From positions 43,521,624-43,585,623 of the forward strand of contig CM055900.1 of NCBI GenBank assembly GCA_029582155.1: a stretch of 64,000 nucleotides of DNA. Direction: 5' to 3'. Positions 1 through 64,000 of this stretch are shown here, one piece after another. Position 1 is the first letter of the stretch, and every line of letters starts with the position of its first letter. Source of the DNA: Panopea generosa (Eukaryota; Mollusca; Bivalvia; Adapedonta; Hiatellidae). The position numbers were made by a program, and so were the translations under genes. The notes beneath the pieces were generated by a model. That model did not search any database, was not told the origin of the DNA, and worked only from the letters and a program-made list of their open reading frames with translations.

Positions 1-2790
1 ATCTCTGAAATTAATGGCCAATGTTCCCCAGATCTCTGAAAATAAATGGCACTGTTTAGTTTATATTAACTAATTGTGCTTGTTTGCGAGAAAAGTTCAA
101 AGCTTATTATATGCTTGGATAGAACCAGTATTTAGTGTTGTTTTTTTTAAGGTATCAAGTCCAGCAGGGGATCGAACTCGCAACCCCTGGCGTGAGTGGT
201 CAAGACGTTATCCTTTACACTACCGCCCTTATATTACATTGTGATTTATATGATATATATATATATATATATCAAAAGATCAATGACTATATATTAAAAT
301 TCCTTGATAAGATTCGCTGTAGAACTCTATCATAAAGAATAGAAAAATAAATTAGAGCCCATCCGCCACACATCCCCATGGTTAACTGATCACTCACTAA
401 ATAATGAAAACATTGTTCAAAACTATTCACTACTATAATCTCAACGCACATACGGGCATTTATGTAATATAATTTGAAAGATTATATTTGCCGAAATAAA
501 TTTTAGTAATTTATAGGTATTTTCTGTATTAATACAATCTTATTTTAAAATTTATTGGATATATTTATAAAATATAAATACTAAATAACAGGCAAATATA
601 TTTCGCATAATTCAACAAAACGGCTTATTATAAAATAAAAAGTAGAATGCCTTTTTTCGTTAAATATTTATTCTACAACTAAGTTTCTAAAAATAGTAAC
701 ACGCCGATATTAAGTCGTCATTTTGGCTTCACCTGCCATACCTTGTTGGTCTGACAGAGCATAGTTCTCAGTTTCTTCAGTAATTTGCGGAAAGTAACTG
801 GGAAGGGATGCTTATTCGTCAACCAAAATATAGAAAAAAGTATGTTGCACCATATGCGCAACTTCATTTATCGCGATCTTTGTTTAACAATTTACAAAAT
901 GTTGTAAAGTTTTCGGAAGCGTAAGGCGGAATTCACGCTTGACTTGGCTGTGTTTTGGTTGGCTTGCAGTAAATTCGAACACAATTTTTATTTTTGAAAC
1001 GTTAACGGATTTGCAAAACAAAAGTTAAATCATATAGCTTTAATATTTGTTAAGAGCGCAATTCACTGTTGTTATTAAGCAGAATGCTACATCTGCCGAT
1101 ATTCCACATTTTAATTGCAAACCAACAAGGAAGATGGAATAAAGTTTTATTTTGAAAAGCAAAATTATTGATCTCGGCGTATTTGTGTTGTTTCTTAAAA
1201 CATGTTGTTTTTAATCTTATAAAATATCCAATCTTGTAATGCAATCAGATGGATTAGTTTTGCAATATTTATTTTATTTAATTCCTAGGATTTTTGCTGC
1301 ATTTTATTTACAACTAAAAGTTCAGTCTCGTATTTTTTTTAGGTTTATATATGTTAGTTAAGAAAATGTGGTTACAAAACAATGACCTAAATATAATGTC
1401 AAAAATATGTTTTGACATATTTTTAAGATATCCACTTGTTGATCTGTAGTCCTCTGCATCTCTTAATTTTCTAATTGCATCTCCCATGGCCTTTTTTTCG
1501 ACGTGAAAATGTGTAAGTTACGTACAATTTTATTGCACATCAGAATAACTGCGCATTGTTTCCAAAAAGATGAACAAACATTTCCATCTAAGGCACAAAC
1601 CTGTACTGCACCATGAAATGTCACTGGTCAATAAAGGAGTACATGCACTTTTTAAAGGTCTTGACTCCCACTAGGCATAGGCCCAGACTTAATCCCTGCC
1701 TTCTTCCTGATGCCAGCAGTTCTTGAACAAGCCCCTGTATTGACTGATTTATACTGGGTGGTACTCTATCAACACCTGTGAAGTCCCACAAGATTGGAGA
1801 GACATCCTAACAGTACCTGTTTTAAGTAGACAAACATAAGTAGAGCTACCAGTCATTCACCTGTAATATATCTATAGAGTAGAACAGACATAGATACAGT
1901 CATATCTTGGCGATTGGTTCTTGATGGTGCCAAATCAAACAAGGCAGAGATGTGCTCTCATGACTTCCCAAGGTATAGTCGACGGCTCCCTCCTTGATCA
2001 ATGACCTGCCAGACTCGTGCAAATTTCGGATGCCTAATCGTTCTTTAAAATTCCTCAGTCCCCATGATGGCCTCCAGCTGCAGCAAGATCTCAGCACTAG
2101 AGGCAGAGCTGTACAAATATTTTTGAAGCATAAAAGTTATGTACACCGACTTCTAAAATGCCATTTGTCCTGAACAACCTTACTTGTCAAGCTAAATGGG
2201 ATTAATAAGCTTTCAATTAGCAACTTTGATTATAACATGTAACAAGTTTACACAAGTCGGTCTGATGGGTTCCCTCAATATGTTACACAATCGTGTTGGC
2301 AACACTATCTTATCAATACAGTTAATTCAGCCCAACAGATAATTATATGGTTATAGATCCGTGCTAGTTATTTTCATGACTAATTAAACCCATGTGTGTG
2401 TGTGCACACCAATTAAAGGTATAAATGATACATGTCAGAATTTCTGAAAATGGCATTTGCTTGGGACCAAAATTTTCAGAAGTGTCATTAAAAGGCAGAT
2501 GAAATTTAATGCCTCTTAGAACTTGGTAATCCAAGTTGGATCTGAAAGAGTCTGATGCAGACATCATACAACTTCCACTGCCTCACCTTGCATATTCAGG
2601 GCTTGAAATTTTTTATAAAAGCTACTCGTCCTGCCTTCCGAACATTTTTAATTGAATGCTTAAAATCAAAGAAATATTAAGGTGAGTTATATTACTTGTC
2701 CTTACTTGGGTAAATATTACTTGTCCTGACCAAATGTTCACTCGTCATGGCGAGTGGATGAGTGGATTTTTCCAACCCTGATATTTAAGG
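1..2790. other. Intergenic DNA upstream of PCIF1, no gene seen
   Basis: AT-rich DNA with only short open frames, none with recognisable protein similarity. Apart from a SINE-like remnant near the left edge and a short AT dinucleotide run at 251-273, I see nothing I can assign. A distal promoter or noncoding first exon of PCIF1 could lie here, because the PCIF1 start codon is preceded by a splice acceptor, but I cannot point to it. Confidence 0.5.
130..228 (-). repeat. tRNA-derived SINE fragment
   Basis: On the - strand the segment reads like a tRNA head: an A-box-like GGTAGTGTAAAGGAT and a B-box-like GAGTTCGATCCCC. The downstream part (on + strand AACCAGTATTTAGTGTTG) recurs near 54699 in the same arrangement. 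A repeated head plus tail says SINE rather than a working tRNA gene. Confidence 0.5.
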
Positions 2791-2799
2791 AGCAAGTAA

Positions 2800-3165
2800 A
2801 TACCTGGGAGGCGCACTCTCCAACAACATGAACGGGCACCAGTTTGTCAACAGAGTGGTCGCCTAAGACAACTGAATAATTGAATTCTTATAAAGGATTA
2901 CATAAAATCAGTCTGCCAGAGCAGCCATGTGCATTTCAATGGTACGCCTAGCTATCAGCATGATATACTCGACACCTGTGTGGGAGCTCTATCCTCAGAC
3001 TGCAGATTCAGCATCGGGCTGTCGGATATGCCTGTAATGATAACTTGGACAGGACACGAGACTGCTTGTCAATATTGATGGACAGCCTCCATGGACATAC
3101 TTGCAGATTAGGCAAACATATCCTAGTGGAGATAATTAAGCAACATTATTTCAAAATGATTAATT
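2800..3165 (+). pseudogene. LINE reverse transcriptase C-terminal fossil
   Basis: Conceptual frames resemble the tail of non-LTR retrotransposon reverse transcriptases. A degenerate stretch around 2808-2850 reads like the LG-x-L-S-N-N-M block. A cleaner stretch from about 3007 resembles the usual QRRAxRYVxND region (here QHRAVGYACNDNLDRT). It then continues as an open frame to about 3155. Frame changes and stops between the pieces show that it is dead. The clade is not determined. Confidence 0.55.
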
Positions 3166-3179
3166 GAACAAGGGGACAC

Positions 3180-3440
3180 CAGAGACTGTACAAAAAGTTG
3201 TTGTTGTAAGGTGTTCAGCATCGCTCTCAACAATTTTTCAGTCTAATTGCAATGGTGTCTACTTGAGACTATTCTTAGTGCTGCCATACTGGAGTATTAT
3301 GCCACAGATACATGGTATGTACCCCACACAGTCACATTATACTGACACTACGTCAACCAGACTTAGAACTATCCTCTAAATGTTGAGTACCAAGCGATGA
3401 AGCTTCTAGTACCATATTTCAAGTCTTCGGTCAGGGCCTT
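3180..3440 (-). repeat. tRNA-derived SINE, family S1, 3' body
   Basis: The reverse complement matches the body of the full S1 element at 44143-44466 almost throughout. Shared blocks include GGTACTAGAAGCTTC, CAGTATAATGTGACTG, TCAAGTAGACACC and GACTGAAAAATTGTTGA. The tRNA head is missing here, as expected of a 5'-truncated copy. S1 may belong to one of the superfamilies described in molluscs (V-SINE or MetaSINE), but I cannot choose between them. Confidence 0.75.
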
Positions 3441-4190
3441 TTTACCTTATATAATAGAGGCCGACATTTGTTGACTTCCCAATCGAAAAAAACACTATTT
3501 TTTCCCCAAACTAATGAAAGATTTTCCCAAATACAGACTGAAATTCCCAATTTGTTGACATAATTTTTCACTAAAAATCGATTACATACAACCTGTTTTA
3601 TGTCAATGTGTAAAAAACTGTTTAAAAATACCCTTGACAGTGATTCAAACCAAAAGTTGTAAAAAATACAAATGCTATCAATGTTCAGGTTATTTCATTT
3701 TCTTCCTTACTCTGGCGAATCAATCTTAGTGGGCAAGTAGAATATTCTCAAAGCGAATCTTCATATATAACGGAAATAAATTACATGCAAGGGACTAGTT
3801 ACCACCTGTTTATCGATCTAATCGTGCTCATTTATTTATAAATAAACCTGTAGACCAGTCAATATACAGGATGCAATGAGTTAATTGCTTTTTCCCAATT
3901 TGGTCGAAAATCGCCCTTCAATTACTGATTATTTTTTTTATCCACAAAAGTTAACAACATTAAAATGTAAAAACGAGATCATAAGAACCTATCATTTTAA
4001 AATATGATGCAATAAAGTGATTATGTTTCTATTTAAATAAACTTTGACCATTATCAACCAATGAGGAATAGTGTATTGTATTGTAAGGCATTTGTAACAA
4101 TTGATTGCAAGATTGATAAGTCAGCAGATGATTTAACATTAGGAAATTGTCCACGGAGCATATCTAAGAGAGGGCTGTCAAATTGTTGTA
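3441..4190. other. AT-rich repeat-like DNA, no gene
   Basis: No coding potential. The TTCCCAA-rich text at 3470-3560 and 3890-3920 resembles decayed interspersed repeat sequence; similar text appears near 21540-21620 inside a PCIF1 intron. I cannot name a family. Confidence 0.35.
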
Positions 4191-4194
4191 GTGT

Positions 4195-4436
4195 TTAACC
4201 CTTTACTCCATAATTATGCGATTTCCCGCACCAATCATAGAAGTCCTTTGAAAACAGTGCAGGCAGAGTTCAGATTGCTCGTAACGAGCATCTGAACACT
4301 TCCTGCACTGTTCTCCACTCTGTCAGTTAATTTAAACATAATTCACCCAATAATTCAAAAGCCTTCTATATGAGAGGTGTCCAAAGGCGTCTATATTTGA
4401 GGTATCCAAAGGTGTCTATATGAAGTAAAGGGTTAA
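4195..4436 (+). mobile_element. piggyBac-like MITE, copy 1 (with TTAA duplication)
   Basis: A non-autonomous element of about 234 bp flanked on both sides by TTAA (4195-4198 and 4433-4436). The ends are inverted: it starts CCCTTTACT and ends AGTAAAGGG. A TTAA target with CCC/GGG ends is the piggyBac signature. The centre holds a long imperfect hairpin (about 4255-4312, arms CAGTGCAGG/CCTGCACTG). Related copies lie at 11724 and 26526. Confidence 0.8.
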
Positions 4437-5348
4437 AAATGATGTCTTCTTTTTATGCCCCGCCCTTCGAAGAATTAAGTGTTACATTTGTTCATTTATA
4501 TGTTTGTGTGAGGTAAAAATTTGGTTTCCAATAATTTTTAAAAGGGGGGTTTATGTATTTAATTAGTATTTCATTTGTAGCTGTATAATTATAAAATACA
4601 GATCAAGTTCGATGTTTGCCAACATAAGTAAAATGTTACAGGAGTTGTGGCTTCTTTTCAACTTAATTTTCAGTAAAAAATTGGTCTCTGATCTATAGGT
4701 GAAGCATTCATTGCTTAGACATGTTTCTAGTTTACGCATGATTCTGAAAGGAATACCATTGTTTAAAATGTAATTTAATAAAAAAAAAATCTACATAATT
4801 ATTATGTAAGTGTTAGTAAGGTTAATGTTTAATGGGTTTTGGATTGACCTTTGAAATTTTTATTTTATACGTGGCAGTAAATTGCCCAAACCAAGGTAGA
4901 CAAAAAATAGACAATACTTGCAGCAGCAAGCAACCTTTATTTGAATATTTAAATGACCTTTATCAAATTTTGCATTTGTGTACAGTTAGTCAAAGAACAA
5001 AACATTTACCTGAGTATTGTAATCATATTCAAGTATCAAGTACAAATGTAATTTAAATACATAAATTTTATACATAATTTTTTAATACATAAATTTTTTA
5101 CATCCATGAATAAATTTTAACCAGGTAGTTTCCAAAACACAGTAGTATCCAAGTTAGATACTGGACCGCAAGGAGAAAGAACAATACTTGAAAACGTTTC
5201 TTTATTACTATCACATGGCTACATACCATGAAAAATAATTACTCAGTGTTGAAAAATTTCGAGCAGATTTGTGGTATTGGTATTTGTATGTCTTGACATA
5301 TACTTGGTGTTTAATTAAATATTAATTTCAAAACTATCTTTTATTTAG
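4437..5348. other. Proximal upstream region of PCIF1
   Basis: AT-rich and without recognisable coding sequence. It ends in a polypyrimidine-poor but plausible acceptor (TTTATTTAG) at 5348, so this segment is probably the intron between a noncoding first exon and the first coding exon of PCIF1. Confidence 0.35.
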
Positions 5349-5371
5349 GTTCATGTGAGAGTCGTTTCAAA

Positions 5372-5686
5372 ATGGCAGAGGTCCAGAAACCTCACATAAT
5401 GGACCAGTCACTTTCTGGAAAATCTGTTGGTGATATGACCAGAACAAATGGAGACACTGTTGGTGGTACTCCAGAACAAATGTCACCTGGCTCTAACAAT
5501 AAACAAGTACAGCACCAAACTTCTGTTGGGTCCATGGGATCGCCAGAACCCGTCGGCTCGGATGACTTGCCTGAAGAATTGCTGCAGATTGGCTGGAGGA
5601 AGTACTGGAGTAAGAGAGAAAACATGCCATATTATTTCAACAAAATTACCAATGAATCGCTGTGGGAGATGCCTCAAATTGTGCCA
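5372..5686 (+). CDS. PCIF1: PCIF1 coding exon 1 (WW domain)
   Basis: Residues 1-105. A low-complexity Ser/Gly/Thr N-terminus is followed by a complete WW domain (GWRKYW ... YYFN ... LWEMP) at about 66-101. Donor GTAAGT at 5687, phase 0. Translation continues five residues into the intron before a stop, so the exon end rests on the donor and on homology. Confidence 0.93.
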
Positions 5687-8600
5687 GTAAGTATCCTTAA
5701 ATGAACTAGTTTAATTAAAGGTATATGTTTGTTTTTCCCGTTGGTGACTAGAAGGGTAAAGAATAACTTTTTTACCTGTATTTCCCTTTAAGTAAACACA
5801 TTTTCAACTGGCAAAAAAATGAAGACATTGTAATACCAAGCTGTCAATAAATAGAATTAGATTATGCTGAAATAGAATTTTTTTTCACAATTTGGCTGCA
5901 TACAGTTATATAACACCAACTTTTGTGAAATGAAAAATCCACTTGAAAAATTTCTTTGGCTAGAGCTGAGTAAATTGCGATGCATTTTGTAAAGGTATGA
6001 ATTATGATGTACTATATTCCAGAAATATTGATTTGAAATTCATGAAGATGATCATTAAAATAATATATTTTACTTGAGAAAGACAAATTTATATAATGGT
6101 TGTACAGTTTCATTTAATATTAAAGTTAATCAACTACTTAAATAATATAGGTGTTACAATTGGATTACTTTTTTGTTTAAAAGAATATCAATAATAGACT
6201 AAGTGATATTGTTATACTGTGTTGTTATTTTCAACTGTTGATTTTCAGTGAACCAGGCTGACCTTTTTGGATTTCATAAGTTCTTATTTTGATTCTTTTA
6301 TTTTTGTTATTGTGAATGCTGTCTCGGAAATAATTATTCTGTAAATCCGTTTAATTGACAATGTATGCCATCTTTACAGGATACACTCTCTGATCCCCTT
6401 GGGATATCTGTGGAAGGTCTTCCACAGCCGAGCATAGGAGATAAAAGAATCAGTCGTCCAAGTGTGGATATCCCTCCCCAGGGTATGGGACAGAAAAGAA
6501 GGTCGAGCGGTGACTTAATTGGTAGTCCAACTGCTAAAAGACCAGCATTTGTTTACAGGTACAAATTGTGCTGTCACGATTATTTAATTTAACTCACTGG
6601 TATGTTTTCACTGTTCTTATTCTTTCTGCTGTTTGATAATTCAAAGATTCTTCAAATAACAGATGCAGCACTGAAGTGCTAAAAGTCACACGTCACAACA
6701 AACTGATGTTCACAAGTGATTACATGAAGGACAGTTTGATAACAACGTAAACTTGTTCTTTGAAGTGCATGCTTTAATTTTGTTTAGCAGTAATGCCTCG
6801 TAGCTTGTTTTACAGTGTATTTTTTAGCTCACCTGAGCCAAAGGCTCACAGGTGAGCTTTTGTGATCGCCAGGTGTCCTTCGTCCGTCGTTAACTTTTAG
6901 CTTTTAACATCTCGTCCTCATAAAACCACTGGGCCAATTTTGATATAACTTCACAGTAATGTTTCTTGGGTGACCCTCTACCAAGTTTGTTCAAGCCATC
7001 TTGATTCGTCAAAAAACATGGCCCCCAGGGGGCGGGGCAAGTTTAATTAGTAAAAACTTAAAAAACCTTCTTGTCAGGAACTACTGTCTTGATTTTAAAA
7101 TAATTTCACAGAAATGTATCTTGGGTGACCCTTTACCAAGTTTGTTCAAGCCATCTTGATACGCAAAAAACATGGCGGTCAGGGGGTGGGGTTAGTTTGC
7201 TATATAAGCTATAGTAAAAACTTAAAAAATCTTCTTGTCAGAAACTATTTGCTAGATTTTAAAATAATTTCACAGAAATGTTCCTTGGATGACTCTTTAC
7301 CAAGTTTGTTCAAGCTGTCTTGATTCATCAAAAAACATGGCAGCCAGGAGGTGGGGTTAGTTTTATGTCAAATAAATGCCCTTGTTTTATAGCATGAATG
7401 TCTGTATATAGCAATTATTATAAGAAGAGGTAATAAACTCTTTAAATAAACCTTTTTTTTGCTATTATTATACAATATTATACCAGATATAAGTTTTAAA
7501 AGATAATTCATCATAAAAGATGAATGAAACAATTATAATCAATGATTGAAATATTATTCATAAATCATGAACCATTTTAAAATAGGTGTTTTTCTGAATA
7601 TAAAAGTCAGAGTTTTTATGGTACAGACAGGGATGGTTTACTGCTTCATAATAAAGCAGTACCATAGTTTTAGCTAGTTTCTTCACAGCAAGAAGTCTGC
7701 TTGAGATTTTCAGTGTCAAAGTGTACTTGAAATCTCGGAGGAGGAGCTTAATTGTTTTTGGGGGAGAGTGCACTGCGACAAAGATTCTTTTAAGCGAGAG
7801 ACTTTGGGAAGGCTTGTGTTTGAAACTCATAGGAATATTTATTGTCCTGGAACTGTGGATTGTTTCATGCACAATAGTTTAGTCTGATGCTTTAGTTTGA
7901 AACCGTTCTCAAACATTACAGGTTAGTTTTGTGCTGGAACTGGATTTTTATTTTAGTTCGAAGACTTAGGTTTGGAACAGTCTCCAAACGTATAGGCAGC
8001 TATAGTAAAAACTTCAAAAGCCTTCTTGTCAGAATCTACTAACCTGATTTTGATGTAATTTCACTGACATTTACCATTGGTGAACCTCTACCAAGTTCGA
8101 ACTCTTCTACGCATCTGTTACATCTTCAAAACAAATCCAAATTCTAACTACTTGCCCATCTCGTCTTTCTGGAATTTTGAGTGTACGTGTATTATATAAT
8201 CTACTTAAGTTGTGAACTCAAGGTCAGTCAGGTGAGGGATATAGGGCCATCTTGGCCCTCTTTTATTTGAAATTATAGTCTCACATACCGGTATTTCTAC
8301 TTTGAAAGGTTTACATGATTGTTTTTGTTCTTTTTATGTTTTTTACATGTATAATATATTATGTATAGTAATAAACGTTTTTCTTCTTCATAACTTCAGT
8401 CCATTCTGGAATTTTGAGATGCCAACTAATGCAGTGATCTATGAGAGAGCCCCGTGTGTATTACCCCAGCCTCATCCAGAAATTGAAATGATGCGCGCGC
8501 AGTTTGTGACAAAGCTGAGACAGCACTACCAGGAGCTGTGCCATTCAAGAGAAGGTATATAATTTTTACATCTCTACAGTTATACCTGTATACTGTATAA

Positions 8601-11600
8601 GTATAAAATGAAAAGTCATTTCTGAATATCATATGGTGGGTAAAATATAATGGTGCAGTATTATACAGATTGTAGACTTAATTTTAGCAGAATGTTTGTC
8701 TGTAAATTTTAGGCTCTCAGAACTTTTTCCTAAAATGTTTGCCTGCAGTAGTCGTGTAAGCCATGATGTGAACAAATTTTTAAAACATACTTGCCTTGGT
8801 GAATTATATAAATATAAATATTTCATAATGTCTGTTTATGACATTTACCAGTGGTTCAATAGTTGTCTGTAAATACATTGCATCTGATTTTTTTTATCCC
8901 AGTTGGTGGACTGGTTTATGATTATTTCAAACATCGAAGTCTGTGTTTTTCGGTACAGAGTTTTGTTCATTTTCTTGCAATGCGCACCAGGTCATAATTC
9001 ATAAAGGGCCGAGTGATAACGCAATTATGATCTTGTGATCAAGAACTTTTTACAAGATTTTGCAATTTTTTTTTATATTTTGTAATAAGTATGCAGCAGA
9101 ATGGTACTCAACCTGTCAGTCTGTCATTTACAAATATAAGACCCCTGATGCCTATACACAAGCGTGTGGTCTACTTGTACTACATGGGTCTTGTATTGAA
9201 TGTGCTCATGATTTTGATTTCATTTTTGCTTGACTTAACAGTCAGACAGATGTATTGCCTCTAGTTTCAGGTTTGTGTATATCAATATTTGGAAATTGTA
9301 CGATACCGTATACAGCATTATTTCTGCGATTCAACGCAGAATTATGTTTAACAATATTTACTCAACAAACTTAAGCATACAGAACAAACACGGCTCGAAA
9401 AACTTCAGAAGATTTTTGACATCATTGCTCTTAGGCAAAAATCAAAATATACAGTGTTAATGATAAATTTGAAAGTTTTAGTTGGAGTTGTATGTCTCTG
9501 TCAAAATAACATACCATTTATAGATCAGTAGTTAATGTCAAGATGGAGAAATTGTATCAAACTAATGAATTAAAAAGAAGCAAATGCCATTTACAGAGCC
9601 CCAGATAAGATACTTACCTGCGCATATGATGCATTAAAAATTGGTGGATAGGCATCAAATATTATGCATAAGCAACAAGTTTTACGCTAAAATCAATTTT
9701 TCTATCCATAAATAAGTTTACATTCTCTGAAAGTCTATCTTCATTGCACTAATTTCTTATCAGTGTAAATAAAAATAACTGAATGGTTTCAATATAACAC
9801 GCTTCTGTGATAAAGTTTACCTGTTGTAATTGTAATTCAGTCTATTTAATTAATAATATATAGGTCCCGAATTTGTCTTTTCCTTGCAGTCAGAGTCGGA
9901 ACATGACCGAGTTTTAATATCACTCCAATTATATTTTGCCCCGAAGAGAAAATGTCTTTAAACTGATATGAAATTGTCAACAAATAAACTGTAACCATGA
10001 CGCAAAAAACTAAACAGCAAACTAACTTAAGTTCGTTTTTCACCAATTATGATAAAAACAATAATTTAACAATAATTTAACATTGAAGTTTCAACTGTGC
10101 ACTGACTGTATATCATATGCGCAATACTCATCACTATTCTGAAAAATTCAAGAATACTTATCTACTCTGATTTTGATGTGTTGAAATTATCTGGGGCTCT
10201 GCATTTACTTGAACCAGTAAATACAATGTTTGTTAAAAACTTTATTTAAGTGTTTGGATTAAAAGAAGACGCATTTCTCAAAAAATCTGATCCATTTGAA
10301 AGTAAATCTGGTAAGTTTAGTTGTATGAGATGTGCTTGCAAATTTAAAAATTATCCTTAAAGAGTGCTTGAATTTTCCCCAGCTTTATCTGTATGACATC
10401 TGACAAAGCTCCAAAGATTGTTTACCTTTGTACAGTCGCCAATAGACATGCTATGCACATACAACTATAATGTCCAAGTACATGTATACTCTTTATAAGG
10501 ATATGGAATAATAGCTGGAAGTTCTCATTGTAATCATGCTTTATATGTATATTTTGAATTTGTGTTGGTAACAAATACGGGTGTATGTTTTTGTTCATTT
10601 TAATGTTTGTTGGTAATGATGCAACATTATATAATCATTTGATTTGATTTTCTTCTTTAATTATAATTCCATGTACATTCAAATATGCGAAGACTGTTTC
10701 TAATGTGTGCCAAACTGTTTAAACTGTCTGTTTGATCATCCATCTGTCTGTCTGTCATTCCTACTGTCACTCATTCCTTCTGTCACACTTTGGCAGACTC
10801 TGGATTTCGAAACTTGAGCTCCTTTTACAGATTAGATCAGATTTAATTTAAACTTAGCATATATCATCAACATAAAGTGTTCATTCCCATATTATTGGAA
10901 TGTTCCAGTTGTTTAAATATTTTTTCTGTTAACATTATGTAGATATGTTAGATAATGTTGTATTTTTACTAAATGACAAATCATTGTGAATATTGCAGGT
11001 ATTGATGCCCCAACTGAATCATTCAATCGCTGGTTACTGGAGCGTAAAGTTATAGACATGGGATCAGATCCGTTACTGCCGTGTGGGTGTCCAACTGATG
11101 TATCCCCATCCCTGTATAGAGAAATCATGAATGACATACCCATAAAATTGGTCAAACCAAAATATTCAGGAGATGCAAGGAAACAGCTTCTCCGGTATGC
11201 AGAGGCAGCAAAGAAGATGATTGAATCTAGGTACAGTTCTTCCATTTAAAGTTGCTTATCTTTTAAGTTTTAAACAAGATAATGTCATTTACAACATTGA
11301 TTATGTAACAACTGGGTAGAAAGAGTATTTCTAGTTTGAAATGTTATAAAAGTGGCAATATGGGCAAACATTCGACAAGTATGTGTTTGTTTGTACTATG
11401 AATTTTTAGGGAAAACACATCCACGATTTGACAAAATATTTCCTTCCAGCTTTTAGAAGCTATTGATCAGAGTTATATATTTTTTTTTTAGTTTTAAAGT
11501 TTTGCGACTGACTATTTATTTGTTCATTTCCATGTTGAAATATCACTAGCCTATTACCACTGAGGTTGTTGGGTTGAACCTATAATCAGTAATGTTGTAG

Positions 11601-14600
11601 AGTTGAGCAATGCTCATTCCAAACATATGAGAAAGTTTGCCAGTTACTTACATTACAGTGCTTCTCAGCTCAGTACAGGTCCAGGTTAATAAAACTTGTC
11701 ATGTAATGGGTTATAATTAGCATTTTACCCTTTACTCCATAGATATGCATTTTCCCGGACCAATCGCAGAAGGCCTTTGAAAGCAGTGCAGGAAGAGTTC
11801 AGATTGCTTGTAACGAACAATTTGAACACTTCCTACACTGTTTTCCACTCTGCCAGTTAATATAAACATAATTCACCCAATAATTCAAAAGCTTTCTATA
11901 TTAGTTGTCCAAAGACGTCTATATTATATTATATTAAAATGACACTGTATGTATGGGAACCTTTACATTGTATATGCAGTTAAGTTATAGATTAGAGTAA
12001 ATCATCCTGGTATATACATGTATTCTGAACAGTTGTAATTCAGAACAGAAACAAGCACATTACTGAATGAAGGTCCTTATTTTAAGTCCATTTACTATAC
12101 AGATTAGAAGAAAAACGTGTTTCACTTCCATAGATCCAGATAAGATATAAGTACAATGAATTTTGCCCTCTAAATTTGTTTGCAATGCGTAAAAATAATT
12201 TCAAAGGGTATTATTACCCTCTGAGACATTTTTCATTGATAGTTTTTGTCAAATGTTCACACTTACATTATATTATATTTGAGTATTTTTCTCAGTGCAA
12301 AGACTAATTCAAGTGGCTATCCAAGCCACTAGAATATACTCTGTATATGACAGCAACAGAAATATTGGAATGTTTTCATAATTAGGTGACCATACGTTTA
12401 GCTGTTACAACTTCTGTTGTTTTTGGTGATTTTAATTATGCTAGCGCCTTTCCTTTATTTGCAGCAGACATAGTCATGATCTTATTTGCTTACTTATCTA
12501 AAAGACTTCGAGAAAAGCAATCATCGAGGATAAAGGCATTTCGATGCCATTTTGGATAAACAAATACCTGCTGCACACAGATGATGCATAGAGGCATACT
12601 CAGTTTAAATTGTTATGTACCGTGTGTACTCTTCTTTTTTTATCGGAACAGTGCAGAATATGCGCTATAATGATTCTTAATGGTAATGTTTAAGAACTTT
12701 TTTAAATCCTGGTATTTTTTTAAATGTGTCCCCTCTCCCCACATAAAACTGAATGTGTGAAAAGAAACGCAATTTATTTGAAACTGTTCATTGCATCAAT
12801 GACATAGTCATGGATAACTTTATACAGCTTTCATAAGAAACTTTTATGAAAGTATAAGAGTTTGAAATCTTCTTTAAATATAAAATGCTGTTAAATGTTT
12901 ATGAATTTTGTTTCCAACAATATTCAATGAACATGTTGCATTGATTTATACAGAAACAGTACACCTGAAGGAAGGAAGGTCGTGAAATGGAATGTTGAGG
13001 AAACATTTACATGGTTACGGAAACAAAATGCTGTGTATGAAGATTACCTTGTAAGTAGTTTCCTATTTTAAAATTGTTCTTTACAAGTAATTGTGATAAC
13101 TTTTATTGTTAAAAATTAGGATTACATTGGTCATCTTGACAGTCAGGTGTCGGGGGGCCTGGCTTTCTCAGTCAGTAACACAGTTGATGTTTATCCTGGG
13201 GATGTGATGTTGAATACATCCTTTTGATCACAATCTCTGTGATCATTGGTTATTTACTTTGTTTTTCCGGCCATGAATATTCCCACCTCTGAATATAAAG
13301 GGAAGATAAAGTTAATCACCTAGAGGACTCTGGGAACACCGATAAGGAACACTGATTGTCATTAAACAACTGAAATACTGTTGAAAATAACTAAAAATTC
13401 CACACAAACAGACGTTTATCATCTGACACTAGTTAAAGTAGCAAAATTGCCACAATTTCGTAGCAAACTTAGTGTTAAAGAGTTTTAGTTTGTGATGTGG
13501 TGATATTAATAATGCTCACTGACCAATTTAATATCTTGATGAAATACTGTAAAAAGAAGAGACTTTCAAAATACCACACATAAGTAATGAAAGTAATCTG
13601 AAAATTAACAAACACATGTAAACTGTCCAGATAAATGACTTGTCGCATTAGTTTTCATCAAGATGATATAGATGGATACTGGTTTATATAGTTAATGGAT
13701 AATTTAAGCAGATAATAAAGTTATTAGTCTTTTGTTTGTTCGTAGGAAAGATTGGGACATTTGAAGCGACAATGTCAGCCCCATGTGACAGAGGCAGCAA
13801 AGACGTCGGTAGAAGGTATATGTACAAAGTTGTACAACATGTCGTGTGATTCAGCAAAGAAAATCAAAGATAGACATTGGGAGATTTTAAAGGAGTTTAA
13901 CATACATGGTAATATTTGTATTAAAATTGCTTTGTCAATGAAATAAATTTTTTAACTTATGTGTCAAAAAAGCAATATGCATTCCATTTGCCAATTTTAC
14001 ATTTTAATCATTATTTGAGTCTTTCTGCATGTTTAATATTCATGAGGTAATGCGATGTATCCTTGATGGAATTTTCTTAACAAAACTAAAACTTTTACAA
14101 ATTACTTAAGATGCAAGAGACTGGTCAAAATGATTGTACTAAAAATGTTTTGCCAAAGTGACTAATACTGTTTACAGTTAGAAACAATCAATGCGTTAAT
14201 AACGACTATTAAATTACAGAAATCCCCCAGCCTCCAGAGCCAGTTAGCCGGCGGAAAGTTTTTTGTTACCCAATTCAGATGATTGTACCAACACCTCGGC
14301 TATCACTTGTGGAGATGAGCAGCGAAAATGAAGTGCACACCCTTAAATATCGTGGGGAGTCGATGAAGTTAAACAGCTCTCATTTCTACAAACTTGTGAG
14401 TTAATTTCTCCATCTATTAATAAAGTAACATTTGGTCTAAAATAAACTTGGTATGCATATAAATATATCTACTATAAAATTGTTGTCTTTTGTAGGCATT
14501 TGTGGTATAGTATTGTTCATACAAAGGTCAAGGATGTGATGTTAGTGGACAGGCCAAAGTGATACTTTTCAACAAAACTGTTAAAACGATATTAATTGCA

Positions 14601-17600
14601 TCAGATTGTTGAAAGAAGATATATTTGTGTTGAGATATAGACAAGAAGATGATAGATACAATGTAATAATTTCTTGCTTTGTGGAAGTTGGTGAATCAAC
14701 TCAGAGAATGTTGTTTCTTTAATGTTTTATTAGTCACAAAAAGTTGTGTGTTTTACACATTTTATAACATAATTAAAAAAAATTCATACATTTCCAGGAA
14801 CAACTTTATAAGATCTCTTGCCGTGATGACCCCAGATTTGACCATTACTTGGCTAGAGTTTGGACTTTGCTGAGACGTTATCATGTAAGTAAATTAGTTT
14901 CATTGTATTTGTTGCTCATACGACATATAAATTTTGGCACTTAAAAAATAAATTTGCATGCTGTTAATTAGCAGTGTTTACATAGTAGCCAACATATTTA
15001 CAAAATGAGAGCATTTGGCAGTTAAATTTAAGACATTTGAGTCAAATTTGGCTCCATTCACACCATATGACATGCTTTTTGTAAATTTGGGTGTATTTTT
15101 TTAAGGGGTACTTTTCAGTTCTTTCCTCTCTTTAACTGTACAAATAGCTTTGCTAGTGTTTGAGCAATAAAACACAGAACAGAAATCAGAAAAAAATATC
15201 ATATTCAAATAACTTTAACTAACAATGTCTGTCATCAAGGACCGTGCATTCATTGAAAAAAAACTTTGGTTTCAATATCCTAGAAGTCACCATCTTTCAT
15301 GTTTATCTTTATTTTTTGGTCATGTATGAATCAGCTGCTTTACTATTCCAGTAACTATTTAATAATAAATGAATAGATATATCTTTATCAATACAATTAC
15401 TAACTGTTAAATATAGAATGTGAATATTCACTTTTCTTCATTACACAATGTACTGCCAATAGCAAAAAATCATGTGAATTTGGGAATAACTATCTCCTTA
15501 TTGGTGAATTCTGTCATATTTTTATTACTTTTTCACATCATTGTATTGTTCGACTGATATTGACTTTGGTATAGTTAGATTGAAATTTTGATACAAAAAC
15601 TTTAAACATAATCAAACACATTTGGCAAAATTTTGTAAATTCTTAAAAAATCTATATGATTTAAAGTATGTCTCATGAAATTTAAGCAACTCTGGTACCA
15701 ACAAAACTCTTGCCTGTTGTCTATGGAGATTGTAAATATCATTTCCATGGTAGCACATATTGATGTTGATGAATTAAACCTTTCCTATATTAACTCTTAC
15801 TTATTTATATGAAGTTTTTGTTTGAATATTTACCATGATTTTATGCCATTGAGGGCTTGCAGACGATAGTTAACGTAACCTCTCTTCCCTGGGATCCTGG
15901 AAGGTTAACCAGTACTTGGGCACACCCATCTCATCAAGTAATTGTTAACTTTTCCACTTGACTCAGCGAGACAAATTACATTGAGACACAATGTTTATAT
16001 CAATCATCATTGAGTCTGTGGCTGGGCGGGGATTCAAACTTGCGACCCCAGGATTGATAACCAAATATTTAGACATGCCACCAACTAATTCACCAGACCC
16101 AGTATTAATCAGAAATAAGAGAAAGCAATATTTATTTTGTAGTATTTTTTTTTTGTGTGTGTTTTTTAACCTTTTCACAAACACTCAATTCGTTTTGACT
16201 GACCAGGTGGTTTCATGCTCAGGTTGTTAAGTAAAAACATTTCTTCTTTCCCTCCATTAGATATGTCACAGTTACTAATGGTTTCCAGCTTTGAGCTAAA
16301 TGTTGATATGAAATAACCGGTTACATTATACGGTGTACAACCACTTTATCTTGCCACTTGTAATGCCAGGTTATTTTTTTCACAGATAACATGTTAAGTA
16401 AAGATTTTTCACTAGCCTTTTATTACTTATATTTATTTAGACAACATTTGGTATCCTGCCAAACGAAGGTCTCAGTCTTCAGGGGGCGCTGCCACTGTCT
16501 GTGTTTGAATGTCTTCATCGTATGTTTGGTGTGACATTTGAGTGTTTTGCTTCCCCACTGAACTGTTACTTCAGGCAGTACTGCTCAGCATTTCCAGACA
16601 CAGACGGAGTTTTCGGTTCCCGTGGGTAAGTCGTCTGATTTCTTGGTGGGTAATGATGGCATGTGAAATGTAAATATATTGTTGGCAAAACCAGAATAAC
16701 ATTTATATCTGGTGCATTGGTAAAATGAATTGTAAATGTAATACAATGTTTAATGTGAATTGAAAAGAAAAAAAAAAGTAATGCTTTTATTTGCTGAGGA
16801 AAACAACTAAACTAGTGAACCTGGCATCAATGTTGGTTTTTAATTTTGTGACAAGCTGACTCCTTCAGACTACAGTTATTAAACTATTACATTTATCATG
16901 AAACTTATTATGGGGACAGTTAATGGAAAGAGAGTGACTGTTTGAACAGGGTGAAGTGATTTGGTTTATGTCCACTGGAATGGAAGATGGACCTGTTCTG
17001 ACACAGACAAGGAGGAAATAATCATGCTGAGCTATCATCCAGTCACTTTTGTTTATTATCTTTTTGTGATGTACTGTAGTCTGTAAAAAGTTAGGGAGGT
17101 GTGGGTTTTGAGGAAAAAATATGATGTCTGTTTAAATCATAAATACTGATTCCCTGAAACAAACTTATTATCTGGAAACAATATATGTTTAAACATATCT
17201 ACCACTGTCGCATTTAATCTTGTAAAAAGATGGAGGTCTGTAAACATGATTTCCAATAAAATATTTTTAAAGATATAAGTTGCTCTGTCATATTGGCAAT
17301 GAGGCTGATTGATTGCATCAAATTATATCTGTACAATTTACATGTGGTCACTGAATTTGATGACATATTGTTTACAACACTTTGTGAGTCATTAATAATG
17401 ACACCTTTACGGTACGCCGATAATTAGTGAAGTGTCTTAAACACACTGTGAAAACAATATTATGTCAACAATTATAATATCGAGTCAAATATTCAATTAA
17501 AGGTGTGAAATGATCAAACGGGAACTAAAACTGGAAAAGAGCAATATAGGAATATATATAGGGGAAAGTTTGGAATGACCAGAATATCGTCTTGAGTGAA

Positions 17601-20600
17601 GTTGACATTATGAGTTTCACTGTATTATATACAACTTAGCATAATGTGAATGTTTTTCAGACCTATTTTAAAGTTTTACCCTATCAGTGGATCATTTGAA
17701 GCCAACCCGCCATTCTGTGAAGAGTTGATGGAGGCTATGGTGGACCATTTTGAGGTAGCACATCTTTCTAAACAGCCTAAACTATTTTGATTACCACTTG
17801 TATTTTTCTGTTTAAAATACATTTGGAATTTAGATTTTCTTTTGCATTGTTTGGAGTTTTTATTTTGCTGTATATGAGACCATTTATCTCAACTTGTTTT
17901 GGATTTTTAAATAAAATATTAATTATAAGTACTTGCCAAATGAGCAAGTTTTCTCTTTAACTTAAATGATGTTACAAGTAGTACTGGTTTTCATTTTATT
18001 TATTTAACAATGTACAGCATATCTATACATTAACACTCTCTTAAAGGGCAGAATATCAATACATCAACAATCTCTTACAGGGCAGAATATCCATACATCA
18101 ACAATCTATTAAAGGGTGGAATATCCATTCATCAACAATCTCTTACAGGGCAGAATATCCATACATCAACAATCTATTAAAGGGTGGAATATCCATTCAT
18201 CAACAATCTCTTACAGGGCAGAATATCCATACATCAACAATCTATTAAAGGGTGGAATATCCATTCATCAACAATCTCTTAAAGGGCGGAATATCCATAC
18301 AGCAAATAACCTATATCCATTCAGTGACAATCTATAAAAGGGCAGAATATCTATACATCAACAATCTATATATGGCAGAATATCCATTCATCAACACTCT
18401 ATAAAGGGGTAGAATATCCATACATCAACAATATATAAAAAGGCAGAATATCCATTCATCAACAATCTTTAAAATGGTAGAATATCCATACATTAACAAT
18501 CTATTAAAGGGCAGAATATCCATACATCAACATTTTATAAAAGGACAAAATATCCATTCAGCGACACTCTATAAAATGATAGAATATCCATACATCATCA
18601 ATCTATGAAAGGGGAGAATATCCATACATAATGCTCTATAAAAGGACTGATTATCCATACATCAACTTCTATAAAAGGACAGAATATCCATACATCAACA
18701 ATCTATAAAAGGGCAGAATATTCATACATCAACAAACTATTAAATGGCAGAATATCCATACTTCAACACTCTATAAAAGGACAGAATATCCATACATTAA
18801 CAATCTATAAAAATGCAGAATATCCATACAGCAACACTCTATAAAAGGGCTGAATATCCATACAGCAACACTCTATAAAAGGGCTGAATATCCATACAGC
18901 AACACTATTAAAGGGCTGAATATCCATACAGCAACAATCTATAAAAGGTCAAAATATCCATACAGCAACACTCTATAAAAGGGCTGAATATCCATACATC
19001 AACAATATATAAAAGGGGAAAATATACATTCATCAATCTATAAAAGGGCAGAATATACATTCATCAACAATCTATAAAAAGGCTGAATGTTCATACAGCA
19101 ACTATCTATATGTGGTAGAATATTCATACATCAACATTCTATAAAAGGACAGAATATCCGTACATCAAGAAATTATAAAAGGCCAGAATATCCATTCATC
19201 AACAATCTAGAAAATGGCAGAATATCCATACATCAAAAATCTATGTATGGCAGAAAATCCATATTTCAACAAACTAAAAAATGGCAAAATATCCGTACAT
19301 CAACAATCTATAAAAGGGCAGAATATCCATTTTTCAACAATCTAGAAAATGGCAGAATATCCATACATCAAAAATCTATAAAAAAAAAAAAAGGCTGAAT
19401 ATCCATACATCAACAATCTATTAAAGGGCAAAATATACAACACAAAATGGTAGAATATCCATACATCAACAATCTATAAAAGGACAGAATATCCATACAT
19501 CAACAATCTATTAAAGGGCAAAATATACAACACAAAATGGTAGAATATCTATTCATCAATAATCTATAAAAGGACAGAATATCCATACATCAACAATCTA
19601 TATATGGCAGAATATCCATATTTCAGCACTCTATAAAAGGACATAATATATCCATACATCAACAATCTATAAAAGGGCAGAATATCCATACAGCAAAAAT
19701 ATATAAAAAAGCAGTCTATACATTCATCAACAATCTATAAAAGGGCAGAATAAACATTTGTCAACAATCTATAAAAGGGCTGAATATCCATACAGCAATC
19801 AATATATGGCAGAATATCCATACATCAACATTCTATAAAAGGACAGAATATCCGTATATCAACAATCTAAAAAAGGGCAGAATATTCATTCATCAACAAT
19901 CTATAAAAGGGCAGAATATCAATACATCAATGATCTTTATATGGCAAACTATCCATATTTCAACACTCTATAAAAGGACAGAATATCCATACATCAACAA
20001 GCTATAAAGACAGAATATCCATACAGCAACACTCTATAAAAGGGCTGAACATCCAAACAGCAACAATCTATAAAATGGCAAATTAAACATTCATCAACAA
20101 TCTATAAAAGGGCTGAATATCCATGCATCAACAATCTATAAAAGGGCAAAATATACATCCATCAACAATCTATAAAATGACTGAATTTTAATACATCAGT
20201 AATCTGTAACAGGCAGAATATTCATACATGTACATCAGCAATCTTTCTATTCGAATAAATGTTATGTTACAGGGCTTGTTGGGCGAGTCAAAAGAGCCCT
20301 TATCGTTTATTGTGTTCATCCCTGAATGGAGGGACCCGCCTACCGAGGCACTCATAAGACTTGAATCCAGTCCTTTTAAGCGAAAACAAGTGGTTTTACC
20401 GCCATTCGAGCATGAATATCGTCATGGATTCCAGCATTTGTGTTCAAAGTAAGTTTGTAACATTTTTTAAAGTTTACCAAACCCAAATGCTCATAACAAT
20501 CTATTCTGATGGTCTGTGTTTGTCAGTCAATTAACTTTGTGTAATTTCTGTTGTTTGTATTTTTCATTGGATCTTCATCAAAGCATAAAACTTTGTATAA

Positions 20601-22433
20601 GTTTTGGACTGCAGCTTCAACTGTTTTTCAGGCAATGACGTGAAACTGTCTATACATGGTCGGCAAATGCTAGATGCAAATTTTGAGATGCTTAATCAAT
20701 ACAGAGTTATTGCCAATGCACTTAATATCCTGTGGAACGATCTATTTCTACAGTTTTCAGGAGAATTATTTGAAACTTTGCATACATGCTCAACATCAAG
20801 TGTAGATGTGCATGAAACATTTTTTGTGACCCTGACTTTACCTATTCCATGCAGAGTTATTGCCCTTACACTCTTTAAAATTGCTTTATTTACCATAATT
20901 GTATTACAATTCTTGTTGAGCGAACTACTTCCACATTTTTCAAGTGATTGACGTGAAACTTCGTATCAACTTCAAATATATGCTAGACACAAATATTTAA
21001 ACACCCACAGACACCCACCTTCAGTCACATTATTGCTCACTGTGGAGGTAGTGTTGCGGGGTAATAATCGACTTCAGTGATAAATCAAGTAGATGTCTGC
21101 TGGGCTCTGAATCACCATAAACTGCCTTGTATGCACTCCAGCATCTGCATCTTTCATTGGATCTATACCAAACTTTGTTCAATATTTTATTTGCCTATTG
21201 TAAAGTTGGAATTACAATCTTTTAGTGTTGTAAACATTCAATGTAAACATTAGATTCAGGGTATTTACACAATATTTCAAACAATAACACCGTTTACAAA
21301 TTTCTGAGATAAGCGCTTTTACAATTCAATTTATATAAATATCATACCAGAACGGTCCCTCTATTATTAAAAACATATGATTGCTAGTTGTTTAAATGCT
21401 AAGAACAATAGAACAACCATGTATTAGAAATATATACCAGATTGACTGTTGTGTTCAGAACACAAATGCCTGGTTTCATATGTATGAACATGGTAATTAT
21501 AACAATTGTTAGGTAAATTTCAGTGTCTATTCTAGGAATAAAAAAAGTAGGGGGGAATTTTCCTCTACGGTAGAAAAATTTTGGGTATTTTCACACAAAA
21601 AATTGGGGATTGTACGTTTTAAGTTAAACTTGTAAAGCTAAAAAGTCTTAATCATGCATACAAAGATAATCAGTTGTTCCCCGCTAGTTAACTTGTTGCT
21701 ATCAGGTTCTGACACACTGGAAATGAGTAGGCAGAGATGTGTTTTGGTTTTACTCCCTTAACTAAAAAACAAAAGCAAGAATGGTAAGAAAATGATTTAG
21801 TTAGATAGTCATTGTTTCATGAGAACAGAAGAGTACACAAACCCTAAGTCTCTGGTTTCAATAAATGAGAATGCATGTTTGTGAGTGGTAATGACAGAAA
21901 TTTAACTAATAAGCCATTCTGACCTGTGTATTTTCAACTTTGTATTGATGCTCATAATGGCATAAGATTGGCACAGAAGAATATCTTGGCTTTAATAATA
22001 ATGTTATGCATTATTTTGTTTGGTTTAATATTTTATCTATTACAGAATAAGTGCATATATATTTAATGTTTTTTTTATGTGAATGAATCTGATTAGGTTT
22101 TCTTACAGCGCTCAATTGATAGAACTTATTTGAAAGCATTTGTTTAATATTAATTTTAAAGGCATATCACATGCAACATCTGATAAGACTATGGGGAGAA
22201 GCTTGACCCAAACAAACCTAAGGTTTGGTGAATAAATGGATCAGTATTAATTGACGATTGAAAGTTTTAAAAATGATATTGTTTTCTTTAGAGATGATAT
22301 GAACTTCAAGGCTGTTCACGGTACCATGGTGGTGTTTCTCCAGAATGATGCTGGTTACCAGAAATGGGGACCAACTACAGAACGCGTTAAGGAACTTCTC
22401 CTGGCAGCTAGACCGAGGGAATCCTTACCATAG
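5372..22433 (+). CDS. PCIF1: PCIF1/CAPAM, cap-specific adenosine N6-methyltransferase (12 coding exons)
   Basis: The gene encodes the nuclear enzyme that adds an N6-methyl group to 2'-O-methyladenosine next to the mRNA cap (m6Am). It binds the phosphorylated RNA polymerase II C-terminal tail through its WW domain. I assembled 12 exons by GT-AG borders and phase: 5372-5686, 6380-6558, 8400-8554, 10999-11230, 12954-13050, 13746-13908, 14220-14395, 14798-14884, 16441-16625, 17661-17754, 20273-20448 and 22292-22433. They total 2001 bp, or 666 aa; human PCIF1 is about 704 aa. The WW domain is at about 66-101 (Trp75, Trp98), a basic NLS-like segment at about 125-164, the helical and methyltransferase core from about 165, and NPPF at 545-548. 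The acidic/serine-rich C-terminal tail of vertebrate PCIF1 is absent. The ATG has a good context (AAAATGG). Similarity is continuous across all exons, so the gene looks intact. Confidence 0.95.
6380..6558 (+). CDS. PCIF1: PCIF1 coding exon 2
   Basis: Residues 106 to part of 165. It opens with DTLSDPLG, which matches the SDPLG block after the WW domain in vertebrates, then has basic clusters (QKRR, AKRP) that could form a bipartite nuclear localisation signal. Acceptor TTTACAG, donor GTACAA at 6559, ending in phase 2. Confidence 0.88.
6826..8270 (+). repeat. Long interspersed repeat with internal ~165-bp tandem units (intron 2)
   Basis: It starts with a near-perfect hairpin, AGCTCACCTGAGCC / GGCTCACAGGTGAGCT (6826-6858). 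Three tandem units of about 165 bp follow (near 6950, 7105 and 7275), each carrying ACCAAGTTTGTTCAAGC and AAAAACATGGC. A fourth, diverged unit lies near 8010-8090, and the far end (8217-8265) carries CAGGTGAGGGATATAGGGCC followed by a short GGCC hairpin. The segment at about 7390-7985 does not match the units and looks like an insertion. No protein-coding capacity; probably a non-autonomous element. Confidence 0.65.
8400..8554 (+). CDS. PCIF1: PCIF1 coding exon 3
   Basis: Residues 165-216. The [20 protein letters not shown] stretch corresponds to the start of the helical domain in human PCIF1 (PHPEVELL...LRQHY). Acceptor CTTCAG at 8399; donor GTATAT at 8555; ends in phase 1. Confidence 0.9.
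9594..10201. mobile_element. hAT-like non-autonomous element (intron 3)
   Basis: The termini are 15-bp perfect inverted repeats, CAGAGCCCCAGATAA and TTATCTGGGGCTCTG. The element is flanked by the direct repeat CATTTA (9588-9593 and 10202-10207), a 6-bp target duplication. A second inverted pair lies further in (GCGCATATGAT near 9622, ATCATATGCGC near 10113). CAG-starting termini fit the hAT superfamily; canonical hATs make 8-bp duplications, but subgroups with 5- and 6-bp duplications are known. There is no transposase. A 66-aa open frame with a signal-anchor-like N-terminus lies inside on the - strand (9846-10046). Confidence 0.75.
10999..11230 (+). CDS. PCIF1: PCIF1 coding exon 4
   Basis: Residues 217 to part of 294. 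It carries the highly conserved [20 protein letters not shown] block and the [13 protein letters not shown] helix. Acceptor ATTGCAG at 10998; donor GTACAG at 11231; ends in phase 2. Confidence 0.93.
11724..11937 (+). mobile_element. piggyBac-like MITE, copy 2, decayed (intron 4)
   Basis: Same body as the copy at 4195, including the hairpin arms (GTGCAGGAAGAGTTCAGATTG / CACTTCCTACACTG). The left end reads TTTACCCTTTACTCC, a one-base change in the TTAA site. The right end is degraded: after GACGTCTATATTA the AGTAAAGGG terminus is missing, and the next TTAA is at 11934. It cannot be a recent insertion. Confidence 0.7.
12954..13050 (+). CDS. PCIF1: PCIF1 coding exon 5
   Basis: Residues 294-326. 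It contains [17 protein letters not shown], nearly identical to the vertebrate segment. Acceptor ATACAG at 12953; donor GTAAGT at 13051; ends in phase 0. Confidence 0.92.
13138..13400 (+). repeat. SINE-like repeat, family S5 (intron 5)
   Basis: Starts near GGCCTGGCTTTCTCAGTCAG and ends GTTGAAAATAACTAAAAATTCC followed by CACACAAACA. The middle (CCCACCTCTGAATAT) and the end (ATACTGTTGAAAA then CACACAAA-type tail) recur at 24585-24830, so this is an interspersed family. No tRNA boxes are clear here. Confidence 0.5.
13746..13908 (+). CDS. PCIF1: PCIF1 coding exon 6
   Basis: Residues 327-380. It contains [20 protein letters not shown] and a run of basic helical sequence ([13 protein letters not shown]). 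Acceptor TTCGTAG at 13745; donor GTAATA at 13909; ends in phase 1. Confidence 0.9.
14220..14395 (+). CDS. PCIF1: PCIF1 coding exon 7
   Basis: Residues 381-439. It begins with a Pro-rich turn (EIPQPPEPV), then VFCYPIQM and RLSLVEM, and ends NSSHFYKL, matching the strand-rich segment before the catalytic core. There is no long open frame in the surrounding DNA, so the exon is defined by homology, acceptor ATTACAG and donor GTGAGT; ends in phase 0. Confidence 0.88.
14798..14884 (+). CDS. PCIF1: PCIF1 coding exon 8
   Basis: Residues 440-468, a 29-codon exon: [19 protein letters not shown] followed by TLLRRYH. It matches the short helix-rich piece ending LLRRYQ in human PCIF1. Acceptor TTTCCAG at 14797; donor GTAAGT at 14885; phase 0 on both sides. 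Confidence 0.9.
15838..16110 (-). repeat. tRNA-derived SINE, family S2 (intron 8)
   Basis: On the - strand the head lies at about 16110-16020 and includes the B-box-like stretch around GGGTCGCAAGTTTGAATCC. The body continues through TTGTGTCTCAATGTAATTTG and GTACTGGTTAACCTTCCAGG to a tail near GGCATAAAATC. Other copies are at 48203, 50432, 52405 and 53040. Confidence 0.7.
16441..16625 (+). CDS. PCIF1: PCIF1 coding exon 9 (methyltransferase core)
   Basis: Residues 469 to part of 530. It contains [19 protein letters not shown] and the near-invariant [20 protein letters not shown]. This is part of the class I Rossmann-like methyltransferase core. Acceptor ATTTAG at 16440; donor GTAAGT at 16626; ends in phase 2. 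Confidence 0.94.
17661..17754 (+). CDS. PCIF1: PCIF1 coding exon 10 (NPPF catalytic motif)
   Basis: Residues 530-561. The motif NPPF at 545-548, inside [13 protein letters not shown], corresponds to the human NPPF motif (553-556) that positions the target adenine. All four residues are present, so activity is predicted. Acceptor TTTTTCAG at 17660; donor GTAGCA at 17755; ends in phase 0. Confidence 0.95.
18012..20245 (+). repeat. 34-bp minisatellite array (intron 10)
   Basis: About 2.2 kb of tandem units, roughly 65 copies. A typical unit reads GGGCAGAATATCCATACATC then AACAATCTATAAAA, 34 bp in all. At 18040-18290 units alternate (CTCTTACAGGGCAG versus CTATTAAAGGGTGG), giving a 68-bp dimer repeated about three times; elsewhere units are more diverged. 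Chance open frames of 70-100 codons arise because three units make 102 bp; they are not genes. The array ends about 25 bp before the acceptor of exon 11. Confidence 0.95.
20273..20448 (+). CDS. PCIF1: PCIF1 coding exon 11
   Basis: Residues 562 to part of 620. It contains [20 protein letters not shown] and the basic segment FKRKQ, then [11 protein letters not shown], all conserved in the C-terminal half of the catalytic domain. Acceptor GTTACAG at 20272; donor GTAAGT at 20449; ends in phase 2. Confidence 0.94.
20460..22280. repeat. Interspersed repeat debris in intron 11
   Basis: Text such as CAGAGTTATTGCC and repeated phrases on TTCATTGGATC (20567 and 21158) and GACGTGAAACT (20637 and 20950) point to internally duplicated interspersed repeat sequence at about 20530-21190. 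A second AT-rich block at 21540-21740 resembles 3470-3960. The 115-codon open frame at 20604-20951 lies inside this material and I see no protein family in it. Confidence 0.4.
22292..22433 (+). CDS. PCIF1: PCIF1 coding exon 12 (C-terminus and stop)
   Basis: Residues 620-666 plus TAG. It contains [20 protein letters not shown], matching the human C-terminal part of the catalytic domain, and ends soon after (RPRESLP), so the long Ser-rich human tail is missing. Acceptor TTCTTTAG at 22291. Confidence 0.93.
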
Positions 22434-22562
22434 AAACTGTTACTATGGAAACCATACCATACCCAGCAACTACTTACCATGGCAACATTGCATATACAGA
22501 GTTTATCCACAGGTGCCACACCTATACTTCACCAGTAGACACTTTTAAAAGCCATTATTGTA

Positions 22563-22568
22563 AATAAA
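22563..22568 (+). terminator. Candidate PCIF1 polyadenylation signal AATAAA
   Basis: Canonical AATAAA 130 bp after the stop codon, followed by a TTTTTCTTTC stretch. Another AATAAA lies at about 22847. Which is used cannot be told from the sequence. Confidence 0.45.
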
Positions 22569-22569
22569 A

Positions 22570-24584
22570 CATAAATTATTTTTCTTTCATACATCATATC
22601 ATTGATAGATGTTTTGGTTGTACAGAGATATAGATGGAGTTGATGTAAATGCTGATTATCTACTTTATACATATGAAACATTATCTAATGTTTAAAATAG
22701 TTCAAGTTATATCAATATTTTTTAGTTTTCTTGCAGAAATGATAGGACAATACTTTTTAATTGCCTTTACAATGAAATTGTTGGAAGAAATATTCACAGA
22801 TGATGTTATAGCATGTATGGGCAGATACCTCTGCTAATACATGGAGAATAAATTATAGCTTTGTGTAGCGCTGCAGAATATTAGTTTAATACAAAGCCCT
22901 AATTTTGAGGTTATTTTAATTTTTAACACTCATTTGTTATATATCTTCATGTATTAGGAACAAGACATTTTGGTTTTCATCCAGTGCTTTTAATGTTGTG
23001 CATTTATTAGATTTTGTCAGTATATGTACGTATTTAATACACATATGACCAGAATACATAAGTCCAACTGTCTTGGCTGTACGTTCACACATTTCAGTCA
23101 ATCATTCAATCATACATTTGCATTCAAGCTTAAAATTTCATTTGTTTTAATTATCATAAGATATTAAAATAGTAGAAATGAACAAGATAACAACTTATTT
23201 CACTTACAGAAACAATTGAATCATGACAAAACACCTGAAAATGAAACTTAATTTATTTAAAAATTCAAATTTAATGATTAAACAGAAATTGAAATAAGAA
23301 CTTGCTTGCACTTGCTAAAAATGCAAATTGGTAAACAAATTATTTCTAACCCAGTCAAAGAGGCAGCAACAAACAAAGATTTCACTTCAAACATTTCAAG
23401 TTGAATTTAAACCCCTTGCATTCCTTGAATTTTTTATAAATGAATTTAAAATTATTTTTTACCCGATATTCAATATACAGTAAAAGCAATGTTATATTAT
23501 ATATTTTACTCTAAGTAATAGGTTGGTATATATATATGTTAAAGTTTATAAATGGTGCTATTGATTTTCTGAAAAGTTCAAATTCCAAATATTCAACATT
23601 GTGTCTCTAAAATATTATGAAGTTGTCTTTGTTTAAGTTAAAATAACATTTTAAATTTTGATAATGCATGCATGATTACATCATTTCTATTAAGCACACA
23701 AAATTTACTTCATGTAGTGATGCATTAAAAGTTATTATGTCTCCCATCTCTCTGGCCCTCTACATTTTTGAAATTAAAAATGAAATTTGCTCTGACAGAA
23801 AGATCTGTATAAAATTTATATTCCTTTTCCGGTCAGATAATTTTCAGTCGAGTTACAGTCCCTTTTTGATGTTAAAATGTAGTATCTCGTCCTTGTTTCT
23901 CTAGAACCAACAGTTGGAATGCATTGAACCAGGAAATATAAGCCTGAGCCTAGCTTGGCATATCTTTTTTGCATTCCCGTTCATTGTTTTTTTGGCCGAG
24001 TTAAAGCCCTCTGAAATTTCCAAATAAAAAATCTTGCCAGTGCTTTTCTCCACAACCAATGATCATGTTTTGACAAAACTAGAACATTAACAATTATATT
24101 CACCATGTATATATAGTTGTATCCTCACAGGCTTCATAGCTCATTGAAATCTTGAAAAATAATTTTCACAATTTCAGTAGTGGGGGGAAAAAATTCATGT
24201 TAACTAATTATACCATTTATATTATCATTTTACCATTCAAATTAGCTGTGCTGTTTATATTAAACATCATGAACTGTTACATGAAACATGCTTGTAAATA
24301 TCATTCTATTAACTATATGTTTTTTATACAGTGCATCATATGAAATCATTTGATACATGTGTATCAATAAAAATATCATTATTTACATTGTAAATATCAA
24401 ATTTAAGTTGAATTACCATTCTATTGTTATGAATCAAATTTTTTATGAATTATATAGTGGGAAATATATTGTTGGAATACACATAGTAAACTTGGTAAGA
24501 GTTGAAATGATTGGTAGGTTTGTCTTCTGTCAGTTCTACATGTATTTAAAATTAGACTGAATATATAAAAAAATTGTTCTTGGC
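22570..24584. other. PCIF1 3' UTR or intergenic DNA, no gene seen
   Basis: Very AT-rich. Short open frames at 22649, 23668, 24152 and 24357 are hydrophobic by base composition (T-rich codons) and show no family. Some of it may be alternative 3' UTR. Confidence 0.4.
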
Positions 24585-24830
24585 CCAGCTAGCTGTCTTA
24601 TTGTCAGTCCTGGCATCGCCTGGCCACAATTTCTGACCATTGCCCGTGAACTTAGTACTACGGCCCTGGATCTCCCACCTCTGAATATGTGAGGAGGTAG
24701 TCAGTGGCTTAAGGAGGTAAGGTGTGTCTAATACTAATTACTGTCTAGTGGATCCCATGAACGATGATTAGGTGCAGGGACAGCCGAGATATTGTTGAAA
24801 AAAAAGGCACAAGACCCCATACAAACAAAA
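24585..24830 (+). repeat. SINE-like repeat, family S5
   Basis: Shares CCCACCTCTGAATAT and the terminal GATATTGTTGAAAA / CAAGACCCCATACAAACAAA layout with 13138-13400. The segment around GTGGATCCCATGAACGATGATTAG is additional body sequence. Non-coding. Confidence 0.5.
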
Positions 24831-26525
24831 GATGACATACTTTCTATCCAATATCACCTTGGTGTTTTATGGCATCTACCTTTTTCTTAATTAAGTTTGT
24901 AAAAAAACACTATAATTTGAGTATAATTATATAAACTTGATCATTTCTAAACTACAAATAAAGAAAAAGTTATCAAAATAAATTTACCCATATTTTGAGA
25001 CCTACGCCCTTGAAACTTTACATAGCCTTTATACTATGTGATGGAAATGACTTGATTTCAAGTTAAGATAAAAAAATTATAGATATAGACTTGGGTATTC
25101 CAAGTTTTGGAAAATTGGAAAGTATGGAATAACACTTATTAAAATTATGCCATTCTGGTGCATTCTCCTCACATCAACATTTAACAAACTAGTCCATCTC
25201 TGATGCTTTTTTTTGGTTGCCATTACTAGAAATTATAAATGCCATTTTAAACAATTTGTTATATTACCCTCTAAATATGCGCTTCCAATATTGGTAAAAA
25301 AGAAGAGAGTGATGGTTGGGATGAAATTTGGTGCCCTCTTGTTTTTCCAATTGGAGCGGTCAGTAGTAACTTACTGACCATTTGGTGTTTGTTTCTGATA
25401 ATTAATTTTAATAGATACATGTGTTTTACATTATCTTTAATTGTTTATATTGAGAGTTATATAATTCTGCATGCTTTTGTTGATAATTGCGCTGGAAATA
25501 CTTCGTCATTACCATGCTTTGTATGATCTGACACTTGTACATTGTCAAGGAGAAATTGTTCATTATGTGTCTGTTATGTAAAACCTCAGACACTAGTCGA
25601 CATATTTAAACATATTTAACCAGAGAAACATTTTTCCGTTTTAAAGATATAATTTGTATTTTCATTTACAAATTTTAAGTGAAAATTTACAGAAGCTCTC
25701 TTGTATGGGTGGGTGGAAGGTAACACTAGAGTTGTGTAGAAATTATGGATTAAAAAATGTGTTATAAAACTAAAGAACTGTATTACATTTTATAATAGAT
25801 ACAGTAATGAGTATTTGATTTTTCCACCAAGTTGTCAATTAAATATTTATCTGAATATGTTTATGACTATTGTTTGTGTGTTTTGAATTGTAATATAATG
25901 ATTTACATATTACAGAGAAAGAAAAAAATATTTTAAAGTTTATTTAGGTAAGATTTTGTTGGATGATGTTTGTACAGTTATTATGTATTTAAACGGGATT
26001 TTCCATTTGAGTTATCACAATTAAGGGTTATCCTTTTTGCGGGCGTCAACATTTTGAATCCATTTGATTTCTTTTGAAAAATGCCATTGGCATTTTGTCT
26101 GATTTTGTCGTGCATGTAAGATTATTTTAGTTTTGGCTTTATGAAATAATTTTTGTATTACTTGTGTGAACAAGTCGGATATATCAAACCCAGGTTTTAC
26201 TTAATATTGGTAAAGGTATGAACATATGTCCATTGGTGATGTTTATTAAAGCTTTAACTTTTTAAGGTTGTTTTATTGTAAAGCATTGAGTGCAATGTTT
26301 TAAAATAAAACAATTGAATATTGACAGAGTTGTGTCCCTTTTATAAAATTATATCTGGGTTATACACAGAATGTTGAAAATACACTCTGGGAAAATATTT
26401 TAGTTTCAGTTGTACAATTTAAGTAACTTAAATGTTTTTAACAAACAGTCACCATGTTTAGATCGAAACACATTTTGTCTGTACTGTCACTGTTCACTTG
26501 CAATGTCTTTTTTGTTGACTGTCGG
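24831..26525. other. AT-rich intergenic DNA, no feature recognised
   Basis: No open frame over about 60 codons with any resemblance to a protein, and no tandem repeats. I see nothing to annotate. Confidence 0.4.
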
Positions 26526-26729
26526 TTAACCCTTTACTCCATAGATACACGTTTTCCCGCACTTATCACAGAAGGCCTTTGAAAACAGTGCAAGAAGAGT
26601 TCGGATTGCTCGTACTTCCTGCATTGTTTTCCACTCTGTCACTTAATATAAACATAATTCACCCAATAATTCAAAAGCCTTTTATATAAGGTGTCCAAAG
26701 ACGTCTATATGATTGAAGTAAAGGGTTAA
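26526..26729 (+). mobile_element. piggyBac-like MITE, copy 3 (with TTAA duplication)
   Basis: TTAA at 26526-26529 and 26726-26729 flank CCCTTTACTCC ... AAGTAAAGGG. It is about 200 bp, shorter than copy 1. The central hairpin has lost about 25 bp of one arm (after TTCGGATTGCTCG it jumps to TACTTCCTGCATTG). Both TTAA sites and both termini are intact. Confidence 0.8.
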
Positions 26730-27124
26730 GTGTGAATAGATAATTTTAGAGTGTTTGTTTACCTTTATTTGTAAGGCAGCTTTAACATTGTGTATTATAT
26801 TAACTCATTATCATACTGTCCACATAGATGTATCTTTTCAAATATATATATTAGCATTTTGTTACTTTATATCTGTTTTGTTATTTAAGATATGTTGAGA
26901 GTATTGTATTCTGAGTCTATACTGTTTTCACAAATAATATGAAAAAAACCCAGAGACTTGGCAGGCTTATATCAATTCACTGAAATTTTGGGTGGTACCT
27001 TTAGTATTTCTTAAATAATAACTATTTTTACCTTTGTGTAAATTAAATGATTTTGGTACCAGTGTAAAGCTGATAAAAATGTTGACTCTTTCCAATTAAC
27101 AGTTTTTTAATATTTTTAATATAA

Positions 27125-28152
27125 TTTTGAGTTCGCTGGGATGAAGTCCAAGGAGAGCTATTGTCATGACCCCGGTGCTGGCATCAACGTCTGTAGACAC
27201 CCCGGTAAAACTTTTAAGTTTAAGTTTCAGATATCTATGCAACCACTCATTGGATGTGAATGAAACTTAGCATGTGTGTTCACCATTATCGATGGGTCAC
27301 ACACAGACAAGAACCATAACTCTGGGTTGCATTTTTGCACAGTTATGGCCCTTTTTCGACAAAGACACCTAGGTTAAACTTTTGCTTTTCGTTGCGTTTA
27401 AGTTTAAGATATCTTTACAACAACTCATTGGATATGAATGAAACTACGCATGTGTGTTCACCATCATTGATGAGCACACAGAGACAAAAAACATAACTCT
27501 GGGTTGCATTTTGGCACAGTTATGGCCCTTTTTCGACCTTTATTTTTCAGGTTAAAAGTTTTTTATCAGGTAAAATATCTATGCAACCACACATTGATTG
27601 TGTGAATGGAATTTTGCATGTGTGAGACAAGAACCATAACTTTGGGATGCATTTTGGCACAGTTAAGGCCCTTTTTTCGACTTAATTTTTCAGGTTAAAG
27701 TTTTTTAGCAGATAAAATATCCATGTAACAACACATTGGATGTGAATGAAACTTTGCATGTGTGTTTACCATCATCGATGGAACACACAGAGACTAGAAC
27801 CATAACTCTGGGATGCATTTTGGCACAGTTTTGGCCTTTTTTTACTTAATTTTTTAGGTTAAAGTTTTTTATCAGGTATAATATCTATGCAACCACACAT
27901 TGGATGTGAATTAAACTTCCCATGTGTCTTCACTACATCAATGGAACACACAGAGACAGGAACCATAACTTAGGGTTGCATTTTGGCAGAGCTATGGCCC
28001 TTTTGAACTTAATTTTTCGTCTGTAGACACCCAGGTTAAACTTTTGCATTTAGTTGCCTTTAAAATTGTTGTATGCCTGCAATCTCAATCTTTGCATGGG
28101 TGGTGAGTTTTATCCCATCGGGCTTTGTTGTCTTCTGACAACTCTTGTTTTA
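27125..28152 (+). repeat. Long interspersed repeat, family E2, copy 1
   Basis: Starts GTTCGCTGGGATGAAGTCCA and AGGAGAGCTATTG, and ends TGGTGAGTTTTATCCCATC then CTTCTGACAACTCTTGTTT. Inside are about five tandem units of roughly 175 bp carrying ATCTATGCAACCAC, AACCATAACTCTGGG and TGCATTTTGGCACAGTTATG. The same ends and units recur at 36620-37345, so the boundaries are well defined. No coding capacity; probably a non-autonomous element. Confidence 0.75.
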
Positions 28153-29068
28153 TTATTACGGGTTGGAAATTAAAAATGTTGGAAGTTTTACGAAATATTT
28201 ATTTATTTAACAAAAATGGTTGTATTCTTACTTTAAAGAAAAGATTTTAACAACAGTATAAATTTATGTAAAAAGATAAAAAAAACAAGTTATCCTAGGG
28301 TGATGAAAATTTCATGCCAATAGTTAAAGAAGTTTTTCTTATTTCTTTAAAAGGACTGGAAGGGAGAAAATGAACACATGAAATGATTTAAGTGTAAAGA
28401 TTCTTCATTTTTTCAAGTTTAACCACCAAAGTTACAATCAAGTTCTTCTTTTGATAACAAAATCAAAAAAAATATATATTGCTTGGTTCAGGAGTAGTTG
28501 TGTTTCAAAGATTTGGAAAAGTTAAATTTGCCACCCGTAATTTAGATCAGCAGTCACTTAGCTGTGTTGTCACCTGCATTCACTTATCTTTTTTATATGT
28601 CTCTAGAAAATCGCAACAATTTATACTCATAATCAAAGTTTATGTAAAATTCTTCAGAGTTTATTTTTGATCTTCATCAAATTAAAGTGTTGTAAACTTT
28701 AAGACAAATTTAACACGTAAATTCATGCCACCTGATTCTTAATTCCATTAAACCAAGTGTACTTCTGTTTAAAAATAGAAGAGTTGGTGCCATTCTGTTT
28801 GTTGTTTGTTAACTTGTATTAAAGATAAAATAAATTTTCATTTCTTTCCGAAAATAAAAATGTGTAAAATATAGTTGCAGTGTTTGGAAGATTGAAGCAG
28901 TTGCTGTGAACATCAGACATAAAGAATTGAATGTAAAACGTGTGGACACAAAATATTATAACATTTTTTCAATCATTTATTTTTATTACAAAGTGTCAAT
29001 TTTTTCATTTAGTGCATGCCTGCTTCTGACAAGTTAAACACATTGTAATATCTGAAACTCTGAAGTTC
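28153..29068. other. AT-rich intergenic DNA, no feature recognised
   Basis: Only short open frames, such as 28479-28670, without recognisable similarity. Confidence 0.4.
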
Positions 29069-29069
29069 T

Positions 29070-29306
29070 GCAGGTATCAAGGTTTTAGATTCATTCTGCA
29101 TATTCATTTGTTGATGTATTTTTTTTAATCTATATGTTAATTTGTTGTTTTTGTACATGTAGAGTGTACCTGGAATCTTCCTTCCTGCTGGCGTTGAATA
29201 ACCTATAATGTGTTGGTAAGCCGTAAAACCCTATTCATTCATTCATTCATTCATTCATTCATTCATTCAATCATTCATTCATTCATTCATTCATTCATTC
29301 ATTCAT
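29070..29306 (+). repeat. Interspersed repeat with (ATTC)n tail
   Basis: The body (GGTATCAAGGTTTTAGATTC ... ACATGTAGAGTGTACCTGGA ... GAATAACCTATAATGTGTT) recurs at 37925-38095 with a short ATTCATTC tail. Here the tail has grown into an ATTC array of about 17 units (29237-29306, one interruption). The layout is that of a SINE or LINE 3' end with a microsatellite tail. Confidence 0.65.
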
Positions 29307-29309
29307 ATG

Positions 29310-30985
29310 TTTTTACCTCGAAAAGTGGTATCTGTTATGGCTTTTTGAAGGAAACATGAAAATTTTGTTATTTTTCTGCTGTAGGCGGCAGCAACTTTGA
29401 CATTAACAATTCAGCAATAAGTTCCCTTGTTTAGCTCCGTTTCTCAAAAACTGTTCAACTTAAAGTCACAAAAATTGTTCATTATTTTGTAATGAGTAGT
29501 ATTTCTCAAAACCATGCAGAATTTTTTTTGAATTACCTTGAATTTAATCTCTATCAATAATGAACATGGCCTACAAATTGTCCTTGTTGTTTTTGCATTC
29601 ATCTCTGTTTAACAACACCAAACTGTGGGCTTTAAATGTGTAATGGATTTCTGGATGATCTTAACCTTTCTTGTTTAACATACAAATTTCTGATATTTAT
29701 GCCACATCTTGTGATGAATTGTGTTGAACATAAAATCTGTAGATGTATAAATTACTAGGTACATGTACTTGTCTGATGCCAATACTGCCAAATATCTGTC
29801 TTGTTTAAGTGCACAATTTCTGTCATTTTGCAAATTTAGTCTGTTCTACAAATGATAGGAGTTGACTTATTTTACAGAATTTTACATGACATAACAGATT
29901 GGGTGTTTTGTTTTCCCTAAAAGATTTATACTGTTTGGCAGACAAACCCCATTTGATCTCAACATATATGTGTTAATCATTTCTGTAATAAAAGTCTCAT
30001 AGTGGAAAAAAGATGCCTCATGAATTGTGGCATAATAGAGTTTTCACTATATTAATTTATTTTATATGCAGATTAAATTTGTATTATATATAATGCAATC
30101 TTTTGAAAATTAAGTTTATGTTTAATTTTATGGGTTGAAAAAGAGAAAAGAATTGTGTGGTTGTCAGTTGTCACAAAATCTGATAATTCATTGACAATTA
30201 ATATCGCAAGATAAGCAGTTTGAATGTGGAGAAGTGTGAGGGTTTGCTCAACATTTTGCCAGAATAAAGTTCAGTGTCCTGAGAGTTTATCGAGAATGAT
30301 TTATGAAGATCTGATTTAGTATATGATACAAACACTTAATTTTTTATTTTTCTGAACCTAAATTTTTCAGCTTTTTATCTCCTGGAATTTACATCAAACT
30401 TGATAAACATTATCAACATCAAGTGGACATGAACAAATTGTCATTGGTCTGCTCAGATTAATCTTTCTTCAGTTAATGCTCTTCCTTATTAATTTACAAT
30501 ATTACAAAAAAACTTTTGATGTAATACAACACATGTGCATGCTATTTCAATCACAGTATTCTCCAGGTGTATGTGTTGTACAATCGTGACATGGTTCTTG
30601 ATTCTATTCATATATACTTCCATTATTTTCATTTTTAATACATAGTTTTTTAACTAAATTATTTTATATATATATAAAGACTTGTGTTTTTATGTATAAA
30701 AGTTTATTATGTTCCGTTACATGTTAGTGTCATTGTACAGAGATGTTTGAAAAAGTATAAAATGTGCAATAAATTATGATAGATCCTGAACAATATGTTT
30801 TCTTTTATTATCACAAACTCCAGATCCATCTTAGAGATGATTATTTTAGAATTAATAATGAAAGTAAACATCTGTAGTTACATTTGAACATCTCTCGTCC
30901 ATGTGCGCTGCTTTACAAATAATCGTAACTAATTGGCCCTTTCTTAGAATTAGAGAGTGATTAGTGATTGATTGAGTAAAACCCA
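29310..30985. other. AT-rich intergenic DNA, no feature recognised
   Basis: No coding sequence, repeat array or RNA gene that I can recognise. Confidence 0.35.
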
Positions 30986-30989
30986 AAGT

Positions 30990-31378
30990 ATTCCGAATAT
31001 TAAATAACGAATAACACGAACATTATCTAGTTATTCATTTAAATAAGTGGTAACACGAATCTTATCTAGATTGCTAGTTAATATATGGCAGTTGCAGAGC
31101 AGTAAATAGGCAACTCTCTGCGTTAAGGTATTTATCATAACTGGAAACTTACCGTGTTAACTAGATAATTTTTGCTGTAGTTAACTAGATAAGTGAAGGC
31201 AGTAATTGGTACTAACAGTCATTTATTCTAGTTAAATTATTTATCTTAACTAGAAACTTATCTTGTTGGATAACTTGGTTAATAGATAATTTTTCACAAA
31301 AATTAAGTAGTTAACTAGAAACTAATCGTGTAAGTTAAGCGGATAACAGGTGGCAGAAATATGCCACCATATAAATAA
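30990..31378. repeat. Repeat built on the motif AACTAGATAA and its complement
   Basis: The segment contains many forward and reversed copies of AACTAGATAA / TTATCTAGTT (for example 31025, 31060, 31157, 31187, 31270 and 31312) and ends GGTGGCAGAAATATGCCACC, a small hairpin. It lies next to the 28-bp satellite that follows. The identity of the element is unknown. Confidence 0.5.
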
Positions 31379-31409
31379 CATAATGGATTCGTTGGATGAT
31401 AATTATCAT

Positions 31410-34400
31410 GTTTTACTAAAAGATTGACAACGTTCTAAATGTTTACAAAGATCAACAACGTTCTATATAATTACAAAGATTGATAAAATTCTAAATTATT
31501 ACAAAGATTGATAATATTTAAAGTATTTCGAAGGTTGATAATGTTCTAAATTATTTCAAAGATTGACAATGTTCTAAATTATTCAAAGAGCTACAACGTT
31601 CAAGACAATTACAAAGATTGATAACGTTCCAGACGATCACAATGATTGATAACGTTCCAGACGATTACAAAGACTTATAATGTTCCAGACAGTTATAAAG
31701 ATTGAAAACGTTCCAGACGATCACAAAGATTGGTAACCTTCCAGACTATTACAAAGACTTATAATGTTCTAGACAGTTATAAAGATTGATAACATTCTAG
31801 ACGATAAAAAGATTGATAACGTTCTAGATGATTAAAAAGATGGATAACGTTCTAGACGATTACAAAGATTGATAACGTTCTAGACAATTACAGCGATTGA
31901 TAACGTTCTAGACAATTGCAAAGATTGATAACGTTCTAGACAATTACAACGATTGATAACGTTCTAGACGATTACAAAGATTGATAACGTTCTAGACAAT
32001 TACAAAGATCGATAACGTTCTAGACGATTACAACGATTGATAACGTTCTAGACAATTACAAAAATTGATTACGTTCTAGACGATTACAAAGATGGATTAC
32101 GTTCTAGACAATTATAAAGATGACTTACGGTCTAGACGATTAAAAAGATGGATAACGTTCTAGGCGATTACAAAGATTGATAATGTTCTAGACGATTACA
32201 AAGATGGATAAAGTTCTAGACGTTCTAGAAGATTACAAAGATTGATAACGTTCAAGACTATTAAAAAGATGGATAACGTTCTAGACGATTAAAAAGATGG
32301 ATAACGTTCTAGACGATTACAAAGATTGATAACGTTCTAGACGATTACACAGATTGATAACGTTCTAGACGATCACAAAGATTGATAACGTTCTAGACAA
32401 TTACAAAGATGGACAACGTTCTAGACGATTACAAAGATGGATTACATTCTAGACAATTATAAAGATGACTTACGGTCTAGAGGATTAAAAAGATGGATAC
32501 CGTTCTGGACGATTACAAAGATTGATAACGTTCTAGACGATTACAACAATTGATAATGTTCTAAACGATTACAAAGATGGATAACGTTCTAGACGATTAC
32601 AAAGATGGATAACGTTCTAGACAATTATAAAGATTAATTACGGTCTAGACGATTAAAAAGATGGATAACGTTCTAGGCGATTACAAAGATTGATAATGTT
32701 CTAGACGATTACAAAGATGGATAAAGTTCTAGACGTTCTAAAAGATTACAAAGATTGATAACGTTCTAAACGATTAAAAAGATGGATAACGTTCTAGACG
32801 ATTAAAAAGATGGATAACTTTCTAGACAATTACAAAGATTGATAACGTTCTAGACAATCACAAAGATTGATAACGTTCTACACGATTACAAAGATTGATA
32901 ACGTTCTAGACGATTACAAAGATGGATTACATTCTAGACAATTATAAAGATGACTTACGGTCTAGACAATTAAAAAGATGGATAACGTTCTAGACGATTA
33001 CAAAGATTGATAACGTTCTAGACGATTACAACGATTGAAAATGTTCTAAACGATTACAAAGATTGATAACGTTCTAGACGATAACAAAGATTGATAACGT
33101 TCTAGACGATTACAAAGATTGATAACGTTCTAGACGATTATAAAGATGGATAACGTTTTACACAATTACAAATATGGATTACGTTCTAGACAATTATAAA
33201 GATAACTTACGGTCTAGACGATTAAAACGATAGATAACGTTCTAGGCGATTACAAAGATTGATAATGTTCGAGACGATTACAAAGACGTATAACGTTTTA
33301 GACGTTCTTGACGATTACAAAGATTGATAACGTTCTAGACGAATAAAAAGATGGATAACATTCTAGACGATTACAAAGATTGATAATGTTCTAGACGATT
33401 ACAAAGATTGATAACGTTCTAGACAAATACAAACGTTCTAGACGATTACAAAGATTGATAACGTTCTAGACGATTACAAAGATGGATAACGTTCTACACG
33501 ATTACAAATATGGATTACGTTCTAGACAATTATAAAGATGACTTACGGTCTAGAGGATTAAAAAGATTGATAACGTTCTAGGCGATTACAAAGATTGATA
33601 ATGTTCTAGACGATCACAATGATTGATAATGTTCTAGACGATTACAAAGATTGATAATGTTCTAGACAATTATAAAGATTGATAACGTTCTAGGCGATTA
33701 CAAAGATTGATAATGTTCTAGACGATTACAAAGACGGATAACGTTCTAGACGTTCTAGACGATTACAAAGATTGATAACGTTCTAGACGATTAAAAAGAT
33801 GGATAACGTTTTAGACGATTACAAAGATTGATAACGTTTTAGACAATTTCAAAGATTGCTAACGTTCTAGACGATTACAAAGATGGATAACGTTCTAGGC
33901 GATTACAAAGATCGATAACGTTCTAGATGATAACACAGATTGATAACGTTCTAGACAATTACAAAGATTGATAACGTTCTAGACGATTACAAAGACGGAT
34001 AACGTTCTAGACGTTCTAGACGATTAAAAAGATGGATAACGTTTTAGACGATTACAAAGATCGATAACGTTCTAGACAATTACAAAGATTGAAAACATTC
34101 TAGACGATTACAAAGATTGATCACGTTCTAGACGATTACAAAGATGGATAACGTTCTAGACGATTACAACGATTGATAACGTTCTATATGATTACACAGA
34201 TTGATAACGTTCTAGACAATTACAAAGATTGATAACGTTCTAGACGATTAAAAAGATGGATAACGTTCTAGACGATTACAAAGATCAATAACGTTCTAGA
34301 CGATTACAAAGATCGATAACGTTCTAGACGATTACAAAGATCAATAACGTTCTAGACGATTACAAAGATCGATAACGTTCTAGATGATTACACCGATTGA

Positions 34401-34530
34401 TAACGTTCTTAACAATTTCAAAAATTGATAACGTTCTAGACGATTAAAAAGATGGATAACGTTCTAGACGATAACAAAGACCGATAACGTTCTAGAGGAT
34501 TACAAAGATCGATAATCTTCTAGCTCTGAA
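31410..34530 (+). repeat. 28-bp satellite array with higher-order structure
   Basis: About 3.1 kb, roughly 110 units. The consensus starts GATTACAAAGATTGATAACG and ends TTCTAGAC. Units at the left edge (31430-31800) are the most diverged; the core (31850-34480) is homogeneous. A marker unit, GATGACTTACGGTCTAGA or close variants, recurs at about 32125, 32470, 32638, 32955, 33207 and 33543. The gaps are 345, 168, 317, 252 and 336 bp: multiples of 28, two of them plus 9 because of a small extra CGTTCTAGA-type insertion. There are no unique spacers, so it is not CRISPR. Confidence 0.95.
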
Positions 34531-35575
34531 CGATTACCGGGTTCAATAAAGTTTTTTACGATTTTTAAGCCGAAAATATCCATAAGATGAATGGCCAAAT
34601 AGAAATATGAATTGAAACAGGATAAAGACTTGAAAGGCACGAAATGTTCAGATATGTAAAAGTGATGATATCTTGTATGTATATTCATTATCGCTATATC
34701 CGTACGGAACAGCTATCTTAAAATTCAATTTTCTCAAGTCTAATAATTAAGCAGAAATTTACTTATTAAGTAAATTGTAAATTCATTCTGAAGTTTGTGC
34801 CAAACGTTTCATGCTAAATAATTGGTACTCGTGTTTACCTTCAAAATCATTTCAGTATTTGAGTATATACATTCTATGATCTAATTTATATGAGTTTTAA
34901 AATTGTTTGCATATGTGTATATGTGCATGCGTGTGCGCGCTCGTTCGCATTTTTTTTTCGCGAAAAGCTATGTATAAATTCAGTCAATAACAGGTATTCT
35001 TGTGCATTGTATTCAACGCTGTTAAATCACCGCTTTGTTTCACAAGATTATAAATAAAATTACTTAAAGAGGTATTAAAAGGCACCAGTTATACCTTGAC
35101 TCGGTAACGCGGACAAACTTTCAACCGGGACTGGGTGCAAATATATACCATAGTTTCTGTACCAATCTCATCCAGAGTTGCTTGCTCTATTCCCCATTCA
35201 CATCCTCGCTTTCAATGCTCTTGTTATATCACAGCTACTCAAACAGTACCTTTTTTAAATTAGATTTGTAAATTGTATTATTCTAGGATTCAATCTCGGA
35301 CCAAACAACCAAACGGGGGACTTAGGATTTCTCTAAGATTCAATTGATATAAAGTCGAGAAGTGTTACCATATTTTATTTTCACAATATTTCATAATCAA
35401 GTATTCCCAAATTAAATCAAATCACTTAGTTTGTTTCAGTATAAGTGGAGCGCATGGTCATGTCCGTTGTGACTTCAACAGATAACTGTTATTGAAGCTA
35501 AAGATTCTCACGCAAGGAAGCGACCGAGGGCATATATAACCAAAACTTTGTTGCGTTTAAGTATGATAGCCACAC
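34531..35575. other. Intergenic DNA, no gene
   Basis: No recognisable coding sequence or repeat except a short alternating GTGTGCGCGC run near 34930. Confidence 0.35.
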
Positions 35576-35576
35576 A

Positions 35577-35732
35577 CCCCTTTGGTGTACTAAAAACCAA
35601 ACCAGGTACCCCATTGGTACCATGATAACAACAGGTACCCCATTGGTACCATAATAATATCGGGTACCCCCTTAGTACCAAATAAAAGCAGGTGCCCCTT
35701 TGACACCATAATACAACCAGGTAACAGCGCAA
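35577..35732 (+). repeat. ~30-bp tandem repeat with GGTACC palindromes
   Basis: About five units of the form CAGGTACCCCATTGGTACCA plus a short AT-rich spacer. Each good unit holds two GGTACC-type sites flanking CCCATT; the outer units are diverged (GGTGCCCCTTTGACACC). Open on the - strand for 74 codons by chance. Confidence 0.75.
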
Positions 35733-35734
35733 CT

Positions 35735-36618
35735 TCGCCTACTTCCTGTTTCAATATAAAGTAGTCTTACATAAACGGGTGAGACAATGTAAGAACGCCT
35801 GGCCCTTATCGCTCTCTGGCCAGTTCTTACATGCTCCAAAAACCACTCCCAAAAAACTAATTTTAAGCCGCATGAGTCTCCTCCATATCAGAGATGACTG
35901 CTATGGTATGTTGAAAGACCCATGGGCATGCAAAAGAATGGATTTGAAATATGCCAATACATAAGTAATATTTCGTTATGCCCCCGATCGCATCCAAACG
36001 TAAGAATCTTCCGCAGACATGACAAAGAGAGATGAAAAGAAGAAAAGGAAAGAAAGCAAAAGAATAATGAAGCAAAATAGGAGATAGCAACTTTCATAGA
36101 TACATAACTATAAAATATACAGTTCAAACTATTTGTCATTATTACGTTTGCCTAAGACAGTCACTTTGTAAGCTCTCGTTGTTTTCACTTGGAACTATAT
36201 CAACGTCAGTTCGTTTCCGCCACTGCTGGCACATTTGAAAATGTAACATGTTAACACTGAATTGTTACTGTTAATCGTTTAAACTCGACGGTTCACAAAC
36301 AACACCTGGACCAAAATGTTCATTGCCTGCTCAGTTCCGAAAACGAGATCGCCACATTTCGGACTGTTGTAGTGCGAAGCCTTTGTGTCTTTGAACGTGC
36401 CTCAAGTCCATGGTGTATAACATGTACTGAAATTAAATAACTGACCAACAGTTAACATGTTAATTCTGTATGCATAAAATAGAGGAGATTTTTAGAAGAT
36501 TAATCTTTAAAATTAATCTCTATTATTTAACGGAAGTGTATATACATGTGTTCAGGCATGGATAGAAGCGCAAATAGCCATTGGAGAGATAGGCAAACAA
36601 AACATGAATTTTAAATTC
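35735..36618. other. Intergenic DNA, no gene recognised
   Basis: Open frames of 61-83 codons on both strands (35779-36139) overlap one another and match no family. They are most likely chance. Confidence 0.35.
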
Positions 36619-36619
36619 A

Positions 36620-37345
36620 TTTTAAGCTCGCCGGGACGAAGTCCAAGGAGAGCTATTGCCATGACCCCGGCGTCGTCGTCGTCGTCGGCGTCGTCGTCTG
36701 TAGACACCCAGGTTAAACTTTTGCGTTTAAGTTTAAGATATCTATGCAACCACTCATTGGATGTGAATAAAACTTCGCATGTGTGTTCACTATCATCAAT
36801 GGAACACACACAGACAAGAACCATAACTCTGGATTGCATTTTGGCACAGTTATGACCCTTTTTCGACTAGACACCCAGGTTAAACTTTTGCGTTAAGTTG
36901 CGTTTAAGTTCAAGATATCTTTGCAACCACTTATTGAATATGAATGAAACTTCGCATGTGTGTTCACCATCATCAATGAAACGCACAGAGACAAGAACCA
37001 TAAATAGGGGTTGCATTTTGGCAGAGTTATTGCCCTTTTTCGACTTATTTTTTTCAGGTTAAAGTTTTTTATCAGGTAACATATCCTTGCACCCACTCAT
37101 TGAACATGAATGAAAATTCGCATATGTGTTAACCATCATCAATGGAACATACAGAAACAATAACCATAACTCGGGGTTGCATTTTGGCAAAGTTATGGTC
37201 CTTTCGGACTTAATTTTTCGTCTATAGACACCCTTTTAAACTTTTGCGTTTAGTTTTCGTGTTTGCCTCCTTTCTCAATATTCGCATGGGTGGTGAGTTT
37301 TATCCCATCAGCGAACTTAGTTGTCTTCTGACAACTCTTGTCCTG
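36620..37345 (+). repeat. Long interspersed repeat, family E2, copy 2
   Basis: Same start (GAAGTCCAAGGAGAGCTATTG then CATGACCCCGG) and same end (TGGTGAGTTTTATCCCATC then CTTCTGACAACTCTTG) as 27125-28152, with about three internal ~175-bp units instead of five. A CGTCGT trinucleotide run (36671-36702) sits just inside the left end. It explains the Ser-rich 83-codon open frame here, which is not a gene. Confidence 0.75.
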
Positions 37346-37349
37346 GTTT

Positions 37350-37924
37350 GGGAGTTGGCCCGCATTACACAGTCAATGACAATGCCGAACTACTTTGGTA
37401 AATTTGAATAATTCATATTGAATAATTTACCATTTCAAGTACTTTATTTTATGATTATATAAAACTTGGTCACAGGCATATTTCACTCGGCCTTAGTTTT
37501 CCTTCAAATACCGATTCAAGACACGTGACATGTGTTCCAATATCAACACAAACTAACTCAGAAAGCGCAGTGTTTTTTTTTATATAGATTAATGTCTACA
37601 TTATACAACATATTTCGTTTAAACTTTAATGATAACTATTTAAACACATATATACCGCTTCAAAATATAGTTCAGACGAGACTCCCCCATCTTAGAACCT
37701 AACCCCCAAATCTCCCAAACTCGACTCTAAGTGTGTCCTCTCACTGCCTACCGTTTTTATTCCAGTCCATTTGCACTGTACAGTGACAGCTAAATAATAT
37801 TTCTATTTTAGACCTGGTTACCGCTTTATATTCTTGACAGACCATCACTCATCATGTATGACCCATTACCCTTCAAAATATACTTAGCCAGGTTCGCCTT
37901 AATTTACTATTTGTACTGTCTCGT
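37350..37924. other. Intergenic DNA, no feature recognised
   Basis: AT-rich, no open frame or repeat I can support. Confidence 0.35.
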
Positions 37925-38242
37925 CTCAGGTATTAAGGTTCTAGGTTTATTCTGCATATCCATCTGTTGATGTTTTTTATTTGTATGTTAATTTGTATTT
38001 TTTTTTACATGTAGAGTAAACCTGGAATCGTCCTTCCTGTTGGCTTTGAATAACCTATAATGTGTTAGTACGCTGTAAAACCCCATTTATTCATTCAAGT
38101 GTGAAGATCTCCGTTTGTTGCGGATATGGTTGTGCTCGTGTACTGGTTGACCTTGCAGGACCCCTGGAAAGAGTAGTTATGTTAACTGACCGTCTGATAG
38201 CCGCCGATGACATAAAATGATATTAAATATTCAAACATCTAT
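37925..38242 (+). repeat. Two adjacent SINE-like pieces
   Basis: 37925-38095 matches the repeat body at 29070-29236. It is followed by a 3' piece of SINE family S2 (38098-38240: GTGTACTGGTTGACC, GGAAAGAGTAGTTATGTTAACTGACC, GATGACATAAAATGATATTAAATATTCA), as in the copies at 48203 and 50432. Confidence 0.6.
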
Positions 38243-38771
38243 CTTAATTTCACATACAATCTAATCTGACCATTATTGATATATCAAATTATTTCGAGTT
38301 AAATATGAAGTAATTGTAAAATATGGAACACTTTGATATTACGAATACCCTTCAATGTTTGTACCCAGATGTATATATAGATCTACACCGTTGACAGTGG
38401 GTGACTGTTAACCATGTGGTCTCATACCAAACTAATTATTTAAACACACATTGTTTCTCGATACATTAAACGCAGTATTTAAAACATATGCCTACCTTAA
38501 ACACATAATATATAAATATCAAATCGTCACCGTAGATGTGATCGCTCCACATTCAGATATAAATTCTTGTATTATATCTTTACACACATTTGTGTCAATA
38601 TTTTGTTAAGGAATATACAGTGGAAACTAACCGTAACGGGATTAACGTGTAGCACAGAGGTTTTAAACAGGAACTTTAACTTGAAGTATCATAAAGATGT
38701 TAGAAACGCGATTTTAATGAATTATTAATACGGGTATCAATAGTTAACCCGGAGGGAGCATCCGTGCGTAA

Positions 38772-38784
38772 ATGGATTCTAAAG
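38772..38784 (+). CDS. Candidate first coding exon of the MS4A-like gene
   Basis: The next exon (40009) needs a preceding exon that ends after one base of a codon. ATGGATTCTAAAG followed by donor GTAAAC fits and has an adequate start context (AAATGG), giving MDSK plus a split Val. A second fit, ATGCAGGATTGG ... ATAG with donor GTAAAC (about 39033-39060), satisfies the same phase. No homology decides between them. Confidence 0.3.
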
Positions 38785-38789
38785 GTAAA

Positions 38790-40000
38790 CACTAAAACGT
38801 CTAAAATAAATTTGAATTTGATTCAATCTGTTTTTCAATTTCAATTTCGATTTAATATGTGTCTATTCGCCGTCCACAACGTTTAGTGCGTATATCTCTC
38901 ACTTGATTTAAATTTGCTTTCTGGTTTTCATTTCTGATATATATCATCCATACTGTATACATAACTTAACTTGAAATTGTGTACCCAGGGTTATGGTTAT
39001 TCGTTTAGTGTTTAATTTGTGATAACCAGGGATATGCAGGATTGGACGCTAATCGTAATAGGTAAACGACATAATTGTTAAATGCTTTTATTTTTTGACT
39101 AATGAGTGATTTCATCACGTTTTGGTCGTCTAAAAACACTAACATAAAATCCTAATTATTTTCCTTTCTAATTAAATTATATGAAAAAGAAATATAGATG
39201 CCTTATCTACGAAATCAGTCAGTTATAATACAAGTTTGATAATGAATCACAGTTTTACGGAAATGTTATAGTTATCTATATAGTTACATTGTCTGCTGCA
39301 AAGACGATAATTTGAGTTCAAAAAGTGAAATTTAGACTAAATATGAATGCACAACCTTTTTAGTTTTATAATGTACAACTAATCAATAGTTAGAAATAGC
39401 AACGGACCCGAGGGTTCTTCGGTGAAACAGTAGCCATGGGTTCGAGCTGAGCTGTGTCGGAATAGTGTTAGCGAGAAAGTTTGTAAATTACTATTAATAG
39501 CATAGAGAATCTTCTCAAATTCGAGTACAGTACATTCGTTTTGTGTCTTCCGCCATCAATTATATTATCCGACATAGTAATAATAAGTATGTTAAGAATT
39601 AATAATGATAATTAATAATAAAATCAATACAAAAATAATAACCAGGGTATTGTGATAAACCCGACAGCATACCCGCTTACAGTTCAAAGCTCATGGCAAT
39701 AAATTTAATGTACCAAATTTGCAATAAATTGAATAAGAAACTCATGCACCTCTTATACGATATTTGTGTTCTCACAGATATCGTTCTCTGAATCGAATCT
39801 GACATTTGAGCAGGCTATATTTTATTTCGAGTTTGAATCGCGTAATCCTTTTTACAAACCGAATGGACCAAACCCACACAAGGGAGATCGTGCAGCGTAC
39901 ATTAGCATTGTATATATACACCACACTATTAGTTCAGACCTCTTTGTAATACAAGTAATAGTTCTACAATAACTCTAAATCTAGCAACTTTCCTTTGTAA
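38790..40000. other. Probable first intron of the MS4A-like gene
   Basis: AT-rich, without repeats that I recognise. The 68-codon open frame at 39766-39972 shows no family and does not splice in phase to the exon at 40009, so I do not call it. Confidence 0.3.
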
Positions 40001-40008
40001 TGTTTCAG

Positions 40009-40172
40009 TACAACGAAAACGTGCTGTCTACGGGTTTCGAATCCTGAGTAGTATCCAATTCGTCGTCGGCTTTCTTTTATTCTTCTTTGCTACTTACTGC
40101 ATCGAGATCCACGGAGGAGCGGCACATTATGGAATACCATACTACGCCGGCGGCCATATAACAGCTGTAGCG
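40009..40172 (+). CDS. MS4A-like gene, exon with TM1
   Basis: Enters with two bases of a split codon and runs QRKRAVYGF, TM1, a loop with an EIHGGAAHYG stretch and YYAGGHITAVA. Acceptor TGTTTCAG at 40008; donor GTACGT at 40173; ends in phase 0. The other two frames contain stops. Confidence 0.72.
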
Positions 40173-43100
40173 GTACGTAAGCTGATATTTTCACGTCAAA
40201 ATGTGTGCTTACACGCGTGTCAGGTGTTGACCCCCCACCCAACTCCCCTCCCGAATTTTGATTTTAGAATTAGGTCTGATTTTCTTTTTTCGTTTTTTTT
40301 GTTTTCTTCTCTATGTTTGGAACATCAGAATTACGAGTATTACAATCAACAGGAAGAAGCCCTTAACGACAGTTCATTTTCATTTTTAGATTCACAGAAG
40401 TACAATTGTTTATTACGTACGGACAAGTTACGATAATTGACATCACACATTTTTTTTGGTTTGTGGTGGAAATCACAATTCATACATATTTATAAATCAC
40501 AATTTATTTTTAATTTTGGTAAAACACAAGTGTCATACCTGATTAATGGAGCTCACCTTATTCTCGTTTTTTTAATATTTAATTAAATTATGTTTCCGTT
40601 TATGTATGATTCCCATTTTGTTGTATCCCATTTTTTACACCTTCACTATCAGCTGCACCTTGAATTACTCCAGCATGGCCATTTGCTACCACAGTAAAAC
40701 CAAACCTCGTCCTTTTGTAGGAGATCTTTGAAGGAACAAGGCCATGTAAGTTCGTCAACATCTAATGAAGTTACAAGTGTATACCTCTATATAAGGGCAT
40801 AAGTGACGTTAATAAACAGATCGTCAAAACTCCAAACATGAAAAATCATGGCGCTCACATATTAATCTGAACTGAGCTGTTCAAAGCTCTCTTAGCTTAA
40901 AGCTCCGTTAGGTGAAATGCTGTGTTAAATATCGTTAAAATTCAAAGTTTTCGTATTAAGTACAATGGGTTAGAGAAGCAGAATAAATTTTATTACGACT
41001 TCCAGTAGACTGTAACCTTGAAATACAACGAAACTGCATCTGCACGTGCCGTTAAGCTAACGGTGCTTTTAACACAATGGAGGAATGATCGTTTCTATAA
41101 TAAAACTTTAATACGTATTCACTGATTATATCCACTTGCTTATGAGTAATTAATACTAGTTAATTTTATTTCCAGATTATCGTATTATCGATTGTTGGTG
41201 GTGCTGTTGCTTACATTGGCAGAACAGCCAAAACAGAAATATTGGCCACCAAAGACGTAAAGCCATCCGTAAGCCGTTAATTTCTTCTTTTTTTTTTAAT
41301 GGGGTTTAATTTTGAACACATTTCAGGTTATATATGGCAAATCCAGTTTTACTGGTGGAGGAAGACCACAGACTGAGTAGAATCACCGTCCTTCCGCAAG
41401 TAACTGGCCACTTTCTCACATAAAGTTTTTGGAGCGAGTGGGACTCGAACCTACTACCTTAGTGGTGAGAGGTGATCTTGAGACGGCGCTTTGTATTTTA
41501 CTATGGATCCTCTGAAAGAAAGAAAATATAAATACCTAATGTCTATATTTAAATCTTAATTTCAAATTTTCTTGTTTTTAATTTTTTTATTATTTCATGA
41601 TACATACATTTTACAAATATATTTGATATAATACATGCAGTTTAACATGAATGTATTCTTTGAAATAATGTTATACTAAGAAGAGAAGGGGGAAATAAAA
41701 GGAAAAGGGAAAAAAGACGTGGATAGAAGAAGGAAATTTTAAGATTTTTATTAGAATAAGTGCAGTTTATTCCATTTATTTTCATGTTGCGCCACTTTAT
41801 CTTTTTTACTCGCTATTATTTTTTCTAAATTTTCATATTTTATAAAATTGTTGAACTTTGGAATTGTCTGTTCATACTTGTTTTTGAAAAGAAAATATTG
41901 TCCATAAACCAATATACAGTTTAATAAACTTGAATAACTGGTCTGGTCAAGATTCCCAAAAGAAATCATTGAATAATCCAAATCTATTTCAATAAGTTTT
42001 TCATTCAGATACACTTCAAGTTATGTCCTGAAACCTCTCGAAATAAATGTTTGTTTGTTTCAACATTATTTCAAAAATCGCATAAACTTGTATTATAAAT
42101 ATTACATTTATACAGAAATTCATTATTAGGTAAAATTCTCATTATGTATTTGTATTGGAATGCTCTTAATTTTGTATTTATTAAACATTGAAAGGGTAGA
42201 TTATGTATACTTTTCCAATTTAGATTTGCTATTTCTTGTTCCCATTTAATATGCGATTTAATAGTTGGGTCGCTTTCAATATACTTTAACTGTTTATTAT
42301 ATAAATATTTATTTCAACTTTTCACATTGTCAATTTGTTCCATTAAGTTATTTTGTGTATTATTGTTTGGTATATTTTCATTCTTAAGTTTAGACTTCCA
42401 TGAATTTGATATACTTTGAATAAGAGTATATTTGAGAAAATCCGATTTTTTTAAGTTGTGTACCATTTTTATATGCTGAAAAGTATAAAATACTTTTTGT
42501 CTATTGTCAAAGATTTGTTCATCATATTTAATTCCTTTGTCGAACCAAGGTTTATAGAAGAATGTTTTATTATTATTTTTGATGTTTGAATTATTCCATA
42601 GTATTTGTTTGTTTATATATTCAACATTTTCTTTAAAATTAATACTTGACCAATGATTGTATAATTTCTGATAAAAAGTTTGAGTCTATCTGAGTTGCAT
42701 TATTTAAGTCATTTTTGATAATATTACATTCAAAATATTAATGGTCCTCCTATTTTTGCTAGTTGGCCCATGTATATATGCTTCCAATCACCTGTATTAG
42801 TCTGATTGATAATTCTTTTCACCCAACCTGCTTAAATTGACTTAATAAACATATTCAGATATCATTTTTAAGCCCCCATTTTCGTAATTTTGTATAACTG
42901 TCTTTCTACTTATTTTGTCTGGTTTGTTATCTCATAGAAAGTCAAACATGCTTTTATTTATAATATAAAAATGTTCTGTTGATGGATTTTCTAAAACAGT
43001 TAATTAATATATAAGTTTTGGTAATGCGAAGGTTTTAATCACTGCAATTTTCCCAATCATAGATAATTTATGTTTTCTCCATTTATTAAGACAGTAGCAA

Positions 43101-46100
43101 AATTCTTTAATTTTTGGGAGAAGATTTAATTCATGATACATCTGTTCATCATTTGTAAAGACAACTCCAAGAGTAACTTAACTCTCAGATGTCCATATAT
43201 AATTTTTTTATTATTATTTTCTTTTATTAAATTTTCTTTATTAAGGTTGAAAAAGTTTTTTTTGATCCATCAATCATAAATGTTGCATCATCTGCAAATG
43301 CTGTGTTTTTTATTTCTCTATTGTAAATAGTAATACCTTTAATGTTTTTTATCCCTTTGTACCAATTTATATAACAATTTGATAGTTAATATAAACAAAT
43401 AAGGTGATAATGGGCATCCTTGTCTTACACCTCTTTCTACTTTGAAAAATCTGACATGTATCCGTTATTAACTACACAACTTTGAGCATCGTTATAAAAT
43501 AGTTTGATCCAATTAATAAAAGAATTACTGAAGTTAAAATATTTAAGAATTTTTTAAATAAAATGTGATCAATGCTGTCAAAGGCCTTTTCGAAATCAGC
43601 AAAAAGGGTTTAGTCAGGTTTATTTTTGATATTTATATTTTCGATTACTTCAAAAATAGTGCGAATATTTTGACCTATGAACCATCTTTTTAAAAAACCA
43701 GTTTGACTACCATTAATAAGTATAGATAAAACTTTCTTAATTCTATTTGCAATTGCTTTGGTTGTAATTTTTTAATCAATATTCAATAAACTTATTGGTC
43801 TCCAGTTATTTAAAGACGTTTGTTCTTTATCTTTCTTGGGAAGAAGAGATATTTTCCTTGTTTTTGCATTTCTGTTAAATATCCATTTACAAAAGAATAG
43901 TTTATAGAGTTAATATAGAATGTTTTGATCGTGTTCCAAAATATCTTATAGAATTCTGTTGTAAGTCCATCAGATCATGGAGATTTTCCATTATTCTTTG
44001 TGTTAAAGCAAGTGCACATTCTTCTTCATTTAAAATACCTTCACATTGTTTTTGCTCTTCATTTAATATAGTTTCTCTAATGTTTGGGAAAAAATCTTCA
44101 TTATCATTTATCACTGTTTCTACTTTATTGTATAACTTACTGCAGCGTGGTCCAGTGGTAGAGCGCCCGCCTCGCATGCGGAAGGTTGTGGGTTCGAATC
44201 CTGGCCGGGTCATACCAAAGACTTTAAAAATGGTACTAGAAGCTTCCTTGCTTGGCGCTCAGCATTTAGAGTACAGTTCTAGGTCTGGTCTGCCCTGTGT
44301 CAGTATAATGTGACTGGGTGGGGTATCGTACCACGTCTCTGCGGCATGATACTCTAGTGTGACAGTGCTCAGAATACTGTCTCAAGTAGACACCGTCGCA
44401 ATATGACTGAAAAATTGTTGAAAGCAACGCTAAACACCATACAGCAACAACTGTATCACTTTTCATAGTATCCTTTTGTTTCCTTTACAATGTCTTCAGA
44501 TTGTGTTATTTTTCTATAATTTTTTATAAGTCTGTTAATAGTTTTACTCTCAGATCTTTTTTTTCTCCAAATTACTAAAGTATTTTGTATTTCTTTCGGC
44601 TCCTTCAACCCATTCTGCTTTTGCTCTTAATATAATTCCATTCGTTTGTGTTTCAATAATTTGATTTAACTCATATTTTTTTTAACTAATAATATCTGTG
44701 ATTGTTTTATTATTTGGATGTTCAGTTAATTCTTTTTCTAAATTATCGATTTCATTTTTCAATTTTATTTCATTTTTTAATGTATTCTTTTCTTTATTTG
44801 ACGTGTATATAATAGACTCATTCCTAATAGTACCTTTAATTAGTTGCCATAATGTATTTGGATAAGATTCTTTATCTATTTCTACTACTTCTTTTATAGC
44901 TTGTTTGACTTTATCCTGATATTCGTTAACTTATATAACACTATTGTTGAGTTTAAAATATCCTGGCCCACGTGGTTGTTTGTCAATAATAAGATTAAAA
45001 TATCCGAACGAAAACCAGTTGTAATTTTACAAACTGTTATTGCATTTACTAAATTATTTGACACTAGAAAATAATCATGTCTACAAAATATTGTTGGTTT
45101 GTTGTTCGAATGCCAGGTACAGTGTTTAGTGCTTGGGTTTAATATTTTCCATAAGTCATTTATATAATTTTTTGTATTATATTGTTTATCTTATCCCTGT
45201 TTTTTTATTATAATTAACATTGCCATATTTTTTTTATCTAACTCAACATTCATTACTGTATTAAAGTCCCCTCCTTCTATCATGGTTTCACTATCATTTA
45301 AATTTATGAAATCTTCAATTCTTGCAAGAAAGTTTAAATTATATGATGAATTATTTGGTGCATATATATCTAAAAAATATATATTCGTTTTCATTAATTA
45401 TTATTTTTAATGATTGCATTCTGCCTTCAGTTAAATCATTATATTCTTGGACTGAATACATAAAATTAGGATTAACAAGGATGCTCACACCAATACTTTT
45501 ACTACTATTTCCGCTTAAAAATATATCCCCACCCCATTCTTTTCTCCAAATATCATAAGTTTGCTCCTGACAATGTAGTTCCTGTAGTAAGCAAATAAAG
45601 TATTCATTTAATTTAAGCCAGTAAAATAATTGTTTTCTTTTTGATGAATCACTTAAACCGTTTACATTAAAAGTACATACCTTAATACTCATTTAACGTT
45701 GAAGTAAAAACAAAGTTTGCAGATTGCTTTATAAATATCCAAAGATTGACAGTGAAAGTGAGAATAAGTATTTGAAGGTAGAGGAAAGAGGGACAAGTAG
45801 TACGATTTTGCATGCCAAAAACAATAAAGAAGAGAAGCTAATTTATAATTTAGCTATAACCAAAATCTATACAAATTTCAAATTTTCTGCTTTAAATATG
45901 CTTTCATCAGGAAAATAGAATATAGCAATATTTTTTTAAAACTAAGTCACATCAATTTTGTAAAGTCCTTACATTTTGTTCTTTATTTTTTTCAGATGGT
46001 TTTGTACATAATATTTATCCCAATTACCATTGTATTATGCGTCACTGGCACAACTTTAACTTCCATTTATGGAGTTACAGCATCAGACGACAAACTGTCA

Positions 46101-46409
46101 TACCAAACGAACGATTACTTTAACAACGGCATGGCGGGATTACTTTTTGCTCTAGAACTTCTAGCATTAATATCAACCTTGTGTAGTATAGGTTTATGCT
46201 TTTGGTACGCCAAATATTTCGGGGTCACTATGAAGTTTCAGCAAGGTTACATCAAGAACACTGTGCAGGTGCGACCGAAAGATGGCGGACCTGATGAAAA
46301 CGAGATTTATGTACTGCAAAAATGGCGCCAAACGATGGAAATGGATGTGAACTTTGATAGAATTCAGGAATATATGGATGCATCACGGAAACCGCAACAA
46401 AGTCAATAA
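40009..46409 (+). CDS. Four-transmembrane MS4A/CD20-like protein (three exons, 5' end uncertain)
   Basis: Exons 40009-40172, 41176-41256 and 45996-46409 join in phase into at least 219 residues. Four hydrophobic segments are visible. TM1 is ILSSIQFVVGFLLFFFATYC. After an extracellular-type loop with HYGIPYYAGG comes TM2, through ITAVAIIVLSIVGGAVAYIG. TM3 is at the start of the last exon (VLYIIFIPITIVLCVTG) and TM4 is GLLFALELLALISTLCSIGL. A soluble tail of about 60 residues follows. Four TMs with a short GxPxxxGG loop between TM1 and TM2 is the layout of the CD20-like family, whose members are plasma-membrane proteins often linked to receptor complexes. The match is by topology and a short motif only; another tetra-spanning family is possible. 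Its second intron carries an antisense LINE. It converges with MDP1. Confidence 0.7.
41176..41256 (+). CDS. MS4A-like gene, exon with TM2
   Basis: A 27-codon exon completing TM2 (IIVLSIVGGAVAYIG), followed by a charged cytosolic turn RTAKTEILATKD. Acceptor TTTCCAG at 41175; donor GTAAAG at 41257; phase 0 on both sides. Confidence 0.72.
41340..41482 (-). repeat. SINE-like fragment, family S3
   Basis: The - strand carries a B-box-like GTTCGAGTCCCACTCG and a tail with TATGTGAGAAAGTGGCCAGTTA and ACTTGCGGAAGG. The same text recurs at 48600-48960 and 49935-50095. Confidence 0.5.
41740..45692 (-). pseudogene. Decayed L1/Tx1-like LINE ORF2, antisense in the MS4A-like intron
   Basis: Read on the - strand. 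An apurinic endonuclease domain starts at 45692 (TFNVNGLSD, then LLQELHC, then WGGDIFLSG). A linker follows, with the block CEGILNEEECALALTQ near 44050. RT motifs come next: DFEKAFDSIDH at about 43600-43565, GVRQGCPLSP at about 43436-43399 and FADD at about 43299-43283. The C-terminal part has LSMIGKIAVIKTFALPKL near 43060 and a FLYKC...LCDF block near 42090. Stops and frameshifts occur throughout and a SINE interrupts it at 44143-44466, so it cannot be active. The motif wording fits the L1/Tx1 group better than CR1, Jockey or RTE. Confidence 0.85.
44143..44466 (+). repeat. tRNA-derived SINE, family S1, full-length (inside the LINE)
   Basis: The head (44143-44213) resembles a tRNA with A box TGGTCCAGTGGTAGAGCG, an anticodon loop that would carry CGC (Ala), and B box GGTTCGAATCC. 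There is no proper acceptor-stem pairing and a 250-bp body follows at once. The body shares long blocks with 3180-3440 and 48655-48887. Near-identical flanks (TGTATAACTTA at about 44129 and TGTATCACTTT at about 44452) look like a diverged target duplication. Confidence 0.8.
45996..46409 (+). CDS. MS4A-like gene, last exon (TM3, TM4, tail)
   Basis: 137 residues and a stop. It begins at the acceptor TTTTTTTCAG (45995) in phase 0; the ATG at the exon start is an internal Met, not the initiator. TM3 and TM4 are separated by a short loop with DDKLSYQTNDYFNNG. The cytosolic tail is charged (RPKDGGPDENEIYVLQKWRQ) and ends QQSQ. Base composition is clearly more balanced than the surrounding intron, as expected for real coding sequence. 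Confidence 0.8.
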   Translation: MVLYIIFIPITIVLCVTGTTLTSIYGVTASDDKLSYQTNDYFNNGMAGLLFALELLALISTLCSIGLCFWYAKYFGVTMKFQQGYIKNTVQVRPKDGGPDENEIYVLQKWRQTMEMDVNFDRIQEYMDASRKPQQSQ

Positions 46410-46599
46410 GTGATACATACTTATATATCGAGGGCAAATTACCGGTTTGTGGAGTCGGAAGAGCTTTTCGTCTAGTGCTTTTTTGTTATATTGTTTAATG
46501 GGTTCGTTCTGCAAACTCTCAAGAGGAGAATGTTGATATGTATACCTTTAAATACTAATCGAACATAACTTGATGTCTAATTATAACATTTTAAATGGC

Positions 46600-47285
46600 A
46601 TTTGAAATATATTGTGAACTTTACGCCACTTTTTGTGGAGTTATGGCCCTTCCATTATTGTAATAGTAGATCTTGTCAGCACTACTCATTCACTTCCAGT
46701 TTCATGTCAGTTCTACTGCCCCTAAACCTTGCAGCCAGCTTTGGACAGACATGCCAGAGTGTTTTTAATGAAATCCAGTTGTGCATATTGTCCTTGAGTT
46801 CCATTCCACCAATTTTTGGCAGAGTTATGGTCCTTTGATAATTTTAATTGTATATCTTGTCAGCTCCTTTACTTCTCACTGACTGCTTTTGACCAAAATT
46901 ATGGCAGAGTTGTGACCTTCTGATTATTTTAATTGTAATTATTGCCATTCCTGCCGACTAGTTGATGATTCAATTGGCCACAATTTACACATAAATATTT
47001 GAGTTAGCCAGTTAAAAAACTTGTCAGAAAAATAATGGCTATTAAATGACTGTGTATTAGTAATGGTAGGTTAAGATCCAATAAAAAGTAGGATTCTAGA
47101 GTGCACAATAAATTATAATAGTAAAATTTGTGACAATTCAAGTGCAAGAACTCCCACCATTCACACATTATCCGATTTTGCCATTTTAAAACTTTGCCAT
47201 ATATCTTATGGTTATATACAGAACTACTAAGTTTGGTGAAGATCTAGTGGAGTTGCAATTACTAGAGTAAACACAACATATAAGT
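46600..47285. repeat. Interspersed repeat debris between MS4A-like gene and MDP1
   Basis: Two similar units (46625-46690 and 46805-46880) share GAGTTATGG-CCTT and ATTGTAATAGTAGATCTTGTCAGC-type text. A separate block with TTTGGTGAAGATCTAGTGGAG lies at 47040-47285. Some of it may be 3' UTR of the MS4A-like gene. No coding sequence. Confidence 0.35.
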
Positions 47286-47709
47286 TAACAAAAAGTCATA
47301 CAACAGATACAGTGAATGCTGTAGTACTAGTTATAGGATGTTTCATTAAGTGGATCTTTTATATGATTGTCATATATCTTACTCAACTTAGATGAGAAAT
47401 TCAGGCACTTCAGTTTAGTAAAATAAGGCGTAAACATAAGTTGATCAACATGTATATTCTCTAACAATGAATACTTCCAACTGGTAACTTTACGGTGTGA
47501 TATCATCATTACTATGCAAAATTAAATAAAAAATAATAATAAAAAACGCCATATACATTTTGGCAACCAAACGTAAGTGTTCCTGGTCTTCTCCGTTTGT
47601 CATATACAAACCCGCATTCTCCATAATGTTTGCGAGATAATTTGGTAGACAGAGAGAGCAATTTTATAATTTTGGCATTGCAAATGACCATTAAATATTA
47701 CAACTAAGT

Positions 47710-47728
47710 TTTATTGTAAAGTTTTATT
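47710..47728 (-). terminator. Candidate MDP1 polyadenylation signals
   Basis: Two AATAAA hexamers on the - strand (47710-47715 and 47723-47728), about 330 bp past the MDP1 stop codon. Usage is not known. Confidence 0.4.
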
Positions 47729-48049
47729 TGTTTACTTACAGTCACAAACATTCCTTCAAGTCATTTATATCATAATCTATATAATAATAACAGAACAAAA
47801 GAATACAGAAAAATCATTGTCATATATTAAATATACTTCTGTCCTTTTAAATGACACGTTTCTTCTCCAGTTGTCGGTCAGATTATACATCCTTCACACC
47901 ATCAACATATTTTTTATCAACAATACTAATCTATAAAAATGAATCCAATAAAATAAACAATGTTTTACATATATATAAACCCACACCACTTGTCAAATAA
48001 ATAAATCACTGCAAAGATTGTTATTTTGTCCACTTAACACAAGTGTTTA

Positions 48050-55335
<7,286 letters not shown>

Positions 55336-55439
55336 TCTTGAAGAAGACAAATGTCTTGAGTTTGCCAACCCTGCAAAGATACAATTAAAATAATGACATT
55401 GTGATTGTATAATGCACATAATTACAACCAATGTATAAA

Positions 55440-56640
55440 ATTAACTTTTATGTAGAAGCAACATGTGAAATAATCCATATAAAATGATAATTTCAATTGC
55501 TAAATATGGATATCAAATTGAAACGTTATATGGGAATGAAATGGCAATGTCCATTTCTTAATTGAAGCTACACATTGCCAAAAAAATTTTCTTCACATGT
55601 TTTCATTTTAAAGCATCTTTTGAACACACGTTTGGAGTAAAAATTATCACACACACATCATGCATTTTAATCAATATCATATCACAGAAACTGGAGACTG
55701 CCAAAAACTACTAGGCCAGCAATACAATAATGACACTTTTTTTCATCCTCTGATAGATCAAGATCTCCCATCATTTCAATGGTAATAATTAATAAAAGTA
55801 GTTCAACTGTAAAGGTTGATAAACACTATAATTAAAAAATAACTTTTTAAACTCATATTCCTGTAAAATCCAAGATATCAGACATTAAGAAATTTAATAA
55901 AGATATTTATAATTTAAGTCATCTACTGACAAATATTCACATGTTTAACTAAGGAATTATATAGAGAAGGAAAGGCAAATGATTGAGATTTTGTAAACGC
56001 TCACGTATTCATGCAAAATCTAGCAATATCTTTTTGGTTTTCAATTATCTTAACTTCCATTCATCTCATGAACATAAATCAAAATTCATACATTTCAGAA
56101 TGAAATTCTCATCAAAACAATACCATTCCCAGCAATTTATGTTTAAAATTGTTGAAGTAGGCCTACTTTTGATTACAAAATGTGTATACTGCAGCTAAAA
56201 TAACGACACTAATTTTTTTTCTCCATCAAATCTCAATATCTTTAATTCAAGATCATTTTGCATGGTCGAAAAATATATTTATACATCTAAGATTAGATAC
56301 AACTAAAAGAAATCAGTTGCCTGTGAATAATGAAGTAATTGCCAAATAAATAATCATTTGTGCGCTATTTTATCGACATTTAGCCAAGAGATGCAAGTTT
56401 CCTATCCTTCTATACAAGTCCTTGGTTTATATACTGAAGAAAGCGCTACGACGATTTGAGCCTGAATTTATATTTATCTCGAATAATTGTTGATCATTTC
56501 TAAAAAACACCCAATACTGTTTCTTGATATGATTCACTAACATGACCGAAATTCTATCCCTCCCTTCCCTAAACACAACCGTCTGGTGATGCAATACGTA
56601 TTATCGTATATAAGGTGATATGATACGAAAGTTGAGGCTC
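55440..56640. other. MDP1 5' flank or first intron, no gene
   Basis: AT-rich with no coding sequence or named repeat. Confidence 0.35.
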
Positions 56641-56654
56641 AGTACTGTCAAACA

Positions 56655-56705
56655 CAATATTAAACTTACAATGCCGGAAGTTTACATTACTGGTTTGATT
56701 GATTA
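56655..56705 (-). promoter_or_regulatory. Possible MDP1 noncoding first exon and ETS-like site
   Basis: On the - strand AAACTTCCGGCATT is followed by the donor-like GTAAGTTTAAT. ACTTCCGG is the core bound by ETS/GABP factors at many TATA-less housekeeping promoters. A donor here would suit the acceptor at 55371. No TATA box is seen. This is inference from two short motifs. Confidence 0.25.
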
Positions 56706-56802
56706 GTTAGATGGTTAGCGCATTCTTGGCGTGAACATGTTCAACCATATCTGCTTAACCGAGTGAACACGAACAAACACACAAAAACGCACGCACACAA
56801 TA

Positions 56803-56860
56803 AATGAATAAATAAATGAATGAATGAATGAATGAATGAATGAATGAATGAATGAATGAA

Positions 56861-56948
<88 letters not shown>

Positions 56949-56952
56949 AATA
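56803..56952 (+). repeat. (TGAA)n/(TAAA)n compound microsatellite
   Basis: About 12 GAAT/TGAA units (56815-56860) pass into about 22 TAAA units (to 56950). The repeats on the - strand give artificial Leu-Phe-Ile-Tyr open frames. Confidence 0.95.
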
Positions 56953-56989
56953 ATGATAACAACCACACCCCTCAAAAAAGTAGATGTTA

Positions 56990-57500
56990 TTAAAAAAACA
57001 AAACAACACCAAACAAAGCCATCCCCAGTCAAAGCCACACCACGCCTGTTTGCAGATGATTGCTTTTTTAACGCATCGTCAACTAACAACGGAATGCAGA
57101 GTCACTACAACATATCTAGACGCTCTTCACCAGCGGCAGACAGATTGGTGCATGTCCTTCAACCTAGACAAATGTGAGGTCATTAGGATCACACCAAGCA
57201 GCGGAAACCCATCGACGCTACTTCCACCATACATGCCACATAACTCGAACATGCCAAGAGTGCAAAATACCTGGGGGTACTGGTTGGTGCCCCCTCCCTT
57301 TCTTGGAATGTACATGTAATTGCGCTGACTCAGAAGTCCAATACCACTGCCTTTCTTCACAGTAACATACAACTTCCTGTCCCCAACACATTAAATACAC
57401 ATGCTACAAAACCTACGCCAGATCCCAATATGCGGCAACAGTATTCAACCCACACAAGGATATCAACATGGCAAAGCTGTGTAACGTGCACCGGGCGGAT
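56990..57500 (+). pseudogene. LINE reverse transcriptase fossil (C-terminal half)
   Basis: Recognisable RT pieces in shifting frames: RLFADDC at about 57046; TDWCMSFNLDKCEVIRITPS at about 57145-57205; KYLGVLVG at about 57265; and a tail resembling HIKYTCYKTYARSQYAA followed by VFNPHKDINMAKLCNVHRA (57385-57495). This is the usual order in CR1/Jockey-like LINEs. At least three frame changes make it nonfunctional. It starts immediately after the microsatellite. Confidence 0.8.
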
Positions 57501-58140
57501 TATGCGCACAAATACTAATAACAATTTTCCTTGGGCTACTTGCCGTTTGGTTCAAGATAATTGATGAAATAATTATTCTCAAGTTATTCTCAAGTTATTT
57601 CATTTATGATTGTATGACAAGTGATTGATCAAATGATTCGTGCCTAAAAGAAGAATCACTTACAACTAACTAACACATATAAAACCAAATCACAAGGTTT
57701 CAAACTAATGTTTCAAACACTACTGGAACCACCATGCCCAGAACTGTTTTATAAATAAAACTCTTAACTTGAAACTCCGAGCTGCACTAAAGTCTCATAC
57801 TTTAGTCTCAAACTGTAGCCCAGGACTTTGTAAACTTAATAAAACTTGTCCTGCAGCAATGTTTTGAGCCTGTCTCAACACCTGTTTGAAAGAACCAATG
57901 GCACCCAACAGACTGCGACCATATGCACTGTTCACAAGTTTCAGAGGGTTCTGCAACTCTGAGTTTAAAACTGCGCTTCTGAGAATCCTTCATTCACTTG
58001 TGACACTCGGTCCAAAGTCCCAGTACTGTCTTGTCAAATAATTGATTAATCAAAGTCTTCTTACAGTTTCTTCTCTGTCGAGATGTAACACCAGACTAAC
58101 TCAAAGTACTTCTTGTTATTCTAAGGCTTTTAGTCCCTCC
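57501..58140. other. Intergenic DNA, no feature recognised
   Basis: Not coding and not obviously repeated within the window. A short direct repeat (CTCAAGTTATT twice) lies near 57580. Confidence 0.35.
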
Positions 58141-58147
58141 GCCAAGT

Positions 58148-58178
58148 GATCCCGGGGGTTTGCCCCGGGGGTTTGCCA
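58148..58178. repeat. Short GC-rich direct repeat
   Basis: CCCGGGGGTTTGCC occurs twice in tandem. Confidence 0.7.
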
Positions 58179-58349
58179 TAATAGAGTGTGGACTGTAAAA
58201 GGTATAATTTTGAGATTTTGATGGTATTGCTGTTCCGCCGCAGGACTGTTTCTAAGTTCCTAAAACTGTATAAATTAGGATATACCCTTCGGTTAATTAA
58301 ACCTCTAGTGGATCTATCCTATCATGCCGAGGTAAAGAAATGGTATGAT

Positions 58350-58575
58350 ATTATTGGTTGTGATACTTGCCGCCGCACCTATATTATTTCCCTGTTGGTT
58401 GTGATACTTGCCGCCGCACCTAAATTATTTCCCTATTGGTTGTGATACTTGCCACCGCACCTATATTATTTCCCTGTTGGTTGTGATACTTGCCGCCGCA
58501 CCTAAATTATTTCCCTGTTGGTTGTGATACTTGCCGCCGCACCTTAATTATTTCCCTATTGGTTGCTAGTATTGA
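58350..58575 (+). repeat. 41-bp tandem repeat with GC-rich core
   Basis: About five and a half units of TTGGTTGTGATACTTGCCGC then CGCACCTAAATTATTTCCCTA-type text. The copies are nearly identical, so the array is young. Confidence 0.9.
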
Positions 58576-58589
58576 TTTGATGGGGATTG

Positions 58590-59284
58590 GGGGTTTCACG
58601 TTATGTGTGTGTATTTTTGTTGTTATAATACAGTTTTAAAAAAACACCAACACGTAAAAACCGTTAGTTAATTTTTTTGTTTATTTTTGTTGTTAAAATT
58701 TCAGATAAAAATGGAGGTTGCAAAAGCTTGGGAGTAGCGCCGGTGTAAGGAAGTATTTTGACCCCCATAGAATAATGACCCCCGGTCGTTATTATATAGA
58801 AAAAATGACTCCCCGGTCAATATTTTATATAGTATAATGAATCGCCGGCCATAATATTATGATCCCCCCCCCCCCCCCCCCCCCACATGAAGTAAAATAA
58901 CCACACTTGCAATATACGTTTATTTTGTTGATAATACAGCAACGTCCTGCCAGGTAACATTACATTTGTAACAAAGTACAAAACAAAACTGTTGGTGATT
59001 GAGCAGTACATGCATTGTATTTACCTACTCTGTATTTACGGTTTCTTTTGTATCGTAGTGCCACTTGCGTTAAAATACATGTTTTGCTATCTTCCATAAA
59101 TATGTTTAACATGAATATATAAATGCACAATTAAATGCATACTTTTATCTGATTTTTCTTTTATACATGTTCTGTCTATAACGTTGAACCAATTTTTATG
59201 AAAAAGCAATATGACCAACTGTGGGTGTCATAATAATACTTCAGACAAGACTTTGCGACACCTCAGATAAAGTTTTGAAAGTAT
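58590..59284. other. Intergenic DNA with a poly-C run
   Basis: A C homopolymer of about 21 bases lies at 58864-58884, next to several ATGACCCCCGG-type phrases (58770-58860). No gene recognised. Confidence 0.4.
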
Positions 59285-60127
59285 TTATATTTGTATACCG
59301 TAATAGCACAGCTGTTCTGTATTCATTTTGTAGAAAATAACTACTACGAACATGCGGACAGTCAGGTTCTGAATTTGGTTCATCTTAGGAGGGTAGTGAC
59401 TATACTCAAGATTAAAAATGTTCGCGTCTACATCAAGAGACAGTCCTTTCAAACCATCAACATTGTATCTCTCGTTTGTGAATTCTTTGACATAAACACT
59501 TGTTACACTTTTGTCTCTTTCCTTCAACAATTCTTCGTCCCTATGGCTATTGACCAAAGTTCCGTCCAAGATGTCGTCGCTTAAGAACCTATAGTACTTT
59601 GCTGAAATGATGTTCCGAATTCGAGAATTCGGCGGTCTTGAAAACTCCTCGCCCTCCATATCCAGAACTGGGACGAAATGGTCGCCTGTGTTATGGATGA
59701 AAACTGTCATTGAGTTGACACCCTCATCAGACAACGGTTTATATTCTAACCACTTCCAGTTATCTCCATACCTCGAACACACATAAACGATGGTTCGAGT
59801 TTTTGTTGCAAATGCGAGAATCTCAACTTCAGTTCCCCATGTATCATCATCAGTGGCCATCATTGACTGGTCGAGATAATGATCCACTGCATCACGCATA
59901 ACACCTCTCATTAAATTCTCATTTTCTTTCATAAACTCAACAAGGACATATCGGAGGAATCTATGTATTGTTTGCACACCAAACACAATGTACCTGAATG
60001 TTCTTAACAGACAATTACCATCTCCACGCATGGAAACAGTACGTGTTGGTTTTGCGCCTCGCGATATGTACCTGTCCTGGCCAGTATTGTATGGATTCTT
60101 CACGTTCGAATGAAATACGTTGGGCAT
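59285..60127 (-). CDS. OTU-domain cysteine protease attached to a gypsy-type retroelement
   Basis: An open frame of 280 codons. OTU proteases cleave ubiquitin chains or viral and element polyproteins. Residues 35-50 read GDGNCLLRTFRYIVFG, the OTU Cys box, with Asp36 and nucleophile Cys39. WGTEVEILAFA at 97-107 matches the conserved central strand. DHFVPV at 149-154 supplies the catalytic His150. The Cys, Asp and His are all present. The N-terminal Met is only the first Met after a stop: the same frame continues upstream through two stops (TGA at about 60139, TAG at about 60320) into the integrase C-terminal ORF. The last ~30 residues are hydrophobic and look degraded. It could be a captured host OTU gene or a native domain of the element. 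Confidence 0.8.
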   Translation of the reverse strand: MPNVFHSNVKNPYNTGQDRYISRGAKPTRTVSMRGDGNCLLRTFRYIVFGVQTIHRFLRYVLVEFMKENENLMRGVMRDAVDHYLDQSMMATDDDTWGTEVEILAFATKTRTIVYVCSRYGDNWKWLEYKPLSDEGVNSMTVFIHNTGDHFVPVLDMEGEEFSRPPNSRIRNIISAKYYRFLSDDILDGTLVNSHRDEELLKERDKSVTSVYVKEFTNERYNVDGLKGLSLDVDANIFNLEYSHYPPKMNQIQNLTVRMFVVVIFYKMNTEQLCYYGIQI

Positions 60128-60319
60128 TTGTTCTTGTCAATCCTTATCCACAGGCTTGAATTGGAACGATTCATTGGCACTTTCTTTAATAACAGTTACA
60201 TCACCGACATCAAATACCTTTCTCTTTTTAAGAGGGAGTTGACGCTCGTCCTTACCTTCTGTATTATCATTTTGCCCTTCACACCCTACATCATGCTTCG
60301 TTTCCATCGCAAACACTTT

Positions 60320-60520
60320 CTAAGAATCTCCTTCTGCTGCACTTCTATCATCTTCATCCTCGCCTGTCCTGTAAATCGTAAGTCTGCTTCTACTTACAGA
60401 TGTCTTAAGTCCTAATAAGAAGTATGTTCCGTTCTCACTTACTTTTGTTACACGATATAATCCTTTCCACTTTGTTTCAAACTTCCCTCCTTTTCGAATT
60501 GTCTTTCGAGTGTTATGCAC
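60320..60520 (-). pseudogene. Gypsy-type integrase C-terminal domain
   Basis: 66 codons with GGKFETKWKGLYRVTKVSEN, the SH3-like C-terminal domain of Ty3/gypsy integrases (G-KF---W-GPY-V). It ends with an acidic stretch (GEDEDDRSAAEGDS) and TAG. The frame is the same as that of the OTU ORF. Between them the frame encodes a charged linker with a basic LPLKKRKV patch. Confidence 0.8.
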
Positions 60521-60549
60521 TAGAACCTGGTCACTGACACAAAACGTGT

Positions 60550-60738
60550 CTACCGATATGGAGATATGGAAGAATCATGATACTGTTTCTGTTTTGACTG
60601 TGCCGTTTTTATGTTTAATGGTACCTTTTCTCTTCTACATGCTAACTCTATGAAAGATTCACATCTTTGCCTGAGTAATGTTTCATAGTCCTGACTTTCA
60701 CCTCCTTCCGTTTGTGGAATGTTTAATTCAATGGACAA
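60550..60738 (-). pseudogene. Gypsy integrase segment between core and C-terminal domain
   Basis: 62 codons. From IELNIPQTEG on it corresponds to the segment after the GR-ARLPID block of gypsy integrases. It is joined to the core ORF only through a frameshift around 60735-60760, and a stop follows at 60550. Confidence 0.7.
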
Positions 60739-61157
60739 CCGAGCTTGTCTACCTTACACAAGATAAAAGTGTGTTTGCTTTGTGGACGCATGTTTTGACG
60801 TTCTGTACGCAAATAATACATAGGTAACTTTACATCCCAGTCATTATGGGCTGGGTTGACGTAGTGGATAAGCATGCTACATAAAGTTCTATTAAAACGT
60901 TCCATGTGACCCCCAGTCTGTGGATGAGGCGCTGATGCTATTCGGTGATCTATCCCAAATTGTTGACATATTCGGTTGTTCAGGTCGTTGCAAAATTCCC
61001 TTCCTTGGTCCGTTATCAGAACCGTCGGGCATACATGCGTAGCCATACATTTTGTGAAGACGCTCATAACCTGTTCAGTTGATTTGTCCGGAATTGCCTC
61101 TGCTTCTACCCATTTCATGAAATAGTCTGTAGTAACCACGATGAACTTGTTACCTGA
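60723..61157 (-). pseudogene. Gypsy-type integrase catalytic core
   Basis: In the 138-codon open frame from 61139, the catalytic residues are Asp5 (TTDYFMKWVEA), Asp44 (ITDQGREFC) and Glu80 (GGHMERFNRTL). Exactly 35 residues separate Asp44 from Glu80, so the DD35E set is intact. The coding similarity begins a few codons earlier (GNKFIVV, from about 61157), immediately after CTTTTCAG, which looks like a splice acceptor. The N-terminal zinc-finger domain, RNase H, RT and LTRs are not visible in the sequence beyond. The frameshift near the 3' end marks it as decayed. Confidence 0.85.
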
Positions 61158-61299
61158 AAAGCAGATTTGAAAAAAGTTTTTAACTTGAAACCGACTTCTA
61201 CCAACAACATTTATTTCAGTATTATGCTCAAGATTCGTTCTTGCTAAGGTGCGCTAGATTTCCTATCCACAGTCAACATCACATTGATCTACACACGGC

Positions 61300-61610
61300 A
61301 ATACAACCAGCCAGCCAGCCAGCCAGCCAGCCACCCATCTAGCCATGCATACACACATACATGCATGCATTCAGGCATACATACATGCATAAATACATGC
61401 ATATAGCAAGCCAGCAAGCCAGTCAGCCAGCCCAGCCCATCCCAGCCCAGCCCAGCCCATCCCAGTCCAGTCCAGTCCAGTCCAGTCCAGTCCAGTCCAG
61501 TCCAGTCCAGTCCAGTCCAGTCCAGTCCAGTCCAGTCCAGCCCAGCCCAGCCCAGCCCAGCCCAGCCCAGCCCAGCCCAGCCCAGCCAGCCAGCCAGCCA
61601 GCCCAGCCAT
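61300..61610. repeat. Compound CAGCC / CATA / CCAGT simple-repeat block
   Basis: Tetranucleotide CCAG (61309-61332), CATACATG-type repeats (61340-61405), then pentanucleotide arrays: CCCAG, about 16 units of TCCAG (61464-61540), and CCCAG again to about 61590. All six frames stay open by chance and give Trp-Ala-Gly-Leu or Gln-Pro-Ser repeats. Strand asymmetry is extreme (C-rich top, G-rich bottom). Confidence 0.95.
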
Positions 61611-61689
61611 GCATACATGGTAACAAAACAATAGGGTGCGTCGGCGGTGGTGACGGAATGCTAAGGCACAAGTAACTTAAAGTGAGGGG

Positions 61690-62240
61690 TATTGGAGGTT
61701 AATGTGGGCGTTGGAGGGGAGGGTGGGGGTGGGGGGATGGGGTGGAGTATTGTAGATTGTTGCACTCTACACATCGTCTCATCTCCACCTACATATAATC
61801 TAAGATTCAAGTCAATACCTTGAATAGTTTATGAATTGTGTTCCGGACACAAAATATGACAGACAGATTTGACATTTGAACTCAATTGGTGACCTTGACC
61901 TTTGACCTACCCATCGCCACCTACCTATTTCCCAAGTTTAAAGTCAATACCTTGAATGATTATTAAGTTATGCTCCGTACACGAACTATGATGGACAGAT
62001 TTGACCTTTGAGCTCAATTTGTGACCTTGACCTTTAACCTACGGACCCGGTTCACGTGTCCTGTATATCGTCTCATCGCCAGCTACCTAGATGCCAAGTC
62101 TGAAGTCATTACCTTGAATGGTTATTAAGTTATGCTACGGACACGAAATATGACGGACGGGCGGACGGACGGACGGACGGACGGACGGACGCACGCGCCA
62201 TCACATAATACGTCCCGTTTTTCCAAAACGAGTGTATAAA
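61690..62240 (+). repeat. Interspersed repeat with ~140-bp units and (GGAC)n
   Basis: Three units of roughly 140 bp carry AAGTCAATACCTTGAATG, AAGTTATGCTCCG-ACACGAA and TTGTGACCTTGACCTTTAAC. They are followed by a GGAC/ACGG tetranucleotide run (62150-62192) and a terminal CCCGTTTTTCCAAAACGAG partial hairpin. Non-coding. Confidence 0.65.
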
Positions 62241-62244
62241 AAGG

Positions 62245-63130
62245 AAATGACATTGAGATATCATGTAAATATTAACAAACCTGTACACTTAAATATTCAT
62301 AATGGGTGCACTTTGGACAACTTTGATTGTTTCTTGATGTATTAAACATTCTCAGAATTAATCTGCTTAATCTAAGAAAATGAGTGGTTTTCATAATGGA
62401 GAAATGTACACAAAATGTAAGAGTAGTTACATGTTATGAAGCCAATTCAACAAGGAAGTCATACTTCCGAATATTTAGACATGTTTATTTTTTTTGAGTC
62501 TTTTAAGGACTATGGTCGGATCACATAGCATTCAGTTGTAATTCAAATGGATTTGGATAAGTATCATCATCAAAATTATGCACACCCTGCAGTCGATGTT
62601 TTTGTCTCCCAGCGATTTTTAACTGTTTCGAAACATAAAATTATTCTTAAACGGGCACCGGTTTCAGATCAGAAGTGAGCAGAAGTGTTTCTTGCCAGAA
62701 TGTAATCAGTATATATATCCAAACAATGATCCCGATTGGCAACTTCTGATTAGTTTTTATGCTCGAAAACATGTGTACCGCTAACGAAGAATACCTTGAA
62801 TGGCTGCACTACAGTTTGGGACAGAGATAAAACCCATATTTTGAAAACGCGCTACTGTTGCCACTACCTTTTCAAATATCCCATGTAACAGTTACTCTGT
62901 TAAATTTCGTTAAATTTCTTCCCATGTATTTGGCTTCTTCGCCTGTCCGTCTGCATTACCTTGATTTCTACTCTATTCATAGTAGCCTTTCCAGTGAAAC
63001 CTTTCGGCAATTTTCTTCTATCTTAAAGAAGTATGACGATTGTCTAAATGTTTCAAGACACAGACCTTTTAAATGTAGTATGAATATGCCTTTGACTGGT
63101 TATAATGGCGATGTGTCGAATGTAAATCTT
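62245..63130. other. AT-rich DNA before the terminal LINE, no confident gene
   Basis: A 92-codon open frame (62858-63136) has no clear family. It could be the degraded end of the LINE endonuclease region but shows no motif. Confidence 0.3.
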
Positions 63131-63139
63131 TCGTAATCA

Positions 63140-64000
63140 TATAATATTAACTGGAAAAAAGTAAGGCAAGTTGATATAACATCCTATCGAAACATGCTCA
63201 ATACATCCGAGGATTTGATAAAAGCACAAAATTGTCCGTTAACATAACCTGCTGAAATTAGTAATATGTATAAAATTTTAATCGAGGCTGTTGTTTCTTG
63301 CTCAGATAAGTGTTTCGCAAGACGAGATTTAAGCACTTTTTAAAACCGTATTGAAATTCAGAGTTAAAGTCATGTTATAAAAACGGAAAATCTGGATTCA
63401 AAAATGATAGACCAAGAGATCAATCACATTATTCTTATAAAAGTTATAAAACATCAAAATGAAAAACACAGGTATTTTGCCAATAAGTATTTAAAAAATC
63501 TTGATGAAGAAATTGATACAACCGCTGAACTTGATAAAGAAAATTTTTGGAAATTAGTGAATTCGCGAAGAAAACGGTCATCAAGTAGAGCATGCGCTAT
63601 AATAAAATTCAATGGCGTAATGTATAGGGATAACGACAGTATTACAGAGCAATGGAAACAATATTTTGAATCGTTATATACCCCATCAATTGATAATAAT
63701 TATGGTAATATTTGGAAAGCTTCTGTTGACGAAAAAATAAACTCTGTTATATCGCAGTCTAGATTTTGTATTGATGATGTCATTACTGTGTGAAAGGAAG
63801 AAGTCAGAACCTCAATTACATCGTGTAAACGCGGCAAAGCTAGTGGGATCGATAATGTTTCATACGAACACTATATTTTTGGCGGAAATATAGTTATTAA
63901 TACATTAGCACATCTATATATAGCTATGCTGTCCCAAAGTTACATTCCACCAAACATGAACAAAGGCGTAATTATAACATTACATAAAGGCGGAGGTAAA
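63140..64000 (+). pseudogene. LINE ORF2, linker and start of reverse transcriptase, runs off the window
   Basis: The longest open part (63404-63793) encodes the pre-RT segment typical of non-LTR retrotransposons: ENFWKLVNSRRKR, then FNGVMYRD, then EQWKQYFESLY. After a TGA at 63791 the same frame continues with KEEVRTSITSCKRGKASGID, then NVSYEHY, and ends NMNKGVIITLHKGGGK at the window edge. These are RT blocks 1-2. Stops between 63240 and 63390 break the upstream frame. The wording fits CR1/Jockey-like elements. No endonuclease motif is visible upstream. Confidence 0.85.

Follow-up and report, generated by a model that had tools for sequence, protein, structure and literature searches.

What kind of element carries an OTU cysteine protease in frame behind a Gypsy-type integrase? 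In the window analysed here, which is the whole stretch of 64,000 nucleotides taken from contig CM055900.1 of the bivalve Panopea generosa, the minus strand holds, read from 5' to 3', a Gypsy-type integrase core, an integrase C-terminal region and an OTU cysteine protease. An earlier note on this DNA had recognized this order, and both the sequence and the Pfam matches bear it out: OTU is matched by the ORF at 59285-60136 (-; E 2e-6), and rve by the integrase ORF at 60723-61253 (-; E 4.8e-7), whose score of 30.4 bits is slightly below the cut-off of 32.6. It was also right in placing the OTU and the integrase C-terminal ORFs in one frame: the ORFs at 60320-60574, 60137-60319 and 59285-60136 have a common frame, broken by two stops; the integrase core lies in a different one. 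The note went on to read the arrangement as the remnant of a Ty3/gypsy Pol polyprotein. By matching it to described features, we assign it instead, with little doubt, to the DNA transposons, as a 5'-truncated and mutated copy of an OTU-bearing Ginger1 family.

The window copy can be followed from its 3' end, where a CCGG target-site sequence (58740..58743, without strand), placed from the sequence and from genome matches to 58731-58860, adjoins the element. The 3' terminal inverted repeat (58744..58812, -) reads TGTAAGGAAGTATTTTGACC inward from the end and was recognized by its match to the 5' end of a sister copy on C3 (91% over 69 bp, inverted relative to the element). The following 3' untranslated region (58813..59404, -) is ~0.8-2.3 kb longer in other copies. 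Residues ~244-283 of the OTU ORF are not OTU sequence and match what in other copies lies ~0.8-2.3 kb downstream of the OTU domain, which indicates a deletion in the window copy at ~59404/59407. The OTU protease region itself (59405..60136, -) is delimited by the Pfam match, the residue positions and conservation across loci. Its Asp39, Cys42 and His153 (codons 60020-60022, 60011-60013 and 59678-59680, -) are the residues that the note had correctly named Asp36, Cys39 and His150, counting from Met4 of the ORF. Further upstream, the sequence gives a polar linker in frame with the OTU (60137..60319, -) and the integrase C-terminal region of GPY type (60320..60574, -), which reads KWKGLYRV in the window and is assigned from its sequence and from the GPY of sister families; a Pfam scan of this region returned no match of its own.

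The integrase core is represented by a frameshifted exon 3 (60575..61153, -), identified by the rve match and an acceptor AG. It contains the second Asp and the Glu of the DDE triad, as the note had them. The first Asp named there, in TTDYF, is non-catalytic: aligning the sister protein L071 to the Ty3 and PFV integrases in the PDB, by which the triad was placed, puts the true first Asp in MDLVGP, upstream of TDYLTKW. The exon with this motif is reduced in the window to a 57-bp match at 62977-63033, and the true first Asp is missing from this copy. This remnant (-) comprises the start of exon 2 with its acceptor and is 88% identical to locus L020 over the 57 bp. Between the two exons lies what is left of intron 2 (probably 61154..62976, -), delimited by the acceptor at 61154/61153 and by homologous sequence in other copies; the portion of the integrase ORF before 61153 is intron. 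Simple repeats, (CAGCC)n/(CCAGT)n, occupy 61310-61620 within this intron, and comparable ones stand at the equivalent place in many of the 20 integrase loci listed; a microsatellite seems to travel with the element. Upstream of 63033 no further window sequence could be matched to the C3 copy. Just past the end of the Ginger1 homology, at 63368-64000 (+), there are ORFs that resemble the beginning of a reverse transcriptase of LINE type, whose motif we take them to contain; Pfam found nothing convincing in them. With its stops, its frameshifts, the deletion at 59404/59407 and nearly all of exon 2 gone, the window copy is dead and too broken to make a transposase protein.

Do the integrase and the OTU form one unit? 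Genome searches with the window domains, which score the best candidates only and thus give lower bounds, returned at least 141 OTU and at least 156 integrase matches on many contigs, fragments being counted apart. Within 1.5 kb on each side, 27 of 30 OTU loci have an integrase match and 28 of 30 integrase loci have an OTU match, the partner being missing from these flanks at OTU loci L016, L020 and L031 and at integrase loci L043 and L061 (5/60). Order and strand agree in every locus that holds both domains (55/55; some loci overlap, and these are not 55 independent copies). When the integrase loci are sorted by identity to the window, a listed OTU match lies within 2.5 kb in 47/51 loci at 60% or more, 10/13 at 50-60%, 6/11 at 40-50% and 0/57 below 40%; the count covers the best 150 of the 156 integrase matches, collapsed to 132 loci, and excludes OTU matches confined to residues ~242-283. 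A check of 88 further OTU matches omitted from this count yielded no new integrase locus. One locus counted as lacking OTU in the 40-50% class, L076 (C7:61214034), carries the domain on direct reading; since the search missed it, absences of OTU are upper bounds. At L071, which represents a related family, the integrase, the GPY motif and the OTU stand in a single open frame of 546 aa without a second intron (rve 2e-13, OTU 8e-12). This frame and the recurrent order and strand establish that the OTU and the integrase belong to one protein. To this extent the ancestral polyprotein of the note survives; its attribution to Ty3/gypsy does not.

How is this protein encoded? The integrase is split by introns, and the core part present in the window begins at an acceptor whose AG is kept in 29/30 integrase loci. 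Exon 2 carries CDKCQ, together with variants of MDLxGP in the loci that reach it, and ends in the donor G/GTATGT in 3/3 loci searched. An earlier exon is recognizable in L077, where a YP...F...FY stretch and HSQQH, in pieces owing to frameshifts in this copy, end before GTGAGT. The YPYY stretch was read by eye, across two frames, in this one copy only; the H2C2 zinc finger, also read by eye, combines HSQQH of exon 1 (L077) with CDKCQ of exon 2. Pfam gave no match to the L077 ORF with YPYY and HSQQH. Measured from the 5' end of the C3 copy, the YPYY-bearing exon is found at ~0.6 kb and its successor at ~2.6 kb, and a Pfam scan for protease, reverse transcriptase and RNaseH before the integrase (L077; 8 sense ORFs of at least 40 aa, up to 0.75 kb short of exon 2) gave 0 matches. 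L076 has the same integrase-OTU order as L071 and an rve match, with its OTU in two pieces. The GPY motif reads KWTGPYKI in L071, KWVGPYQI in L076 and RWTGPYSV in L005, where the window has GLY. No copy with an intact whole gene was found in the window's own family. An intron inside the integrase core is at odds with an element that copies itself via RNA.

At 58744 the window copy has CCGG outside and TGTAAGG inside, and the same junction is found in L043, L077 and L080; L043 combines it with an integrase but has no OTU match. Among 59 genome matches to the query 58731-58860, in which CCGG starts at position 10, 31 start at positions 8-10, the others being the window itself, four starting at 6, one at 11 and 22 inside the element end. 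A sister copy of 6,309 bp at C3:69921868-69928176 shows CCGG abutting TGTAAGGAAGTATTTTGAC at both ends in inverted orientation (CCGG, then TGTAAGG). The main match between its end kilobases is inverted (71 bp, 84.5% identity, E 1e-15); the search of the same kilobases for direct repeats listed only a 19-bp match and, in this one copy, no LTRs. Both ends were seen in the C3 copy alone, which has the OTU and has itself lost the integrase core through an internal deletion, there being no integrase match in L020. The partner (5') end of the window copy was not found in the 4 kb beyond, and a search for inverted repeats within the window alone was uninformative, since no 5' end of the copy was found. 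In the related family L076, CCGG followed by TGTCG marks an end ~0.9 kb before the integrase frame, with no partner found in 6 kb downstream; for L071 no paired termini were found, only one unpaired CCGT followed by TGTGA.

Ginger1 transposons, as described by Bao, Kapitonov and Jurka, encode a Gypsy-like integrase with YPYY, H2C2, DDE and GPY/F motifs and a C-terminal OTU or Ulp1 domain, and have terminal inverted repeats of ~40-270 bp, TGTNR ends, CCGG or CCGT targets, lengths of 2.6-7 kb and 0-4 introns (PMC2836005). The Panopea family agrees with this description. A Gypsy-like integrase is matched by rve in the window (less the first Asp), L071 and L076, with the DDE core placed on L071; upstream of the core, H2C2 and YPYY were found by eye, the latter from L077 alone; GPY/F occurs in L071, L076 and L005; and the C-terminal domain is OTU. 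Inverted repeats of a length within this range and starting with TGTNR bound the C3 copy, one such end being left in the window, and CCGG, as a putative 4-bp target-site duplication, flanks the C3 copy at either end and the window copy at one. Among the elements described in the same paper, Ginger1-1_AC of Aplysia californica ('Giger1-1_AC' in its Table 1) likewise combines a Gypsy-like integrase with a C-terminal OTU, two introns and inverted repeats; compared by description, it measures 4,336 bp with 140-bp repeats, against ~6.3 kb and ~71 bp in the C3 copy (PMC2836005). The Hydra elements Ginger1-1, -2, -3 and -11_HM also join integrase and OTU, in a group with CCGG or CCGT targets and TGTNR ends, but have one intron each and repeats of 109-270 bp (PMC2836005). 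What is new here is a further OTU-bearing Ginger1 family; the presence of OTU on Ginger1 has been known since 2010, when such transposases, that of Aplysia among them, were published (PMC2836005).

Could the locus nevertheless be a Ty3/gypsy LTR retrotransposon whose Pol has gained a C-terminal OTU, as the earlier note held? The integrase core is indeed Gypsy-like, with Ty3 and PFV as its best PDB matches, and in L071 it is fused with the OTU. The same note had proposed looking for full-length LTR elements with reverse transcriptase and RNaseH before the integrase; the one copy tested for direct repeats, on C3, has inverted rather than direct terminal repeats and little 5' space, with 0 Pfam matches in the 8 ORFs scanned there. 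CCGG at the element ends and the intron within the core also speak against Pol, as do the 0/57 integrase loci below 40% identity with a listed OTU match nearby. We therefore reject this reading on the inverted ends, CCGG, the intron in the core and the small 5' space, and regard it as very improbable. Limited searches of the open literature found no paper on an OTU in an LTR element. What leads us to Ginger1 is the character of the ends, their CCGG target, the presence of introns, the small 5' region and the absence of listed OTU matches near the more distant integrases.

Two other explanations are less probable still. A decayed integrase might have come to lie by chance beside an OTU that belongs to an unrelated gene or to a different transposon, the case that the note had named as its own refutation. 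OTU sequences are very common in the genome (at least 150 scored matches), and the partner is missing from the flanks of three in 30 OTU and two in 30 integrase loci; coincidence of this kind is nonetheless hardly credible given the one open frame in L071, and it is rejected because order and strand are fixed in all 55 loci that hold both domains, overlapping ones included. Nor does it seem at all plausible that a Ginger1 transposase has here been domesticated as a host gene and has kept its OTU. Domesticated Ginger1 integrases do exist (PMC2836005, PMC12863088), and the crustacean Imagin, a domesticated Ginger1, likewise has YPYY, an H2C2 zinc finger and a DDE-derived core; it differs in being a host gene with a defunct DDE, and the word OTU is absent from the main text of its description (PMC12863088). 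The window copy is disrupted by stops and frameshifts, which exclude domestication at this site, and by a deletion, and multiple copies of the unit are spread over many contigs. As a Ginger1 family, the autonomous element would encode a single transposase, spliced from at least three exons and combining the YPYY motif and H2C2 zinc finger, the DDE integrase core, the GPY/F-type C-terminal region and the OTU protease. Judging from homology and from the ends, this enzyme would excise the element at its TGT...ACA termini and insert it into CCGG.

What could the OTU contribute? Its Cys, His and Asp are in place in the window, L071 and L076, and across 66 matched loci the aligned residues are kept in 44/46 (Cys), 50/55 (His) and 39/45 (Asp), overlapping loci being counted twice; His is lost in some, e.g. 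L005. Between L071 and L076, dN is 0.25 and dS 1.6 for the OTU (174 codons), and 0.13 and 1.42 for the integrase (315 codons). In this one pair, with dS near saturation, both domains are under purifying selection. Near copies compared with the window have pN/pS of 0.63-0.98, which is decay after insertion; more distant loci give 0.33 (L029 OTU) and 0.48 (L005 OTU), and the L005 integrase 1.16 over a short, poor alignment. In the PDB, the sequences closest to the L071 OTU region are those of OTUD1 (E 4e-4) and OTUD3 (E 1e-3), which differ in being cellular proteins without a transposase part. The joint conservation of OTU and integrase in one family pair indicates that the OTU is probably part of the working of the element. 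Our best guess is that its most likely role is deubiquitination in cis, which may spare the transposase from ubiquitin-dependent turnover or alter ubiquitin signals at the repair site. The Ginger paper suggests that the domain takes part in repair while the element transposes or afterwards (PMC2836005). Helitrons and Helentrons likewise carry an OTU on a DNA transposon and differ in being rolling-circle elements without an integrase; for them, deubiquitination that prevents degradation of proteins needed for transposition has been proposed, and transposon OTUs are described as untested (PMC9741609).

OTU domains are also found in other settings in this genome. L072 (C4:87690000-87694500), L073 and L075 have long open frames with an N-terminal OTU followed by DUF4371, a region that we take to be a hAT-like transposase; L072, the one of the three scanned, matches DUF4371 in Pfam with 2e-20. 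Limited searches of the open literature found no paper on an OTU linked to hAT-like ORFs. At L074:606-2831 there is a second, distinct pair of integrase-like ORFs that ends in a C-terminal OTU (2e-11); its integrase matches rve (0.016) and rve_3 (1.6e-4) below the cut-off, and no long inverted ends were found within 4 kb. At L003, L004, L006 and L008 (L007 is broken), a repeated OTU ORF of ~190-235 aa precedes an ORF with C2H2-like spacing, read by eye, for which Pfam gave no significant match in L003. Several of the best genome OTU matches are of this type, which is perhaps a Mutator-like element. Finally, a lone open OTU ORF of 206 aa at L001:1279-1896, 30% identical to the window OTU and without an integrase match within 1.5 kb, may be either a host gene or an OTU that has been domesticated.

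A probable misannotation is put right here: Ginger1 transposases can easily be labelled as gypsy integrases, a risk of confusion also named by a survey of bivalve transposons (PMC10294476). The pair L071/L076 adds evidence from one family pair that the OTU is kept by selection together with the integrase. The OTU stands C-terminally in Ginger1 and in the L074 integrase, N-terminally in the DUF4371/hAT-like ORFs and ahead of the C2H2-like ORF. We tentatively raise the possibility, to which we give somewhat less than even weight, that several unrelated types of DNA transposon gained an OTU independently in this genome, and that transposition by cut-and-paste may generally require ubiquitin to be removed in this host.
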